Assembly (NCBI GenBank): GCA_000961585.1
Contig: LADN01000023.1
Location: forward strand, 1 to 64,000
DNA: 64,000 nt
Origin: Peptococcaceae bacterium BRH_c4a
GTDB lineage: Bacteria; Bacillota; Desulfotomaculia; Desulfotomaculales; Desulfocucumaceae
Direction of reading: 5' to 3'
Shown: piece after piece, positions 1 through 64,000 of the stretch
Position numbering within the stretch: position 1 is the stretch's first letter
How the letters are laid out: the number at the start of each line of letters is the position of its first letter
Notes under the pieces: generated by a model
What the model was told of the DNA's origin: nothing
Databases searched by the model: none
Seen by the model: only the letters and a program-made list of their open reading frames with translations
Translations under genes and position numbers: made by a program

Positions 1-385
1 AACGATTAAAAACAAGAAGGCTGAATATACTGTTTAGGTTATAATCCACGTTCAGTTGCCTCTGTTTGTTCTGAAAATATTCCCTAAGACCAAGTAAATT
101 GTACATTAACTTTGGCACAGTATAACCAAGATTTTTGCGCAATGCTGCTTGATCCGGAAGTTTGGCTAATAGGTTAAGTTCTAACGTTTTCTGAGGAACT
201 TCACTTTTGGAACGTTCCTTTGCGACCTGCCTGAAATGGGCGATAGGATCAGAATATTCCTTTTCCAGATCTTCAAGATAGCCAAGCTTCTCAACTGTTT
301 TTTGTTTTACCTTCCCACCCTGCCTGTAACCTTGGACAAAAGATAAATAGGGTTTACCATTGCTTATACTTTTCCTTAGATACAT
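1..385 (-). CDS. IS1634-type transposase, N-terminal part, cut by window edge
   Basis: An open frame of 128 codons runs from an ATG at 385 to the first bases of the window without a stop, so the C-terminal catalytic part lies outside. The protein starts MYLRKS and continues with GYRQGGKVKQKTVEKLGYL, then a stretch with DPIAHF. This opening is typical of DDE transposases of the IS1634/IS4 group found in many clostridia. It should catalyse cut-and-paste movement of its own element. It points away from the peptide cluster that begins 220 bases further on. Whether the element is complete cannot be seen. Confidence 0.75.
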   Translation of the reverse strand, partial: MYLRKSISNGKPYLSFVQGYRQGGKVKQKTVEKLGYLEDLEKEYSDPIAHFRQVAKERSKSEVPQKTLELNLLAKLPDQAALRKNLGYTVPKLMYNLLGLREYFQNKQRQLNVDYNLNSIFSLLVFNR

Positions 386-460
386 AAATTCACCTCTAAG
401 CCCATTATGTCGCAATACACGACATTCACAACATTATTATACACAAAGATTGACAAGAGA

Positions 461-482
461 AAAGCCCGAATTCTCGGGCTTT
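461..482. terminator. Short hairpin, possible terminator or IS end
   Basis: A 9-bp perfect stem (AAAGCCCGA / TCGGGCTTT) with a 4-base loop lies between the transposase start and the peptide gene. Runs of A and T flank both arms, but no long T tract follows. It could be a weak bidirectional terminator or part of the element's end. Confidence 0.4.
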
Positions 483-513
483 AAAGCTTCTTTTAATATT
501 TAGTTGTTGTAAA

Positions 514-582
514 ACAACGGATGCCGGCGGCAATATTGTTACGGTCTACAGCGACAATACTGTAAACCGGACGACGGAATAA
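514..582 (+). pseudogene. Possible 3' scrap of a repeat-protein gene
   Basis: A frame ending at 582 reads TDAGGNIVTVYSDNTV shortly before its stop, which resembles YD-repeat (Rhs) protein text. It has no start codon or ribosome binding site. A clearer YD-repeat scrap lies after the cluster at 6258-6431, so both may come from one ancestral gene, but this end is too short to be sure. Confidence 0.25.
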
Positions 583-607
583 ACAATAAATTGATGGAGA
601 GGAAGTG

Positions 608-745
608 ATGGATGTGAGCGCCTTGAAAAACCCAAATGAACAGCCCCAAAAATCATATGAGAAGCCGGAAATTGAAATTACCGAGTTTGAGATCGAGGGA
701 AATATCACCGACAGCAGCCCCGGCGGAGACATAGGAGACTATTGA
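608..745 (+). CDS. RiPP-type precursor peptide candidate (45 aa)
   Basis: A 45-aa peptide starts at ATG 608 behind GGAGAGGAAG at 596-605. A GTG at 605 is an alternative start. The N-terminal half holds YEKPEIEITEFEIEG, a tyrosine-x-x-proline leader motif of the kind bound by PqqD-like proteins. A Thr at residue 34 precedes the tail DSSPGGDIGDY. Leader motif, size and position upstream of kinase-like, PqqD-like, peptidase and exporter genes all fit a ribosomally made, modified peptide. The last five residues, DIGDY, recur at the C-terminus of the S-layer-homology protein next door. There is no lasso cyclase nearby, so the modification is unknown. The core boundaries are inferred. Confidence 0.75.
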   Translation: MDVSALKNPNEQPQKSYEKPEIEITEFEIEGNITDSSPGGDIGDY

Positions 746-753
746 TAAAACCG

Positions 754-787
754 AAACAGGCAGGCGGAACCATCTGCCTGCCTGTTT
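754..787 (+). terminator. Strong hairpin after the precursor gene
   Basis: AAACAGGCAGGC pairs with GCCTGCCTGTTT (12 bp, 10-base loop) 8 bases after the precursor stop and runs into a T tract. Such a hairpin could end most transcripts after the peptide gene or protect its 3' end, so that peptide is made in excess over the proteins downstream. Confidence 0.75.
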
Positions 788-802
788 TACAAGGTGTAAG
801 TT

Positions 803-857
803 AAGGGGACATATCTCTGCTAAGAGGCATTCCTCTATGGCTGAGAAATGTCCCCTT
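803..857. repeat. Long imperfect hairpin of REP type
   Basis: AAGGGGACAT at 803-812 pairs perfectly with ATGTCCCCTT at 848-857. Inside it AGAGG (823-827) pairs with CCTCT (832-836) around a 4-base loop. The stem ends 45 bases before the start of the S-layer-homology gene. GGGGAC-type ends are common in REP or RAYT-mobilised palindromes. It could equally act as an RNA hairpin in the leader. Confidence 0.6.
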
Positions 858-902
858 TTAAATGCAACGACAGATTGTGAAAAGATAATGGAGGGTTTCG
901 AT

Positions 903-1964
903 ATGAGGAGGCAACAGTTTAACCGCATGGCCGTACTGCTTTTGTCAGTGGCGATGTTCTTTGCCGTAACATGCGGCGAAGTGTTTGCCGCAGAACAGGC
1001 AAGCAGTCAGCCTGCCGCTGCCGCATTTGGTGATGTGCGGGAAGACTTCTGGGCAAAACCGGCAATTGATAATTGGAGCAGCAAAGGCATCATTAAAGGC
1101 GATGGAATCAACTTCTACCCCTACGGACAAATCACCCGGGCTGAAATGATGGTGATCCTGGGACGGATTTTCGGCTACAGTAAGACAACTGCAACTCCTT
1201 TTTCCGATGTGAAGAAGGATGACTGGTATTATGACGCTCTGATAAAAGCGTATGCCCGGGGTGTCTTGCAAGGCAGCTTTGATGACAGCGGAAACCGTTT
1301 GGCGCGTCCCAACGATCCGCTGACCCGCGCCGAAGCGGCGGTGCTGTTCTCGAGAATTTTTGCCGTAGAAGGGAGTTCCGGGAGCCATTCAGGCTTTATA
1401 GATACCAACCTGCCCGATTGGGCAAAGGAAGCAATTTTTGGCATGGAAGCGGCAGGCTATATGCATGGCAAGGGAGGCGGCCTGTTCGACCCGTCGGGCA
1501 ACTTGACCCGTGCCGAAGCGGTGCAGATGCTGGACAATATTGTCAAACTATATATTTACCAGCCGGGAAATTACAGCGGGGATGCGGGCGGCAATGTGGT
1601 GGTCAATACTCAGGACGCGGTATTGCAGAATATGAAAATCACAGGAAACCTGTATCTTGCAGAGGGGATCGGCGAAGGAGCCGTCAGCCTTGAGAATGTT
1701 ACAGTTTCAGGAAGCACGTTTTTACGCGGAGGCAGCGCTGATAAAATCAAAATCAGGAACTGCGATTCAGGGAACTGGGTCATTGAAAAGGAAGGTATTG
1801 ATTTAGACAAGCTGCTGACTGATAATACGCCGTGTCCCACACCGACGGGCGATACGGGAAATACAGGCGGTTCGGGCGGGTCAGGTGGCTCAGGTGGTGA
1901 TTCAGGCGGCGGTTCGGACAACGGTAATGAGGAATCTGACGGCGCTGATATCGGCGACTATTGA
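903..1964 (+). CDS. S-layer homology (SLH) protein with precursor-like C-terminus
   Basis: A 353-aa exported protein. ATG 903 is chosen because GGAGGG (890-895) sits 7 bases upstream and a signal peptide follows (MRRQQFNRMAVLLLSVAMFF, cleavage near VFAAE). Three SLH domains follow, at about residues 38-85, 100-155 and 165-215, each with an LTRAE- or ITRAE-type motif. These normally anchor proteins to cell-wall polymers. A beta-type region (about 220-305) and a Gly/Ser linker come next. The tail ends SDGADIGDY, matching the last residues of the 45-aa peptide at 608-745. Three of the five shared codons differ synonymously, which argues for selection on the protein. The protein may display a modified tail at the surface, or be a partner of the peptide; this is inference. 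Confidence 0.85.
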   Translation: MRRQQFNRMAVLLLSVAMFFAVTCGEVFAAEQASSQPAAAAFGDVREDFWAKPAIDNWSSKGIIKGDGINFYPYGQITRAEMMVILGRIFGYSKTTATPFSDVKKDDWYYDALIKAYARGVLQGSFDDSGNRLARPNDPLTRAEAAVLFSRIFAVEGSSGSHSGFIDTNLPDWAKEAIFGMEAAGYMHGKGGGLFDPSGNLTRAEAVQMLDNIVKLYIYQPGNYSGDAGGNVVVNTQDAVLQNMKITGNLYLAEGIGEGAVSLENVTVSGSTFLRGGSADKIKIRNCDSGNWVIEKEGIDLDKLLTDNTPCPTPTGDTGNTGGSGGSGGSGGDSGGGSDNGNEESDGADIGDY

Positions 1965-1980
1965 AAGAATTGAGGTTGCT

Positions 1981-2461
1981 ATGAACCTGTATAAAATAGC
2001 TGATTTAACGGTAGAGCTGGAATGCTCGGGCAAAACCCTGCTGAAACGGGGAAAACCATACCGTACGGATACGGATGGTCCGGCAGACATTACCATACAG
2101 ATCAGCGCTGAGACCCTGAAAAAAGCAGGGGAAAAATTTCCTCAATTAAGTTCTGACGAACTGGAATATATCCAGACAGGCTTTGCGTTTTCCCGCGCTT
2201 TATTAGAGTTTGACGGCTTTTGCCTGCATGCTTCGGCGTTGGCGCTGGACCACAGGGCGGTGCTTTTCTCCGCCCCCTGCGGTGCGGATGTTGATCTATC
2301 AAAGCCTGCGTCCAAACAGCGACAGTAATAAAATGAGCAGGCTCCTGGCTTTGCTGGATGCTCTGCTAAAAAAGACGGCCGTGTACCAGATGGGCTGCAC
2401 CGTCAGCATTGATGCGGTAAAGCTGTCCTATGACACGATAAACAATATCGCGAAGGGGTGA
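1981..2461 (+). pseudogene. HPr-kinase-like gene with internal deletion and frameshift
   Basis: The first frame (ATG 1981, GAGG just upstream) gives an N-terminal region ending LHASAL...LFSAP, exactly where HPr-kinase-like proteins of peptide clusters enter their Walker A loop. The reading then leaves the family and stops at 2328. A second frame resumes at about 2285 with MLIYQSLRPNSDSNKMSRLL and ends at 2461 with a family-like C-terminus. The Walker A motif and the catalytic core are missing, so roughly 150 codons were lost in one deletion near 2276-2290. In paeninodin clusters the intact homologue phosphorylates the peptide. Here it should be inactive. The C-terminal frame overlaps the PqqD start, so the deletion is probably recent. 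Confidence 0.75.
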
Positions 2462-2733
2462 AGAATGGCATGAAAATCAAATCCAGTTATATCATGATAG
2501 AGGTTGCGGGAACCCATGTGGTTGTGCCGACAGGCGAGGCGGCGCTTGATTTCAGCGGCATGATTACCTTAAACGGGACAGGCGTATTTTTATGGAAACA
2601 GCTTGAGCAGGAGAAAACCGAGCGGGAACTGCTTTCCGTTCTGCTGGAGGAATACAAAGTGGATGAGACAGAAGCAAATACGGATATTTCGGAATTCCTT
2701 GCCAAGCTAAAGGCGGCTGATCTGTTTGAATAA
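2458..2733 (+). CDS. PqqD-like peptide-recognition protein
   Basis: A 91-aa protein of PqqD type, the winged-helix RRE fold that binds leader peptides and presents them to modifying enzymes. GTG 2458 overlaps the stop of the broken kinase frame (GTGA), suggesting translational coupling from the ancestral gene. An internal ATG at 2470 is an alternative. Text such as LNGTGVFLWKQLEQ followed by an acidic helical half (LLEEYKVDETEANTDISEFL) matches the family. It is free-standing, like B1 proteins of lasso clusters. Its likely ligand is the YxxP leader of the 45-aa peptide. Confidence 0.85.
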   Translation: MKNGMKIKSSYIMIEVAGTHVVVPTGEAALDFSGMITLNGTGVFLWKQLEQEKTERELLSVLLEEYKVDETEANTDISEFLAKLKAADLFE

Positions 2734-2743
2734 AAGGGTTGCC

Positions 2744-3211
2744 ATGTCGGAGCTTTCCCCGCTGCTGGAGGAAACCCTGCAAAACGGCAGCAAAGTCATT
2801 TTTACGGTGACCGGCAGCAGCATGCTGCCGCTGCTGCACCACCGCAGGGATAAGGTGTGTATCGTGAAACCGCAGGAAAAGCGCTTAAGGAAATATGACC
2901 TTCCCCTCTTTGTCCGCAAGGACGGAAAATACATATTGCACAGGATTATCGCGGTAAAGGCGGACGGCTATGTGGTGGCCGAAGACCATCAGTGCGTAAA
3001 GGAATATCCGGTCCTGCCTTCACAGGTGCTGGGTGTGGTCAAGGGCTTCTGGCGGGACGGGAAATATATATCCTGTGATAACTTCTGGTACCGGTCCTAT
3101 TGCAGACTCTGGGTTTGGGGGTATCCTGTCCGGTGGGCATATCTTCGATGGAAGCAGTTCCTGAGACATATTTTTAACCTCCGAATGGGAGATAAGGAAA
3201 ATGAAGGATAG
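2744..3211 (+). CDS. S24/S26 family (signal-peptidase W-like) peptidase
   Basis: A 155-aa protein with the Ser motif TGSSMLPLL (Ser26) and KYILHRI (His66). In bacterial type I signal peptidases the second residue is Lys; His at this place is typical of the S26B (SipW/archaeal) group. ATG 2744 is preferred; TTG 2726 is possible. Unlike usual signal peptidases there is no clear N-terminal membrane anchor; one hydrophobic, Trp-rich segment lies near the C-terminus (WVWGYPVRWAYL). It overlaps the ABC gene by 11 bases. It may cut the leader from the peptide, taking the place of a lasso B2 protease, but that is inference. Confidence 0.75.
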   Translation: MSELSPLLEETLQNGSKVIFTVTGSSMLPLLHHRRDKVCIVKPQEKRLRKYDLPLFVRKDGKYILHRIIAVKADGYVVAEDHQCVKEYPVLPSQVLGVVKGFWRDGKYISCDNFWYRSYCRLWVWGYPVRWAYLRWKQFLRHIFNLRMGDKENEG

Positions 3212-4898
3212 ACAAACACTTGCATGGCTATATCAAAATTCTAAAACACAGCTCCTCCCTATGATTGCCTTGATTGTGGGATATGGGCTGTTTGCGGGCT
3301 GCGGCGTTCTCTTTGCCCTGGCCAGCCGCGGCGTCATCGACGGTGCCGTTGCCGGGGAAAAGCACATCCTGATGACACAGGGCTTATACTTGTTTTCGGT
3401 GATCGTGTTGCAGCTTGTCTTGCGCATCGCCTGCGGAAAACTTGAAGTCCGGATACAGGGCAGGCTGGAAATGGGCTATAAGACGAAGCTCCTCGGGAAA
3501 ATCCTGCAAAAGGATTATGCGGGCACTACCGGCTATCACAGCGGCGAGCTTTTAAACAGGCTGACCAGCGATATTACCGTGGTCAGCGAGGGCGTCACCA
3601 CCATTCTGCCTAATATTACCGGCTTGCTGACAAAGCTGCTCTCCGCCCTGGCGGTGCTGTGCGTGTTTGACCCTTCCTTTGCCCTGATTTTTGCTATAGG
3701 CGGTTTGCTGTTGTTTTTTACCACCAAGTTTTTCCGGGGAAGGCTCAAGTACCTGCATAAAAACATGCAGGAAAAAGACGGCGTGGTGCGTTCCTTTATA
3801 CAGGAAATACTGGAAAGCATGCTTGTTGTAAAAACATTCGGTGTGGAGCGCGAGATAAATGACAAATCGGCGGGGCTTCAGCAGGAGCATTACAAAGTAA
3901 AGGTCAAAAGGAATACCGTCAGCATCCTGGCAAATTCAGGTTTTTCCTTTGTCTTTTCCATCGGATACCTGTATGCCCTGGTCTGGAGTTCCTTTGGCCT
4001 GATTGCAAAAACCATCAGCTTCGGCACCCTCACCGCCATCCTGCAGCTTGTGGGCCAGGTGCAGTCGCCTTTTGCCGGGCTGTCCGGGCTGCTGCCTAAA
4101 GCGTACGGCATCATTGCCTCGGCAGAACGCATGATGGAGCTTGAGAACCTGCCGGATGAGCTTGAAATCAACAGGCAGGACATGAATCTGTCCGCACTAT
4201 ATAAAGCTATGCAAAGCATAAGGTTTAAAGACGTTTCCTTCCGGTACGACCGGACCATGGTGCTGAACCAAGTCGATTTGACCATAGAAAAAGGCGATTT
4301 TACCGTGATATCCGGTATATCCGGCATCGGTAAAAGCACCCTTATAAAACTGTTGCTGGGAGTATTTGCGCCCACCGGGGGGAGTATAGGCATTCAGCTT
4401 GATGACGGTGAAAGGATACCCGTCGACAGGCATACCAGAAAGCTGTTTGCCTATGTTCCCCAGGAAAATCTGCTCTTATCGGGGACCATCCGGGACAGCA
4501 TTACCTTTGTAAATGCAAACCTAACCGATGAAGAAATCATGGCTGCCGCGCAGGTGAGCTGTGCCGCAGAGTTTATCTCTGCCCTGCCCCGGGGCCTTGA
4601 TACGGTCATCGGAGAAAAGGGGCAGGGCTTATCCGAGGGGCAGGTGCAGCGCCTGGTTATCGCCAGGGCGATTCTAAGCGGCTCGCCCATACTGCTTCTG
4701 GATGAAGCCACCTCTGCTCTGGATGAAGCCACCGAAAAAAGGCTCCTGAATAACATCAGGCGAATGACCAACAAGACCTGCATCATCATCAGCCACAAAA
4801 AAGCGGCGTTCTCTGTGTGCAGCAAAGAAATCCGCATTGAAAATTCCACAATAAAAACCATGAAAAGGAGCAATCGCCATGCGTACCATACAGCCTGA
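3201..4898 (+). CDS. ABC exporter, fused membrane and ATPase domains
   Basis: A 565-aa half-transporter. Residues about 15-310 form an ABC type I transmembrane domain. The nucleotide-binding domain follows, with Walker A GISGIGKST near residue 371, a signature LSEGQ near 476 (second G of LSGGQ replaced by E) and Walker B ILLLDEATSALD near 497. There is no N-terminal C39 peptidase, so leader removal must be done elsewhere, for example by the peptidase upstream. It should work as a homodimer and export the modified peptide. It overlaps genes on both sides, which marks a single operon. Confidence 0.9.
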   Translation: MKDRQTLAWLYQNSKTQLLPMIALIVGYGLFAGCGVLFALASRGVIDGAVAGEKHILMTQGLYLFSVIVLQLVLRIACGKLEVRIQGRLEMGYKTKLLGKILQKDYAGTTGYHSGELLNRLTSDITVVSEGVTTILPNITGLLTKLLSALAVLCVFDPSFALIFAIGGLLLFFTTKFFRGRLKYLHKNMQEKDGVVRSFIQEILESMLVVKTFGVEREINDKSAGLQQEHYKVKVKRNTVSILANSGFSFVFSIGYLYALVWSSFGLIAKTISFGTLTAILQLVGQVQSPFAGLSGLLPKAYGIIASAERMMELENLPDELEINRQDMNLSALYKAMQSIRFKDVSFRYDRTMVLNQVDLTIEKGDFTVISGISGIGKSTLIKLLLGVFAPTGGSIGIQLDDGERIPVDRHTRKLFAYVPQENLLLSGTIRDSITFVNANLTDEEIMAAAQVSCAAEFISALPRGLDTVIGEKGQGLSEGQVQRLVIARAILSGSPILLLDEATSALDEATEKRLLNNIRRMTNKTCIIISHKKAAFSVCSKEIRIENSTIKTMKRSNRHAYHTA

Positions 4899-6069
4899 GA
4901 GAAATTATTTGACCCGCCTGCTGTCCTCCGCCATTGATGGTATGCAGCCGCAGAATCCGCCGGAAAATCTGGATTGGGGAAAGCTGTACGCTCTTGCAAC
5001 CCATCACAGCGTATCTAATATGGCCTGCTATGGTATCGAAAAGCTGGACAGCGCCGGAAAACCCCCGCAAGAGGTGTTGATGAAATTTCAGAGCGACCAG
5101 AAAAAGGCCGTGGCAAAGGAAGCCACCCAGCATATTACAGTGGAGCAGGTCCTGAAAACCTTTGAAGAGAACCGGATTGCCTGCATGCCCTTAAAAGGCT
5201 ATTTGATCAAATACCTGTACCCCAAGCCGGATATGCGGCTGATGGCAGATGTGGATATTTTATTTAAAGACGAACAGACGGAGCAAATGGAAAAGCTGCT
5301 GCTGGGGTTGGGGTTTGTCCTCGAACATAAGGGAGGAAAACATGATAATTATTTCAAGACCCCCTTTATAAAGCTTGAAATGCACCGCATGCTGATGCCG
5401 GAGGATTCCCCATCCAGCGATTATTTCAATAAAGTATGGGACAGGGCCGGATTGAAAGCCGGCTGCCAATATACCTATCAGCTTTCCCATGAGGATTTTT
5501 TTGTCTATATCATGATGCATCTCACGAAACACTATGCGAATGGAGGGACGGGCATCCGCTCCATTATGGATATATGGCTGTACAATACCCGCTATCGGAG
5601 TGAAATGGATTGGGACTACATAGAAACAGAATTGGAGAAAATCAAGCTCCGGGAATTTGCGGAAAACATTCTTGGACTTGGCGAGGTGTGGTTTGGCAAT
5701 GCGGATAGCAATGCGCTCTATGATGAAATGACGGACTTTATATTCTGCAGCGGAGTTTACGGCACCAAAAGAAATGCGGCAGCCTCCTCTATGAATACAT
5801 ATGCGGGTAAAAACATCCCCTTTTGGTTAATGAAACTTAGATATTATCTGAAGCTGTTTTTCCCCGGACCGGAGCATATGAAAATACTGTATCCGTTCCT
5901 TGGCAAACTGTCATTTTTAATGCCGGTTTGCTGGGTGCTCCGGGGGGGCAAATGTTTGCTGTTCAAATGCGAGCACACTTTTCAAGTAATAAATAATGTC
6001 CGCTCGATTTCTGAGAAAGATGTGGTTAGAATACGGAATTTACATGAAAAAGCCGGGCTTTTGAAATAA
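4879..6069 (+). CDS. Nucleotidyltransferase family protein (PF14907-like)
   Basis: A 396-aa protein starting at ATG 4879, 20 bases inside the ABC gene, behind AAAAGGAG. The motif MPLKGYLIKYLYPKPDMRLM followed by ADVDIL (residues about 105-128) is the metal-binding Asp-x-Asp signature of the uncharacterised nucleotidyltransferase family that accompanies paeninodin-type lasso and related peptide clusters. A hydrophobic C-terminal part follows. The substrate is unknown; addition of a nucleotide group to the peptide is a plausible but untested role. It is the last gene of the cluster. Confidence 0.85.
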   Translation: MRTIQPERNYLTRLLSSAIDGMQPQNPPENLDWGKLYALATHHSVSNMACYGIEKLDSAGKPPQEVLMKFQSDQKKAVAKEATQHITVEQVLKTFEENRIACMPLKGYLIKYLYPKPDMRLMADVDILFKDEQTEQMEKLLLGLGFVLEHKGGKHDNYFKTPFIKLEMHRMLMPEDSPSSDYFNKVWDRAGLKAGCQYTYQLSHEDFFVYIMMHLTKHYANGGTGIRSIMDIWLYNTRYRSEMDWDYIETELEKIKLREFAENILGLGEVWFGNADSNALYDEMTDFIFCSGVYGTKRNAAASSMNTYAGKNIPFWLMKLRYYLKLFFPGPEHMKILYPFLGKLSFLMPVCWVLRGGKCLLFKCEHTFQVINNVRSISEKDVVRIRNLHEKAGLLK

Positions 6070-6151
6070 GGAGAAGTTTATAAGATTCCTTTGCGGTTCC
6101 CTTTCAACATCGGTAATTATGGTGTTGGTGTAAATAGCAATCGAATGATGA

Positions 6152-6245
6152 CGCTAAGGACAAACCTGTCAAAAGGCAGGGACGCAAAGCCAAGGGTCTA
6201 AGGTGCCTACCGGTACTATGACAGCCTGCGGAGGGTGCCTGTACC
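6152..6245 (+). ncRNA. Cyclic di-GMP-I (GEMM) riboswitch
   Basis: The conserved GEMM blocks appear in order: GGACAAACC (6158-6166), a CCTGTC-AAAA-GGCAGG hairpin, GGGACGCAAAGCC (about 6179-6191), GGGTCTAAGG (6194-6203), then TATGACAGCC (6218-6225 region) and GGAGGGTGCC. This is the aptamer that binds cyclic di-GMP. No intact gene follows; the next coding text is a YD-repeat fragment, so the switch looks orphaned. Confidence 0.9.
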
Positions 6246-6257
6246 TTAACTTATTAA

Positions 6258-6431
6258 CTTATTCTTAACCAGTGCGCCACCCGTTACAGCTACGACCAGG
6301 CGGAAAGGCTTTTAACCGCCGGAGACACCCGTTACACCTACGACGCCAACGGCGGCCTGACCGGCAAAGCCACACCCGGCCAGACGGCGGACTACCAATA
6401 CGACAGGAATGCGACAGGGAACGGTTCTTGA
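6258..6431 (+). pseudogene. YD-repeat (Rhs-type) gene remnant
   Basis: The frame is open from 6258 to a stop at 6431 and reads RYSYDQAERLLTAG then TRYTYDANGGLTGK and DYQYDRNATGN. These are consecutive YD repeats of Rhs/wall-associated proteins. There is no start codon or ribosome binding site, and only about 55 codons survive. It directly follows the cyclic di-GMP riboswitch, so a large surface protein was probably once controlled by that switch, though deletion may have joined them. Confidence 0.8.
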
Positions 6432-6461
6432 AGGGGCCAATCGGAAGTTTTGCGCGTGAAA

Positions 6462-6500
6462 AAGGCTCAACCGGCTTATGTCAGCAGTTTATTGAGCCTT
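6462..6500. repeat. Inverted repeat in the gap before the lipoprotein
   Basis: AAGGCTCAA (6462-6470) and TTGAGCCTT (6492-6500) form a 9-bp stem with a 21-base loop. A GGACCGTCCCC tract follows at 6515-6526. No gene is seen between 6432 and 6613. These are probably remains of a mobile palindrome. Confidence 0.4.
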
Positions 6501-6613
6501 AATAAGAGGCAAAAAGGACCGTCCCCGATGTCTCATAGCTATTTTCAGGATAGAAGGATTTTCCCGGATTCTGCCGAAATCTTGTAGCATACGAGTTTTC
6601 AGGCAGGTGTGGT

Positions 6614-7552
6614 ATGATAAGACACTTTTTAATAATCTTGGTTATCATAGCAGCCCTTGCCCTGGCAGGATGCGGGGGCGAGTCCAAAACCGGAACCGCC
6701 GCTGATAATTATTCAGCAAAGGAAAACTATTCCACCCCGGACGCCGGCAAGCCTGACGAATACCCAGGCAACCTTTCAAAAGCGCCCTCCGACACCGGCA
6801 GCGACCCACAGAGTCCCCGGGCGGCTACCGCTCTCTCTTCACTACCCGAGCTAGTAGCCTCCGAAACCTTGGAAATAAAGGGGAAAACCAGGCCCGGCAA
6901 CAGGATATTTATCGAGGGTGTGGAAGTGCCCCCCGGCCCCGGCGGGGAGTTTAATTTTCCATATAACCTCAAAGTGGGAAAAAATGAAATCAAGGTGGTA
7001 ACCCTGGGTAAGGATAAAATACTGGAAAGCCGTACAATAACCGTTGAGCGGCGGCCCCTGCCTCCCAGGCTGATGGTAATTGCTCCGGAAAAGTCCGACG
7101 GCGAAAGCATTATAATAACAGGTCAAACTGAAAGAGGGTGCGTGGTTTATGCCGACGAGAACCCTGCCAGACCCGACAGGGAAGGAAATTTCACGGTTCC
7201 GGTGCAACTGAAGGAAGGGGTCAACAACATAAAAATAACCTCCACCAACAGGGATGGAGGTACTGCAGCAGTTGAAAAAACAGTGACTTTCACACCTGCC
7301 CGGCCCTTGCTGCAGGTAATCATTCCAGATGAGGCCACCAGCAAGCAGATTACCATTAGCGGCATCACCGACACCAACACAGTTCTTGTGCTTTATGTAA
7401 ATGATATCAAAACCAGTATAAATCAGCAGAATGGCATTTTCAGCGGATCCGTAACACTGGCTGACGGCGTCAATTCAGTGACCATTACAGCTATCAACAA
7501 ATGGGGTAAAACAAACGCCGTAAAAGGCAATATCTACTATAACAGCCGATGA
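6614..7552 (+). CDS. Lipoprotein with repeated beta-sandwich domains
   Basis: A 312-aa lipoprotein: a hydrophobic N-terminus ending in the lipobox LAGC (Cys19), a Ser/Pro-rich linker to about residue 75, then three repeats of about 80 residues. Each repeat has the pattern G-x-T-x-x-G followed by E-G-x-N-x-I-x-I-T (for example VNNIKITSTNRDGG and VNSVTITAINKWG). This is the glucodextranase/Ig-like domain found in cell-surface proteins. It should sit on the outer face of the membrane. The next gene, also a lipoprotein, follows 18 bases on, so they are probably co-transcribed. Confidence 0.8.
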   Translation: MIRHFLIILVIIAALALAGCGGESKTGTAADNYSAKENYSTPDAGKPDEYPGNLSKAPSDTGSDPQSPRAATALSSLPELVASETLEIKGKTRPGNRIFIEGVEVPPGPGGEFNFPYNLKVGKNEIKVVTLGKDKILESRTITVERRPLPPRLMVIAPEKSDGESIIITGQTERGCVVYADENPARPDREGNFTVPVQLKEGVNNIKITSTNRDGGTAAVEKTVTFTPARPLLQVIIPDEATSKQITISGITDTNTVLVLYVNDIKTSINQQNGIFSGSVTLADGVNSVTITAINKWGKTNAVKGNIYYNSR

Positions 7553-7570
7553 AAACCCGGAGGTGTTTTT

Positions 7571-8065
7571 GTGAAAAGAATACTGGCCATACTCATGCTG
7601 CTGGCCATTCCCCTTATTCTGGCGGGCTGTGGCAAAAAAAGCTCCGCCATCGACCAGAATGTCAAGACACTGGTGGAAGGATTCCAGCAGTCAATGACAA
7701 CCTACTTTGACATTAAAAACCTGCAGGACAATCCCCTGCTAATGGGCCAGGTGTCCGACAACCTTAAAAAAGTGGAAAACAGCAAGAAGAAACTTGAACA
7801 ATTGACCGGGCTGAACGAGTCGGTAACCGACGAAAAGCTCAAGGCCGAAATATCAAACTTCATCGATTTAGGCAGGGAAAGGGAAAAGCTGACCATTAAA
7901 TACCTCGACGACATCCGCCGGGACCTGGACTTCAGATCGAAAAACCCGGATGCTGCGGTAAACATAAACAACTACATAGTGAATATTCCCAATAACCTCC
8001 TAGACCTTGAATATCGGTCGGAACAGGCCACCAAGCGGCTAAGTCTGCTACTCGCCAAAAAATAG
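7571..8065 (+). CDS. Small helical lipoprotein
   Basis: A 164-aa lipoprotein starting at GTG 7571 behind GGAGGTG. The signal peptide ends in LAGC (Cys19). The mature part is charged and predicted mostly helical, with Lys/Glu-rich stretches (NLKKVENSKKKLEQLTGL). I do not recognise a named family. It lies 18 bases after the larger lipoprotein and ends one base before the convergent gene on the other strand. Confidence 0.7.
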   Translation: MKRILAILMLLAIPLILAGCGKKSSAIDQNVKTLVEGFQQSMTTYFDIKNLQDNPLLMGQVSDNLKKVENSKKKLEQLTGLNESVTDEKLKAEISNFIDLGREREKLTIKYLDDIRRDLDFRSKNPDAAVNINNYIVNIPNNLLDLEYRSEQATKRLSLLLAKK

Positions 8066-8066
8066 C

Positions 8067-8525
8067 CTACTTTTTCCTCAGCTCTTCGGCCAAGAGGGCG
8101 GCAAGATCGGGATTATAATCCTTAATCATGGCAAGATACATAAACACACTGCCGGGATAATTTATATTCTCACTGAGCACGGTGTTTTCTATACTGCTCC
8201 TGACCAGGGCCACCACACAGTCCGGGTCGTGGTTATCCCGGCATTCCTTGCACTGGAGGCATGTCTGGGCCAGGGTCGGCGCCACCGACTCGGGGTAGTA
8301 AGGCTTGAAATCCTTTTGGGGAATGAGGCTGGAAGCACCCGGTATATCCACAAGCCCTTTTTGCATGGCGAAACCCAGGACCTTCCTGGAAAACCCCACC
8401 AGACATTCAGACTCCTTACAGTCCGGAGAGTGGTAAGCATCGCAGTGGGAGCATATTTTCTCCAGTGGAGCGGCTATTTTTTCCAGCTCTATACCCGCAG
8501 GAGCTGTTGTTCTCATTAATTTCAC
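8067..8525 (-). CDS. Cys-rich protein paired with sirohaem-type reductase
   Basis: A 152-aa protein with two Cys clusters: CSHCDAYHSPDCKESEC (C-x2-C-x7-C-x4-C) near residue 25 and CLQCKECRDNHDPDC (C-x2-C-x2-C-x7-C) near residue 90. The two halves look like a repeat and could bind metal or an Fe-S cluster. Its start overlaps the stop of the sulfite-reductase-like gene upstream, so the two are translated together. I do not recognise the family. Confidence 0.7.
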   Translation of the reverse strand: MKLMRTTAPAGIELEKIAAPLEKICSHCDAYHSPDCKESECLVGFSRKVLGFAMQKGLVDIPGASSLIPQKDFKPYYPESVAPTLAQTCLQCKECRDNHDPDCVVALVRSSIENTVLSENINYPGSVFMYLAMIKDYNPDLAALLAEELRKK

Positions 8526-9238
8526 TCCTTCCCAATACCCAAAAAATTGGCAAAATCCTCCGGAGGCTTTATTTCTTTTTCCTTTATTGAATCTGGAAGG
8601 AGGAAAGGTTCCAGCCCCAGACGGGTTATTGTCCGGCCCAGCTTTTCCCCGGGCTGCCCCAGGGCCTTAAAACGTTCCAGAACATTATCAATCAGTAAAA
8701 AAACATCCTCCCTGCCAATACGCCGGGCAGCTATTTTTCCATGCAGGGGCCGGGCGCTTCCACCAAATCCACCCATGGCCACATCAAATACCTCCCTGCC
8801 GGACGCCACCACGCCCAGGTCGGCGCAATAGGGGTCTGTGCATCCCCTGGCACATCCCGCCACCGCTATTTTAAAATCCTTTGGAGTCTCCATCCCCAGG
8901 TATTTGTCCTGTATCTCAATACCCAGATCCAGTGCCTCGCCCACAGAACGGGGGCAAAGTGAGCTGTTACCGGCGCAGGCCTTAACCGCCCTTACCACGT
9001 TGCCATAGGGGGATAAACGAAGGCCCAGACCCGGCAGGGCACCGACCAGCTGCCCCGCTTTGTCCTCTCCCAAAACGGCCACCAGTGTCTGACGGGAGGT
9101 CATCTTGAACCTGAAAACCCCGCAATCCTCCGCCAGCCGGGCCAGTCCCGCCATCTGATCCGGTGTCATAACCCCGCATGCAGCCACTATATTCACTGCC
9201 ACCATGCCACATTTTTGCTTAAAAATTGCTTCTCCCAT
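8522..9238 (-). CDS. Small sulfite/nitrite reductase-like sirohaem Fe-S protein
   Basis: A 238-aa protein. ATG 9238 is chosen because AAAGGAG lies 5 bases upstream; GTG 9253 is an alternative. An N-terminal ferredoxin-like half-domain (MTPDQMAGLARLAEDCG) is followed by the metal-binding motif CAGNSSLC near residue 100 and GCARGC about 35 residues later, the C-x(5-6)-C ... C-x3-C signature that holds a coupled [4Fe-4S]-sirohaem. It is about half the size of classical reductases, like small single-subunit forms in anaerobes. Substrate may be sulfite, nitrite or another compound; the sequence does not decide. Confidence 0.8.
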   Translation of the reverse strand: MGEAIFKQKCGMVAVNIVAACGVMTPDQMAGLARLAEDCGVFRFKMTSRQTLVAVLGEDKAGQLVGALPGLGLRLSPYGNVVRAVKACAGNSSLCPRSVGEALDLGIEIQDKYLGMETPKDFKIAVAGCARGCTDPYCADLGVVASGREVFDVAMGGFGGSARPLHGKIAARRIGREDVFLLIDNVLERFKALGQPGEKLGRTITRLGLEPFLLPDSIKEKEIKPPEDFANFLGIGKE

Positions 9239-9249
9239 TTTTTCTCCTT

Positions 9250-10119
9250 TCACGGGTGTTCCCCTTGCGATATTACATCCTGCCCCCCTGAAACCAGGTT
9301 TGCAAAGCTATCCATATCCATATCCGGACCTATGTTGAAACGCTTCAGGAACATGGGAGGATCCCCCGGTCGGACATAACCCTCCTCAATGGTGAACCCC
9401 AACCTGTAGCCTGCCAGAGAAGCGGCCTCCACCGCCTCCGGCCCGGCCTCTCCGTAAGGATAGGCCATGAAGTAGGGCCTGGGAATACCCATTTTACTGC
9501 AAAGGAAATTGAATTTATCAAAATCCTTTTTAATCAGTAATACCGGAAGGGCCCTCAGTGCCGCCATGCCGTCAATGCGCCTGTGGTTATCATAGGTGTG
9601 GCTGCCTATCTGAACCATTCCCGGGCTGGTCATATTTCTTATCTGCAGCCAGGTGAGATGAGGCCTTGCTTTTTCCGGAACACTTCCCATAATAAAGATT
9701 GTAGCCTTAAAACTGTATTTCTTCAAGAGGGGGTAACAATATAGATAGTTGGACTCATACCCATCGTCAAAGGTAATCACAACTGTCCTGGAAGGCAGTT
9801 TTTTAACACCCTTTACGTGATCCTCCAACTCCCCCATGGAGGCTGTGTAATATCCGTTAAGGTGCAGATACTCCATTTGTGCGGCAAAACCTGAAAGAGA
9901 AAGCACCGAAGGGTTGCCGGCGTCCTGTTGGTCAACATATGGCAGGACATCATGATATGCAATGACCGGTATCTTTTCCTCTCCCGGCAAACCGGAATCC
10001 TGGGCGAAGGCCTTGTTTGGCTCCGGCAGCCCCCAGGACAAGCAAAAAACCAACAATACCACCGCTGCCATTACACTCATTTGGCCGTAATCACGCCAAA
10101 ACATCTTGTATTGCACCAT
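9250..10119 (-). CDS. Polysaccharide deacetylase (NodB domain)
   Basis: A 289-aa secreted or membrane-anchored protein with an N-terminal hydrophobic segment (MSVMAAVVLLVFCLSWGL). The NodB domain shows VVITFDDGYESN (metal-binding Asp-Asp) near residue 120 and IGSHTYDNHR, the second and third His motif. It removes acetyl groups from wall polysaccharide or peptidoglycan. It sits alone between the reductase gene and comEC. A gap of about 100 AT-rich bases separates it from comEC. Confidence 0.9.
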   Translation of the reverse strand: MVQYKMFWRDYGQMSVMAAVVLLVFCLSWGLPEPNKAFAQDSGLPGEEKIPVIAYHDVLPYVDQQDAGNPSVLSLSGFAAQMEYLHLNGYYTASMGELEDHVKGVKKLPSRTVVITFDDGYESNYLYCYPLLKKYSFKATIFIMGSVPEKARPHLTWLQIRNMTSPGMVQIGSHTYDNHRRIDGMAALRALPVLLIKKDFDKFNFLCSKMGIPRPYFMAYPYGEAGPEAVEAASLAGYRLGFTIEEGYVRPGDPPMFLKRFNIGPDMDMDSFANLVSGGQDVISQGEHP

Positions 10120-10224
10120 ATCATTTCACCATTATATATTTTTTCAAATAACCGATATCTGGTATTTAATAATTCGACATATAATTTACCAATCCTTTAG
10201 TCTGTTAGTCTGCAGACTAAATAT

Positions 10225-12621
10225 TCATTGGAAGATACCCTCCAGCTTATCGTTTCTTCCGGTCTTTACTGTGATACCGTTCCCGTCACAGAGGAACAGC
10301 ACAAGTCCGTCCCGGTCAGTGCGGTACACCGGCCTTCCCCGTGCGCCTGCCAGGGCAACGGCATGCCCGCTGGGCTGTCCAAAGGTGTTACTGCCCACAG
10401 AAATAACAGACATTCCCGGGCTCACCCGGCTTATAAATTCAGCCGACAGATACCTGCTTCCGTGGTGAGGCACCTTCAAAACATCGTGCTTAAGCCTGAA
10501 CCCCCTTTCCATCAGCGCCTCCTGGCCCTCCAACTCAATATCCCCTGTGAGCAGAAAAGAATTTCGCCCAAATTTAACCGACAGGACCACCGAATTATTG
10601 TTTAGATCCGATCTGGTGCCACTTAACAACGACGTCCCCGGACCCAGCACCTCCACCTGGACCCGGGGGTCCAGGGACACGGCCTCACCGGAGGACACCT
10701 CCCGCACCGCAATGCCCTGGTTTTTGAACCGGGCCAATAGGATCTCATAGGCCGGGTCTGGCCGCTCAAAGAAATGATCCTCCGTTCCTCCCTGCGGAAT
10801 CAAAACAGTGCCTATATCAAACCGGCCCAGAAGAAAACCGGCCCCTGCGATATGGTCCTCGTGAGGATGAGTTAGAACAAGGACGTCCAGTCTGGTTATG
10901 CCAATCCTCCTCAGGTAACCAGCCACAACCTCACCGGCCCCTCTGCCCTTTTCAAACTCGTCCTTCCAGCCACCGGCGTCCACCAGCATAGTCCTCCCAT
11001 TTGTGAAGCGGACCAATATGCTGTCCCCCTGGCCCACATCTATTACATGAACCTGCATGCCTCCATTAACCCCAAGGGCACCCAGAGGCAGCAGCAAAGA
11101 CCCGGATAAAAGACAAACCGCCAGAAACCGAAAAAAGAAGCTTCTCTTAATGACCAGTTTCCAAATAAAGGGAAGCCCCATAAAAGCCGTATACCAGACC
11201 GCCATTGCGGCTGGAGGCGGCGATGCTACATAGATCACCCCTCCCGGAATACTGTGTATGAACCCCACCAGGAACATCATCAGATCCAGCAAGGCCGCCG
11301 TGGCATAATTAATCACCAGGGAGGCCTTTAAAAACACCAGGCCGGCCAGGGGCGCCACAAAACCCAGCGGAAGAATAATGCCCACCAGCGGCACCACCAG
11401 CAGATTGGCAGCAATTGAAATGAGGGACACAAGGTTGAAATAATAGGCCACCAGGGGAAGAGTGCCAATCTGGGCTCCCAGGGAAACCGAAATAACCCCC
11501 CTTATCCAGGGTCTTTTCAGCCCCCCGGAGGCCAGCCAGCCGTCCACCATCCGGCCCAGATGAAGAATCCCCCAGGTGGCTGCGTATGAAAGCTGAAACC
11601 CCGGATCAAACAAAGACCGGGGGGAGAAAACCAGTATAATCAGCGCCGAGGCGGAAAGAGTGGTGGCCCAGTCCCTATCCCTGCCCATCTGGTGTCCCAG
11701 TATTACGATCCAGGCCATTATTGACGACCTCACCACCGCCGGGCCCATCCCGGTGATAAAGGCATATATCACGAGCACCACTGTCAGCACTGGAAAGCCC
11801 GCCCTCTGCATTCCCAGCAGACTGAGGGATGCCAGTACCCCCGCAGCCACCAGTCCCACGTGCAGCCCGCTCACCGAAAGTATGTGAACTACCCCGGTTT
11901 CGTTGAAAATCTCCCCCGTACGTTGATCTATTTCACCCCGGCTGCCAAACACTATACCGTTTACCAGGGCGGCATGCTCCGGCGTCAGGGTGGACCGGTT
12001 GATTTTCATTAATTTCTGCTTTATGTCCAGGGCAATACCGGCCACAGGGTTTCCCCCGCCGGTCCCGATTTTTTCCACACCGCCCCAGTCCTTTAGCGCA
12101 ACAACCCCCCATACCCCTCTGTCGTATAGGTATTCCCCATAGTCAAACTGACCGGGATTACCCGGGGTTTCGGGCATAAAAACCCTACCCTTCACCCTTA
12201 AAACATCCCCATATCCCAGTTCGGAAGAAAACACCGGTAAATACAGCAAAACCCGGCCGCCTGTTTCAAAAGACCTTTTACCTTCCAGTACACTGTTGAT
12301 CTCCAGAGTATAGATAACCCTGTCCCCTCTTAAATCCGGGTCCCTGCATACATATCCTTCCAGCGCAACCGTTTTTCCCAAAAAAATTTCAGTCTGACGG
12401 TTATTGGCCTGATCAGGGCCTGCCGATGCGGCCCCCAGCAAAAAAAATAAAACCGGGAGGATAAAAAACACTTCTTTACGCATTGCAAAAAAAACCGCCG
12501 CAACCGCCGTTGCCACCATAGCAAGCAGCAGAAATAACAGCGGCGACAGCGACAGCATCCCCGTCAGGGCTGTCCCTGCGGCAAAGAACACTGTTACATA
12601 AAGAAGCGGCCTGGAAAGCAC
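10225..12621 (-). CDS. comEC: ComEC/Rec2 DNA-uptake channel
   Basis: A 798-aa membrane protein with the three ComEC parts in order: an N-terminal DUF4131-type region, the multi-spanning competence domain (ILSVSGLHVGLVAAG near residue 245), and a C-terminal metallo-beta-lactamase domain with THPHEDHIAG near residue 580 and KVPHHGS after it. ComEC forms the inner-membrane channel through which single-stranded DNA enters during transformation; the C-terminal domain is thought to degrade the other strand. comEA lies 0.8 kb away on the same strand, so the pair may work together. Confidence 0.95.
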   Translation of the reverse strand: MLSRPLLYVTVFFAAGTALTGMLSLSPLLFLLLAMVATAVAAVFFAMRKEVFFILPVLFFLLGAASAGPDQANNRQTEIFLGKTVALEGYVCRDPDLRGDRVIYTLEINSVLEGKRSFETGGRVLLYLPVFSSELGYGDVLRVKGRVFMPETPGNPGQFDYGEYLYDRGVWGVVALKDWGGVEKIGTGGGNPVAGIALDIKQKLMKINRSTLTPEHAALVNGIVFGSRGEIDQRTGEIFNETGVVHILSVSGLHVGLVAAGVLASLSLLGMQRAGFPVLTVVLVIYAFITGMGPAVVRSSIMAWIVILGHQMGRDRDWATTLSASALIILVFSPRSLFDPGFQLSYAATWGILHLGRMVDGWLASGGLKRPWIRGVISVSLGAQIGTLPLVAYYFNLVSLISIAANLLVVPLVGIILPLGFVAPLAGLVFLKASLVINYATAALLDLMMFLVGFIHSIPGGVIYVASPPPAAMAVWYTAFMGLPFIWKLVIKRSFFFRFLAVCLLSGSLLLPLGALGVNGGMQVHVIDVGQGDSILVRFTNGRTMLVDAGGWKDEFEKGRGAGEVVAGYLRRIGITRLDVLVLTHPHEDHIAGAGFLLGRFDIGTVLIPQGGTEDHFFERPDPAYEILLARFKNQGIAVREVSSGEAVSLDPRVQVEVLGPGTSLLSGTRSDLNNNSVVLSVKFGRNSFLLTGDIELEGQEALMERGFRLKHDVLKVPHHGSRYLSAEFISRVSPGMSVISVGSNTFGQPSGHAVALAGARGRPVYRTDRDGLVLFLCDGNGITVKTGRNDKLEGIFQ

Positions 12622-12757
12622 AGGATTACCCCCGACTTACAACTGACTTCAATTTCTTTCCTTATATTTCTACATCATGCCACAAATTTCCTCCTCACCC
12701 TGTATCTGGCCTAAAAATTACTTATACAGAATACCTTAAGTGAAAATAAAATGATAC

Positions 12758-13393
12758 TCAGCCCAAAATCCTGTTTATCTTCTGTAAATATGATACTGTT
12801 TCCCTGTACGGCGGCACTCCGCCGTAGCGGTCCACGGCTCCCGGGCCGGCATTATAAGCGGCCAGAGCCAGATTTACATCACCAAATTTATCAATCATGG
12901 ATTTCAGATAACGGGCCCCGCCGTCAATATTCTGCTGTGGGTCAAAGGGATTTGTCACACCCAGGGATTTGGCGGTGGAGGGCATTAACTGCATTAAACC
13001 CATTGCTCCTGCGCTGGAAACAGCCAGGGGGTTAAAATCAGACTCCACCCTTATTACCGCCTTAAGAAGGCCGGGATCCAGTCCATACCTGGAGGCGGCT
13101 TTCTGCACTAAGGCCTCAAAGCCCTGTGCGGTATTGCTCGTTAAGTATCCGGCTCCCACCTTCCCCTTGTTACCGTAAGGATCTTTAACGGGAGCCGGAT
13201 TCATAATCCTGGCCGGCTCACCAGAAGAAGGCTTTACCACGTTATTCATCTTCGAGGATTCCATCATGGCAGCAAGAAGTAAGGCGAAATTCGCCCCCCC
13301 TATCCCTCCACTCCTCTTTTGGCCTCCGGCCGAGCTGCTGATCATCTGCATCTGCATCAGCCGCACCATCAGATCCAGTTCCATAAAAAACAC
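12758..13393 (-). CDS. Lytic transglycosylase, SLT domain
   Basis: A 211-aa protein with a C-terminal SLT (lysozyme-like) domain: catalytic Glu in [10 protein letters not shown], then [18 protein letters not shown] and the A-Y-N-A-G-P box near the end. The N-terminal 95 residues are polar and low-complexity, with no clear signal peptide. It cleaves peptidoglycan glycan strands with anhydro-muramic products. It lies between comEA and comEC, with only 12 bases to comEA, so wall remodelling during DNA uptake is possible but unproven. Confidence 0.9.
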
Positions 13394-13405
13394 CCCCCCG
13401 TAAAG

Positions 13406-14002
13406 CTATTTAACCGTTATGTAGTCCCCGATCTGCCGGTACATTTTATCCCCTATCCCCGACACATTCTTTAACTCTTCCTCGCTTGCAAAAAGCCCAT
13501 TGTTTTCCCTATAGCTGATAATTCTCCTGGCCAGGGCCGGCCCCACACCCGGAAGGGATTCCAGTTCCCCGGCCCCGGCCCGGTTTATATTTATTTTGGC
13601 CGGCCTGTTCGGGACTGCCGGCCTTTGAGGATCAGCGGCCGCCACTCCATGAGAAGCTTCCTGATTTACCGGGACAACTATTTTTTGTCCATCTTTCAAA
13701 GGGGCCGCCAGATTAAGGCTCTGAACATCAGCCCGGGCCAGGGGAACGGCCTTGTCCAGAGCGTCCTGCACCCTCATTTCCCTGTTAAATCTGTATACTC
13801 CCGGCTTTTCCACCTCTCCTGACACATGCACCACTATTTCCCTGTCAACCTGGTAATTGAGGGGAGCCACAACCCTGGCAGGTTCCTGGTTTTGCCCCTG
13901 GTACCACCGGGCAACCCTATATCCCGCCGCAAAAAGAATGACGGCAGCTATAACGATAATAACCAACTGCTGTTTCCTGTCCACCTGGAACAACCATACC
14001 AC
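13406..14002 (-). CDS. comEA: ComEA DNA receptor
   Basis: A 198-aa protein with one N-terminal membrane helix (LVIIVIAAVILFAAGY), a SLBB-type domain (about residues 50-110, VHVSGEVEKPGVY) and a C-terminal helix-hairpin-helix DNA-binding pair (ININRAGAGELESLPGVGPA to the end). It binds double-stranded DNA outside the membrane and hands it to ComEC. The layout is the standard Gram-positive one. Confidence 0.95.
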   Translation of the reverse strand: MVWLFQVDRKQQLVIIVIAAVILFAAGYRVARWYQGQNQEPARVVAPLNYQVDREIVVHVSGEVEKPGVYRFNREMRVQDALDKAVPLARADVQSLNLAAPLKDGQKIVVPVNQEASHGVAAADPQRPAVPNRPAKININRAGAGELESLPGVGPALARRIISYRENNGLFASEEELKNVSGIGDKMYRQIGDYITVK

Positions 14003-14073
14003 CCTATCTCAAATGGACTTGACTGTAAATTCTACCAATAACCGCCTAATTCCTCCTTTTTGACGGCATAATA

Positions 14074-14763
14074 TCATATTTTACCAGGGGTGTCGGAACC
14101 ATGAATAACAATACCCCTATCCCTTTCCAAGGTGGCCAGAAAAACTTTTTCAGGATTCAGCCCCAAACTCCCCAACTGGGTCAAAAGCCAGGACATATCA
14201 TGACCGTATCTCTTCAGCTGATCTTCAAAAACCTCTCCATCCATGATAAGCACCGACGGCAAACCCTCATATGCCGTGGGCAGCCCAATATCTTCAGGAG
14301 TTACAGGCCTCTTCCCGGATTTTGGAACTACGCTGAGCCTTCCGGAGGTTTCAAGAACTGCCGCCTCCACATCCTCGGGCCGGGGGTAGCCCTTTTCCCT
14401 TAACTGGGCCATAAGGTCATCCAGATTATACCTTGCCTTCCTCATCTCACTCCTTAAAATTCTACCATCTTCAATAACCATCTGGGGCGTTCCATCCAAA
14501 AAGGCCCTTAGCTTCCTGCTATATAAGGCCGCAAAGCTCATTCCGATCTCCAGAAGGGCAAGGACTGCAAGGGGAACTATGGAATGCCATATTGGAAACG
14601 ATGGTGACTGCATAGGCATGGCGGCAATTTCGGCAATTATTATAGCCACCACAAAATCGAAAGGAGAAAGCTGCCCGATCTCCCTTTTCCCCATCAGCCG
14701 TATTACCACCAGCACCACGATATACACAAAAACTGTCCGGTAAGCCAAGTCTGCCAGTTCCAT
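14074..14763 (-). CDS. DUF421 membrane protein (YetF/YrbG-like)
   Basis: A 229-aa protein with two or three N-terminal membrane helices (TVFVYIVVLVVIRLMGKREIG) and a soluble C-terminal DUF421 domain (about residues 80-220). ATG 14763 follows GGGAGG by 9 bases; an upstream start at 14790 is less likely. Proteins of this family are widespread in spore formers; their biochemical role is unclear. It ends 70 bases before the comEA start and is probably a separate unit. Confidence 0.85.
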   Translation of the reverse strand: MELADLAYRTVFVYIVVLVVIRLMGKREIGQLSPFDFVVAIIIAEIAAMPMQSPSFPIWHSIVPLAVLALLEIGMSFAALYSRKLRAFLDGTPQMVIEDGRILRSEMRKARYNLDDLMAQLREKGYPRPEDVEAAVLETSGRLSVVPKSGKRPVTPEDIGLPTAYEGLPSVLIMDGEVFEDQLKRYGHDMSWLLTQLGSLGLNPEKVFLATLERDRGIVIHGSDTPGKI

Positions 14764-14900
14764 TAACCGAATCCTCCCACCGTCGCCCACAAAACCTCTC
14801 AGCAGCTTATAGTTATTTACGAATTATCCATAACTGAAAAATATTTTAATTTTTAACCATATCTTTGACCTTTCTTAACCAAACAATAACAATGAACCTA

Positions 14901-14930
14901 TATAATATAGACATACTAATTTTAGGAGGT
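14901..14930 (+). promoter_or_regulatory. -10 element and ribosome binding site of a small gene
   Basis: TATAAT at 14901-14906 and AGGAGGT at 14924-14930 precede ATG 14940 with normal spacing. No good -35 box is seen at 17 bases. Confidence 0.5.
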
Positions 14931-14939
14931 GTCCTCCCT

Positions 14940-15152
14940 ATGGCTGCCAGGAAAACAGCCCAATACGGGTATCCCCGGCTGGTGAAGGAACAACAGGTCC
15001 AGTCTGCACCCTTTAAAGACCCCATTATAAAGGTCAGTATAACCGGAGGCGTTGAATACAACAGAATTGAAGCATTCTGGAATAAACAGCTGTGTGAAAC
15101 CAGTCAAAGTTTCCTCAAGCAAAGTCCACATTACAATACTGCCGCAGTTTAA
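14940..15152 (+). CDS. Small conserved-looking protein of unknown role
   Basis: A 70-aa protein preceded by a perfect AGGAGGT 9 bases upstream. It starts MAARKTAQYGYPRLVKEQ and has one short hydrophobic strand (PIIKVSITGGVEY) but no membrane helix. Its stop lies 2 bases before the stop of the convergent DUF2325 gene. I recognise no family. The strong ribosome binding site and -10 box argue for a real gene. Confidence 0.6.
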   Translation: MAARKTAQYGYPRLVKEQQVQSAPFKDPIIKVSITGGVEYNRIEAFWNKQLCETSQSFLKQSPHYNTAAV

Positions 15153-15154
15153 GC

Positions 15155-15988
15155 CTACCCCAGGCTGCGTTTCTCCGCCAATGCTTTCTGGCACTGGCGG
15201 ATGGCCCCCGTTGATCCCTTTGAAGGAGCGTAAACAAAGGGCTTTTTGTATCTTCCGCACATACCCTCAACAGCCGGCATGCGGTGGGACATCATTTCAG
15301 TTACAATGACCACCACATCGGCCTGGCGGATCTTTGATTCCACCGTTTTCCCCGGCCCACCCTGAAAACCTGACTCCCAGAGGAACTTAGCCCCTCTTCT
15401 CTCGAACATTTTCTTAAAGGATTCCTTGTAATTATCGGCCCCCACCACAAAAACCGTGCGGTCGGCCAAAAAAGGATCGGCAACATCCAGCCTGCGCGCC
15501 CCGCCTTCCGCCCGGAGCCTCCTGCCGACATCCCGTCCCCTGGCTGGAAGATCGGTTTCTTCATACTTCCATGCCACCCTGGCACCGGCCAAATCACCCT
15601 GCATATAGGCCACCTCCACCAGGTCTCCCTCTTTCAGCCTCATGGCCCTCACTTCTCCGGACCGGAGACCGATCAACTCACCCTCCTCCTCGCTGTATAC
15701 CATCCAATCACCGCCGTGAAATAAAACCGGTCCCACCACCGATATCCTGTCAGGCTGTGTTCCCTCGGCGCTCTGTCGTTCCTCTACGGTAAATTCGTAA
15801 AGTGTTGAGTCACCAAGTTTCCCCAGGGGCACAGCCGACAGCATATCGCCACTGTTCAGCCCCAGTCTGCGTACCCATACCTCCGGGACGAAAACCTCCC
15901 CCATGTCCGTATTTATGATACCCCCCTTGGGGAGCCGGGAAAAACCTCCGGTTAAAACCACCTCGTCCTGTTCATTCATGGAAGTCAT
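15155..15988 (-). CDS. DUF2325 domain protein
   Basis: A 277-aa protein. ATG 15988 is chosen because CGGAGGG lies directly upstream; longer frames begin in AT-rich leader. The C-terminal 100 residues match DUF2325 (VFVVGADNYKESFKKMFERR ... KIRQADVVVIVTEMMSHRM), a Rossmann-like fold of unknown function. The N-terminal part starts with a possible small beta domain (GEVFVPEVWVRRLGLNSGDM), reminiscent of an AbrB or RNA-binding barrel, so a nucleic-acid role is possible. Confidence 0.75.
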   Translation of the reverse strand: MTSMNEQDEVVLTGGFSRLPKGGIINTDMGEVFVPEVWVRRLGLNSGDMLSAVPLGKLGDSTLYEFTVEERQSAEGTQPDRISVVGPVLFHGGDWMVYSEEEGELIGLRSGEVRAMRLKEGDLVEVAYMQGDLAGARVAWKYEETDLPARGRDVGRRLRAEGGARRLDVADPFLADRTVFVVGADNYKESFKKMFERRGAKFLWESGFQGGPGKTVESKIRQADVVVIVTEMMSHRMPAVEGMCGRYKKPFVYAPSKGSTGAIRQCQKALAEKRSLG

Positions 15989-16229
15989 ATTTTCCCTCCG
16001 AAATACATTTTTGCAAGTCAGCCTATTTTTGATTATACTAAGAAACACAAAGTCACAGCAATTAACAAAGGTATACTTTCCAACGATAAATAACAACGTT
16101 TCACCATTCGAAACCTACAGCTCGGAAAAAACCCTTTGCCAAAGTCTTACAAAAATATTATATTTATTTAATATGCCATAATCTATTTAAAATTATCGTT
16201 TTCCCCAAACATCGAAGGAGGCTCAAGCC

Positions 16230-17024
16230 ATGGCTGAGCATTCCCCGGAGAATCCAGTACATTCGGTGGAAAGGGCGCTGGCAATATTGGAGGCCTTGGG
16301 ACGGAAATCCCATGGATACGGGTGTACCGAACTGGGGCAATTACTGGGTTTACACAAAAGTACTGTCCATAGACTGGTCTCCACCCTGCAGGCGTACGGA
16401 TTTGCCGAAAAAGACCCCGGCACTGACCGCTACAAACTGGGAACAAGAATAATGCTTCTCGGACTGGAGGCTTTGAATAGCCTTGACTTTCGCAAGGTTT
16501 CCATTCCGTACATGAAAGAACTGGTTGAAATATCCAGGGAAACCGTTCAGCTGGCAGTTCTTGACGGTGGCGAGGTTCTCGTTTTGGAACGGGACCACTC
16601 CCCCGAAGCCATAACGGTAAACCTTGGTCTACGGGGTCATGTCCACTGCACCGCCGAAGGGAAAGTACTTCTGGCAAGCCTGCCGGTTGAAAGCGTTATT
16701 GCCATCTTGAAGAATCAGAGAATGCATCAGTACACCATCAACACCATCACCGAAACAAACCTGTTCATCTCTCATCTGGATAAAGTCCGTTCACAGGGAT
16801 TTGCCATAAATGCAGAGGAAATGGTGGAAGGAGTCCGGGCAATAGCAGCCCCTGTATACAATCACCATGGAACGACTATAGCATCCCTGAGCATTACAGG
16901 TCCCAGCACAAGGCTTACACTGGAAAGGATATACAGGCTGGTCACTGTGCTGAAAGAAACATGCGCCTCCATCTCCATACATCTGGGCTACAACAATGAA
17001 GTTAAAGTACAGCCCGGGAAATAA
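16230..17024 (+). CDS. IclR-family transcriptional regulator
   Basis: A 264-aa protein, ATG 16230 behind GAAGGAGG. An N-terminal winged helix-turn-helix (VHSVERALAILEALG ... GLHKSTVHRLVSTLQAYG) is followed by an IclR effector domain of about 170 residues. Such proteins regulate catabolic genes in answer to small acids. The acyl-CoA synthetase starts 60 bases downstream on the same strand, so this protein probably controls the acid-utilisation genes that follow. Confidence 0.9.
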   Translation: MAEHSPENPVHSVERALAILEALGRKSHGYGCTELGQLLGLHKSTVHRLVSTLQAYGFAEKDPGTDRYKLGTRIMLLGLEALNSLDFRKVSIPYMKELVEISRETVQLAVLDGGEVLVLERDHSPEAITVNLGLRGHVHCTAEGKVLLASLPVESVIAILKNQRMHQYTINTITETNLFISHLDKVRSQGFAINAEEMVEGVRAIAAPVYNHHGTTIASLSITGPSTRLTLERIYRLVTVLKETCASISIHLGYNNEVKVQPGK

Positions 17025-17084
17025 TATAAAATCAATAAAACGGTCCGTATCTAAAAACTATCTGGTTACAGGAGGTGAATCTAG

Positions 17085-18791
17085 GTGAAAACGGACCAGA
17101 CAAAGGATAGTCCTTCCGACGGCATGTTCAACCTCACCGATTACGACAAAGAATACGCCACCTTTCAATGGCGCCAGGCCGAAAATAAAATTGGCTGGAA
17201 AGATGGCGGCAAGGTGAATATTGTCCACTCCTGCATTGATCATCATATTGAAGAAGGGCACGGAGAACGGTTGGCCCTTATATACAACAATCCCTCCGGA
17301 AAAATTCTATACACCTATGCTGAACTGGCGGACCTCACCAACAAATTTGCCAATGCGCTAAAAAAACTGGGGGTTAAAAAAGGGGATCGGGTAGCACTTT
17401 TTTTGCCCGCCAGTCCCGAGTTTTACATCAGCCTTCTGGGTGTGGTAAGAATAGGCGCCATTGCCGTGCCCCTGCACTGCAAATACATGTCTGACGCAGT
17501 TACCGGTTTTCTCCTGGACAGTGAACCATCGCTGGTAATTACCACATCCTTATTGCGTGACCGTATTTCCCAAAGCGCTGTCCCGTCTATTGAAAAGATA
17601 ATTATTACGGATAACATTTCCAGTGAACATAGCTGGCAGCTATTGATGGATGCATCGGAAAACCATCCGGCCACCGTGTGGATGGAACGCTGTGAACCCA
17701 TGCTTCTCCAATACACCTCAGGTTCTACCGGCAGTCCAAAGGGTGTCATTCTGGTTCACGAAGGAGCACTGCAGTATTATCAGACCGGACGCTGGGTGCT
17801 GGACCTGAAAAAGGATGATGTATACTGGTGCACCGCCGATCCCGGTTGGGTTACCGGAATATCATACGGTGTATGGGCGCCCCTTTTGAATGGAACAACC
17901 CTGATGGTTTACAACGGACCCTTCGATGCAATACGGTGGTATGGTCTGCTGGAAGAAAACCGGGTGACAGTCTGGTACACTACCCCCACATACCTTAGGA
18001 TGCTGATATCGGCAGGCCTCTACGCAACGAGGAAACATCATTTTAAAAACCTCCGTAAAATATTGAGCGTGGGCGAGCCCCTAAACCCCATGGTCAGTCG
18101 TTGGAGCATGAACACCTTTAACCTTCCGGTCTATGACAGCTGGTGGATGACTGAGACAGGGGGCCTAATGATTGCCAACTTTTCGTGTTTGCCAGTAAAA
18201 CCTGGTTCCATGGGAAAACCCATTCCGGGAATTCAGGCCGCAATTATAAATGAGAACGGGCGGGAACTGCCTCCTCTGGAGATGGGCCAACTGGCCATCA
18301 GGGCTGGATGGCCGGCCATGATGAGAGGAATATGGAAGGATCAGGAGAAATACAATGAATACTTCCGCATCCCACCCTGGTATCTGACCGGGGACTTGGC
18401 CTACAAGGATTTGGAGGGCTACTACTGGTTTCAGGGCCGGATTGATGATGTCATTAAGCTGGATAGCGAAAGAGTTGGCCCCTTTGAAATAGAGAGCAAG
18501 CTGGCAGAACATCCTGCCGTTCTGGAGGCGGGAATTATAGGCAAGCCGGATCCCCTGAGGGGGGAGATAATTAAGGCATTCATAGTTCTAAAAGAAGGTT
18601 TTACCTGGTCTGAGCAGCTAAACCAGGACATACGTTATTTTATTAAAACAAAACTGGCCCCCAATCTGGTTCCTCAGGAAATTGAGGTCTGTGCCAGCCT
18701 CCCCAGAACAAGAAGCGGCAAACTTATGCGAAGGGCATTAAAGTCTTGGGAATTTGGCCTTCCAATAAACGACATGACAAATACCGAATAA
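17085..18791 (+). CDS. Acetyl-CoA synthetase-like AMP-forming ligase
   Basis: A 568-aa AMP-forming ligase, close in length to Bacillus AcsA (572 aa). GTG 17085 follows AGGAGGTGA. Motifs: YTSGSTGSPKGV (residues about 209-220, ATP loop), WWMTETG, TGDLAYKDLEGYYW, and PRTRSGKLMRR with the catalytic lysine at residue 546. It should activate acetate or a related short acid to the CoA ester through an acyl-adenylate. It is preceded by the IclR regulator and followed, after a terminator, by an acetate-type symporter. In Bacillus, AcuA acetylates the equivalent lysine; an AcuA homologue lies at 54297-54923. Confidence 0.88.
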   Translation: MKTDQTKDSPSDGMFNLTDYDKEYATFQWRQAENKIGWKDGGKVNIVHSCIDHHIEEGHGERLALIYNNPSGKILYTYAELADLTNKFANALKKLGVKKGDRVALFLPASPEFYISLLGVVRIGAIAVPLHCKYMSDAVTGFLLDSEPSLVITTSLLRDRISQSAVPSIEKIIITDNISSEHSWQLLMDASENHPATVWMERCEPMLLQYTSGSTGSPKGVILVHEGALQYYQTGRWVLDLKKDDVYWCTADPGWVTGISYGVWAPLLNGTTLMVYNGPFDAIRWYGLLEENRVTVWYTTPTYLRMLISAGLYATRKHHFKNLRKILSVGEPLNPMVSRWSMNTFNLPVYDSWWMTETGGLMIANFSCLPVKPGSMGKPIPGIQAAIINENGRELPPLEMGQLAIRAGWPAMMRGIWKDQEKYNEYFRIPPWYLTGDLAYKDLEGYYWFQGRIDDVIKLDSERVGPFEIESKLAEHPAVLEAGIIGKPDPLRGEIIKAFIVLKEGFTWSEQLNQDIRYFIKTKLAPNLVPQEIEVCASLPRTRSGKLMRRALKSWEFGLPINDMTNTE

Positions 18792-19252
18792 TTATATTTT
18801 AATATACTCCGGCAGGGCACAACGCTTCATGTCATAACTGCCAAACCATTGACGATCCCGGCTCATTGTAATGACTAACTATTTTTTATAAAGCCGACAA
18901 TCCAGCGTATTTCTGTAAAACCGTTCAACCCACTTGTAGTGCTGAACGGGTTTATTTTTTTGCTATTAGAATAATTATTCTTAACTTTTCGATAAATGTA
19001 TTGTATAAATAACAATAGTCAAAAAATGAAACGCCGTTTATCATCATGAAACTCAACTGGCAAACCCATTGGCCCATGAGGAGGTGACCTATTGACATTC
19101 GAAAACCAGTACCTCTGAAACTGAACTGACTGAAGCATGGTAAAACAAGTTAAAATTTACCGTTAATCCACACAACGACAACCCGGGATTATTTCCAAGA
19201 ACTGGCGAACCGGGTGTATTATCCAAAAAAGTTGTATACAGGAGGCTGAAAT
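18792..19252 (+). other. Intergenic region before the DUF485-symporter operon
   Basis: 460 bases without a recognisable gene. It holds the synthetase terminator at 18921-18960. At 19076-19085 an AGGAGGTGA motif precedes TTG at 19094 and an eight-codon frame, which might be a leader peptide. A TGGCA/TTGG pair at 19058-19072 resembles a sigma-54 promoter but lacks the invariant C. AT-rich text fills the rest. Confidence 0.5.
18921..18960 (+). terminator. Rho-independent terminator after the synthetase
   Basis: CCGTTCA ... TGAACGG with an inner CCACT/AGTG pairing, followed by a run of T from 18951. It lies 130 bases after the ligase stop. Confidence 0.85.
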
Positions 19253-19558
19253 ATGAGCACCCCCATTAAAAACATTGAAAAAATGCCGGAATTTAAAGAA
19301 CTTGTCACACGCAGGTGGACAGTTGCGACCATCCTGACAGTTCTGGTATTTATCACTTACTATGGGTTCGTTCTCGTGGTGGGATTGTCAAAAGCAACCC
19401 TGGCCCAAAAAATTGGTGTCGTTACCACCCTCGGGATCCCGGTGGCTATTGCAGTTATAGTCATTTCCTTCTTCCTGACACTTTATTATGTTATTTGGGC
19501 AAATTCCAGATACGACAGCCTGGCACTGTCCATTCTAAACAAAGCAAGAAGTAAATAG
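19253..19558 (+). CDS. DUF485 small membrane protein
   Basis: A 101-aa protein with two membrane helices (TILTVLVFITYYGFVLVVG and AVIVISFFLTLYYVIW) after a polar N-terminus. ATG 19253 follows AGGAGG. DUF485 proteins (YjcH type) are nearly always encoded just upstream of ActP symporters and are thought to act with them. Here the symporter follows 12 bases on. Confidence 0.92.
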   Translation: MSTPIKNIEKMPEFKELVTRRWTVATILTVLVFITYYGFVLVVGLSKATLAQKIGVVTTLGIPVAIAVIVISFFLTLYYVIWANSRYDSLALSILNKARSK

Positions 19559-19570
19559 GGAGGTGTTTTT

Positions 19571-21109
19571 ATGCAAACTTCTGTAGGCCAGCCGACAGCA
19601 TCGGCGATTATATTTTTCTGCATCTTTGTTGCTACTACCCTTTTGATAACTTACTGGGCCGCCAAGAGGACAAAGACCACCACCGAATACTATGCGGCTG
19701 CCCGGAGCGTAACGGGATTCCAGAACGGGCTGGCCCTGTCCGGGGATTATATGAGCGCCGCATCTTTCCTGGGGATCTCCGGCCTTGTGGCCCTAAGCGG
19801 ATACGACGGCATGATTTATGCCACGGGATGGCTGGTGGGATGGCCGGTGCTGCTGTTCCTCGTTGCGGAACCACTTCGCAATATGGGCAAATATACCTTC
19901 GCCGATGTACTGGCATACAGACTGCGGCAAAGGCCGGTGCGTATCGCCTCAGCCATAGGAGGAATACTCACCCTCATATTCTATGCCATTGCTCAGATGG
20001 TGGGAGCGGGGAACCTGATTAAACTGATGTTTGGACTTCCTTTCGAGCTGGCGGTGATGATAGTGGGAGTGGTTATGCTGGCCTATGTTCTTTTCGGCGG
20101 CATGATTGCCACCACCTGGGTCCAGATTATCAAAGCCTGCCTGCTGCTGGGAGGCGTCACGGTTCTGATGATAATGGCGCTGGCGCAGTTTAATTTTAGC
20201 CCCAGCGAACTGTACTCGGCGGTGGCGGCACAGTATGGCCAAAGCTCCCTGGAGCCTGGCGGCCTTATAACCAGCCCGGTGGATGCTGTTTCCCTTGGTC
20301 TGGCATTAATGCTGGGGCTGCTTGGACTGCCCCACATATTGATGAGATTCTATACTGTGCCCGACGCAAAGGAAGCCAGAAAATCCATTGTCTACGCCAC
20401 AGGGTTCATCGGCTACTTCTATATAATCATCCCCATAGTTGGTTTTGCCGCATCGGTGCTGGTGGGCCGCGATGTCATCAAGGCTATAGACAAGGGCGGC
20501 AATATGGCTGCTCCCCTACTGGCCGAGCTGCTGGGCGGCACGCCTTTCCTCGGGTTCATTGCGGCTGTGGCCTTCGCCACCATACTGGCGGTGGTTGCCG
20601 GGCTCACCCTTGCCGGGGCCTCCACCCTCTCCCATGACATTTATGTCCATGTGGTTAAAGGCGGGAAAGCCGGTGAAAGGGAACAGATGACGGTGGCCAG
20701 GGTAGCTACCTTTATCTTCGGCATTACAGCCATATTGCTGGGAATACTTTTCAAAGGACAGAACGTGGCCTTCATGGTGGGGCTTGTTTTTGCCATCGCC
20801 TGCAGCGCCAATTTCCCGGCGCTCCTGCTATCCATAGTCTGGAAGAAATTTACCACCGCAGGGGCCACCGCTTCCATCCTGGTGGGAGCAATACTGGCCG
20901 TGGTATTGATTTTCTTAAGCCCCACGGTGTGGGTTGACATTCTTAAAAACCCCAAGGCAATATTCCCGCTTAAAAACCCGGCCATCTTTTCCATGACGGC
21001 TGCCTTCATAGTAGCCATCGTTGTTTCATATCTCTTCCCGGAAAAAGAGTCCGAAGAAAAGTTTGACGAAGGAAAGGTACGAACCTATCTGGCCATCGGA
21101 TCAGAATAA
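19571..21109 (+). CDS. actP: ActP-type sodium/solute (acetate) symporter
   Basis: A 512-aa integral membrane protein of the SSS family with about 13 helices. The early motif [20 protein letters not shown] followed by YMSAASFLG is characteristic of ActP acetate permeases. It should import acetate or a close monocarboxylate with a cation. It is in an operon with DUF485, near the synthetase and CitE-like genes, consistent with uptake and activation of acetate. Confidence 0.92.
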
Positions 21110-21131
21110 ATAATTTTTATTGGCATATTTT

Positions 21132-21165
21132 CCCCGGAACCTGACAAAGGAACCGGGATTTTTCT
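21132..21165 (+). terminator. Terminator after the symporter
   Basis: CCCGG-AACC with GG-AACCGGG forms an interrupted stem around TGACAAA, followed by ATTTTTCT. It lies about 25 bases after the symporter stop. Confidence 0.75.
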
Positions 21166-21311
21166 ATTTAAATTAAATTTTATTTAATTACCTGAAGGCA
21201 TTTGTATGACTTTCGCAGTAATTATAAATACAGGGATATAGACAGGTATTTCGGTTCACGATATTATATCAGGCGCTTTTGCTGCAATACAATGTTGTTT
21301 GGAGGTTTGCT

Positions 21312-22160
21312 ATGCTGCGCACGGTCCTTTTTTCCCCGGCCAATGACGCCAAAAAGGCCAGTAAGGCCCTAACCTGTGGAGCGGACGCCGTTACCCTGGA
21401 TCTGGAAGATGCAGTGGCGTACAGTCAGAAGGAATCCGCCAGGGGAATCCTTAGGTCAGTACTTTCCCAACCCCCTCCGATCAAACTGTTTGTGAGGATA
21501 AATTCAGCCGGTTCAAAGTACATACTGGATGATCTTGAGGCCGTGGTGGGACTGCCGGTGGACGGGCTGATGCTGGCCAAGGCGGAATCTGCCGGTGAAG
21601 TAATGAAGGTGGACTGGCTGCTGGGGCTGATGGAGGAAAGAAAAGGTATAACTCCGGGAATAACAGGTATTATACCGTTTATTGAAAGTGCCGGGGGAAT
21701 ATTAAGTGCCGCTGAAATTGCCGCCTGTTCACCCCGTATAAAGGCTCTTGCCTTTGGTGGAGTTGATTTCTCACAGGAACTGGGTTTACGGTACCCTGCC
21801 GAAAGCGACGGCTTGTTGTTTGCCCGGGGCCAACTGGTCATAGCATGCAGGAGTGCCGGTATAGCCCCTCCCCTGGATACGGTTTTTCCAGACATTAAAA
21901 ATACGGCGAAACTGGAATCAGAGGCGGAAATAGCCAGGAAAATGGGATTCCAGGGCAAACTGGTTATTCATCCTGCCCAGGTGGCTCCGGTTAACCATAT
22001 TTTCACACCTGCGCCGGAAGAAATAGCATACGCCCGCAAGGTGGTGGCCGCCTTTGACGAAGCTGAAGGCTCAGGCACTGCGGTGATCCAGGTGGAGGGT
22101 AAAATGGTGGAGTACCCCATTTACCGGCGGGCCCGGGAACTGCTTTTGAAATACAGTTAA
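21312..22160 (+). CDS. CitE/malyl-CoA lyase-like aldolase
   Basis: A 282-aa protein of the HpcH/HpaI-CitE family. ATG 21312 follows GGAGG; a longer frame from 21279 has no support. The motif DAVTLDLEDAV (metal-binding Glu/Asp) near residue 30 and FIESAGGILSAAEIA and FGGVDFSQELG further on are family hallmarks. Members cleave or form beta-hydroxy-acyl-CoA or citryl/malyl groups. No citrate-lyase alpha or gamma subunits are beside it, so a free-standing malyl-CoA or citramalyl-CoA lyase is more likely. Confidence 0.85.
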   Translation: MLRTVLFSPANDAKKASKALTCGADAVTLDLEDAVAYSQKESARGILRSVLSQPPPIKLFVRINSAGSKYILDDLEAVVGLPVDGLMLAKAESAGEVMKVDWLLGLMEERKGITPGITGIIPFIESAGGILSAAEIAACSPRIKALAFGGVDFSQELGLRYPAESDGLLFARGQLVIACRSAGIAPPLDTVFPDIKNTAKLESEAEIARKMGFQGKLVIHPAQVAPVNHIFTPAPEEIAYARKVVAAFDEAEGSGTAVIQVEGKMVEYPIYRRARELLLKYS

Positions 22161-22177
22161 CAGAGGTAAATCCATTG

Positions 22178-23368
22178 ATGGCATCCAGCTACAGAAAAGC
22201 AAACATGGCTCTTTTCATAGCCTCTTTCATAACTTTTTCCGACATATACATGAGTCAGCCCCTGCTGCCGCTTTTTGTCCGGGAATTCGGGCTAACCTCG
22301 TCGGTTGCCAGCCTGGCGGTATCCCTGGTGATATTTCCTGTGGGGCTTTCTTTTGTCTTCTATGGGCCTATTGCTGATGTAATCGGAAAAAAGAGGCTTC
22401 TTTCCATAGTTCTGGTGCTATCGGCATTCCCTGGCATTTTAACCTCTTTCGCCGGTTCCTTCAGCATCATTCTACTGGGCAGGCTGGCTGACGGCCTGCT
22501 GCTGGCGGGAGTGCCCGCCATCGCCATGGCATATATAGGGGAAGAGTTTGACCAGAGCAAACTGGCCACCGTGATGGGCCTGTACATCAGCGGGAACACC
22601 ATGGGGGGAATGGGGGGGCGCATCATAAGCGGTTTCCTGTCCGAGTATTTTTCCTGGCGGGTTTCCTTCATTGCGTTATCCCTGGTTCACCTGGCCGGCG
22701 CCTTGGCTTTCATCTACCTGCTGCCCGCATCCAAATCCTTTAAACCCAGCTCTTACAAACCTTTCGGCGTGTTGGAAACCACAGTGGACAATCTGAAAAA
22801 TCCCCTCCTGCTGGGGGCCTACATCACCGGAGGGCTAATAATGTTTAATTTCGTTGGTATATATAACACCCTGACCTTCCGTCTGTCTGCCTCTCCCTAT
22901 AACCTGTCTGCCAGTATAATAGGCCTTCTGTTTCTTACCTATCTTTCGGGAACATTTAGTTCCGCCATAACGGGAATTCTTTCCAGAAAAAGGGGTGTGC
23001 TTTTTTCAGCAAAGCTTGGCCTTGTAATAGCCTCTGCCGGCACATTAATGACCATCTCCCCCTCTCTGCCCCTGATAATCACGGGCCTTCTGGTGATGTG
23101 CTTCGGATTCTTTGCCACCCACACATCGTCCACATCCTGGGTGAGCAGCGCAGCAAACCGGGATAAAGCTGCGGCTTCGGGATTATACGTTCTATTTTAT
23201 TACACGGGGGGCAGTCTGGCCGGAGTGGTATTAAGCCCGGTCTGGGACAACTGGGGGTGGCAGGGAGTGGCAGTAACCACTTCCCTGGTATTCCTGATCT
23301 GCGTACAGTTTCTTTACGGATTAATTGAGAGAAGGCCCAGGGAACCAGCGGAGAATCAGTCTCTGTAA
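22178..23368 (+). CDS. MFS transporter (YnfM-like)
   Basis: A 396-aa transporter with 12 predicted helices. ATG 22178 or TTG 22175 both sit behind AGAGGT. GPIADVIGKKRLL is the MFS loop-2/3 signature. It resembles the YnfM/arabinose-efflux group. It starts 17 bases after the CitE-like gene, so is probably co-transcribed; the substrate could be an organic acid, but the sequence does not tell. Confidence 0.85.
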   Translation: MASSYRKANMALFIASFITFSDIYMSQPLLPLFVREFGLTSSVASLAVSLVIFPVGLSFVFYGPIADVIGKKRLLSIVLVLSAFPGILTSFAGSFSIILLGRLADGLLLAGVPAIAMAYIGEEFDQSKLATVMGLYISGNTMGGMGGRIISGFLSEYFSWRVSFIALSLVHLAGALAFIYLLPASKSFKPSSYKPFGVLETTVDNLKNPLLLGAYITGGLIMFNFVGIYNTLTFRLSASPYNLSASIIGLLFLTYLSGTFSSAITGILSRKRGVLFSAKLGLVIASAGTLMTISPSLPLIITGLLVMCFGFFATHTSSTSWVSSAANRDKAAASGLYVLFYYTGGSLAGVVLSPVWDNWGWQGVAVTTSLVFLICVQFLYGLIERRPREPAENQSL

Positions 23369-23383
23369 TATTACAAAAATTAA

Positions 23384-23412
23384 ACCCGCCGATGGCGGGT
23401 TGTTATCTTTTT
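23384..23412. terminator. Bidirectional terminator
   Basis: AACCCGCC-GAT-GGCGGGTT with T-rich sequence on the plus side (CTTTTT) and A-rich on the other serves both the MFS gene and the convergent zinc-ribbon gene, whose last codons reach 23411. Confidence 0.85.
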
Positions 23413-23701
23413 AATAGCTTCTGTTTTTACTGAAGCAGTCCCGGCAATATACCGGCCGATCACCGCTGGGCTTGAACGGCAACATGGTCTCAACTCCACA
23501 ATTGGCGCACACCGCCGGAAACATTTCTCTCCGTCCTCCCCCCTGTCCGCCTTCACGGTTATTCCTCCTGCGGACCGCCCGGCAGTCAAGACAGCGTGAA
23601 GGTTCGTTGGAAAACCCCTTCTCAGCAAAGAATTCCTGCTCAGAAACAGAAAAAATAAATTCCTGCCCACAGTCCTTGCAAATAAGTGTCTTGTCTTGCA
23701 T
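23411..23701 (-). CDS. Small zinc-ribbon protein
   Basis: A 96-aa protein with four CxxC knuckles: CKDCG (residue 9), CLDC (37), CANC (66) and CRDC (85). The arrangement matches CxxC-CxxC zinc-binding proteins often encoded in Firmicutes. A Gly/Arg-rich linker separates the two pairs. It probably binds two zinc ions; a role in stress or nucleic-acid binding is suggested only by family. Its start codon follows directly on a GAGGGGGTTTTTTT tract that is part of a hairpin. Confidence 0.8.
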   Translation of the reverse strand: MQDKTLICKDCGQEFIFSVSEQEFFAEKGFSNEPSRCLDCRAVRRRNNREGGQGGGRREMFPAVCANCGVETMLPFKPSGDRPVYCRDCFSKNRSY

Positions 23702-23709
23702 AAAAAAAC

Positions 23710-23745
23710 CCCCTCAGATCAATTAGCCCATTGGTGAGGGATCCA
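23710..23745 (-). promoter_or_regulatory. Hairpin covering the ribosome binding site
   Basis: CCCTCA (23735-23740 read on the minus strand) pairs with TGAGGG (23711-23716) and is followed by GGTTTTTTT and the ATG. It has the look of an intrinsic terminator whose stem includes the SD sequence, so expression of the zinc-ribbon gene may be attenuated. Confidence 0.5.
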
Positions 23746-23944
23746 GGTTCCTGCCTATCCACCACCACCGGTCTAAGAGCTGGGAGAACAAGAATCCTCT
23801 TTTTGAGCTACCTAAAAATATTATACTCCTTCAGAATAAAATGGGAAGCATATATGTTAATTTTTTATTAATATATATTGCACCAAGGTAACCGGTCTTG
23901 CCCTGGATTAGGTTGATCTCTCTTGATCGGCGGCTCATACTTGC

Positions 23945-24499
23945 CTAAACGGCCTTTTCCCCTGCCGCCACTGCCGGCTCCGGCTTTTCTTCTCTTTCAT
24001 TCATCACATGCTTGAAATAAGGCAGGTACGGCTTCAGCGCCGAGAACGCAAATCTTGCCAGCAGGTAAGATACTAAAAAAGTCAGAAAGTAGCTGCTGGT
24101 CCAGTCATTTATAAAAAGGGGAAACTTAATTCCGTCAAACCTAGACTGCATCCAGGCCAACGCAAAGAAAGCAGGCCACAGGTATGACGCCGACAGCCCG
24201 AACATTCCAAAGAACAGCATGCCGAAGGTGTCGTTGGCCTCACGGTTCACGGCCTTATAACCGGCCTTGTCCTTTATGCGCAGGGCCACCATGGACGAGT
24301 TATGCATCTCTCCCAACCGGGAGTTGAGATTTCTGAAATAGCTCCTGTTTGCCCGGTACACCAGGGAGGTGGTAAAATCGCCTATTAATACAGCAATCAT
24401 GGCCAGTAAAAGTGTCCCTATAAAATAATCAATCATCGTCCAGCCTGTTATGCGGTACAAATATATGAGAATTCCGTCCACTCCCGTCCACCAGTCCAT
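23945..24499 (-). CDS. Membrane protein linked to TauE/SafE exporter
   Basis: A 184-aa protein with an N-terminal membrane helix (IDYFIGTLLLAMIAVLIGD), an amphipathic charged stretch (about 50-90), and two more helices near 95-150, then a charged tail. The layout resembles Oxa1/DUF106-like membrane proteins, but the resemblance is topological only. It lies 80 bases after the exporter on the same strand, so likely one operon. No named family is certain. Confidence 0.65.
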   Translation of the reverse strand: MDWWTGVDGILIYLYRITGWTMIDYFIGTLLLAMIAVLIGDFTTSLVYRANRSYFRNLNSRLGEMHNSSMVALRIKDKAGYKAVNREANDTFGMLFFGMFGLSASYLWPAFFALAWMQSRFDGIKFPLFINDWTSSYFLTFLVSYLLARFAFSALKPYLPYFKHVMNEREEKPEPAVAAGEKAV

Positions 24500-24581
24500 C
24501 CCAACACCCCCTTAAAGCATTAATAGCCGTAGCCGGCGGCAATACGCCACCGGCACGGCAGTGAAAAAAGACTTATGTTTC

Positions 24582-25832
24582 TTACATGGGCACCCAGGAT
24601 GACCCAAAGAAGCCCTTACTGAAGTAACCAAGACCGACATAGAGGGCCAGGACTACAAACAGCCTCTTCAGCCAGACATCCGGGATGTACTTCTGAGTGC
24701 GGGGGCCAATCATCGATCCGATAAAAATTCCGATCAGCTCGGTTCCGATAAGGGCCCAGTCCACTGCTGCTCCGGTGAAGTTCAGGTAAGAGGCGATGCT
24801 CATCACCATGCTGGCCAGAACCGCCAGGGCGGATGTTCCGGCAACCACGAACATGGGAAGGCCCACAAGGCTTGTCAGGTAGGGAACGTACAGGAAGCCG
24901 CCGCCCACTCCGAGGAAGGAGGAGATGGCCGCTATAATCATACCGCCGGCAAATGCCACCAGTGGGTTGAAGCCAAACTCCACTCCAAAGAAGGAAAACT
25001 CAATTTTTAAAACGCCCCACTTGGTAACCTTGATACCTTGGTCAGCCGCTTCGGTCTTTTCCTTAATGCTCTTTTCAAAGGCCTGGGCCGCAGCTTTGGC
25101 AGCCTTTTTGCCGGCCTGCCCCTTGGGGGTAGTCTCGTACAAAAGGAATCCGCCAACCACAAACACGGCTATTCCAAACCAGCCCTGGTACGCTGCGAAA
25201 GAAATTTTTCCGCCGGTCACAATGGGGATTAGCAGACCTCCGAAGAGTGATCCGAATCCAAGCGCAAGGCCCAAAGGCCAGGCTAGGCGCTTTGCCTTAA
25301 GGAAGTTAAGGGTGCCGACCCCGGACGACAGCCCCACCAGCCACTGGTTGGACATACGAATACAGTCGGTCATTACCTTGCCCAGCTCGGGAGCGTTTTT
25401 GTTAAATCCCTTTGCATAGTCTCCAAGGCCGAAAACGGTCATGTGGCCCACACCGGCCATGATACCGCCAAAGGCGCCTACGGTGGTAAATATCCAGCCC
25501 ACCCAGATGGCCCACAGAAATGCCACAATTGGGTTAACCTTGGGCGCTCCCGGAATTCCCAGGAATCCGCGGGCAGCATTGACATCTATCTGTCCCGCGC
25601 CTGTCCCCGCCGGAGCTTTGGCTATTGCCGCTCCCAGTTTGCCTTCCAGTCCCAGATTGTTTCCGACCGGGGCCCCGGATGCCAGTGAACTAAATACAAG
25701 ACCTGTTAAAAGCAAAACCAGAATGAATAATGACACCTTGTACAATCTTTTTTTCTTGAACAATCTCTCCCCCGGCTGACACTGATCGATCCCGTCGCGG
25801 TGTATGGTTCCCGGGACAGGACGGTCTTCCAT
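24582..25832 (-). CDS. TauE/SafE-family anion exporter
   Basis: A 416-aa membrane protein. Two TauE/SafE half-repeats are visible, one starting VGAFGGIMAGVGHMTVFGL (about residue 115) and the second SFLGVGGGFLYVPYLTSLVG (about 310), separated by a charged loop of about 60 residues. Family members move sulfite, sulfonates or related anions. ATG 25832 gives a polar N-terminal extension; a TTG at 25763 just before the first helix is possible. The neighbouring 16-bp sites upstream suggest control by a CRP/FNR-type regulator. Confidence 0.85.
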   Translation of the reverse strand: MEDRPVPGTIHRDGIDQCQPGERLFKKKRLYKVSLFILVLLLTGLVFSSLASGAPVGNNLGLEGKLGAAIAKAPAGTGAGQIDVNAARGFLGIPGAPKVNPIVAFLWAIWVGWIFTTVGAFGGIMAGVGHMTVFGLGDYAKGFNKNAPELGKVMTDCIRMSNQWLVGLSSGVGTLNFLKAKRLAWPLGLALGFGSLFGGLLIPIVTGGKISFAAYQGWFGIAVFVVGGFLLYETTPKGQAGKKAAKAAAQAFEKSIKEKTEAADQGIKVTKWGVLKIEFSFFGVEFGFNPLVAFAGGMIIAAISSFLGVGGGFLYVPYLTSLVGLPMFVVAGTSALAVLASMVMSIASYLNFTGAAVDWALIGTELIGIFIGSMIGPRTQKYIPDVWLKRLFVVLALYVGLGYFSKGFFGSSWVPM

Positions 25833-25998
25833 GCCGGGTATTCACCCCTTTCGTTTCTTATTTGCCTTACAAAGTGCAGACGCCCGGAAAACCTTGGTTA
25901 ATTTTCCATTCCAAGAAATTTGGTTTTTGAAAAATTACCTCCTTCCACAAATTGTTTTAAAACTTATTTTAAACGTAACAAAAAAAATGGTCCGCCAA

Positions 25999-26037
25999 TG
26001 TCAGGCAGACGACTATATTTTTGTCATCTTTACGACA
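25999..26037. promoter_or_regulatory. Tandem TGTCA-N6-YGAC sites upstream of the exporter
   Basis: TGTCA-GGCAGA-CGACT (25999-26014) and TGTCA-TCTTTA-CGACA (26022-26037) are spaced 23 bases apart. A third, perfect copy, TGTCA-CTACAA-TGACA, lies at 26710-26725. The shape fits a CRP/FNR dimer site. Confidence 0.45.
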
Positions 26038-26092
26038 ATCCCATATAATTACAGTGCAAAACACAGTATATAAATGCTCCAGGTTACCATTT

Positions 26093-26560
26093 TTAACTCA
26101 AAAGCAAAGCCTGTCTCCCAAGGCGGGGACCATAATGTCCTGTCCACCCTGCCTTTTTCTGGTTTGTGCAGTCAAAAAGACCTATGACTCTATTAAAAAA
26201 ATACGGGTTAAGGCTCAGCAGTTCCCAAAAATCCTCCCTTTTAACCGAGAAAACCACTGTTTTACGAATGGCCACTGCTAAACCGGAAATACTTACACCA
26301 CATAAAAGATCTTCCAGCCCAATTATGTTCCCCGCTATCCTTAACCCGCCGGACCCGTAAATTCTCACCCAGCCTGATTCAACAAGATACAAACATTTTG
26401 GAACTTCTTCCGGGCTTAAAATCACTTCACCTTTCCTGTATTCTGTAGCGCAGCCTATATCCCTCAGCATTTCTTCTTCGTATTCCCTTAAAAATACCGG
26501 GTTGGAAATTAAATACCTCAAAATATGTTTCCTCCGGGAATTACTTTTAATTTTGAGCAT
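26093..26560 (-). CDS. CRP/FNR-type sensor domain without DNA-binding domain
   Basis: A 155-aa protein covering one cyclic-nucleotide-binding (cNMP) domain: GEVILSPEEVPKCLYLVESG, then VRIYGSGG and ISGLAVAIRKTVVFSVKRED. It stops at the dimer helix (NPYFFNRVIGLFDC) followed by about 20 unrelated residues and lacks the helix-turn-helix usual for CRP/FNR proteins (about 220 aa). It may be a truncated regulator or a partner subunit. It lies between the two groups of candidate CRP-type sites. Confidence 0.75.
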   Translation of the reverse strand: MLKIKSNSRRKHILRYLISNPVFLREYEEEMLRDIGCATEYRKGEVILSPEEVPKCLYLVESGWVRIYGSGGLRIAGNIIGLEDLLCGVSISGLAVAIRKTVVFSVKREDFWELLSLNPYFFNRVIGLFDCTNQKKAGWTGHYGPRLGRQALLLS

Positions 26561-26709
26561 AGCAAATCTATTTTACTATTAATGTCAATTAGGCGACCTT
26601 AATCATGTCGGCTATTTCACATCTAAACCAAAACCAGGCATTTCCGGGGTTCCGCGCAAAACTACATCTGGCTAAAAAAATCATTTTGTCGGCCAGAAGA
26701 CACTATTAT

Positions 26710-26725
26710 TGTCACTACAATGACA
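26710..26725. promoter_or_regulatory. Perfect TGTCA-N6-TGACA palindrome
   Basis: TGTCA-CTACAA-TGACA, a perfect 5-bp dyad with a 6-base spacer, sits about 250 bases upstream of the molybdopterin oxidoreductase gene. It matches the sites near 26000, so a shared CRP/FNR-type regulator is likely. Confidence 0.5.
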
Positions 26726-26821
26726 TGAATTCTGTCTAGAATTTGATATTTTTAATATAATCATAGGTTATTCACAGAATAACTTATTCTTATTAGGGGT
26801 GAGGACGATGATAATTACCTA

Positions 26822-26930
26822 AACGAAGCCGTACGGCAAAATGGTTTCCTTTGGCCGCACGGGAACATTCGGATAGGCTTGCCGCCCCAGCGGGAGGGTG
26901 GCCTGAGCAATCCGATGGAGCCAAACACAA
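26822..26930 (+). ncRNA. Candidate molybdenum-cofactor (Moco) riboswitch
   Basis: A compact structured leader just upstream of the molybdoenzyme: CCGTACGGC (26828-26836) pairs with GCCGCACGG (26853-26861); TCGGAT (26868-26873) with ATCCGA (26909-26914); GCCGCCC (26880-26886) with GGGTGGC (26895-26901). Blocks such as TTTCCTTTGGCC, AGGCTTGCC, GGCCTGAGCAATCCG and GGAGCC resemble the Moco RNA motif as I know it. The ribosome binding site follows at 26939-26946. Identity needs a covariance search. Confidence 0.6.
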
Positions 26931-26956
26931 GTATGAACAGGAGGGGAATTTTTTTT

Positions 26957-29041
26957 ATGCAGTATGTTTATAGCATTTGTCTGATGTGTACTGTGAGATG
27001 TCCTATCAAGGTTATGGTCAAAAATGATGATGTGAAACTGATAGAGGGGAATCCCCATGTTGCAGGCATTGAAGGCAGTATATGCCCTAAAGGCGCAGCA
27101 GGTGTCAACCTTTTAAACGATGACCAGAGAGTTAAAAGCCCTCTCATTCGAACAGGCCCCCGGGGCGCCGGGCAGTGGCGGGAAGCAACCTGGGAGGAAG
27201 CTTTGGATTACGTTGCTGAAAAGCTTAAAGAGATTAAAGAAAAACATGGCCCCCGCAGTATTGCCCTCACCGAACGGGCCCACCTCAATTCCCACATAAG
27301 CAAAACATTTATGAAAGCCATAGGATCTCCCAACTATTTTACCCACGATTCCTGCTGCAAAGGCTCTCTGAATACAGCCTTCCGCTCCATGACAGGCTAT
27401 GCCGACGGAAATGCCGGCCTGGATATAGCAAAGGCCAAACATGTCATACTTTATGGGCGAAATTATTTTGAATCCATAGAGCTGAAGGTTGTAAAACAGC
27501 TCACCCAGGCCCTGGACAACGGAACAAAGCTTACTTACATTGACCCGAGAATAACGGTAACGGCCACCAAAGCCCACAAATACCACATGATCAGGCCGGG
27601 TACCGACCTTGCTCTGAACTATGCCCTTATGCATGTAATTATTAGAGAAGGACTCTACGACAAGGAATTTGTCAACCGCTGGGTATTGGGCTTTAAGGCC
27701 CTGCAAAGCTTTATTGAGCCTTACACCCCAAAATGGGCCGAGCAGGAAACAGGAATATCGGCCAAGGAAATAATCTCCCTGGCAAGGGAGGCCAGTGAAG
27801 TAAAGCCTTCTGTCATTTTCCACTACGGATACAGAAGCTCCCATTACACCAACGAGGTCTATTTCAGGAGATCCCTCATCATGTTGAATGCTCTGATGGG
27901 GAACATTGAGGCCCCCGGAGGACTGTTCTTCAAAAAAGGAGCCAAAGATGCAGGCAAAAAAGCTCTTGGAAAACTGGTGGACCAGGAACTTCCCAAAGTA
28001 ACAGAGGAAAGATGCGACGGGGTTGGAACTCCCAGATTTCCCACTGCCGATCCGGCCCACGGTGTGGTTCAGTTGCTGCCCAACGTGATACTGTCGGAAG
28101 ATCCCTACCCTATCAAGGCTGTACTGGTGTGGCGTCACGATCCCATGCTTTCCATTCCGGACTATGAAAACAATAAGCAAGCCTTTAGCAAGCTTGATCT
28201 TTTGGTGGCCATAGACATTCATTTCAGCGAGACAGCATGGCTGGCCGATGTTATTCTGCCCGAGTCCATCTACCTGGAGAGAGGTGATTCCATCCAGGAG
28301 GCAAATGGATTAAAACCCAGTCTGGTATTAAGAAAACCTGCCGTAACACCACGGTACGATACCAGACCGGGCTGGGAGATAATGAAGGAACTTGCAGACA
28401 GGTTAAACATAGGAAATTATTTTCCATACAACTCCCTGGAAGATTTGTGGGCATACCAACTGGAAGGCACCGGTATTTCAATAGAGGACTTTGAGGCCAA
28501 GGGCGTGGTATCCCTTAGTAAAGACCCCATCTACTGGGAACGTCAGGAAGGCCTGAAGTTTAAAACCCCTTCGGGAAAAATTGAATTTGTATCCAGCCTA
28601 TTTGAAAAGAACGGGGTATCCTCTTTCCCTGCCTACGTTCCTGTGGCACCCCCGGAGGAGGGTTCCTTCCGGCTGATGATTGGCCGGGGCATAGCCCATA
28701 CTCATGTTTCCACTCAAAATATACCGCTTCTGAACGAACTTGTTTCTGAAAACCTTCTATGGATCAATACACGGGAAGCCGAGAAACTGGGAGTCAAGAA
28801 CGGTCAGATGGTGGAGGTGTCCTCCAGCCGCGGCACAGATACAATTCGGGCCTTCGTCACCGACCTCATCCATCCCCATGCCGTATTCATGCTGCACGGA
28901 TTTGGTCGGAGAGTTCCGGTACTGACCAGGTGTCACAATAAAGGGGCCTGTGATACCCTGCTGGAAGAGAATATCACCGACATGGTGGGAGGCAGCCCGG
29001 CCTTACAGCATGTTCACGTCAAAGTAAGGCCAATCTCCTAA
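26957..29041 (+). CDS. Molybdopterin oxidoreductase (PhsA/PsrA-like)
   Basis: A 694-aa enzyme. ATG 26957 follows AGGAGGGG; a longer frame from 26879 runs through the leader RNA. An N-terminal [4Fe-4S] motif C8-x2-C11-x3-C15-x27-C43 is followed by the MopB fold; HDSCCKGS near residue 130 probably supplies the metal ligand Cys, as in thiosulfate or polysulfide reductases. No twin-arginine signal is present, so it is cytoplasmic. Ferredoxin and GltD-like partners follow, giving a soluble electron-transfer complex. Substrate is not certain. Confidence 0.9.
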   Translation: MQYVYSICLMCTVRCPIKVMVKNDDVKLIEGNPHVAGIEGSICPKGAAGVNLLNDDQRVKSPLIRTGPRGAGQWREATWEEALDYVAEKLKEIKEKHGPRSIALTERAHLNSHISKTFMKAIGSPNYFTHDSCCKGSLNTAFRSMTGYADGNAGLDIAKAKHVILYGRNYFESIELKVVKQLTQALDNGTKLTYIDPRITVTATKAHKYHMIRPGTDLALNYALMHVIIREGLYDKEFVNRWVLGFKALQSFIEPYTPKWAEQETGISAKEIISLAREASEVKPSVIFHYGYRSSHYTNEVYFRRSLIMLNALMGNIEAPGGLFFKKGAKDAGKKALGKLVDQELPKVTEERCDGVGTPRFPTADPAHGVVQLLPNVILSEDPYPIKAVLVWRHDPMLSIPDYENNKQAFSKLDLLVAIDIHFSETAWLADVILPESIYLERGDSIQEANGLKPSLVLRKPAVTPRYDTRPGWEIMKELADRLNIGNYFPYNSLEDLWAYQLEGTGISIEDFEAKGVVSLSKDPIYWERQEGLKFKTPSGKIEFVSSLFEKNGVSSFPAYVPVAPPEEGSFRLMIGRGIAHTHVSTQNIPLLNELVSENLLWINTREAEKLGVKNGQMVEVSSSRGTDTIRAFVTDLIHPHAVFMLHGFGRRVPVLTRCHNKGACDTLLEENITDMVGGSPALQHVHVKVRPIS

Positions 29042-29087
29042 AATGCCGTTGCGTTAAAACTTTAATCTTTATCTAGGAGGGGTAATC

Positions 29088-29600
29088 ATGAGCCATTATT
29101 ATCTTTTTCATGACGAAAAAAAATGCATCTCCTGCCGAGCCTGCCAGGTACAGTGCAAGATTAACAAAGGCCTGGGTGTGGGTCCCAAGCCGAACCAGGT
29201 TATTGATGTGGGTCCGGTTAAAATGGACGGACGGCCCAGGGCCACATATGTATTCATGTCCTGCTTCCACTGTGAGAAACCCTGGTGTCTGGCGGCATGC
29301 CCCAGCGGGGCCATTCAAAAGCGTTCCAGTGACGGCATCATATTCATCGACCAGGAGTTATGCGTGGGTTGTAAAAGCTGTATCATAGCATGCCCTTGGA
29401 GTGCGCCCCAGTGGGACATGAATAAAGAAATAGCCGTTAAGTGCGACTACTGTAAGGACCGCATTGATACGGGACTGAAACCGGCCTGCGTAACCGCCTG
29501 CCCCACTGACTGCCTTATTTTTGACACTGCGGATCATATACCGGACGCAAAACGTATAAGGTATGCCAAGGATATTTTTTCTGGAAAGACCATGAAATAA
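29088..29600 (+). CDS. Four-cluster ferredoxin subunit (HycB/PhsB-like)
   Basis: A 170-aa protein with four Cys groups of the DMSO-reductase iron-sulfur subunit type: CISCRACQVQC, CFHCEKPWCLAACP, CVGCKSCIIACP and CDYCKDR ... CVTACP. It should carry electrons between the GltD-like protein and the molybdoenzyme through four [4Fe-4S] clusters. ATG 29088 follows AGGAGGGG. It lies 46 bases after the catalytic subunit and 12 before the next gene. Confidence 0.93.
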   Translation: MSHYYLFHDEKKCISCRACQVQCKINKGLGVGPKPNQVIDVGPVKMDGRPRATYVFMSCFHCEKPWCLAACPSGAIQKRSSDGIIFIDQELCVGCKSCIIACPWSAPQWDMNKEIAVKCDYCKDRIDTGLKPACVTACPTDCLIFDTADHIPDAKRIRYAKDIFSGKTMK

Positions 29601-29612
29601 TGAGGTGGGTAT

Positions 29613-31796
29613 ATGGCTGAAAGTTCCTGCAAGGTAAAAGTAACCGAGGATATTATAAACTCCTTTTTAAATGAGGAAGCCAACTGTAATATCTGCCGAC
29701 GCATGTTCAACAACATCCTTAAACAACTTGAAAGTGTCCGGGTAGGGAATGCTTGTGACCTGGATGTTATTGAATCCATTGGTCTTTTAGCAGGTGACGT
29801 GATCAACTCATGCCGCTGCGACTGGGGCAGGCCGGTGGCTGAAAAAGTTATTTCAGTTATCCGGGAAAATATGGGCGATTTTATAGCTCACATTGAGAAA
29901 AGGGTGTGCCCTTCTTCCGAATGCCCCCAACTGGTCATTGCGCCCTGCCAGGAATCCTGTCCCGCAGGCATTGACATCCCCAATTATCTTGCCCTGGTGG
30001 GTGTGGGCCGGTATGAGGAGGCGCTGGAGCTTATAAGAGAAGATGTTCCCTTACCAGGCACACTGGGCAGGGTGTGCGAGCACCCCTGTGAAAAGTCCTG
30101 CAGAAGAGGGCAGATTGACCGCCCCATATCCATATGCGCCCTTAAAAGGCTGGCCTATGATAAAACTGATTTATTGGAAAGCAAACCGCCAACTCCACAG
30201 GGAAGGGTCTACAAAGAAAAAATAGCTGTGGTGGGATCCGGGCCGGCCGGGCTTTCAGCCGCCTATTTTCTTGCCAGAAAAGGATACGGTGTCACTATAT
30301 TTGAGGCCATGTCCGATCCCGGGGGGATGCTTGCCTATGGAATACCTCCGTACAGACTGCCCAGGGAGGTATTGAGGAAAGAAATATCCTACATTCAGGA
30401 CATGGGAGTTGAAATAAGGCTTAACAGCCCCATTTCGGGAAATTATGATATAGATGCCCTGAAAAAAGAGGGCTATTCAGCCATCTTTTTAAGCTCCGGG
30501 GCATGGGAAGGCTCAAAGCCCACCATTCCCAATCTGGAAAAATTCAAAGGTGTTTTCGACGGTGTAACCTTTCTCAGAAAAATAAACCAGATTCTTTTAA
30601 ACAATTCAGGCCTCGAACAGTCTGACGTAAAGGGAAAGAAAATTGTGGTGGTGGGCGGCGGAAACGTGGCCATAGATGCCGCCAGGGTATCTTTACGGCT
30701 GGGGGCCGATGAAGTAAGGATTGTTTACAGGCGGACACGAGATGAAATGCCTGCTTTAAATGAAGAAATCGAAGATGCCGAAAAAGAGGGCGTAATTTTT
30801 GATTTCCTTGCTTCTCCCGTCAATGTGGGAGGAAAAGACGGATACGTCAAATACGTTGAGTGCCTACGCAACTCTTTAAGTGAGCCTGACCTGAGCGGGC
30901 GCAGGAGACCTGTTCCCATAAAAGACTCGGATTATAAAATTAAAGCAGATGCCATTATTTTTGCCACTGGCCAGCAGCCAATACTTACCTATCTAAAGGG
31001 CAAATTAATGGTAACCCTGGTGGATGTGGCCCAGAAACGTATCGTCATCAAGAATCTCCTTACCATGGAGACTTCTCAGCCCGGAGTATTTTCAGGAGGA
31101 GACTCGGTTACCGGTCCTGCCACAGTGATCATGGCCGTCGCAGGCGGCAAAAGGGCAGCCGCAGGTATAGACGCTTACTTGCGCGGAAAGATACTTCTGG
31201 TGGATGTTAATAAGAATAAGAGGAAAAGCAAAATATTGCTCCCGGTAACGGCCGAAGAGAAATCCAGACCCAGCCTGATCAATCCTCACCACTTATACCA
31301 GGCTGATAAAAAGGATACCTTTGAAGAAATAACATTGCGCATAAGCGAAGAGGCCGCCATGGCTGAAGCCGCCCGCTGCCTTCGGTGCGATATTTGCATC
31401 TCCTGCGGAAAATGTATTGATAACTGCCGTAAAAAAATAAAAGTAAATGCCATCCGGCTGGGTTATCTGAACAGCGAAGAGGGGCCTGAGTCTAATTTTG
31501 AGCATTCCGAGGAAACATGCATAGGCTGCGGCACCTGTCAAATAAATTGTCCCACCGGGGCCATTACCCTGGAAGACAAAGACAGCTTCCGGGAGATGCG
31601 CATGTGCGGTACCCTGATGAGCCGGCTGGAAATGGTTGTCTGCCAGGTGTGCGGACAAACCTTCGCCACGATAAAACATCTGGATTTTGTAAACCAGAAT
31701 ATCAGGGGACATTTTGGGCAAGAACACCGCAAAATAATATGTCCGGACTGCACACCCAGGATATTGTCCCATAACACTTATCAAATCAGGCCATAA
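29613..31796 (+). CDS. GltD-like flavoprotein with ferredoxin domains
   Basis: A 727-aa protein. N-terminal 105 residues have a Cys-rich region of unknown type. Then comes a Fer4_20 domain (CQESCPAGIDIPNYLALVGV), an FAD site (VVGSGPAGLSAAYFLARKG, about residue 207), an NAD(P) site (VVVGGGNVAIDAARVSLRLG, about 345), and near the C-terminus two ferredoxin groups (CLRCDICISCGKCIDNC and CIGCGTCQINCP), with a final zinc-like CxxC pair. It should pass electrons from NAD(P)H, or to it, through flavin and Fe-S clusters to the molybdoenzyme. Confidence 0.9.
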   Translation: MAESSCKVKVTEDIINSFLNEEANCNICRRMFNNILKQLESVRVGNACDLDVIESIGLLAGDVINSCRCDWGRPVAEKVISVIRENMGDFIAHIEKRVCPSSECPQLVIAPCQESCPAGIDIPNYLALVGVGRYEEALELIREDVPLPGTLGRVCEHPCEKSCRRGQIDRPISICALKRLAYDKTDLLESKPPTPQGRVYKEKIAVVGSGPAGLSAAYFLARKGYGVTIFEAMSDPGGMLAYGIPPYRLPREVLRKEISYIQDMGVEIRLNSPISGNYDIDALKKEGYSAIFLSSGAWEGSKPTIPNLEKFKGVFDGVTFLRKINQILLNNSGLEQSDVKGKKIVVVGGGNVAIDAARVSLRLGADEVRIVYRRTRDEMPALNEEIEDAEKEGVIFDFLASPVNVGGKDGYVKYVECLRNSLSEPDLSGRRRPVPIKDSDYKIKADAIIFATGQQPILTYLKGKLMVTLVDVAQKRIVIKNLLTMETSQPGVFSGGDSVTGPATVIMAVAGGKRAAAGIDAYLRGKILLVDVNKNKRKSKILLPVTAEEKSRPSLINPHHLYQADKKDTFEEITLRISEEAAMAEAARCLRCDICISCGKCIDNCRKKIKVNAIRLGYLNSEEGPESNFEHSEETCIGCGTCQINCPTGAITLEDKDSFREMRMCGTLMSRLEMVVCQVCGQTFATIKHLDFVNQNIRGHFGQEHRKIICPDCTPRILSHNTYQIRP

Positions 31797-31852
31797 GCAG
31801 TCAGACCTCCGGCCCTCAAACCAAACTAACGGCCACCAGTGACCTTATAAGC

Positions 31853-31882
31853 ATAAGGCCGCGGTTAATTCCGCGGCCTTAT
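31853..31882. terminator. Bidirectional terminator
   Basis: ATAAGGCCGCGG and CCGCGGCCTTAT form a 12-bp perfect stem around TTAATT, between the GltD-like gene and the convergent CRP/FNR gene; the right arm covers the stop codon of the latter. T-tracts are weak. Confidence 0.7.
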
Positions 31883-32556
31883 GTTATCCACTTGGACAGC
31901 TTGTCCGGATCCAATATCCTGATGCCCCGTCCCTCGTAAATAATACTCTTCTCGGTTTTAAAGGTATTCAACAGGGATGTCACCGTTTGCCGGGAGGTCC
32001 CCACCATATTGGCCAGTTCCTCATGGGTTAGCTGCAGGTTTAACATGATCCCACTCTTGGACTCCTCACCACAGCGCTCCCCCATTTTTAAAAGCATCAG
32101 GGCCAACCTGCCAGGAGCCTGCCAGCATACCATTTCGTGAATTATGGACTCGGCCTCCCTCATCCTGGCCCCGAGCAATTTTGCCACCTTAAGCCCCAGA
32201 ATAGGGTGCCTGGACAACACTTCCTCAAATTTATTCTTTCTTATAATAACCATGCTCACATTGTTAATCGCCCCGGCAAAACAGGTTCTTTCACCGCCCC
32301 AGAGGGTTTCAGCCAGCCCCATCATCTCACCGGGACTTCTAATACTGCCGACGGTCACCCTGCGACCATCGGGAGAAAGACGGTATATCTTTACCCAGCC
32401 GCTCTCGATTAAAAAAATTCTGTCGGCCAGATCCCCCGCCGAAAAAACTACGTGATTTTTGGGATAATGAACGGTTGAACCAACCTCCCGCAAAATCATC
32501 TTTTCAATATCGTCCAGTACAGGGAAATCAATATTGGCATTGCTCATGGAAATCAC
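31879..32556 (-). CDS. CRP/FNR-family transcriptional regulator
   Basis: A 225-aa regulator: cNMP-type sensor domain (about 20-120; VVFSAGDLADRIFLIESG), dimer helix, and a C-terminal winged helix with THEELANMVGTSRQTVTSLLN, the DNA-recognition helix. GTG 32556 or ATG 32547 may start it. No N-terminal Cys cluster of the FNR type is present, so it does not sense oxygen by Fe-S as FNR does. Located at the end of the molybdoenzyme operon, it may control that operon through the TGTCA-N6-YGACA sites. Confidence 0.9.
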   Translation of the reverse strand: MISMSNANIDFPVLDDIEKMILREVGSTVHYPKNHVVFSAGDLADRIFLIESGWVKIYRLSPDGRRVTVGSIRSPGEMMGLAETLWGGERTCFAGAINNVSMVIIRKNKFEEVLSRHPILGLKVAKLLGARMREAESIIHEMVCWQAPGRLALMLLKMGERCGEESKSGIMLNLQLTHEELANMVGTSRQTVTSLLNTFKTEKSIIYEGRGIRILDPDKLSKWIT

Positions 32557-32834
32557 TTCTTTCCCATTAATTAGTTATGCCATAGTACTATTTAGAACAT
32601 TGGCTATATTGCAAAAATCTATTTTCATGATTTTCAATCATTAATTTTCGCAATTAATTATACACTAATACAAAAATACATGTCAAATCAATATTGACTT
32701 ATTTTTCCAGGAGGGTTTGCTGAGTATTTTATTGAAGGCAAAAGAGGCCAGTATTTATCGGCTTGTTGATTATAGGTCCTTTGTGGATCAAAAAAGCCTG
32801 GTCGGTTTAGACCATGCTTTTTTTCCTTCATAAA

Positions 32835-33806
32835 CTACACTACTTTATTGTTGTTTCCCATATAGAACTTCAGTTCATAGAGCAGATTATTGAAAATATC
32901 CTTAACAGACAGTATATCATGAATCTGATGGACATTTTGTCCTACAAATACCACCCCTTCCTCAACCCTACCGGTCCTTGAATTCTCCAGAGCATTCATT
33001 ATGCAATACTGGCCTGAGCACTGTTTGAGGCAGCCGTCGCACGATTCCGGAGGGGGAGCGTCACCGGACAAAAGCCTGGCGACGAATGTATTCTTTAGAG
33101 CCCTCCCTGGCATCCCAACCGGGCTCGGAATAACCGTTACATCCTCTGGTTTTGCCTTTAGGTACATTTTTTTAAACATATCGGATACGTTGCATTCTTT
33201 GCTCAATACAAAGCGGGTGGCCATCTGAACACCCTCGGCCCCCATCTTTAATGCCCTTGATATACCCTCACCGTTTACAATCCCCCCGGCGGCAAACAAT
33301 GGGATTTTAATGGCTTCCCTGATGGCTGGCAGTATTTCGAAGAGGGGTTTGTCGGTACCTAAATGTCCGCCGGCCTCCGTTCCTTCTACCACCACCGCAG
33401 ATGCGCCGTATTTTTCCGCCACCAGGGCCAATCTGGCAGACGAAACAATAGATACAATAGGTACTCCGGCTTCCCTCCCCAATTTGAATATGTCTCTGGA
33501 AAAACCTGCTCCGGTGAATATCAGATCCACCTTTTCCTCCAGGGCTGTTTTCACCATATCGGCAAATTCCCTGACGGCAAACATTATATTAACTCCCACT
33601 ATTCCTTTACTGAGCCGTTTTGCTTCTCTTATCTCTGCCCGGAGTTCCTCCAAACCCATACCCGTAGCCCCTATCACACCGATCCCGCCAGCCTCGGCCA
33701 CTGCGGCCGCCAGTGAAGAGGTTGACACCCTGAGTGCCATACCCCCCTGAATAATGGGAAAGGTGGGAGCCAAATCACCTACCCTAAATTTAGGGAGCTG
33801 TAACAT
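32835..33806 (-). CDS. Nitronate monooxygenase/FabK-like flavoprotein
   Basis: A 323-aa TIM-barrel FMN protein: PIIQGGMALRVSTSSLAAAV at the N-terminus, VVEGTEAGGHLG near residue 145 and PLFAAGGIVNGEGISRALKM near 185. This group includes nitronate monooxygenase and enoyl-ACP reductase II (FabK). A C-terminal Cys cluster (CDGCLKQCSGQYC) is unusual for FabK and hints at an anaerobic variant. Start at ATG 33806. Function remains open. Confidence 0.85.
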   Translation of the reverse strand: MLQLPKFRVGDLAPTFPIIQGGMALRVSTSSLAAAVAEAGGIGVIGATGMGLEELRAEIREAKRLSKGIVGVNIMFAVREFADMVKTALEEKVDLIFTGAGFSRDIFKLGREAGVPIVSIVSSARLALVAEKYGASAVVVEGTEAGGHLGTDKPLFEILPAIREAIKIPLFAAGGIVNGEGISRALKMGAEGVQMATRFVLSKECNVSDMFKKMYLKAKPEDVTVIPSPVGMPGRALKNTFVARLLSGDAPPPESCDGCLKQCSGQYCIMNALENSRTGRVEEGVVFVGQNVHQIHDILSVKDIFNNLLYELKFYMGNNNKVV

Positions 33807-33908
33807 TTTAATCGCCTCCGTTATATTTTCAAATGTTTAATTTTATATTATTAAAGCTGCTACGGTGCTACTTTTTAATTATAACAGCTGAAAATCAGTA
33901 TGACTAAG

Positions 33909-33932
33909 TTTTATTATTACCCAATAATAAAA
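33909..33932. promoter_or_regulatory. AT-only perfect palindrome
   Basis: TTTTATTATT and AATAATAAAA flank ACCC between divergent genes. It may be an operator for either the flavoprotein gene or the ferredoxin-AOR pair. Confidence 0.3.
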
Positions 33933-34079
33933 AAATTACAGTCAAACTAATTCTACGAAATTTTTAAGCCGGTTTCAACACTTATTAGAATAATTAAGAT
34001 ATAAATCAGAAGGTATTTTAAGAAAATCCAAGAAATAGACTAATCAAGTAATGATGTTGTTTTACTGAAGGTGAAATTA

Positions 34080-34313
34080 ATGACCGAAGAAATATTAATA
34101 AAACCCTGGCTTTGTACCGGCTGCTGCACCTGCTCCCTGGTCTGCTCCATGATTAGCAGAGGTGAATTCAGGCCTTCCCTGGCTCACATCAGAGTTACCA
34201 AAAAGGATTTTGAGGGTATATTTGACATTACAATCTCCTCCACCTGCCGGGGATGTACCATGTGTGCCCGGAGCTGTCCTTCCGGAGCATTAAAAGTTAT
34301 TGAGATTTCCTGA
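34080..34313 (+). CDS. Small 2[4Fe-4S] ferredoxin
   Basis: A 77-aa ferredoxin. ATG 34080 follows GAAGGTG by a good distance; GTG 34071 is an alternative. The Cys motifs CTGCCTCSLVC and CRGCTMCARSCP make two [4Fe-4S] clusters. The aldehyde oxidoreductase starts just after, so it is likely the direct electron acceptor or donor for that enzyme. Confidence 0.9.
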   Translation: MTEEILIKPWLCTGCCTCSLVCSMISRGEFRPSLAHIRVTKKDFEGIFDITISSTCRGCTMCARSCPSGALKVIEIS

Positions 34314-34404
34314 CAAATGCATTCCAGTGAAGTACGACTATAACTCTTATGGGGGTGAACTCCGGAAACTGTATAAAAAAAGCAGTTATATCCGGCAATC
34401 TGAT

Positions 34405-36327
34405 ATGGAATATTTCGGTTATACCGGTAAAGTGCTGGACATTAATCTTAACAGCGGTACTGTGAAAAAAAAGGATCTTAACCAGGAACTAACAGTTAAA
34501 TATCTCGGGGGGATAGGATTTAACGCCGAGATATTATACCGGGAGCTTAGCCCCGGAACAGACCCCCTGGGTCCGGACAATATTTTGGTATTCAGCACCG
34601 GCCCCCTGGTAGGGTCCAGCATACCCACCTCCTGTCGCACCGAGGCATCCGCCCTGTCTCCGGCCACAGGATTATTCGGCACTTCAAATTCCGGCAATTA
34701 CTGGGGCGGAGAGCTTAAATACGCTGGATATGACTCCCTGATTATCAGGGGAAAGGCGGAAGAACCGGTTTATATATTGATAAATGACGGTGCTGTTAAA
34801 ATTATTCCAGCCCATCATTTATGGGGAAAAGATGCCTGGGAAACCATTAAAATAATACAGGATGAAATAGATGATATAAATATCCAGGTGGCCGTTATCG
34901 GCCAGGCCGGAGAGAATCTGGTGCGTTTCGCCAGTATTGAAAACGGCCCCTATGACGCATGGGCCCGTACCGGCCTGGGCGCAGTTATGGGCAGCAAAAA
35001 CCTGAAGGCGGTGGCTGTCCGGGGAACCGGACCGGTGAAAGTGGCACGGCCAGGGGATTTTGCCAAAACTCTGGAAGCAACCCGCAAGGCTATATTTAGT
35101 TCACCCTTTTATGCTCCCTTTGAAAAATTCGGTACAATGCTGATCACCATACCCTACCATAAATTCGGCATTCTACCCGGGCGCAATTTCCAAGGCGGAA
35201 CACCGGACAACTGGATGGAAACCAGGACCCGAAAACAGTTACACGGATTAACCAAACGGGGAATCTCCTGCATGTCTTGCCCCATAGCCTGCGCACACTG
35301 GGTGGAGGTCAAAGAAGGCCGGTACGCCGGACTCGAGATGAAAGATATGGAGGTTACTCCGGTAATAGGTTTTGGAGCCGGGTGCGACATCCAGGGACTT
35401 CCGGCCATAGCCGCCCTCAGCGGAGAATGTCAGAGGTATGGGCTGGACATGGTATCAGCATCCGCCTGCGTGGCATTTGCCATGGAAATGTACCAAAAGG
35501 GATATGTAACAGAAAACGACCTGGGATTTAAACTGCCCTGGGGAGATGAGGACGGTACATTAAAGTTATTGGAAATGTTAGCCCTTCGCAAGGGAATAGG
35601 AAATATTCTGGCCGAAGGAACCCGCCTGGCATCGGGAAAATTCCCCGGCACAGAATCTTTCGCCATCCATATCAAGGGACTTGAATATATTCTGGCCGAC
35701 CCCAGGGGCCGCTGGTCCACCTGGACACTGGGCTGCATAACCAACATCAGAGGGGGTGACCACCTCCGCACCAGAAATCCGGTGGAAAATCTTAAGCACA
35801 ACGAGAATCCCCTTCCCTATCGCACTGAAAAATTCGGATTGGACGACTACTTCTATGATCATCTGGATATGCCGGGAGATATTAAAAAAGCCGTGTTTGA
35901 CAATGTCACCAGGGATGTTAACATACCCTTGATGTCTAAATGGTCCGAAGACCTGATTTCGGTATACAACGCCCTGGGAATGTGCATCAGGCCTCCCGTT
36001 CTGCATACCGTTGGACCTACCCTTTTCTCCCGCATGTTCTCTGCCCTTACCGGGATTGATATCACAGCGGAACAAATAGCAAAAGCAGGTGAAAGAATCT
36101 GGAACACCATAAAGCTTTTCAACCTGAAGCAAGGTGAAAAACCTGAACAGTCGGACTATCCTGACAGGTTTTACAGTGAAGGGCTGAAAACCCCCCTGGG
36201 AGACAAAAAACTTGACCGTGATGCTGTCAGTGCCACCCTTAGCGAATACTACCTGGCCAGGGGATGGGATCCCAGGACAGGTGTTCCCAGCCCGCAAAAG
36301 CTCAGGGAACTAAATATTATAACTTGA
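34405..36327 (+). CDS. Aldehyde:ferredoxin oxidoreductase (tungsten type)
   Basis: A 640-aa protein. ATG 34405 (MEYFGYTGKVLDINLNSG) fits the family's usual N-terminus; longer frames begin at TTG 34300 but add unrelated residues, and no strong ribosome binding site is seen. The AOR fold has the tungstopterin regions (SPATGLFGTSNSGNYWGG) and the cluster motif CMSCPIAC, with the fourth Cys expected later (near LGCITNIRGGDH). It interconverts aldehydes and acids with ferredoxin. The ferredoxin gene lies 91 bases upstream. Confidence 0.9.
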   Translation: MEYFGYTGKVLDINLNSGTVKKKDLNQELTVKYLGGIGFNAEILYRELSPGTDPLGPDNILVFSTGPLVGSSIPTSCRTEASALSPATGLFGTSNSGNYWGGELKYAGYDSLIIRGKAEEPVYILINDGAVKIIPAHHLWGKDAWETIKIIQDEIDDINIQVAVIGQAGENLVRFASIENGPYDAWARTGLGAVMGSKNLKAVAVRGTGPVKVARPGDFAKTLEATRKAIFSSPFYAPFEKFGTMLITIPYHKFGILPGRNFQGGTPDNWMETRTRKQLHGLTKRGISCMSCPIACAHWVEVKEGRYAGLEMKDMEVTPVIGFGAGCDIQGLPAIAALSGECQRYGLDMVSASACVAFAMEMYQKGYVTENDLGFKLPWGDEDGTLKLLEMLALRKGIGNILAEGTRLASGKFPGTESFAIHIKGLEYILADPRGRWSTWTLGCITNIRGGDHLRTRNPVENLKHNENPLPYRTEKFGLDDYFYDHLDMPGDIKKAVFDNVTRDVNIPLMSKWSEDLISVYNALGMCIRPPVLHTVGPTLFSRMFSALTGIDITAEQIAKAGERIWNTIKLFNLKQGEKPEQSDYPDRFYSEGLKTPLGDKKLDRDAVSATLSEYYLARGWDPRTGVPSPQKLRELNIIT

Positions 36328-36342
36328 AAAGAAGGTGAAAAG

Positions 36343-36696
36343 CTAACCGGTGCAATCGGACAAACATATGAAATAGTTTTGTTCCAGAGTTGTATCGGCT
36401 ATTTTCATAAAGCTCTCCTCGGGATTCCATGTGAGTTGAATCCGTATGCCGTCAAAATAATCAACCTTTTCTATGTCACCAACGGCAACCCTTTTAAATT
36501 GTTCTGTTTGATGGATAAAGACCAACTGAAATTTTTCGTTTCTGACAAGCTTGAAACCGGTGTTGCCCACAACCTTATCTATAATAACAACCTCGGGGAC
36601 GGATTTGTCCAAAAGCTTCTTATTCTTGGTATACCAGTCCAAAGTTCCTGCTTTGACATTTATTTCGTCTATCATATCGTCTTTTCGGAAAGCCAA
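36343..36696 (-). CDS. Hypothetical protein
   Basis: A 117-aa protein. TTG 36696 is favoured because GAGGGG lies 8 bases upstream; GTG 36705 is an alternative. The protein is soluble, with mixed beta-strand-like text (PEVVIIDKVVGNTGFKLVR). It ends 16 bases from the AOR stop on the other strand. I recognise no family. Confidence 0.5.
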   Translation of the reverse strand: MAFRKDDMIDEINVKAGTLDWYTKNKKLLDKSVPEVVIIDKVVGNTGFKLVRNEKFQLVFIHQTEQFKRVAVGDIEKVDYFDGIRIQLTWNPEESFMKIADTTLEQNYFICLSDCTG

Positions 36697-36842
36697 TATG
36701 CCCACCCCTCTGGCATGTTATACTAAAAGAATAATTCAGCATTTTCGTATGTAATCCTTCTGACAATGCTATAAAATATGAAAGTTTGTGCATACGAATA
36801 CAAGTAAAGCTTTTTAATGATCTATATTTTTCAGAATGAGAG

Positions 36843-36992
36843 GTGATTCTTACGGAAGTTTCAGTCATTATGGCAGTACTGGCTATAGTTTCCTTTATCT
36901 TTATCATCAAACTTATTAAGGGTGCTATACGGATGGTGTTTATGCTGGTAATAGCCGCACTGGCCCTATGGTATGCATCGAGGTTACTCTGA
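36843..36992 (+). CDS. Tiny membrane protein
   Basis: A 49-aa protein starting at GTG 36843. Two hydrophobic stretches (VIMAVLAIVSFIFIIKLI and MVFMLVIAALALWYASRLL) form a helical hairpin. No start ATG is used; upstream GAGAG is a weak ribosome binding site. It sits in an AT-rich gap before the P-loop protein. Size and topology fit small stress or phage-holin-like proteins, but nothing specific is known. Confidence 0.5.
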   Translation: MILTEVSVIMAVLAIVSFIFIIKLIKGAIRMVFMLVIAALALWYASRLL

Positions 36993-37116
36993 AAACAGCG
37001 GTAAGCTTTTTTTGCCACAGAGATCACAGAGGCTGCAGAGACAAAAAGAACACAGAGCACTAAATAGGCCGGCTGAAGATATTCAAATTAAGTGTAAATT
37101 GCGGAGGTGTAATTTC

Positions 37117-37677
37117 ATGGGTAGCCAGAGAAAAATAGCCATCATTGGAGGTCCGGGAACGGGAAAAACAACACTGGTCAAACAGCTGGATGTGGACTAC
37201 AGCCTAGCCGGCTACAATTCCGATGTATGTCTGGAGTTCGCCCGTACATACATAGTCAGCTATGGTGTGCCCACCAATATCTTTGAGCAGTTCCTTCTAT
37301 ATGAAGGTCAAAAACAGAGGGAAGCCGAATTCCGCCACTGTGAAATGCTATTTTGCGATAACGCCACAATTTTAAACTATGTTTACGGGCTAATCAGTTG
37401 TGACTACAATAACCCCAAAGAGGTTTATTCACTGATGAAGCTTTTTGAGTGGGCCATGAAAGACCTGCCTGATTACCAGATATTCTATGTACCCCGGGAG
37501 TTTTCCCTCACCAGGGATGGAGTGCGCTACCAGGATGAAGAATTCGCCGTCATGCTTGACAAAAAGATAAAAAATTTCCTGGATATCATGAATGTGCCGT
37601 ACACGGTGGTGCAGGGAGATATGAAAGCCAGGGTTAATCAGGTTAAGGAAATAATAGGTTTTGAAAACAGAAGATAA
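37117..37677 (+). CDS. P-loop ATPase/kinase-like protein (AAA_28-like)
   Basis: A 186-aa protein with a Walker A GGPGTGKTTLVKQL at residues 11-24 and a NadR-type kinase look: CDNATILNYVYGL follows in the middle. ATG 37117 follows GGAGGTG by 7 bases. It is a nucleoside- or nicotinamide-ribose-kinase-like fold; the substrate is unknown. It stands alone on its strand. Confidence 0.75.
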   Translation: MGSQRKIAIIGGPGTGKTTLVKQLDVDYSLAGYNSDVCLEFARTYIVSYGVPTNIFEQFLLYEGQKQREAEFRHCEMLFCDNATILNYVYGLISCDYNNPKEVYSLMKLFEWAMKDLPDYQIFYVPREFSLTRDGVRYQDEEFAVMLDKKIKNFLDIMNVPYTVVQGDMKARVNQVKEIIGFENRR

Positions 37678-37737
37678 GCAATCTCATTGGTTGCAGGTTA
37701 TTGGCTGGGTCACCTATTGCCCACTGCCCACCAGAAC

Positions 37738-38229
37738 TTACTCAGCACACGGCTTATCCATGGCTTCAACCAACTTTTTATAAGTCAGATCCAATCCCTC
37801 TGATATAACCCTGATATCGCCCAAAACAGGCATAAAGTTGGTATCACCGCCCCAGCGGGGTACAATATGTATATGAAAATGACCGGGAACCCCTGCTCCG
37901 GCAATTTCTCCAAGGTTGACCCCTATATTGAATCCCTCCGGGTTGAAAGCCGATCTTAAAAGTCGGGTCATCTTTTGGGTTACCAGACCCAGTTCCAATA
38001 ACTCATCCTGTTCCAAATCGGTTATGTCACCCACATGCCTTTGGGGAGCAATCAAAATGTGCCCGTTATTGTAAGGATAAAGATTCATAAGGGTAAAAAC
38101 TTTGCCTCCACGGTATAATACATAATTCTCCGCATCCTTATCAGATTGTACCTTTTCACAGAATATGCACTCCGACCCATGATCCTTGCCAATATATACC
38201 GTCCTCCACGGCGCCCAAATCCTCTCCAT
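37738..38229 (-). CDS. HIT-family nucleotide hydrolase/phosphorylase
   Basis: A 163-aa protein with the histidine triad GHFHIHIVPRW near residue 115 and a zinc-type CIFCEK near the N-terminus, together marking the Ap4A/HIT-like group (Rv2613-type AP4A phosphorylase or hydrolase). It acts on dinucleoside polyphosphates or adenylated compounds. ATG 38229; upstream GGGAG. Confidence 0.88.
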   Translation of the reverse strand: MERIWAPWRTVYIGKDHGSECIFCEKVQSDKDAENYVLYRGGKVFTLMNLYPYNNGHILIAPQRHVGDITDLEQDELLELGLVTQKMTRLLRSAFNPEGFNIGVNLGEIAGAGVPGHFHIHIVPRWGGDTNFMPVLGDIRVISEGLDLTYKKLVEAMDKPCAE

Positions 38230-38338
38230 AGCTTACTATCTCCCTCAATTTTTTTAATGTCTAACCTTCTACGAGTATCATTTCAATTCCTTTATAAAAA
38301 ACACCATTTATTTTACTTCCACAGTTGATATAATATAG

Positions 38339-38382
38339 AGCCCCCCTCCGGATATTACACATCTGGAGGGAGGCTTTTTTTA
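38339..38382 (+). terminator. Plus-strand terminator without an obvious plus-strand gene
   Basis: GCCCCCCTCC pairs with GGAGGGAGGC, followed by TTTTTTT. It lies between two minus-strand genes; no plus gene ends close by (the nearest ends at 37677). TATAAT at 38329-38334 lies directly before, so a very short or antisense transcript may end here. Confidence 0.6.
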
Positions 38383-38410
38383 TAACCTGACAATCAGTTA
38401 TACTTTTTGT

Positions 38411-39745
38411 TTATTTCCTTATAAAATCAGTCACAGCAATATTCTGAAGGACCCCTGCCGCAGCTTCCTGCAAATGCCCATGTCCGCCACCGTACAAGGG
38501 CGGGCCGGTCAGCTCGGTATAAGCAGGGATACCGTGCTCATTAATATCCAGCCCCTCTGCTTCCTCCTGCGAGGAAACCCTTATACCCATTGATTTTTTG
38601 AGAATAACAAACATTACGAAAGTTGTACCGAATGCCCACAGCGAAACCGAAAAAACTCCCAGTGCCTGTATACCCAGCAGATTGAATCCTCCGCCGTAAA
38701 AAAGCCCCCCCTTTTCGGCGAAGAGACCTACCGCCAATGCTCCCCATGTGCCGCATGCACCATGCACAGCTATGGCGCCCACAGGGTCATCCGCTTTGAT
38801 CCGGTCAAAAAAGCCCACTGCCAACACTACCAGTATTCCGGCTACCAGACCGATTATCACTGCGCCAACAGGCGAAATATATGCACACCCTGCAGTGGCT
38901 GCTACCAGGCCGGCCAGCGCACCGTTAATAGCCATACTGGGATCGGGTTTGCCCCATCTCAACATGGTGAATAAGGCGCCTGCTGTGCCTCCGGCCGCCG
39001 CTGCCAGATTTGTGGTAACGGCTATGCGGGCAATATTCATATCCAGCCCGGAGAGGGAACTTCCGGGGTTGAAACCGAACCACCCAAACCACAGAAGAAA
39101 AGTACCCAGGAAGGCCAAATGCATATTGTGAGCGGGTAAAACATTTAAACTTCCGTCATCGTTGTATTTCCCGATGCGGGGACCCAGCACCAGCACAGCC
39201 GCCAGGGCGCTCCAACCGCCCACGGCATGAACAGCAGCTGATCCTGCAAAATCAAGCATGCCCAGATTAGCCAACCAGCCCCCGGAACCCCACACCCAGT
39301 GTCCCGAAATGGGATAAATCAGGCCGGTAACCAGCACTGTAAATATCATGTAGGTTGAAAACTTCATCCTTTCCGCCACCGCCCCGGAAATGATGGAGGC
39401 CACAGCCATTGCGAAGGCGGCCTGAAAGATAAAATAAGCATATATTGGTATCCTGAGCTGTATGTGATCCATTCCCCCACCCAGGAAGAACCCGCTGGTT
39501 CCTATTATTCCCGCCTTATCCAGTCCGAACATTATAGCGAAACCCAATGCGAAATAACTCAGCATACCCAACGTACAGTCAGTAAATACCTTCATCACAA
39601 TATTCAAAGAGTTTTTGGCTCTTACAAATCCGGCCTCCAAAAAGGCAAAGCCACCCTCCATTAGAAAAATCAATGCGGCACACAATAAAACCCAGACAGT
39701 ATCAATGCCACTTGCAAGTTCCGATATGTTCAAAGCAGAGTCCAT
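38411..39745 (-). CDS. amtB: Ammonium transporter
   Basis: A 444-aa protein. ATG 39745 follows GGAGGCG with a 6-base gap; a start at 39760 is weaker. Eleven helices, with the conserved FLEAGFVRAKNSLNIVMK near the N-terminus, DFAGSAAVHAVGGWSALAA and HGACGTWGALAVG as in Amt/MEP channels. It passes ammonia across the membrane. The P-II gene is directly upstream, the usual pairing in which P-II blocks the channel under nitrogen excess. Confidence 0.95.
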   Translation of the reverse strand: MDSALNISELASGIDTVWVLLCAALIFLMEGGFAFLEAGFVRAKNSLNIVMKVFTDCTLGMLSYFALGFAIMFGLDKAGIIGTSGFFLGGGMDHIQLRIPIYAYFIFQAAFAMAVASIISGAVAERMKFSTYMIFTVLVTGLIYPISGHWVWGSGGWLANLGMLDFAGSAAVHAVGGWSALAAVLVLGPRIGKYNDDGSLNVLPAHNMHLAFLGTFLLWFGWFGFNPGSSLSGLDMNIARIAVTTNLAAAAGGTAGALFTMLRWGKPDPSMAINGALAGLVAATAGCAYISPVGAVIIGLVAGILVVLAVGFFDRIKADDPVGAIAVHGACGTWGALAVGLFAEKGGLFYGGGFNLLGIQALGVFSVSLWAFGTTFVMFVILKKSMGIRVSSQEEAEGLDINEHGIPAYTELTGPPLYGGGHGHLQEAAAGVLQNIAVTDFIRK

Positions 39746-39772
39746 TTTATTCGCCTCCATGAAAATATTAAA

Positions 39773-39803
39773 ACGCTCCCGGGCCTAGTCAGGCCTGGAG
39801 CGT
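39773..39803 (-). terminator. Hairpin between P-II and amtB
   Basis: ACGCTCC-AGGCCT on the minus strand pairs with AGGCCC-GGAGCGT around GACT, then TTTTAATATTTT. It sits 28 bases upstream of amtB, so it may act as an attenuator within the operon. Confidence 0.65.
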
Positions 39804-39902
39804 CATTGCTCGTAAAAACATATTAATGCTGCCGTTAAGATCTGGGTTATAGGTTATTGGTTATTGGTAACAAACATTAGGCAGAGGCTTGGGGCTTATA
39901 GC

Positions 39903-40250
39903 TTACAGGGCATCGTTACCCTTCTCCCCTGTCCGGACACGAATTGCATCTTCAACGGTGGAAATAAATATCTTTCCATCGCCAATCTCTCCGGTGCGAG
40001 AGACATCACATAAAATATTGACCACTTCATCCAACTTATGATCCCTGACCACAATTTCCAACTTCACCTTAGGCAGCAAATTGATACTGTACTCCTGCCC
40101 TCTGTAAACTCCAGTCATGCCACGCTGCATCCCACAACCATAGACCTGAGACACAGTCATACCGTGAACGCCCAAACTGCCAAGGGCTTCCTTGACCTCA
40201 TCCAGTTTCTGGGGCCTGATAATGGCTTCAATCTTCTTCACGGTTTTCAT
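39903..40250 (-). CDS. P-II nitrogen regulatory protein
   Basis: A 115-aa protein of GlnB/GlnK type. The T-loop region reads TGVYRGQEYSINLLPK with tyrosines at 49 and 54; the C-terminal signature GKIFISTVEDAIRVRTGEKG is complete. It forms trimers that read ATP, ADP and 2-oxoglutarate and control ammonium uptake. Pairing with amtB argues for GlnK function. A leader with a terminator precedes it. Confidence 0.95.
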   Translation of the reverse strand: MKTVKKIEAIIRPQKLDEVKEALGSLGVHGMTVSQVYGCGMQRGMTGVYRGQEYSINLLPKVKLEIVVRDHKLDEVVNILCDVSRTGEIGDGKIFISTVEDAIRVRTGEKGNDAL

Positions 40251-40263
40251 CCTCCCGTTGTGA

Positions 40264-40332
40264 ATAAAAAAGCCCTAACCCGCACACACGGCATTAGGAC
40301 CTCATCGGCCAATTTGATACAACGCTGTATCA
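40264..40332 (-). promoter_or_regulatory. Leader with hexaloop hairpin and terminator before P-II
   Basis: On the minus strand TGATAC-AGCGTT-GTATCA (40332-40315) forms a perfect 6-bp stem with a hexaloop having A at 1 and G at 4, as in ANTAR-target hairpins. About 15 bases later CCTAATGCCG...CGGGTTAGG (40299-40273) followed by CTTTTTTTATT is an intrinsic terminator. The P-II gene starts at 40250. This arrangement suggests antitermination; a second ANTAR hexaloop is not clearly seen. Confidence 0.55.
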
Positions 40333-40369
40333 TCTACAACACTTATTATAATCTTTCCCGGCCCGCTGA

Positions 40370-41533
40370 TCAACCTATATTTCTACTGAAGATACGCGGC
40401 ACCCGGGAGCTTACCATGCAAACCACCTCGTAATTGATGGTCCCAATCCATCGGGCCACTTCCTCCACTGGAAGAACGCTGGACACCTGCCTGCCAAAAA
40501 GAACAACCTCGTCACCGGAAGTAACCCCGGCAATGTGCCCCACATCTATCATGCACTGATCCATGCATATCCTGCCCACAATGGGAGCGCGCCTGCACTT
40601 TACCAACACCTCCCCATTTGAAGAAAGAAGCCTTGAATATCCATCGGCATAACCAACTGGAAGGGTGGCAATAGCGGTCTTTTGGGGGGTTATGTATGTA
40701 CACCCATAGCTTACAGAAAACCCCGGCGGCACTTCCTTCACCTGAGCAACCCTCGTCTTCATGGACATTACGGGGTGCAGGTCCAACCTGCCCTTATGCA
40801 CTTCTTCCGAAGGGTACAGTCCATATAGTGATATTCCCGCCCTGACCAGATTAAGTCCGCATTCCGGAAGGTCTATAATGGCAGCGCTGTTGGCGCAGTG
40901 TTTCAAAGGAAATTCCAGTCCTTCACGGCGAAGGCTTTCCAGTAGATTTAAAAAACTCTCCATTTGAGTTTTGGTATATGTCTTGTCAGCACTATCAGCG
41001 CTGGCAAAATGTGTAAATATACCTTCTGTTTGAAGGTGGGGCAGGGCAGCTATTTTTTTTACCTCTTCTACGGCAGAACCGCAAACCGCCACTACCCCCA
41101 ACCTTCCCATACCCGTATCGATCTTTATATGAACAGGTATTTTAACGCCCATCCTGCCCGCCTGATCATTTAATTCCAGGGCATAATCGCTGCCATAAAC
41201 AACCTGCTCCAGTTTATATTCGGCTATCTCCCGGATCATTTTAACCGGTGTATAGCCCATAACCAATACAGGCGCCCCAATCCCGGCCATACGCAGTTCA
41301 ACACCCTCGGCCGATCTGGCCACAGCAAGGCGGGCAGCTCCGTTTTCCAGAACCACCCTGGATACCTCCACGGCTCCGTGTCCATATCCATTGGCCTTTA
41401 CCACTGCCATTATCCCGGCCCTGGCATCGGTTACCCTGCGGATTTCTCTGATATTATGGGAAAGTGCATCAAGATCTATTTCAGCCCATGTAGGCAGTAC
41501 ATCCAAATTAAACACCTCGGATTTAAAATTCAT
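40370..41533 (-). CDS. alr: Alanine racemase
   Basis: A PLP enzyme of 387 aa from ATG 41533, or 378 aa from TTG 41506, which has the better-placed GAGGTG. TWAEIDLDALSHNIR opens the family domain; VVKANGYGHGAVEV holds the PLP lysine and SVSYGCTYITP the catalytic tyrosine. It makes D-alanine for peptidoglycan. The start overlaps the stop of the nnr gene by 11 bases, so translation is coupled. Confidence 0.95.
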   Translation of the reverse strand: MNFKSEVFNLDVLPTWAEIDLDALSHNIREIRRVTDARAGIMAVVKANGYGHGAVEVSRVVLENGAARLAVARSAEGVELRMAGIGAPVLVMGYTPVKMIREIAEYKLEQVVYGSDYALELNDQAGRMGVKIPVHIKIDTGMGRLGVVAVCGSAVEEVKKIAALPHLQTEGIFTHFASADSADKTYTKTQMESFLNLLESLRREGLEFPLKHCANSAAIIDLPECGLNLVRAGISLYGLYPSEEVHKGRLDLHPVMSMKTRVAQVKEVPPGFSVSYGCTYITPQKTAIATLPVGYADGYSRLLSSNGEVLVKCRRAPIVGRICMDQCMIDVGHIAGVTSGDEVVLFGRQVSSVLPVEEVARWIGTINYEVVCMVSSRVPRIFSRNIG

Positions 41534-43079
41534 TCTCCACGGCTCTGATGACCCCCGGCAGGGAATGCAAAATATCACCTGCCACCAATCCAAGCATGCC
41601 CTTTTCCAGAACGACTCTGTCTCCCGCCAGGCCGTGCAGGTACACTCCAGCCGCAGCAGCCCTGGAGACCTCCATTCCCTGGGCCATGAGCCCTGCAATT
41701 ACCCCGGTCAGAACATCCCCACTACCCCCTGTAGCCATCCCGGGATTACCTGTGGGGTTTATGTAAGCAGTTCCGTCAGGAGAGGCTATAATGGACCGGT
41801 AGCCCTTCAGCACCAGCACCGCCCCCCATTCTGACGACCACCGCCGGGCTATGTTCAACCTGTCCTGCTGTATAGATGCGGCGGACAGACCGGCAAGGCG
41901 GCCCATTTCACCCGGGTGGGGAGTAACCACCAAAGGGACCTTCACCTTGCCCAACAGGCCGGTTCGACCCACCACAGCGTTTAGGGCGTCGGCGTCCAAT
42001 ACCAGGGGGATACCGGAAAACATAATAATCTTTCTCACTGCATCCCATGTTTCAGAGTTTCCCGACAACCCAGGGCCCAGAGCCAAAACATCGGCCCTAT
42101 CCATCATACTCCGGATCAATGGAGGGGCCTCCTTTGACACCGTCCCCTCACCAGTACAGGGAACCGGTACCACCATAACCTCGGTAAGCTTTGAGGCCAC
42201 CGGCAGGTATACAGACTCCGGAACAGCCAGTGTTACCAGGCCCGCTCCAGCTCTGGCCGCAGCCTCTGCTGTCAGGCAGGCAGCTCCTGCCATGCCGCGG
42301 GATCCGGCAACGATCAGAACCCTGCCATAATCTCCCTTATGGGAGGTGTTTGGCCTGAAGGGGAGCCATCCTTTTACCTGGTCCTTAACTGTGAGGTTCA
42401 GTTTTAAATGCTCACCCTCCAGCAGGGAAACCGGCAGAGAAATGTCCGCCACCCTGAGATCACCGGCATAGGCCACGCCCGGCTCAAGTAACAGCCCAAT
42501 TTTAGGCAGCCCGAAGGTAACCGTCAGGCTGGCTCTTATACAGTGCCCATTAACATTCCCAGTGTCAGCCTCCAGTCCTGAGGGTAAATCCACTGCCACC
42601 ACAGGTTTCTGCGAGGCGTTAATGGCTTCAATTATCGGGCCTGCATAATCCTTTACTTTTCCCTTAAAACCGGTTCCGTAAATGGCATCAACAACGATAT
42701 CGGTTTTTACCAGAAACAACCTTACCGCATTGAAATCATCTTTCTGGGTAATGGTATAAACCTTTTGACCCATCCTGTGCCATATTTCAAGGTTGGTGGC
42801 GGCATCCCCGGTGATCTTATCGGGGCTTTCCAGCAGGAGTACCTTTACGTCAACACCCATATTAAACAAATGCCTGGCAGCCACCATTCCGTCTCCACCA
42901 TTATTACCCTTTCCGGCAAATATGGTCACAGTCCTGCCCTGTGTACCGTCCAGCCTTTCCAAAACTCCCTCCGCCACCCGGCGGCCGGCGTTTTCCATAA
43001 GAACTATACCCGGTATTTTGAATTCCATCATAGCCTTCTGGTCAATCTCCCGCATCTCCTGGGCGGTAGCCACTTTCAT
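41523..43079 (-). CDS. nnr: Bifunctional NAD(P)H-hydrate epimerase/dehydratase
   Basis: A 518-aa fusion. N-terminal YjeF epimerase domain (about 1-215; GKGNNGGDGMVAARHL, VAVDLPSGLEADTG) and C-terminal ADP/ATP-dependent dehydratase domain (about 225-515; VVTPHPGEMGRLAGL and GNPGMATGGSGDVLTGVIAGL). It repairs damaged, hydrated NADH and NADPH. It overlaps acpS by 38 bases and alr by 11, a typical Firmicutes acpS-nnr-alr order. Confidence 0.95.
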   Translation of the reverse strand: MKVATAQEMREIDQKAMMEFKIPGIVLMENAGRRVAEGVLERLDGTQGRTVTIFAGKGNNGGDGMVAARHLFNMGVDVKVLLLESPDKITGDAATNLEIWHRMGQKVYTITQKDDFNAVRLFLVKTDIVVDAIYGTGFKGKVKDYAGPIIEAINASQKPVVAVDLPSGLEADTGNVNGHCIRASLTVTFGLPKIGLLLEPGVAYAGDLRVADISLPVSLLEGEHLKLNLTVKDQVKGWLPFRPNTSHKGDYGRVLIVAGSRGMAGAACLTAEAAARAGAGLVTLAVPESVYLPVASKLTEVMVVPVPCTGEGTVSKEAPPLIRSMMDRADVLALGPGLSGNSETWDAVRKIIMFSGIPLVLDADALNAVVGRTGLLGKVKVPLVVTPHPGEMGRLAGLSAASIQQDRLNIARRWSSEWGAVLVLKGYRSIIASPDGTAYINPTGNPGMATGGSGDVLTGVIAGLMAQGMEVSRAAAAGVYLHGLAGDRVVLEKGMLGLVAGDILHSLPGVIRAVENEF

Positions 43080-43467
43080 TGATATTGCCTCCTTTCACAG
43101 CCAGGGCAAAGGCCACAGCAGTAACGCCGCCGTGGCTGACACTGATCATCACCCTGATAATTCCCCTGTTTTTGGCTATCCTTCCGGTGTTACCGGTCAG
43201 CACTATCTCTGGAGCCGCATAACCGGTTCTTCTGACCTCAATATCAGTCCATCTACAGCCGGCCAGCCCGGTTCCCATTGCTTTTAAAACCGCTTCCTTG
43301 GCAGCAAACCTTGCCGCAAGGCAGGGGTAAGGATTTTTTCTGACCAGGCAGTAATCCAGCTCAGCCCTGGTAAACACTCTTACTAAAAAATTCTGTCCCT
43401 TCCTCAATATGACGCTCTTTATACGATCTATCTCCACAATGTCGGTTCCGATGCCTTCTATCTGCAT
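43042..43467 (-). CDS. acpS: Holo-acyl-carrier-protein synthase
   Basis: A 141-aa enzyme with GIGTDIVEIDRIKSVI at the N-terminus (Mg-binding Asp) and RFAAKEAVLKAMGTG in the middle. It transfers 4'-phosphopantetheine from CoA to acyl carrier protein. The C-terminus is slightly longer than usual and overlaps the nnr start by 38 bases. Confidence 0.95.
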   Translation of the reverse strand: MQIEGIGTDIVEIDRIKSVILRKGQNFLVRVFTRAELDYCLVRKNPYPCLAARFAAKEAVLKAMGTGLAGCRWTDIEVRRTGYAAPEIVLTGNTGRIAKNRGIIRVMISVSHGGVTAVAFALAVKGGNINESGYRPGDAGD

Positions 43468-43616
43468 AAATCCTCCGTTAAAAACTGGGCTTTCTGTTTC
43501 CGGTTGTTTCCAAAATTCTCCGTCAAAAAGAAAAAACCTGCCCGCAGCAGATTTTTGTGGATGACAATATTCTGGGCAAAAGAACTCCTTTTTTATACAT
43601 ATATAAAGAATAAAAC

Positions 43617-43649
43617 GACACCATTACCCGAATACAGGGAAATGGTGTC
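43617..43649 (-). terminator. Terminator after the LytR-type regulator
   Basis: GACACCATT pairs with AATGGTGTC (minus strand) and is followed by GTTTTATTC. It lies just after the stop of the response-regulator gene. Confidence 0.7.
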
Positions 43650-43684
43650 ACATTCTTTCCGGTATGCTTTTTCATAAGAGTTGG

Positions 43685-44470
43685 CTAGAAACCCAGTATC
43701 TTCCTCAATTTTTTGGCCTGGGCCCGGCTAACCGGCACTTCACTGTTTTCCTTGTCCTCAACCACCAGATTGTAAGTACCGTTGAAGAAAGGAACAATCT
43801 CCTTAACCTTGTGCAGGTTAACCAGATAGCATCGGTGTGTCCGGAAAAAGATTGAGTGGTTCAGCCTGGCCTCCAGTTCCTTCAAGGTGAACCGGGTAAA
43901 AAGCTTATCTGAGAAAGTTTTAATATAAATATAATCCTGCTCAGTAAAGGCATAGTATACATCCGATTCGGCCACCAGAACAGTCTTGCCCTGTTTTTCC
44001 GCCGGTATTCTGTCAATTTTTATTTGTCCTTGCTGGGAGGCCGCCGACCTTGTTTCCGGCTCCTGAGGTTCCGGTCCCGCTGGAGGATCGGAAAACGAAC
44101 TTTCCTGGGTAATCTTTATTACCTTATCAATTGCCTTTTTCAGCCTTCCCGGCTCCACCGGCTTGAGAAGGTAATCCACCGCATTTACATCAAAGGCCTG
44201 GACGGCATATTCATCGAAGGCGGTAATAAAAATAACATGCGGCTGCCGGGGTAGTTCCTGTATGGCCGCCCCCAGTTCCAGCCCAGACATACCAGGCATA
44301 GATACGTCCAGAAATAGAACCTGATAGTCCAGGGCATTGATTAGCGCCAGGGCTTCCTGGGCATTGGTGGCTTCCCCTACAATCTCGATATTTTCAAAAC
44401 TGCTCAATGCAAACCGTAATTCCTGCCTTGCCGGATATTCATCATCAACTATCAGTGCCTTGAGCTTCAT
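43685..44470 (-). CDS. LytTR response regulator
   Basis: A 261-aa protein. ATG 44470 is preferred (MKLKALIVDDEYPARQELRF); a start at 44488 is weaker. The receiver domain is followed by a linker (about 125-160, Pro/Glu-rich) and a LytTR DNA-binding domain (FTRFTLKELEARLNHSIFFR ... VPVSRAQAKKLRKIL). It should be phosphorylated by the kinase encoded directly upstream. Confidence 0.93.
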   Translation of the reverse strand: MKLKALIVDDEYPARQELRFALSSFENIEIVGEATNAQEALALINALDYQVLFLDVSMPGMSGLELGAAIQELPRQPHVIFITAFDEYAVQAFDVNAVDYLLKPVEPGRLKKAIDKVIKITQESSFSDPPAGPEPQEPETRSAASQQGQIKIDRIPAEKQGKTVLVAESDVYYAFTEQDYIYIKTFSDKLFTRFTLKELEARLNHSIFFRTHRCYLVNLHKVKEIVPFFNGTYNLVVEDKENSEVPVSRAQAKKLRKILGF

Positions 44471-45776
44471 TTCTGCTTCCCTCCCCATTTGTTGGTTTAC
44501 ATATCAGGGGTATCCTGATAAATATTGATGTACCCTCACCCGGTGTACTATCTATCTGCAAACCGTACTCTTCTCCAAATAATCCCTTTAACCTCTCGTG
44601 AACATTGGACAACCCCACCCCGTTGCCGGAGCCGTAACCCAATTTTAGTATCATAGGCATTTTATCAGGCGGTATGCCCACCCCATCATCCTTGATTTCA
44701 AAATATATTTCTTCCTCTTCTTCAAGGTAGCCCCGAATCCATACCGTACCCTGCCCCTGCTTAGGCAGTATCCCGTGCTTGACGGCATTCTCCACCAGAG
44801 GCTGTATGGTCAGAACCGGAACCTGATAGTCGAAAAGTTTTTCATCAATATCACGAATAATTCTCAGTTTATCATGAAAACGTGCTTTTTCAAGTATTAA
44901 ATAGGTATTTAGATATTCAATCTCTTCCTTAATTGAATTGAAATGGCCATGCCTTTTTAATGCGTACCTGAAAAATGAGGCCAGTCTTATAAGTAGTCTC
45001 CTGGCGGTTTCAGGCTTTGTTCGGCTGAACATGATAATTGTATTCAGTGTATTGAAAAGAAAGTGTGGATTTATCTGGGCCTGCAGAGCATCCAGTTCAG
45101 CCTTGGTAACCAACCGGGCCTGCCTATCCAATTCCGCCAGTTCCATCTGGAGACCAAGCATTTGCGCTACGCCCTCGGCCAGTTTGACATCTGCCGGGCT
45201 TACGTCACTCTGTCTTACCTGATAAAGCTTAACAGTGCCAATTACCTCATCCTTGCACTTCAGAGGGGCGATAACAGCTGATTCCAAGGGGCAGTTTTGC
45301 ACCGGGCAGATTAACCCATACCTATTTTTCACCACCATCAGCTCGCCGGTGCTGATCACCATTTTGGTGGCGTCTGTCATAATAGGCCCCCCCGGCTTAT
45401 GGTGATCAGACCCCGTGCCAATATATGCCAGAACCTTTTCCCGGTCTGTAATGGCCACTGCGGCCACATCGGCTATTGCTTTTATGATTTCGACTGTCTT
45501 ACCAGCCGTATCCTCGTTTAAGCCCCTGCGAAGATAAGGCAGTGTTTCATTGGCAATGCGAAGAGTGGGATCCAAAGGGTGGTCTTCCAGGGTGCACATC
45601 CTGCCACCCTTTTGTAAATATCTGACTAAATAGAGAGTTGTTACAGATCCTGTTGTCAGCATTACTAAACCGGCTGCCCAGGACGGCATGCCAGGAGTCA
45701 AGAATAGCATAAAAGCTATAATGTTGGCCGGCAGCCACCTTGAAGCAAATTCTCTGATCAGAATTACATCTAACAT
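44445..45776 (-). CDS. LytS-type histidine kinase, shortened N-terminus
   Basis: A 443-aa kinase. ATG 45776 follows GAGGTG; it has only two hydrophobic segments at the N-terminus instead of the usual 5-6 helix 5TM-LYT module. A GAF-like domain (about 85-215; AVAITDREKVLAYIGTGSDH) precedes the His_kinase region with phospho-acceptor His in INPHFLFNTLN (about 237) and a GHKL ATPase. Its stop overlaps the regulator gene by 26 bases, so both form one unit. Confidence 0.93.
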   Translation of the reverse strand: MLDVILIREFASRWLPANIIAFMLFLTPGMPSWAAGLVMLTTGSVTTLYLVRYLQKGGRMCTLEDHPLDPTLRIANETLPYLRRGLNEDTAGKTVEIIKAIADVAAVAITDREKVLAYIGTGSDHHKPGGPIMTDATKMVISTGELMVVKNRYGLICPVQNCPLESAVIAPLKCKDEVIGTVKLYQVRQSDVSPADVKLAEGVAQMLGLQMELAELDRQARLVTKAELDALQAQINPHFLFNTLNTIIMFSRTKPETARRLLIRLASFFRYALKRHGHFNSIKEEIEYLNTYLILEKARFHDKLRIIRDIDEKLFDYQVPVLTIQPLVENAVKHGILPKQGQGTVWIRGYLEEEEEIYFEIKDDGVGIPPDKMPMILKLGYGSGNGVGLSNVHERLKGLFGEEYGLQIDSTPGEGTSIFIRIPLICKPTNGEGSRNEAQGTDS

Positions 45777-45964
45777 TTTACACCTCAAATTGCAACATCT
45801 ACATATTAACCCCCGACAATGTGGTTCTAAAATTCTGAACATTATTGCAAGTATTATTCGACAAATCCTTTTTCACTCCTCTAATTAATTGATTCTATCA
45901 AATGGTCATGCCAATTACCACCTATTACAGTCTGGAAAATATTGTTTTATTGAACAATATCGCA

Positions 45965-45992
45965 AAAAAAATCGCCTGAAGGGCGATTTTTT
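45965..45992. terminator. Bidirectional terminator
   Basis: AAAATCGCC-TGAA-GGGCGATTTT with runs of A and T on both sides. It serves the minus-strand hydrolase gene ending at 46016. Confidence 0.85.
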
Positions 45993-46015
45993 ATCGCTTT
46001 AGTGGTTATATTCTT

Positions 46016-46981
46016 TCATTGCGCCCTCCTGAATATGACAATTCCGCTTTCCTGGCGGGAGTAAACCTCCGATTTACTTTCAAGATAGGCCAGGTGTGCC
46101 AATGTCTCAGTCAGCGCAAAACGAATTTCATGGAGTGTGAGGTCTGTACCAAAAACTTTGGAACATATCTGATAGGCTGTGGTTCCGGCACCGGCCAAAT
46201 CGGCTATGCGGGAAAGCCTTTGTTGATGGTGAGCCAATAACTCAGCCACCCTCCCGGGACAGTCTGTGACAACAGATCCATGGGCCGGCAAAACCAATTC
46301 CACAGGCAAACGTCCGATGCCCTCAAGGGAAGAAAGAAAAAGCTCCAGGGGGTTGGGGTGAGATGCCGGCCATAGACCTATATTTGAAGATATTTGCGGA
46401 AGAAGGTGATCACCTGATATCAGCAAACCGTCACTCTCACAAAAAAAGCAGATGTGTCCGTCAGAATGACCCGGTGTATGTATAATATCAAAGGTTCTCC
46501 CTCCCATATCCACTTTCTCCCCTCCTGACAGCAGCAAAAGCGACGGGTGAGGCTGGATATAATTAAAAACACTCACTATATTATCTAAAACTTCATTCAT
46601 TAGGTTGGGAGGCATCCCGTTTTCCTTAAACAACTCCCCAACCACCGGAATATTAACCCTTCCCTTTTTCCACATTTGATCAACGAACGCACTCTCCGTT
46701 CGGTGCATAAATACAGGCGCCCCAGTCAGTTCCTGAAGCCATCCGGAAGCCCCGTAATGATCTGAATGATAGTGAGTTACATAAATCCCCTCTATATCAA
46801 CATATTTTAAACCCATATTTTTAAAAACATTTTGCCATATCTCGGTAGAACAAGGAAAATTAAGACCCGTGTCAATAATTACCCAACCGCTTTTACCCCG
46901 CAACAGGTAACAGTTTACGTGATCAAGTTTGAATGGAAGCGGGAGCTCAATTTTAAAAATATTGGGAGCCACTTCCATCAT
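46016..46981 (-). CDS. Metallo-beta-lactamase-fold hydrolase
   Basis: A 321-aa protein starting behind AGGAGG. The metal motif THYHSDHYG near residue 75, then HTPGHSDGHI, SGDHLLP and LPAHGS, place it in the glyoxalase-II-like/lactonase MBL group. It hydrolyses a thioester, lactone or similar bond; substrate unknown. Confidence 0.9.
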   Translation of the reverse strand: MMEVAPNIFKIELPLPFKLDHVNCYLLRGKSGWVIIDTGLNFPCSTEIWQNVFKNMGLKYVDIEGIYVTHYHSDHYGASGWLQELTGAPVFMHRTESAFVDQMWKKGRVNIPVVGELFKENGMPPNLMNEVLDNIVSVFNYIQPHPSLLLLSGGEKVDMGGRTFDIIHTPGHSDGHICFFCESDGLLISGDHLLPQISSNIGLWPASHPNPLELFLSSLEGIGRLPVELVLPAHGSVVTDCPGRVAELLAHHQQRLSRIADLAGAGTTAYQICSKVFGTDLTLHEIRFALTETLAHLAYLESKSEVYSRQESGIVIFRRAQ

Positions 46982-47168
46982 ATTAACCTCCTACCGTATT
47001 TAATTACTACCTGTTATTATTAATTTCAACAACGAAATCAAATATCCTGCTCACCCTCCATAGCTGAATAATGTTTTTAAAATTCTACATCTTAATGATA
47101 ATATCGACAGATTAAACAATATATAAATTATGTATAATTAAATGCATGGTTTCATTATTATCCCATAA

Positions 47169-47717
47169 CTAGAAAATGATCTCCATCATTTCGGCAAACA
47201 AATCCCCAGCCCTTAGAATACCCACTATCTTGTCGTCTTCGGTCACTGGCAGCATATTTCTCTTTTGCCTGAATAATTTATAGACGGCTTCCTCCAGGGT
47301 ACTGTCGGCACAAAGAGTAATTGAGGAAGGCTCCATAATGTCACGGACGGGTTTTTCAGCCATTTCACGGCAGAGGTTGGTAAAAAGACCCCTCATGAAA
47401 ACTGGTTCCACCCAGTTACTGACATTCCATCCCCTATACCAGTCATCCCTAAAATTAGGAGGCTGAACAGAGGCCAGCAACTCTTGAATACCTACAAACC
47501 CTACCAGTAATTTGTTTTCAAAAACCAGTAAACAGTTCATTTCTGAGCTAAAATCCCGGTTGCTCATGGAATTCCTTAGTATGTAAGCCGCATTCTTCAC
47601 GGTAGTATCGACCGAAACCGATGAAAAGCCTTCCGCCGGGATCATTATCTCCCTCACCGTTTTTTCCGCATCTTTATATCCATCAATGTTCAGTATCTGT
47701 TTTACAGGAAACCCCAT
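47169..47717 (-). CDS. CBS-domain pair protein
   Basis: A 182-aa protein consisting of two CBS domains (about 20-80 and 120-180; VREIMIPAEGFSSVSVDTTV and VRDIMEPSSITLCADSTLEE). Such pairs bind adenosyl nucleotides. No catalytic domain is present. It is alone on its strand, with an intergenic region of 300 bases upstream. Confidence 0.88.
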   Translation of the reverse strand: MGFPVKQILNIDGYKDAEKTVREIMIPAEGFSSVSVDTTVKNAAYILRNSMSNRDFSSEMNCLLVFENKLLVGFVGIQELLASVQPPNFRDDWYRGWNVSNWVEPVFMRGLFTNLCREMAEKPVRDIMEPSSITLCADSTLEEAVYKLFRQKRNMLPVTEDDKIVGILRAGDLFAEMMEIIF

Positions 47718-48017
47718 TATTAACTCCCTCCTTAAACTGGTTTCGTAAATACATTATGCATATAACATGCCGGTGGAGCTAAACTTATTGCGCAAGTCTT
47801 TATACACTATGCTTCTCGCAATTTCTTCCGCCCTGTCTTGCACGATGTCGAGGACATGTGATATTATATACAAAATGGCTTTTAGCTTTTCATTGGCCTT
47901 GGGAGGATATTTTTTTTAATTATGCATGCTCCTTTTTTCACATTCACTTGGCAGTCAAACTTCCATAAGCGATCCTTCATCCGGAGATGGTGTTAAAGAA
48001 TTCAAGGAGGTGTCAAC
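47718..48017 (+). other. Intergenic region with promoter-like elements
   Basis: 300 bases between divergent genes. TTGCAC (47838-47843) and TATTAT (47862-47867) are 18 bases apart. In the spacer a perfect dyad ATGTC-GAG-GACAT lies at 47845-47857. It fits a repressed promoter for the small gene at 48018. Confidence 0.5.
47845..47857. promoter_or_regulatory. Operator-like dyad inside a promoter spacer
   Basis: ATGTC-GAG-GACAT sits between the -35 and -10 candidates described for 47718-48017. Binding here would block RNA polymerase. Confidence 0.35.
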
Positions 48018-48200
48018 ATGCTGACAGAATGGGTTGAAAAAAACCTGGAAGGGCCATTCTTCTGCGCTGAAATGGTTAAGGCCCGGATTAATATAGCACA
48101 GGGAGCCGATCTTAACCTGGGTACAGTTAAGGCAATGGCCTCCTTTGGCGCTGTATATATGGTTCTTTGCGTATTCTGGTATGCAGAATATATTGCCTAG
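48018..48200 (+). CDS. Small protein with C-terminal hydrophobic segment
   Basis: A 60-aa protein from ATG 48018 behind AAGGAGGTG at a good distance. The first half is charged and polar, the last 20 residues hydrophobic (SFGAVYMVLCVFWYAEYI), like a tail-anchored protein. No family recognised. The strong ribosome binding site makes it likely real. Confidence 0.6.
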   Translation: MLTEWVEKNLEGPFFCAEMVKARINIAQGADLNLGTVKAMASFGAVYMVLCVFWYAEYIA

Positions 48201-48336
48201 GATTGTGAATTATGGTCTATTTATTTGTGTCATATTTAGCATTGCCCACGAGAGCCTTGTGGCTACCAATAAGAACCTAGGAGAGTGTTGCAAAACTATA
48301 TTAAGAGGTCAACAAAGTACTTATTCGACTACAACC

Positions 48337-48460
48337 GGAGGCTGTTCAAAAAGCTCCAGATGCAAGGCGCGGCAAGTCTTCAAGCGGAGGCGTACTCCTT
48401 GTACGTTGAGCATTGAAGCCGCCGCCGCAACGCCGCAGATGGACTTTTTCAACAGCCTCC
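48337..48460. repeat. Palindromic MITE-like repeat
   Basis: The first 17 bases GGAGGCTGTTCAAAAAG match the reverse complement of the last 17 at 16 positions. The 124-bp unit is GC-rich inside, with an inner palindromic tract (GTACTCCTTGTAC). Its last base forms the G of the stop codon of the neighbouring minus-strand gene. It looks like a mobile non-coding palindrome. Confidence 0.7.
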
Positions 48461-49122
48461 TAGGATATCCCCAGTTGGTTTAATATGGGTTTAGTGATGG
48501 CGATAAAATCTGCGAATCTCTTTGCTGTATGGGCTACATCTCCCTGGACGTTTTCAATGGGAAGCAATATCTTCAACCTGTACTTTCCGGTGGCCTCCAC
48601 CTTGGGGAGTTCTCTTTCCAGATCGCTTCCCAGCTTTTTCTCAATCTCCGACTTTAATTCCAGCAGAGGTATGAAAACATTTTTTTTGTGCCCATCCATG
48701 ACAAGGTCCAGCACCAGTAATTCCTGCCCCCGGTTGGGTCCCTTCCTGGGTCTGGTTCTGCCTATCCTGTAATACACGTCAATTTTATTGAAAACCTTCA
48801 CGCATTTCCACGATTCATTTATACCAAGACTCTGGCCCGGCAGCGAATAAATAATGTTTATATCTATAAGGGACAGTATTTTTTTTACCTCGCATAGAAC
48901 CTCACCTATAAACTCCTCAAAGGACTTTGAGGTCATGGGCTGGCTTTTCTGAAGAGGCACATTTTCTTCTTTAAGCCACCTTTCAAACCAGTCCAAAACC
49001 TTTTTATGATCATACTGACCATCGGGTCCGATTATTGTCTTAGGCATCCTGCCTTTTTCAACATCCTGTAAAAAGGCCTTTTTCCTACGGTTAAAAACTT
49101 GAATAAATTTTTTCTCGGTCAC
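48460..49122 (-). CDS. Hypothetical protein, 220 aa
   Basis: GTG 49122 is preferred because AGGGAGCG lies 8 bases upstream; a longer frame begins at 49188. The protein is charged, without membrane helices: helical N-terminal part with FLQDVEKGRMPKTI, a middle beta-rich segment (KVFNKIDVYYRIGRTRPRKG), and a helical C-terminus. Its end lies in the palindromic repeat, so the natural C-terminus may have been altered. I recognise no family. Confidence 0.6.
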   Translation of the reverse strand: MTEKKFIQVFNRRKKAFLQDVEKGRMPKTIIGPDGQYDHKKVLDWFERWLKEENVPLQKSQPMTSKSFEEFIGEVLCEVKKILSLIDINIIYSLPGQSLGINESWKCVKVFNKIDVYYRIGRTRPRKGPNRGQELLVLDLVMDGHKKNVFIPLLELKSEIEKKLGSDLERELPKVEATGKYRLKILLPIENVQGDVAHTAKRFADFIAITKPILNQLGIS

Positions 49123-49219
49123 GGTATACCGCTCCCTTTTATAAACTGTTTTAAACGATAACAGCAGCCTAGTCAATAATAATTCCACACCAACCCTTTA
49201 TGCCCATAAATGGCAAGTA

Positions 49220-49669
49220 TCAGTGCCCGCCCGCTTTTAGCACTCCGGACGCCGCCAACGCAAGTATCAGTATCTCGACAATCACTATAGCAGTATATAT
49301 TTTGTCTTTTTTGGCAAGGTATGCCGGAAGCAGAATGAGATAGCCTATTATAGTAAGAATCCCCAAAAAAGCTATTCCTAACAACGTAATAAAATCTCCA
49401 TACCCCAGCATGCCCAGCCATCCCCATCCGTGGGGCGCCTTTGTTACCTCAAGATAGTCTGAAGCTCTCATGCCCCAGTAGTTTTGCATTTGTGAGGGTT
49501 CAATATAAGATGGCATGATCCCGGTGACATACAATATAAAAGTGACCGCCAGTATCAGAATACCCAACCAGGAGCCGTACAGTAAAAGGTTTGCATATTT
49601 TATCTGCTCTGGAGAGACCGCAGGTACTCTGGTTTTTTCAGCCGTATTATTAATTTTCAATTCAGCCAT
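49220..49669 (-). CDS. Small membrane protein linked to TauE/SafE exporter
   Basis: A 149-aa protein with three hydrophobic segments (GILILAVTFILYVTGIM, ITLLGIAFLGILTIIGYLILL and IVIVEILILALAASGVL). It lies 6 bases after the exporter on the same strand. The pair resembles the first module at 23945-25832 (TauE/SafE plus a small membrane protein), but the small partners are not obviously homologous. It may resemble DUF1634. Confidence 0.6.
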   Translation of the reverse strand: MAELKINNTAEKTRVPAVSPEQIKYANLLLYGSWLGILILAVTFILYVTGIMPSYIEPSQMQNYWGMRASDYLEVTKAPHGWGWLGMLGYGDFITLLGIAFLGILTIIGYLILLPAYLAKKDKIYTAIVIVEILILALAASGVLKAGGH

Positions 49670-49675
49670 TTTTGA

Positions 49676-50632
49676 TTACCCCCATATCCCCAGTCCCTTT
49701 AGAAGGGACCTTATTCCTGCAAACAGAAGCATAACGATAACCAGGTATCTGACTGCCTTTGGCTTAGCTCCCGCCAGCAGCCTAACCCCCACCAGAGACC
49801 CAAACATTATTCCCAATACCGACGGCACTGCAATAATTGGTAACACAGCCCCCTGGTTCATGTAAACCCATGCAGCAGAAGTATCCGTTATTGACAGGAG
49901 GAATTTGCTTGATCCTACAGCTATCTTAAGGGGAGTTCCCATCAATAAATTCAGCACAGGAACATTGGCCCAACCGGCCCCCAATCCGAACATGCCCGCA
50001 ACAGTTCCTATAAATATGAACATGAATAAACCTTGAGGGGTTCTCCAAACGGTCCAGTCAACGGTCTTACCGGCGGAGGCCTCGTAGTAGGAGCCCTCAA
50101 TACCCAGCGCACGGCTTAAGTGATCCCTTGCACCCACGGCAGGGTACTCACTGTTTTTTGAAAAAACAAACAGCAGGGCGATTAGAGTGATGGTTATACC
50201 CAGGGCTGTCTGGGTTATGTGTGTGGGTAGCGCCAGCCCCAAAAAAGCCCCAACAATACTGAAAGCGGAAGCTATCAAAGCCACCGGCAGCGCCAGCCTC
50301 AAATTAGCCAGATTTGCCTTAAGTAATCCGGGTCCGGCCGCCAGAGCGCCGGCCAGCGCCACAACAAGTCCCGCTCCACTTACAAAATTCAGGTGGAAGG
50401 GGAAAAAGCTCCCCACTATGGGCACAAACAGCACACCGCCGCCCACACCCGCCAGAACAGCCACTATTCCCATGACAAACGTTACTACGAAAAGTAACAA
50501 AGGCCATACCCACCAGGGAGTATCCGGGCTTCCAGACGCAGCCTGCACCGACGCCGCCATGTTCACCGCCACCGGGGATGTGGCTGCCGATGAAAATAAC
50601 AAGCCTGTCTTATCAAAAATAGAATCAAGCAT
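49676..50632 (-). CDS. TauE/SafE-family anion exporter, second copy
   Basis: A 318-aa membrane protein. The N-terminal half holds VLAGVGGGVLFVPIVGSFFP (about residue 62) and the C-terminal half MFGLGAGWANVPVLNLLMGT (about 215), the pseudo-repeat of the family. It has no long middle loop, unlike the first copy. It is divergent from a sigma-54-type two-component system across 590 bases. Confidence 0.85.
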   Translation of the reverse strand: MLDSIFDKTGLLFSSAATSPVAVNMAASVQAASGSPDTPWWVWPLLLFVVTFVMGIVAVLAGVGGGVLFVPIVGSFFPFHLNFVSGAGLVVALAGALAAGPGLLKANLANLRLALPVALIASAFSIVGAFLGLALPTHITQTALGITITLIALLFVFSKNSEYPAVGARDHLSRALGIEGSYYEASAGKTVDWTVWRTPQGLFMFIFIGTVAGMFGLGAGWANVPVLNLLMGTPLKIAVGSSKFLLSITDTSAAWVYMNQGAVLPIIAVPSVLGIMFGSLVGVRLLAGAKPKAVRYLVIVMLLFAGIRSLLKGLGIWG

Positions 50633-50962
50633 TTTATATCCCCCTTATGACCCACATTTTTCTCCCTCAGAACCGTAATACATAGAAAAATTTTTCATTG
50701 AACAATTACTTACTTATTTAGTCTGGATTATTACACCGTTTTTTTGGCCTCCCCCTTTCTTTACAAAGCCATAAAGCCCCATGTCAACCCGCAATAATGC
50801 CCGCTTTTCCCCGTCAGGTTGGCATCTTTTCTTTACCCATGGATGCAAATGTCCAGAAAGTGCAAAATCCTACTTTCTGCCCGGTGTACTGTGTGATATA
50901 ATGCATTCATATAGCAAATTAAAAAGTTGTCAGGCCTAATAGCACGCCGCTTGTACGTTATT

Positions 50963-50974
50963 GGACAATTGTCC
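50963..50974. promoter_or_regulatory. Perfect 12-base palindrome
   Basis: GGACAATTGTCC lies in the gap between TauE/SafE and the kinase gene. It has the form of a dimer operator. Confidence 0.35.
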
Positions 50975-51142
50975 GGTCACGCAAGATGCCGCATCCGGTC
51001 TGTGAAAAACTATTGTATGGTCATTACCTTATGCATGATCCATGCCAGCAGACAGACTGCTGAGGGCGCTCTTTTTACACTACACCTCGTCTAACTACCA
51101 TCTGAGAAATGTCTATTATCAGACAGCTATTTGAATTTTTCC

Positions 51143-51155
51143 ACGCACCGTGCGT
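51143..51155. promoter_or_regulatory. ACGCAC-C-GTGCGT dyad
   Basis: A perfect 6-bp inverted repeat with a 1-base centre, 69 bases before the TTG start of the histidine kinase. It may be the site of autoregulation. Confidence 0.35.
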
Positions 51156-51223
51156 TGTGATATTAGTCTCAATCCAAACGGCAGTTGTTCGATATCATAC
51201 AAACATTGGGTAGGTGAATCAGA

Positions 51224-52801
51224 TTGCCTTTAATAACTAGTCTTTATGAAAAATTCATCCACAAAAGCCTTAGATTCCAGTTTCTGGTAATTATTTCATC
51301 CCTGCTTATAATCCCGGTTCTGGTTATGTTTTACGATGTTTTCCTGGCTTCCAAAAGCGATGAGGTCTTGATTATGGATCATGAAGAGAAACTGAGCTCC
51401 ATAGTACAAACGAAAATTGTGCCGGCGATAGAAGAATCTGTGAATAAAAAAATAAAAGGAGCCAAGTATGACGCCTTAAATCCCCAGTTAAGGGAATATT
51501 TTATTAAGGATGCCTTTAACGAAGTTGTGGAGCCTCTTGTGTCCAGCTTCCCCGGTGTCAGATTCGGCCTTTATATTCCGGAAAGCAAGCAGATATACGT
51601 GCACGGGTTCCTTCACCAGTATCGCCAGCTTTCTCCCGACGAGGTCCTGGAGAGAGAAAAAAGAATAATGAACGAAGCCGACTCGGGACTGGTGGCGGTA
51701 ACCGCCAGCCGCAGGCCTCTGGCCCGGCTGACCAGCAGCTTAAAGGAAGAAACCTTTGAATACCTGACCCCTGTTTTTGTTAATGACGAACTGGTGGCCG
51801 TGGCATGGGCCGACGAAAGGCTGCATCCTATATTTACACAAACCCGAAACTTCAGAACAGCAACAAGATACATTGCGCTGCTTGGCCTTTTTATAGGGGC
51901 TGCCGGGGCACTGCTGGTAATCCATAATCTGGCCAGCAGCGTTTCTAATATAAAAAAGGGACTCAAGGACATGGAAAGGGACATTACCAGACTCCTCCCT
52001 GAAATGTCTGGAGAAGTAGGACAAATAACAATGGCTATAAACAGGATGGCGGTTGCCCTTGCCGAGAAGGAAAGACTTGAGTATGAAATGCAGAGATCTG
52101 AGAAACTGGCATCGCTGGGACGATTAGTAACAGGAGTGGCTCATGAGCTGCGTAACCCCATCGGTGTTGTTAAGGCCACTGTTCAGGTAATGGAAAAGGA
52201 ATATTCCGATGCCGCCGGCCTTGATGAATTTACCGCCGTCATAAAAGAACAGGTGGACCGGCAAAACAAGGTAATCCAAGAACTTCTGGACTTTGGCAGG
52301 CCCAGTAAGCAGATGGTACAGCCGGCAAGCATTAATTCGGTGCTGGAAAAAGTGCTGACATTTACCTTGCCGATGCTCCGGCAAAACAGCATTAACCTAC
52401 AAACTTCTCTTGGTCAGGATTTACCCAAAATAATGGTGGACCCTTCAGGAATCAAGCAGGTTTTCGTGAACATGATACTAAACGCCATTCAGGCCATGCC
52501 CGAAGGTGGAATTCTGACCATAAAAACCCGCCTTCAGGACAATTTCATTTGCACCGAATTCAATGATACCGGTCTGGGAATAGAGCCGGAGGAGCTTACC
52601 AGGATCTTTGACCCTTTTTATACCACCAAGGATTCCGGAACCGGGCTGGGACTCTCCATCAGCCACCAGATAATAGTAAGCCATAACGGAGCCATACATG
52701 TGAGCAGCACGCCGGGGGAAGGCTCCGTTTTCAAGGTCATTTTACCCTTAAAGCTGAATCAGGGAGGCGTAGACCATGATACCCAAGATACTGGTTATTG
52801 A
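51224..52801 (+). CDS. Sensor histidine kinase (NtrB/ZraS-like)
   Basis: A 525-aa kinase starting at TTG 51224 with AGGTG upstream. Membrane helices at about 20-42 and 210-232 frame a sensor loop of about 170 residues; a HAMP-like linker follows. H-box GVAHELRNPIG with His near residue 306, then N, G1 (FNDTGLGIEPEEL) and G2 (GTGLGLSISHQI) boxes. It overlaps the response-regulator gene by 26 bases, so both are one unit. The signal is unknown; the divergent TauE/SafE exporter suggests an anion or sulfur compound. Confidence 0.93.
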   Translation: MPLITSLYEKFIHKSLRFQFLVIISSLLIIPVLVMFYDVFLASKSDEVLIMDHEEKLSSIVQTKIVPAIEESVNKKIKGAKYDALNPQLREYFIKDAFNEVVEPLVSSFPGVRFGLYIPESKQIYVHGFLHQYRQLSPDEVLEREKRIMNEADSGLVAVTASRRPLARLTSSLKEETFEYLTPVFVNDELVAVAWADERLHPIFTQTRNFRTATRYIALLGLFIGAAGALLVIHNLASSVSNIKKGLKDMERDITRLLPEMSGEVGQITMAINRMAVALAEKERLEYEMQRSEKLASLGRLVTGVAHELRNPIGVVKATVQVMEKEYSDAAGLDEFTAVIKEQVDRQNKVIQELLDFGRPSKQMVQPASINSVLEKVLTFTLPMLRQNSINLQTSLGQDLPKIMVDPSGIKQVFVNMILNAIQAMPEGGILTIKTRLQDNFICTEFNDTGLGIEPEELTRIFDPFYTTKDSGTGLGLSISHQIIVSHNGAIHVSSTPGEGSVFKVILPLKLNQGGVDHDTQDTGY

Positions 52802-54125
52802 TGACGAGGAGCACATGTGCTGGGCACTGGAGAGGGCCATGAAGCAGGAAGGCTACCAGGTGCTGACCACCACCCGGGGCCGAACCGGGCTTGATTTAAT
52901 CAGGGAAGAAGCTCCCTCCTTGATCATCCTGGACCTGAAAATGCCGGAAATGGACGGAATGGAGGTATTAAAGAAGGCTAAGGAGCTCAATCCCAAACTG
53001 CCGGTTGTAATGCTTACCGCCCACGGAACCATAGAAACCGCCATAGAGGCCATGAAAATAGGGGCTACAGACTATCTTGCCAAGCCCTTTGACCTTGACG
53101 AATTAAAAATGGTCATCCGGCAGAATCTTGTGATGAGCCAACTGGTTAGTGAGGTTAATTTCCTCCGGTCCGAACTGACCAAGAAATACTGGAAAATGAT
53201 TGGTGAGAGTCCCGCACTGAAAGAAGTGCTATATTTAATTGAAAAAGTTTCCAGCAGCAACGCCGCAGTGCTGATAACAGGTGAAAGCGGAACCGGAAAG
53301 GAAGTGGCAGCGGTAGCCATACACAAAAACAGCCCCAGGCGCGACCACCCCTTTGTGCCGGTAAACTGTGCGGCCTTGCCGGAAAACCTCTTGGAAAGTG
53401 AGCTGTTCGGGCACGAAAAGGGCGCTTTTACCGGTGCTGTGGCAAGAAAACTGGGTCGTTTTGAAATGGCTGACAGGGGCACCCTTTTCCTGGATGAGAT
53501 TACTGAAATGCCATTAAGTATGCAAGTAAAACTTCTCAGGGTTTTACAGGAAAAATCCTTTGAAAGGGTTGGAGGAAACGAGACTCTTCATGTGGATGTA
53601 AGAATTATTGCAGCCTCCAACAGAGATATCAACAGCGCCATTGAGAAAGGACTTTTCAGAGAGGATTTATATTATCGACTGAACGTGGTTCACATAAACC
53701 TCCCTCCGTTACGTGAAAGAAAAGAAGACATCCCTCTGCTGACCAGCCACTTCATAGAAAAATTACGGCCAACATATCTGGTCAACGGCATTAGCAACGG
53801 AGCCATGAAGCTCCTGATGAAATACCATTGGCCCGGCAATATCAGGGAGCTTCAGAATGTTCTGGAAAGGGCAGCCATTATTTCACATAGTAATGAAATA
53901 ACTGTTGAGGATTTGCCTAAGGAATTTCAGATCGGTCCCGCAAAACCCGGCGCAGACATGGTGGTCGGCCTGCCTGAAGGAGGAATTTCCCTGGAGGATC
54001 TGGAAAAAGAGTTAATAATAAAAGCCCTGGAAAAAAGCAAAGGCAATCAAACCAGGGCCGCTCAACTCCTGGGGATAACCAGATCCGCGCTCCTCTACCG
54101 CATTCAGAAGCATGGACTGAGTTAA
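52776..54125 (+). CDS. Sigma-54-dependent response regulator (NtrC family)
   Basis: A 449-aa regulator: receiver domain with Asp53 in LIILDLKMP, AAA+ domain with Walker A GESGTGKE and the sigma-54 contact GAFTGA near 217, and a Fis-type HTH (KSKGNQTRAAQLLGITRSAL) at the end. It needs sigma-54 RNA polymerase. No -24/-12 promoter is clearly visible in the neighbouring gap, so its target may be elsewhere. Confidence 0.95.
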   Translation: MIPKILVIDDEEHMCWALERAMKQEGYQVLTTTRGRTGLDLIREEAPSLIILDLKMPEMDGMEVLKKAKELNPKLPVVMLTAHGTIETAIEAMKIGATDYLAKPFDLDELKMVIRQNLVMSQLVSEVNFLRSELTKKYWKMIGESPALKEVLYLIEKVSSSNAAVLITGESGTGKEVAAVAIHKNSPRRDHPFVPVNCAALPENLLESELFGHEKGAFTGAVARKLGRFEMADRGTLFLDEITEMPLSMQVKLLRVLQEKSFERVGGNETLHVDVRIIAASNRDINSAIEKGLFREDLYYRLNVVHINLPPLRERKEDIPLLTSHFIEKLRPTYLVNGISNGAMKLLMKYHWPGNIRELQNVLERAAIISHSNEITVEDLPKEFQIGPAKPGADMVVGLPEGGISLEDLEKELIIKALEKSKGNQTRAAQLLGITRSALLYRIQKHGLS

Positions 54126-54296
54126 AACCCGAAAGATAGAGTATTATTATTTAGTAATCCGGTGGAAATCTTTTATCTTTTAAAGAAAAATAAATAAAAA
54201 AGAAGGATTATAAATCTTTCATGAGAATATTTTCAATAACCAAACACAATAGTAAGGTTAATTGGAAAATGGTAATTTAATAGCGGTGGTGAACCA

Positions 54297-54923
54297 ATGA
54301 TTTCTTCAAGCGGGGAATTACCTGTTGAAATTAAAACCCCTCAAGGGCCTGTATTTATTGAAGGTCCGGTTAGTGAGGACTATCTGAAAAAACTTCAAAT
54401 GAATGATGGACTGTCAAACTTTCGTACGCCCGACAGGCAGCATGAGGCATTGCGAATTATTTCCAGAGCTCCGGAGGGGCTTGTTTATATAGCCAGAACA
54501 GCCGAAGAAATACTGGGCTATGTTGTATTCCACTACCCCAGTCAGTTTTCCAGGTGGAGCAAACATCCCAGGATTCTGGAACTGGGCGCCATCGAGGTAA
54601 GCAGTAAATCCAAGAGGCTAAAGCTGGGAACACATTTGCTTAAAGCCGCCTTCGCCAATCCTGTCATGGAAGAGTACATTATTATAACAACGGAATTTTT
54701 CTGGCACTGGGATCTAAAGGACAGTGGTCTGGATGTGTGGAATTACCAGAGAATGCTGACAAAGCTCTTTGGGTCAGTACATTTTAAAAAGAGGCGCACA
54801 GATGACCCGGAAATTTTGGAACACCCTGCCAATATGCTTATGGTAAGGATAGGCGCCAGGGTATCGGGCACATATACCAAAAGCTTTGATAACATGCTTT
54901 ATCAGCAGTCCATTGTTGATTAG
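54297..54923 (+). CDS. acuA: AcuA-type protein acetyltransferase
   Basis: A 208-aa GNAT protein closely following the Bacillus AcuA pattern: IEGPVSEDYLKKL, RTPDRQHEALRII, ELGAIEVSSKSKRLKLGTHL (acetyl-CoA loop) and TTEFFWHWDLKDSGLDVWNY. AcuA acetylates the catalytic lysine of acetyl-CoA synthetase and turns it off. The synthetase-like protein at 17085-18791 has such a lysine (546). acuB/acuC partners are not next to it. The last 86 bases overlap, antisense, with the VanW gene. Confidence 0.88.
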   Translation: MISSSGELPVEIKTPQGPVFIEGPVSEDYLKKLQMNDGLSNFRTPDRQHEALRIISRAPEGLVYIARTAEEILGYVVFHYPSQFSRWSKHPRILELGAIEVSSKSKRLKLGTHLLKAAFANPVMEEYIIITTEFFWHWDLKDSGLDVWNYQRMLTKLFGSVHFKKRRTDDPEILEHPANMLMVRIGARVSGTYTKSFDNMLYQQSIVD

Positions 54924-56037
54924 AATCAAACATTAAGTTATCTTGTTTCTTTCCGATAATAACTACTTTAACATGCCCCTGATCCGGCTCGGTTGAGGAA
55001 ATTATATATACTGGGCGGTTAAGGTTATTCCTGAACCTGAAGTCCTTCTGATCTCCGGCCACCGTAGCATCAAAACCTGGCGGAACATACTTCACAGGCA
55101 TTGAATGGGGATAGCGCTCAATAATCTCAAAACCAGACAAAAGAACTGCCCCGTAAAGGGTTGTGGAAACCTGGCATACTCCTCCCCCATAGTCATCAAC
55201 CAATTGACCATCCGCTATCACTTTAGCCATGAGGTAACCGTTTTTTTCATCGATGGTCCCCACAACATCATTAAAGGAAAATATTTCACCCGGTTTAACC
55301 AGTTTACCGTTCAGTTTGCCGGAAGCCCTGACAATATTATTCACCCTGCCCACAGATCCAGCCTCAAACAGGGTAGTACACTCTCCCAATATATCAGTAA
55401 GGCCTGAAAGATCCTGTTCCCTTATTTCAGGTGCAACTATTTTAGGAGTAATGGCTAATTTTAGTTCCATGCCCGCACTGAAACTGTAGATATGCCCGGT
55501 TATTTCTGCAAGGTCCATTTCGCTCCCTTCCTTTCCGGGAACGACATTGACCTCATTTTTGTCCAGTAGCAACCGTGCATTCAGGGGTTTTATAGAATAC
55601 TCACCGTTTATTCTTTCCAATTCCCTCTTTAGCAGTTCGCTGTGAAATTTCAACGGCAGCTTGATGTCGGTGCTCTCAGTTTTATTTCCCAAAAGCTCCG
55701 AAACACGGCGCATCAAAGAACCTGAACGCCCTACGGCATAAGCGTTGGCTACTGCCTCAGGGTAATCGTAATAGGCTCCTACACTTTTCAGGGGCATAAT
55801 CCACTGACGGTCTTCCGCCACCAGGACAACTTCAAGACCTTCCGGGGGCGTCAGTGTCTCTCTCAGCAATTTTTCGGCCTGTTCTGGAGTGAGCCCTCCC
55901 AGCGGGAATCCTGCAGAGGTAACACCGGGCAGTATTCTATCTCCGTAACGCCCAGTCAATATAAACCCCCCAAAAAATATAGTGAGGGATATCAGCAGCA
56001 TTATAATAATAGAAAAGACAGCCACTCTTTTGAACAT
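54838..56037 (-). CDS. VanW-family protein with peptidoglycan-binding-like domain
   Basis: A 399-aa membrane-anchored protein (ATG 56037; TTG 56043 also possible). An N-terminal helix (VFSIIIMLLISLTIFFGGFI) is followed by a PG_binding_4-like domain with ITSAGFPLGGLTPEQAEKLL-type text, then VanW (VCQVSTTLYGAVLLSGFEII, about 285-350). The last 35 residues have no family resemblance and are encoded opposite acuA, so an original stop was probably lost. It is likely a cell-wall-associated protein. Confidence 0.87.
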   Translation of the reverse strand: MFKRVAVFSIIIMLLISLTIFFGGFILTGRYGDRILPGVTSAGFPLGGLTPEQAEKLLRETLTPPEGLEVVLVAEDRQWIMPLKSVGAYYDYPEAVANAYAVGRSGSLMRRVSELLGNKTESTDIKLPLKFHSELLKRELERINGEYSIKPLNARLLLDKNEVNVVPGKEGSEMDLAEITGHIYSFSAGMELKLAITPKIVAPEIREQDLSGLTDILGECTTLFEAGSVGRVNNIVRASGKLNGKLVKPGEIFSFNDVVGTIDEKNGYLMAKVIADGQLVDDYGGGVCQVSTTLYGAVLLSGFEIIERYPHSMPVKYVPPGFDATVAGDQKDFRFRNNLNRPVYIISSTEPDQGHVKVVIIGKKQDNLMFDSNQQWTADKACYQSFWYMCPIPWRLSLP

Positions 56038-56079
56038 TGACAATAATTATCACAGCTTTTTTTTGCTTTTTATTGCACT

Positions 56080-56838
56080 TCAATCAGTAACATTCATGGT
56101 CAGCTCGATATATTTATCCACGGATAGGGCCTTTTCAATTATTTCTTCGGTGATTACCTCACCTTGATCCACTATTACCTGCCCACCAGTCCCGGTGATC
56201 TTTTTAGTGGCCTTTTTACCGGCCAGATACTGGCGCTGCCTCGACTCAAAAACCTCCACCGGATCGCTTGCCGGCTTTTTATCCCTGGCCTCGGCAGATC
56301 GTGTCGGCTTAACTGATTCAATTACCACCACGTCAGATTTGGTTTGGGACAGTTCTTTAACCATGTAGCCTTCATAACCGTCCTCAATAACCAGGAACTT
56401 TGAACCATATGTCAGCACCTTTTCACCCGGCACCACAAGCCCGCCGCCATCCTCGGCAACAACCTCACAGCCCATTATTTTACCTGACTGCTCGTCCACC
56501 ACGTATTCCGAAACTGTACCTATGAATTTCCCCGATCTGGTCATTACGCCAGCCTTCACGACCTGTATGTTTTTATCAAGAATTGACACCAGCTCTGCCT
56601 TTGAACTTACAGGAAAGACATCACTGCCATTTAATATGGTAACGGCAAATTCGCCAACTCCCAAAACGGCTTCATATGGAAGCGCGCGCATCTCTGAAAA
56701 CCAGTTGACCCTGTCCAGCAAAAGGCACTCAACCTTTCTCTGGTTAGGATTGACCACTATTCCCGCCACAGTTCCCAATTTATTTCCCGATGATATTTCT
56801 ATAACCGGAAGACCTAAGATCTGTTGAGTTTTTTTCAT
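56080..56838 (-). CDS. PRC-barrel domain protein
   Basis: A 252-aa protein with two PRC-barrel repeats (about 5-75 and 90-160; GLPVIEISSGNKLGTVAGIV and VVKAGVMTRSGKFIGTVSEY) and a charged C-terminal tail of about 90 residues. The stop of the gene upstream overlaps its ATG. PRC barrels bind RNA or proteins; no precise role is seen. Confidence 0.85.
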   Translation of the reverse strand: MKKTQQILGLPVIEISSGNKLGTVAGIVVNPNQRKVECLLLDRVNWFSEMRALPYEAVLGVGEFAVTILNGSDVFPVSSKAELVSILDKNIQVVKAGVMTRSGKFIGTVSEYVVDEQSGKIMGCEVVAEDGGGLVVPGEKVLTYGSKFLVIEDGYEGYMVKELSQTKSDVVVIESVKPTRSAEARDKKPASDPVEVFESRQRQYLAGKKATKKITGTGGQVIVDQGEVITEEIIEKALSVDKYIELTMNVTD

Positions 56839-57851
56839 TATATTTCTCCTTCTAACCGTTTAATTTTTGTTTTCACCTCTTGAGCATCACCTGGATCCAG
56901 CGCATGGCCCCAAACGACATCCAACATTTCCAATACTGCCAGCGACTGTCCTTTATGCCCCCGGGCCAGGTATATGGAGCTTATCTCTATGCACAGCATA
57001 ACTGCCAGCTTTGGCGGGGGCTCCATCCTGAGAACTCTGAAAAAGTCTTCCACAGCACCGGCGCTGTCTCCGGAAGCCAGGCTGTCAAAAGCCCTGGCCA
57101 CCATTATGCTGATTTGGCTGTCACCCACCCATTCCTGTTCATCCCGGGTTTCCCCGCCGGAAATATCACCGGCCGTTCCTTCAAGCTCCCACTGCTCTTC
57201 GGTAATCACTTTTTCAGTCTCTTTCAGCAGATTGCCCGGGTAATCCTGCAAAACCGCGCCGCCATCCGCATAATCCCTGTCTGATGATGTGATGGCTTCT
57301 TCCACTGTGGCAACCTCATCCACCACATCCAAAATGGTCATTGCATCCCTGGTAATTCCGGGTTTATCAGATTCCTCCCCAATAACGACCTCATCAAGGA
57401 TCTCCAGCATATACAGTGAAACCGGGGGAATACACTCTTCAGATTGGGCTTCCCCTTCTCCCCGGGGTTCGTCAGTGGAAATTTCCTCCAAATCATCCTG
57501 AACTTCAATTATTTCTTCCGCACCATATTTCCCGGGCAAATGGGCAGCAACAACCTGACTGGCACAGAGCGCAAGAGCATCAACTTCTTCCTCCTCTACT
57601 GAGAAAAATCTGGTTTCTATAATGTAAAGAAGAGCTGCACCGATCATGATCAAAAGCCCATATAGATACAAAACCTTTGGATACGGCACCCGGGAAACCA
57701 GGAACGGATAAAGGATACAGTAGAAAATAGATATTCCAACGGCTATAAATAGTACGGGAGCCCTTATAGCTATCACGTGGCGTAAAATATACAGGCACGC
57801 CAGCATGATGGCATTGGCCAGAACGACCATCAGGACAAATTCAAACATCAT
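56838..57851 (-). CDS. Membrane protein with acidic linker and helical-repeat C-terminus
   Basis: A 337-aa protein starting at one of two ATGs at 57851/57848 behind GAGGTG. Three helices at the N-terminus (FVLMVVLANAIMLACLYIL and others) are followed by a strongly acidic stretch of about 150 residues and a TPR-like C-terminus (MVARAFDSLASGDSAGAVED). It probably anchors a complex with the PRC-barrel protein, whose gene it overlaps by one base. Confidence 0.65.
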   Translation of the reverse strand: MMFEFVLMVVLANAIMLACLYILRHVIAIRAPVLFIAVGISIFYCILYPFLVSRVPYPKVLYLYGLLIMIGAALLYIIETRFFSVEEEEVDALALCASQVVAAHLPGKYGAEEIIEVQDDLEEISTDEPRGEGEAQSEECIPPVSLYMLEILDEVVIGEESDKPGITRDAMTILDVVDEVATVEEAITSSDRDYADGGAVLQDYPGNLLKETEKVITEEQWELEGTAGDISGGETRDEQEWVGDSQISIMVARAFDSLASGDSAGAVEDFFRVLRMEPPPKLAVMLCIEISSIYLARGHKGQSLAVLEMLDVVWGHALDPGDAQEVKTKIKRLEGEI

Positions 57852-57981
57852 GCACCTCGGGAGATAAGTAATTGCCATAAACATCTATTAAAATACATTA
57901 AAGATAAAAAACTATTTTGTCAACATTTACACTTTGTTGTATATTCGCTGTGCGCATTTCGGTTCCTGCCTCAAACCGTCT

Positions 57982-58019
57982 AAAAAAAACCGCTCCCTCG
58001 ATAGTTTGATCAAGAGCGG
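57982..58019 (-). terminator. Terminator after the tldD gene
   Basis: CCGCTC and GAGCGG with an 18-base loop, followed on the minus strand by GGTTTTTTTT. It lies about 120 bases after the stop. Confidence 0.7.
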
Positions 58020-58135
58020 CGGCCAGTGGATTTCTTCTGTTGACAATGGGACGAGCGCCCTATGGTCTGCGTGGTTCCCAAACCAGAATACAGGACCTAT
58101 TCTGAGTTATGAGTTTTCAGTCCTGTTAACGATTT

Positions 58136-59563
58136 TTAGACTCTCCTTATTTTACCGTTTCCCTCAACCTGGACCGTTCCCCCCACCACAATGTCATCGA
58201 TCCACATGGTAGGCTGGGCGTCACTCACCGGAACCCCCTGCCCGTCTTTTCCGCATGTGCCGATGGTGAAGCCCAGGTCTTTTCCGACCATTTTAATATT
58301 TTTTAATACCTCGGGGCCGTTCCCGGTCAGGGTGGCCCCCCTGACCATAGGGCCTTTTTTGCCCTCCACGATCAAAAATCCTTCAGCCACATCAAACACG
58401 AAGTCACCGGTGGTGGTATTTACCTGACCGCCTCCCATTTTGGTTACCAGTACACCCCGCCCCGCCTCCTTAATAAGCCGATGGGGATCTTCCCTCCCAG
58501 GAGCAATGTAAGTATTGCCCATCCTGGGAACAGGTTTATGCTGATAGGATTCCCGCCTGCCGTGTCCGTTGGATTCTGTACCGTCTTTCAGCGCAGTAAG
58601 CCTGTCATAGAGAAAATCCTTTAAATGACCGTTTTCTATCAGGGTTACCTTTCTGGCCGGAACCCCTTCATCATCAAAACTGTATGAACCGTATTTGTCT
58701 TCCAGGGTTGCGTCGTCAATTACCGTTACAGATTCCGAGGCCACTGCCTGATCCTTCCTGCCCGTGTATACAGAAAGACCTTTTTGAACCAGATCGGCCT
58801 CCAGTCCATGGCCGCAGGCCTCATGGACCATGGTTCCGCCGGCTTCTCCGGCCATCACCACCGGCATCTTGCCCGATGGGGCCGGCCTGGCTTTTAGCAT
58901 CTCCACCGCTCTGGAGGCTGCCGCTGCAGCCATGTCCCGGGGGCTGTTGCGTTGCAGCAAATCAAATCCGGCCATGCTCCCAACAGCCTCGTAGCCGGTC
59001 TGGATGGTGCCTTCAAGGGAGGCCACCACCTGTATCATAAGCCTGGTCCTGATCCTCTCATCTTCCACATATTCCCCGTGGCTGTTGGCTATGGTTATAT
59101 TCTGAATGACATCGCCATAGCCCACGATAACCTGTTTAATACTATCCGGGTTTACATCCCTGGCTGCCCGGTCCGCAGATTCCACCGAGTTCACCTTGTC
59201 TTCGGTCTTCACATTGTCCGGTCGGACCCCGAAATTAAACTCCGCCCTGGGCTTTACCTTTGTAAGGTCAATGTTGTAGTCCTTTTTATCTCCCCTGGCC
59301 GCATGGCTTACTATCTTGGCGGCTCCGGCCATGCCCTCCCGGGTAAGATCATTGGTGTATGCATAGGCCGTTGAATCGCCGGATATAACCCTAATACCTG
59401 CGCCTATGTCAAGGCCAGAGTGCACTCTCTCTATTTTGCCTCCCTCACATCCGATGCCGGTAACCCTCTTGTGCTCGATATATATGTCGGCAAAATCTCC
59501 GCCATTCCTCAATGCTATCTCCAGTACCTCTTTCAGGACCTGCCGGTCAACCAATACAACCAC
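58136..59563 (-). CDS. tldD: TldD metalloprotease
   Basis: A 475-aa protein. The TldD/PmbA signature HEACGHGLEADL (His near residue 244, Glu, His) is present, as is the C-terminal GTCGKDGQGVPVSDAQPTM. TldD works with TldE/PmbA to cleave unfolded or leader peptides, for example in RiPP processing. No TldE homologue is in the window, so it is either coded elsewhere or this is a lone form. Confidence 0.93.
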   Translation of the reverse strand: MVVLVDRQVLKEVLEIALRNGGDFADIYIEHKRVTGIGCEGGKIERVHSGLDIGAGIRVISGDSTAYAYTNDLTREGMAGAAKIVSHAARGDKKDYNIDLTKVKPRAEFNFGVRPDNVKTEDKVNSVESADRAARDVNPDSIKQVIVGYGDVIQNITIANSHGEYVEDERIRTRLMIQVVASLEGTIQTGYEAVGSMAGFDLLQRNSPRDMAAAAASRAVEMLKARPAPSGKMPVVMAGEAGGTMVHEACGHGLEADLVQKGLSVYTGRKDQAVASESVTVIDDATLEDKYGSYSFDDEGVPARKVTLIENGHLKDFLYDRLTALKDGTESNGHGRRESYQHKPVPRMGNTYIAPGREDPHRLIKEAGRGVLVTKMGGGQVNTTTGDFVFDVAEGFLIVEGKKGPMVRGATLTGNGPEVLKNIKMVGKDLGFTIGTCGKDGQGVPVSDAQPTMWIDDIVVGGTVQVEGNGKIRRV

Positions 59564-59679
59564 CTCAATGATCTGTAAATCTTACCATCATGTTATATTT
59601 TAAGCCCTTAAGCATTATTTGATACCGTCACTGTTATGATCTGAAGGAATTTCCCATGTTATTATACCCAACGACCGCC

Positions 59680-62112
59680 TTAGCAATGACACCCATGATG
59701 ACTCCCTTTACCTTCCCCGTCAGCCGATCCGAAATCCTTTAGGCTGCTGGCATATTCGGAAAGTTTTTGGTCAACCAGGTGGAATACCGTTCCCTCGGGG
59801 TAATTCCCCTTTTCATCAATCTCCCCTGCCCCAACCCCGGTAAGCAACTCAATCCCTTCTTCCACCCGGGAAACTGCATATATGTGGAATTTTCCCTCGG
59901 CTACAGCCTGAACCACCTGGTGGTTCAGCATAAGATTATCAATATTTCTGGCGGGAATGACCACTCCCTGTTTACCGGTTAACCCTCTGTCGCGGCACAG
60001 ATTAAAGAACCCCTCCACCTTTTCAATGACACCACCTACAGGCTGTATATCGCCTTTCTGGTTAACCGACCCGGTAACAGCAATGCCCTGACTCACCGGG
60101 AGGCCTGAAAGGCTGGACAGAATGCAATAAAGCTCTGTACTGGAAGCACTGTCACCGTCGACCCCGTCATACAACTGCTCGAAGGTTATCCTGGCCGTAA
60201 GCTGCAGCGGCCTGCTCTGAGCAAACTTTACCCCAAGGTAGCCCACCAGTGTCAGTACTCCCTTGGTGTGGCTACTACCGCTCATGTCAGACTCTCTTTC
60301 AATATTGACCACACCCTCCCTGCCCATGAAGGTGCTGACGGTAATGCATGAAGGACGCCCGAAGGAATAATCTCCAAAGTCAAGTACTGACAGGCCATTT
60401 ATCTTTCCTACCGACTCACCGTCTGTGGCCACCATCAAAACGTCTTTCAGCATCATCTCCTGCATTTTTTCCTCTATCCGGTTGTAACGGTATATTTTCT
60501 GATCTATGGCCTTCATTACATGGGAGGATCCCACCATGGGGGCGTTTTCAATTTCTGCCCAGGAGGCCGCCTCATAGACCACCTCGATGACCTCGTTAAA
60601 CCTAGTGGACAGTTTATTCTGGTTTCCTGCCAGACGGGAACCGTATTCTATCAGTTCGGCCAGACCGGTTCTGTCAAAGTGCCTGAGGTTCTCCCTGGCG
60701 CATACCGCTCCCACGAAGGCTGCGTAGTGGGCAAGATTCTCTTTGGTACGGGGCATTTCGGTATCGAAATCCACCTTGACCTTAAAAAACTTCTGAAAAT
60801 CTTCATCCATGGTTCGGAGCAGAGTATAGATCTGGTAGCTGCCCACTAAAACCACCTTGAGGTTAAGCGGAATGGGCTCCGGCCTTAAAGACACCGTGGG
60901 AACCATGCGATACTGTTCCCCTATGTTCTCCACCAGACACTCCCTGTTTTTCAGTGCCCTCTTAAGGGTATCCCACACCCCCTGATCACTGAGAACATCC
61001 TTTGCCTGTAACACAATGTAGCCACCATTGGCCCGATGAATGGCCCCTGCCTTAATCATGGTATGGTCGGTGCTCAGCGTGCCCATCTGGGTGTTATATT
61101 CTATCTTTCCGAAAAGATTATAGTAGTTGGGGCTGTTCTCAAATATTACCGGTGATCCGTTAGTTTCCGCATTATTAACAAAAAGGTTAACCCGATATCG
61201 ATCGAAAAGTGCCTGGCCTTCAGAATATATTCCAACACCATCGGCGCCCCCGCCGGGCTTTAGAATCTCCAGGTTGGCGGCTATATCGTCCAGTATCCCC
61301 TTCAGGTATTCCCGTACGCCCAAAAAATTGCCGTACTTTTCCTGTATTTTCTTTACCAGAGGGCCTGCCGCCACCAGCACAATTTGCTTATCCAGGTCAC
61401 CTATTTTTTGTTTGGTTTCCCTTTCCAGTTGACGGGTTGAGGATAGAACCTCCTCCAGCCTCTGCTGCAGGACCCTTCCCTGTTTTTCCAACTCTTCCTG
61501 GATTTCCCCCGGCAATGCCTCATACTCATCAACGGATAGCTTCTTCCCGTCCCTGGTGGGGGCAAAATAAAACCCGTTCTGCCCCTGCTTCATAATCAGA
61601 CCTGCATCTGCGGCCTCCCGCCTTACTCCGTTAATGGCCTTCTCAATCTCATCTTCCAGTTCCTGCACTATGGAGGACTTATTTTGCTCGTAGGCCTCTC
61701 CCTCAAAGGCCTTGGGGATTGCCATTTTCAGGTCTTTAATAAGCTCTTCCATATCTTTTTGAAGGCATTTACCAAATGTGGCGGGAAGGGGAACGGCCTT
61801 GGGGCGGTCAGGATTCGCAAAATCATACAGATAGCACCAGTCGTCCGGAGTATTCCCCTGTCCCGCCACCTGGCCCAGCACATCGTTAATATATGTACTC
61901 TTGCCGGTTCCAGTGGGTCCAGCCACATACACGTTATATCCGGGGGCATGCATGTTAACTCCAAACTGCATAGCTTTAACCGCTCTTTCCTGACCGATGA
62001 AGTCCTTCAGCGGCTGTACTTCTTCTGTAGTTTCACAGCTCAGTTCGTCGGGCCTGCAGTACCGTCTCAGCTTTTCCACCGGCACACGCACCTTTTGTTT
62101 AATGTCTGTCAT
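59680..62112 (-). CDS. Lon-like ATP-dependent protease (LonB type)
   Basis: An 810-aa protease. ATG 62112 follows GGGGG by 8 bases; TTG 62127 is an alternative. An AAA+ domain at the N-terminus with Walker A GPTGTGKS (65-72) and a long coiled-coil insertion of about 200 residues, then a Lon-C protease domain with GDSASSTELYC (Ser about 652) and GGVIEKVEGFF (Lys about 697). It differs from classical Lon by the N-terminal order and is close to the AAA_32/LonB group of spore formers. Confidence 0.93.
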   Translation of the reverse strand: MTDIKQKVRVPVEKLRRYCRPDELSCETTEEVQPLKDFIGQERAVKAMQFGVNMHAPGYNVYVAGPTGTGKSTYINDVLGQVAGQGNTPDDWCYLYDFANPDRPKAVPLPATFGKCLQKDMEELIKDLKMAIPKAFEGEAYEQNKSSIVQELEDEIEKAINGVRREAADAGLIMKQGQNGFYFAPTRDGKKLSVDEYEALPGEIQEELEKQGRVLQQRLEEVLSSTRQLERETKQKIGDLDKQIVLVAAGPLVKKIQEKYGNFLGVREYLKGILDDIAANLEILKPGGGADGVGIYSEGQALFDRYRVNLFVNNAETNGSPVIFENSPNYYNLFGKIEYNTQMGTLSTDHTMIKAGAIHRANGGYIVLQAKDVLSDQGVWDTLKRALKNRECLVENIGEQYRMVPTVSLRPEPIPLNLKVVLVGSYQIYTLLRTMDEDFQKFFKVKVDFDTEMPRTKENLAHYAAFVGAVCARENLRHFDRTGLAELIEYGSRLAGNQNKLSTRFNEVIEVVYEAASWAEIENAPMVGSSHVMKAIDQKIYRYNRIEEKMQEMMLKDVLMVATDGESVGKINGLSVLDFGDYSFGRPSCITVSTFMGREGVVNIERESDMSGSSHTKGVLTLVGYLGVKFAQSRPLQLTARITFEQLYDGVDGDSASSTELYCILSSLSGLPVSQGIAVTGSVNQKGDIQPVGGVIEKVEGFFNLCRDRGLTGKQGVVIPARNIDNLMLNHQVVQAVAEGKFHIYAVSRVEEGIELLTGVGAGEIDEKGNYPEGTVFHLVDQKLSEYASSLKDFGSADGEGKGSHHGCHC

Positions 62113-62303
62113 TTTAGAAACCCCCAAATTAGCACCCTATTTTCTCAAAATAATACTTTATCAGACTGATTAATTCCTTCTTTTATATTGTATTTAAATT
62201 ACAAATTGTTAAAAATACCATTTGACTTCTTTTAAAAGTTTTTGTATACTTATCATTGTCAATGAACGGCGGCGGGTTGTAGCCACCACGGTCATGACCT
62301 TAT

Positions 62304-62379
62304 GGAGCTGTGGTGTAGTGGTTAACATGCCGGCCTGTCAAGCCGGAGATCGCGGGTTCAAGTCCCGTCAGCTCCGCCA
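62304..62379 (+). tRNA. tRNA-Asp (GTC)
   Basis: A 76-base cloverleaf; acceptor GGAGCTG/CAGCTCC, anticodon arm CCGGC-CTGTCAA-GCCGG with anticodon GTC, T arm GGGTTCAAGTCCC and encoded CCA. Confidence 0.95.
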
Positions 62380-62383
62380 ACAT

Positions 62384-62459
<76 letters not shown>

Positions 62460-62488
62460 ACTAACATTATACAACAAAATTAATGCGT

Positions 62489-62563
62489 GCGGAAGTAGCT
62501 CAGTGGTAGAGCATCGCCTTGCCAAGGCGAGGGTCGCGAGTTCGAATCTCGTCTTCCGCTCCA
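62489..62563 (+). tRNA. tRNA-Gly (GCC)
   Basis: Acceptor GCGGAAG/CTTCCGC, anticodon arm CGCCTTGCCAAGGCG with anticodon GCC, T arm GAGTTCGAATCTC and CCA. Confidence 0.95.
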
Positions 62564-62573
62564 TTTTATGTCC

Positions 62574-62648
62574 GGCGACATAGCCAAGTGGTAAGGCAGA
62601 GGACTGCAAATCCTCCACTCCCCGGTTCAAATCCGGGTGTCGCCTCCA
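62574..62648 (+). tRNA. tRNA-Cys (GCA)
   Basis: Acceptor GGCGACA/TGTCGCC, anticodon arm GGACTGCAAATCC with anticodon GCA, T arm CCGGTTCAAATCCGG and CCA. Its 3' half overlaps the end of an integrase remnant on the minus strand. Confidence 0.95.
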
Positions 62649-62866
62649 AAAAATCCAGTATTGGCAAGCCTTTCGGTGGATGGGGGGCTTGTTATTTTTT
62701 TTGCTTTTGGCTTTTTGATCACATTTTGATCACATGGAGTACCGAACAACCTTTTTTCTAGTTCCTGTGCAGCCTGTCTCTGCATCCCCGGCACAACATG
62801 GGAATAGGTGTCAAGTGTCAACCGGACTGAGGAGTGTCCTAAACGCTCTGCAACGATTTCAGCCAG
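62627..62866 (-). pseudogene. Tyrosine-recombinase (integrase) C-terminal remnant
   Basis: The minus frame reads AEIVAERLGHSSVRLTLDTY then SHVVPGMQRQAAQELEKRLF: the HxxS/R box and catalytic Tyr of phage-type integrases. The frame runs into the T arm of tRNA-Cys and stops there, the usual place for a tRNA-targeting element. Upstream of about 62866 the family text ends abruptly. So only the last 55 codons or so survive. Confidence 0.85.
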
Positions 62867-63085
62867 ATATACGGAGGCAAACAGTCCGAACCCAAAACCT
62901 TAAAAGAAATTCTGGATGAACTTTATCAAGAGAGGAGTCTTTATTTTAAAGAACACCTGCCCACCACTCTGTTTTGGCTTATCACCTGCTTATCAGTATC
63001 GAGCATAGTTTGCGTAGTTGTGGAGATAACCGTCGCTGGTCTACGATTCGGACACAGATGTCAACCCATCAGCGGAACACTGTAA
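62867..63085 (+). pseudogene. Unrecognised gene scrap
   Basis: A plus-strand frame begins at the same junction where the integrase text ends and reads GGKQSEPKTLKEILDELYQE before a hydrophobic stretch and a stop. It has no start codon. The frame seems to continue after a shift at about 63060. Confidence 0.25.
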
Positions 63086-63225
63086 TATTAACTGATGCGG
63101 ACAACAAAATCCATCATATCCGGGTTTCCGGCATGCCGGAAAAAGAACACCTGGAAATCTACCGCTTGCTTCGGGTGAAAGACCCCTTAAAAAGGAGGCA
63201 CAGCTTGGCTGGATCGAGGTTGTAG
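63058..63225 (+). pseudogene. Unrecognised 55-aa frame, possible gene end
   Basis: From ATG 63058 a frame reads TVILTDADNKIHHIRVSGMP and EKEHLEIYRLLRVKDPL. No ribosome binding site. It looks like the end of an element protein; the family is unknown to me. Confidence 0.3.
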
Positions 63226-63542
63226 TGACCGAATAAATTTGAAGAATCCAAGTGCGGCAATCTTTTTAAGGTTTTTAATAGAAAGTTGGGCTAATAATTT
63301 TATACTTTTTGCCTGCAAGCCTGGTTACCCTGTATGTCTATACAGTCAGACAGCAAACATATATATTGTTCGCCATTTTTACACCTCCATGGTAACATAA
63401 ATTAGGACTCCTGGAAATATTCACTGAAAAATGTAAAAACCGGGCAGCAACCCGGCCAGCAAAAACATATTCATTTTAAAACAGACATAGCAACAGTATA
63501 GGGGAAGGACCCACGTCTACCATTCAGGTCACCTTGTTCCTT

Positions 63543-63974
63543 TTATAAATTTTTATTTTTCTGCTCGATAGCAATATTAATATTGAACATCTCTGCAAAC
63601 TCCCGGGAAGCAGTATCATTAAGCGTAAGATGACAGCTGCATGCCTCGGAAACGAGGAGAAAAAACAGTTTTTCCAGTTCAGGCTGGTCAATTATTTTAA
63701 AAAGGAAAGCACACCCCAAAATCCCCAGTGTCCTCGGGTTGTCCATTTTGAGTTCCCCGCATACCCTTGCCACCAGCTTATCATTCGAGGCACACAGAAA
63801 ACCTTTTTCATAGGCTGTGCATATCCGGTGTCTGTCATAAACGGAAAGTTGCTTCCACGTCTGGCCCAGTTTTACGAACAGTTCATAAGCTTTAGCTGTT
63901 TCAATAAATACTTCTATGTAATCAACTTGTCTTTTGATTTCATTGAGCTGTTTGTCGCCTGTAATCTCAGCCAT
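63543..63974 (-). CDS. Hypothetical protein, 143 aa
   Basis: A soluble, helical-looking protein (ATG 63974, weak GGAA upstream). Six Cys are present (LCASNDKLVARVCGELK, ILGCAF, SEACSCHL), without a clear metal motif. Named family not recognised. It lies at the edge of the decayed element region and may be part of it. Confidence 0.55.
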   Translation of the reverse strand: MAEITGDKQLNEIKRQVDYIEVFIETAKAYELFVKLGQTWKQLSVYDRHRICTAYEKGFLCASNDKLVARVCGELKMDNPRTLGILGCAFLFKIIDQPELEKLFFLLVSEACSCHLTLNDTASREFAEMFNINIAIEQKNKNL

Positions 63975-64000
63975 GAGTTCCAGGGGGATATACAGTTCAG

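Follow-up and report, generated by a model that had tools for sequence, protein, structure and literature searches.

Judged from its gene content, the locus at the start of the window (the whole stretch of 64,000 nucleotides analysed here) is a RiPP cluster of the linear polyphosphorylated peptide (LPP) type that also encodes a wall-anchored companion, an S-layer-homology (SLH) protein that constitutes an addition to this just-described RiPP family. Precursor peptide and companion end in the same residues, and the comparison of homologous clusters indicates that this tail match is real; it was clear in two of the seven clusters and is not universal, since pairing was partial or absent in the others. 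As a tentative explanation, which we favour with less than even confidence, the tail of the companion and the mature peptide may share a surface recognition motif. The features of the locus are collected in Table 1.

Table 1. Features at the beginning of the window, numbered from its first letter.
Feature	Position	Strand	Remarks
Partial ORF, transposase-N-terminus-like by eye	2–415 (region 1–480)	−	At contig end
C-terminal remnant of upstream surface protein	about 517–582	+	TDAGGNIVTVYSDNTVNRTTE; matches the end, DSNNNMVTVYSDNTVNRTMGGE, of a 1108-aa protein in L020
LPP-type precursor peptide (lppA-like)	608–745	+	45 aa, ATG at 608, stop at 745; YEKPEIE leader, conserved Ser, acidic core ending in DIGDY
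SLH companion	903–1964	+	353 aa, ATG at 903, stop at 1964; export signal (by eye), three SLH domains, beta domain, Gly/Ser/Asp linker, C-terminal hexapeptide ADIGDY
DIGDY-stop of SLH companion	1947–1964	+	Counterpart in peptide at 728–745
HprK-like kinase (lppK-like), pseudogene	1981–2461	+	P-loop region deleted, frame broken
PqqD-type RRE (lppB-like)	2470–2733	+	PF05402, E 3.3e-17; profile matches LppB structure 9x8z
SipW/S26-like leader peptidase (lppS-like)	2744–3211	+	Ser, His, and Asp conserved
MsbA-like ABC exporter (lppD-like)	3201–4898	+	Pfam, NCBIfam
NTP_transf_5 nucleotidyltransferase (lppN-like)	4879–6069	+	PF14907, E 5.1e-63
c-di-GMP-I riboswitch	6149–6242	+	Just 3' of the NTase gene; Rfam RF01051, 55.9 bits
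Apparent short fragment of a YD/RHS-repeat gene	about 6280–6420		After the riboswitch; not an intact gene

LPP clusters were described by Popov et al. (Nat Commun 2026; PMC13381572) from the lpp locus of Paenibacillus alginolyticus, in which lppA is followed by K (HprK-like), B (PqqD/RRE), S (SipW-like), D (ABC), and N (NTase), with no lasso cyclase. In that system, the YxxP leader is bound by LppB and cut by LppS (Ser, His, and Asp), and Ser3 of the core is polyphosphorylated by LppK (PMC13381572); in pseudomycoidin, hexoses are attached to the phosphorylated Ser by PsmN, a homologue of the NTase (PMC9266682). The core LPP genes (SpI-like peptidase, discrete RRE, HprK-like kinase, NTP transferase, and MsbA-like exporter) were all present in the window, the kinase as a pseudogene. 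Pfam recognised three SLH stretches in the companion (E 1.6e-23) and confirmed the SLH domains and the PqqD-like, exporter, and NTase genes downstream that an earlier note on this DNA had named. The peptidase claimed there received sub-threshold matches to the S24/signal-peptidase family in Pfam and NCBIfam; the gene was, in turn, conserved in the homologous clusters, and Ser32, His72, and Asp87 were invariant in five homologues aligned to the motif. Absent from that note were the broken kinase gene, located between the SLH and PqqD genes, and the remnant of the upstream surface protein.

All the precursors presented YEKPEI, in agreement with the leader motif YxxPx[VLI], and a Ser was found 18–19 residues after the leader Tyr in the SLH-bearing clusters (18 in LppA). 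The full LPP consensus YxxPxVLxHQxIxFETxxS was not matched, as other residues stand in place of HQ and FET (YEKPEIEITEFEIE...), and these clusters would therefore represent a divergent LPP branch at most. In profile comparisons bearing on whether the RRE belongs to the LPP or the lasso clade, it matched LppB (9x8z, E 6.5e-4), the lasso protein TbiB1 (E 9.5e-6), and also PbaB1. In sequence searches against Pfam, NCBIfam, and PDB, the peptide could not be assigned to any named family, and the kinase had no family match that passed the cut-off. Assignment to a lasso peptide cluster was rejected, as neither a macrolactam cyclase (C) nor a B2 protease appeared among the cluster genes in the ORF listing or in the Pfam analysis of the window genes. 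Regarding the companion, the text of the LPP paper makes no mention of S-layer or surface proteins (PMC13381572), and none of the papers searched was found to link S-layer proteins with PqqD/RiPP or HprK.

Homologous clusters were sought by searching genomes with the peptide and the SLH protein (1,625 genome searches, repeats included) and by scanning genome contigs with the peptide alignment, which yielded four loci, including that of Herbivorax; a contig scan with the NTase alone yielded no matches. In the SLH protein searches, cluster-type proteins showed E-values below 1e-36, and all others 1e-28 or weaker. Eight further clusters of the same subtype were obtained. Five of them showed an intact SLH gene between the peptide and kinase genes (L018, equal to L030, from Desulfotomaculaceae; L020; L033, from Herbivorax; L083; and L084), one carried an SLH pseudogene (L019), and two, from a single genome, had lost the gene (L021 and L022). 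Including the window, the SLH gene was found at the same position in six intact clusters and one pseudogene, from two orders. Cluster L022 is complete; in L021 (genome G030), the place 3' of the S26-like peptidase where the exporter and the NTase would be expected is occupied by two small genes similar to those of a prevent-host-death antitoxin and a RelE-type toxin. A second branch of peptides (L023–L028) lacked the SLH gene and presented cores mostly ending in GDE[FLV]GWG[DE]I-type sequences, such as GDEFGWGDIR. Two kinds of candidates were discarded: a DIGEY-like match on contig 37, which belongs to no reading frame ending there, and the other SLH-associated beta domains found in more than 1,200 genomes, which were generic parts of different, mostly larger proteins.

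Of the 16 peptide loci, 13 are preceded by a long open frame whose stop codon was located from −38 to +7 bases from the peptide start, often overlapping it, a proximity that suggests translational coupling of the peptide and the upstream surface protein. This frame, often longer than 1000 codons, encoded in the cases examined a large secreted protein with repeats, which in L020 includes InlB B-repeat, cadherin-like, and CBM_X2 domains, and it occurred with or without the SLH gene (L018, L019, L020, L021, L022, L024, L026, L027, L028, L033, L083, and L084). This large protein is intact directly before the peptide gene in the relatives; in the window genome, its gene seems to have been cut by the transposase-like ORF, for which Pfam gave no match. 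The window kinase aligned with an intact homologue only along query residues 1–106 and 180–236, in two different frames, with residues 107–179 missing; the kinase was intact in L018, L019, L020, L022, L033, L083, and L084, and no second HprK copy of the same family was found in the window assembly. With a kinase deprived of its P-loop region and a truncated gene for the upstream surface protein, the LPP pathway therefore looks partly decayed in the window genome; alternatively, the break in the kinase may be an assembly error.

Concerning the tails, the window peptide ends in SSPGGDIGDY and the companion in ESDGADIGDY, in both cases directly before TGA, and the identity of the last five residues reported previously was reproduced in the ORFs and their translations. 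DIGDY was the sole C-terminal 5-mer common to any two of the 421 window ORFs of at least 40 aa, and the chance of sharing it was about 9e-7 per ORF pair on residue composition alone. The exact DIGDY-stop codon pattern was present at two sites genome-wide, the window peptide and the window SLH gene, and DI[GV]DY-stop with exact codons was detected among 11 genomes in these clusters only. The codons, GAC ATA GGA GAC TAT in the peptide and GAT ATC GGC GAC TAT in the companion, differ by three synonymous changes, as had been observed before. The selection at protein level deduced from them in the earlier note is weakly argued in this way, because there are only three changes and 19 of the 24 bases of the last seven codons plus stop are still identical. 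Constraint on the protein is better supported by the fact that the SLH tail is conserved from genome to genome: its consensus, [AG][DE][IM][GVI]D[YL], extends over two orders (Desulfotomaculales and Herbivorax-type), with a mean identity of 68% in the last six residues versus 13–17% in each preceding 6-residue block of the linker. In the predicted structure, this tail ends a low-confidence linker that is probably disordered. The cores of the peptides vary among clusters.

The DNA identity just mentioned, together with 16 identical bases of 18 in the matching stretch of L020, would be expected if the tails had become alike without any function, through local copying of a short stretch or through gene conversion involving the two neighbouring genes. 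We consider this improbable, given that the codon differences in both DIGDY and GGEIID (the string shared in L020) are all synonymous, and that the SLH tail motif is kept between orders and thus was not newly acquired.

Alignment of the tails across the homologous clusters, the check put forward along with the original observation, gave a mixed outcome (Table 2).

Table 2. C-terminal tails of peptide and SLH protein in the seven true pairs.
Cluster	Peptide tail	SLH tail	Pairing
Window	SSPGGDIGDY	SDGADIGDY	good
L018	SSMIGDDY	SDGADIVDL	poor
L020	SGGEIIDG	LDGGEIIDY	good
L019	PPGGPIGGY	LNGGNITTY (pseudogene)	partial
L033	PSGMEGIDLD	AQSADMVDY	poor
L083	PSGMDGIDLN	PDSADIVDY	poor
L084	STPDMVDVP	EERADIVDY	partial

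Two short acidic ends rich in Gly, Ile, and Asp could match by chance. It is conceivable, and to be taken seriously even if we incline against it, that conservation of the SLH tail has a separate cause, such as recognition of the free C-terminus by a surface protease or an assembly factor, and that the match in two clusters is coincidental. The SLH tails are indeed conserved regardless of the peptide sequence, a long string common to both tails is absent from five of the seven clusters, and the cores of SLH-less clusters scored against SLH tails similarly to the unpaired cores of SLH-bearing clusters. In addition, the Herbivorax-type clusters (n = 3) showed no pairing (4 of 6 permutations). 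The distribution of the matches speaks against coincidence: exact matches of 5–6 residues occurred in two of the seven true pairs (window and L020) versus at most four residues in 119 unpaired comparisons, and when all 49 matches were ranked by length, the top two belonged to true pairs (P 0.018). Moreover, the paired similarity exceeded that obtained on re-pairing (32 of 5040 permutations, P = 0.006; 22 of 720 without the L019 pseudogene) and that of shuffled tails (0 of 2000); these probabilities are approximate because the pairs are related by descent. Also against coincidence, the string GGEIID common to the peptide and the SLH protein of L020 is an unusual variant of the SLH motif.

The earlier note had further imagined that the same machinery may modify both peptide and SLH tail, or that a modified tail is displayed by the surface protein. 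The common C-terminal residues and the location of the SLH gene between precursor and kinase would fit a scheme in which the LPP enzymes act on both ends and the surface protein shows the modified one. However, LPP modification takes place on a Ser after an RRE-bound YxxP leader (PMC13381572), and in the companion, a [YW]xxPx motif appears only inside SLH domain 1, around 300 residues away from the tail, and is missing in L083. The SLH tail has no conserved Ser either, and the protein carries an N-terminal export signal, as judged from the sequence and from the N-terminal helix of the model. For these reasons, shared modification of peptide and SLH tail by the LPP enzymes appears unlikely, and we give the complete scheme, modified tail on display included, very little credit. 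What stands is the presentation of a core-like tail at the wall, which is the best reading of the data, with the tail probably unmodified.

As enzymatic modification of the tail is unlikely, the shared recognition motif is the explanation that we favour, with the chance likeness of separately constrained ends as its main rival. By analogy with the tested LPP system (PMC13381572), the RRE would bind the leader, the kinase, broken in the window, would phosphorylate the conserved Ser near the start of the core, and the peptidase and the exporter would remove the leader and secrete the product, respectively. The window companion has three SLH domains with wall-polysaccharide-binding TRAE motifs in addition to the export signal judged by eye, and its SLH fold matches the wall-polysaccharide-bound structures 3pyw and 7sv6; therefore, the companion should be fixed to the wall polysaccharide through these domains, with its C-terminus exposed. 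This unmodified end could then serve as a short motif by which a surface partner is recognised, and the same partner would bind the mature peptide as well; the large repeat protein is a candidate partner solely because its gene lies directly upstream. The tails would resemble each other as a consequence of this shared partner, and may have converged to identity in some lineages. A broader proposal, which we regard as rather doubtful, is that certain RiPP operons include the gene of a wall-anchored protein whose free C-terminus is a genetically encoded mimic of the core on permanent display, so that secreted peptide and wall-bound mimic would compete or cooperate at one surface receptor, with their tails coevolving.

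A role of LPPs in biofilms has been raised by their discoverers as speculation only (PMC13381572). In the anaerobes studied here, the wall-anchored companion with its core-like tail, and the surface repeat protein with a stop codon adjoining the start of the precursor, provide a concrete clue that the product acts at the cell surface of its own producer.

Compared with the LPP system (PMC13381572), the present clusters have the same gene order, with HprK-like, RRE, SipW-like peptidase, MsbA-like exporter, and NTP transferase genes and without a cyclase, and their precursors also show a YxxPx leader, a Ser at nearly the same distance, and a variable core. In contrast, they carry an SLH gene between precursor and kinase and a large repeat protein directly upstream, their core has around 10–15 residues instead of 45, and their leader lacks the HQxIxFET part; furthermore, they belong to Desulfotomaculales and Herbivorax-type clostridia, and the kinase is broken in the window genome. 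Lasso peptides of the paeninodin/pseudomycoidin type share with them the HprK-like kinase, the PqqD-type B1, the NTase, the ABC exporter, and the [YW]xxP leader, but the present clusters have a SipW-like peptidase in place of the macrolactam cyclase and the transglutaminase-type B2 protease, both of which they lack. Finally, the companion resembles SLH S-layer proteins such as Sap of B. anthracis and SpaA of Paenibacillus in its three SLH domains with TRAE motifs, and differs from them in that it is small, ends in a flexible linker with a conserved hexapeptide, and is encoded inside a RiPP operon.
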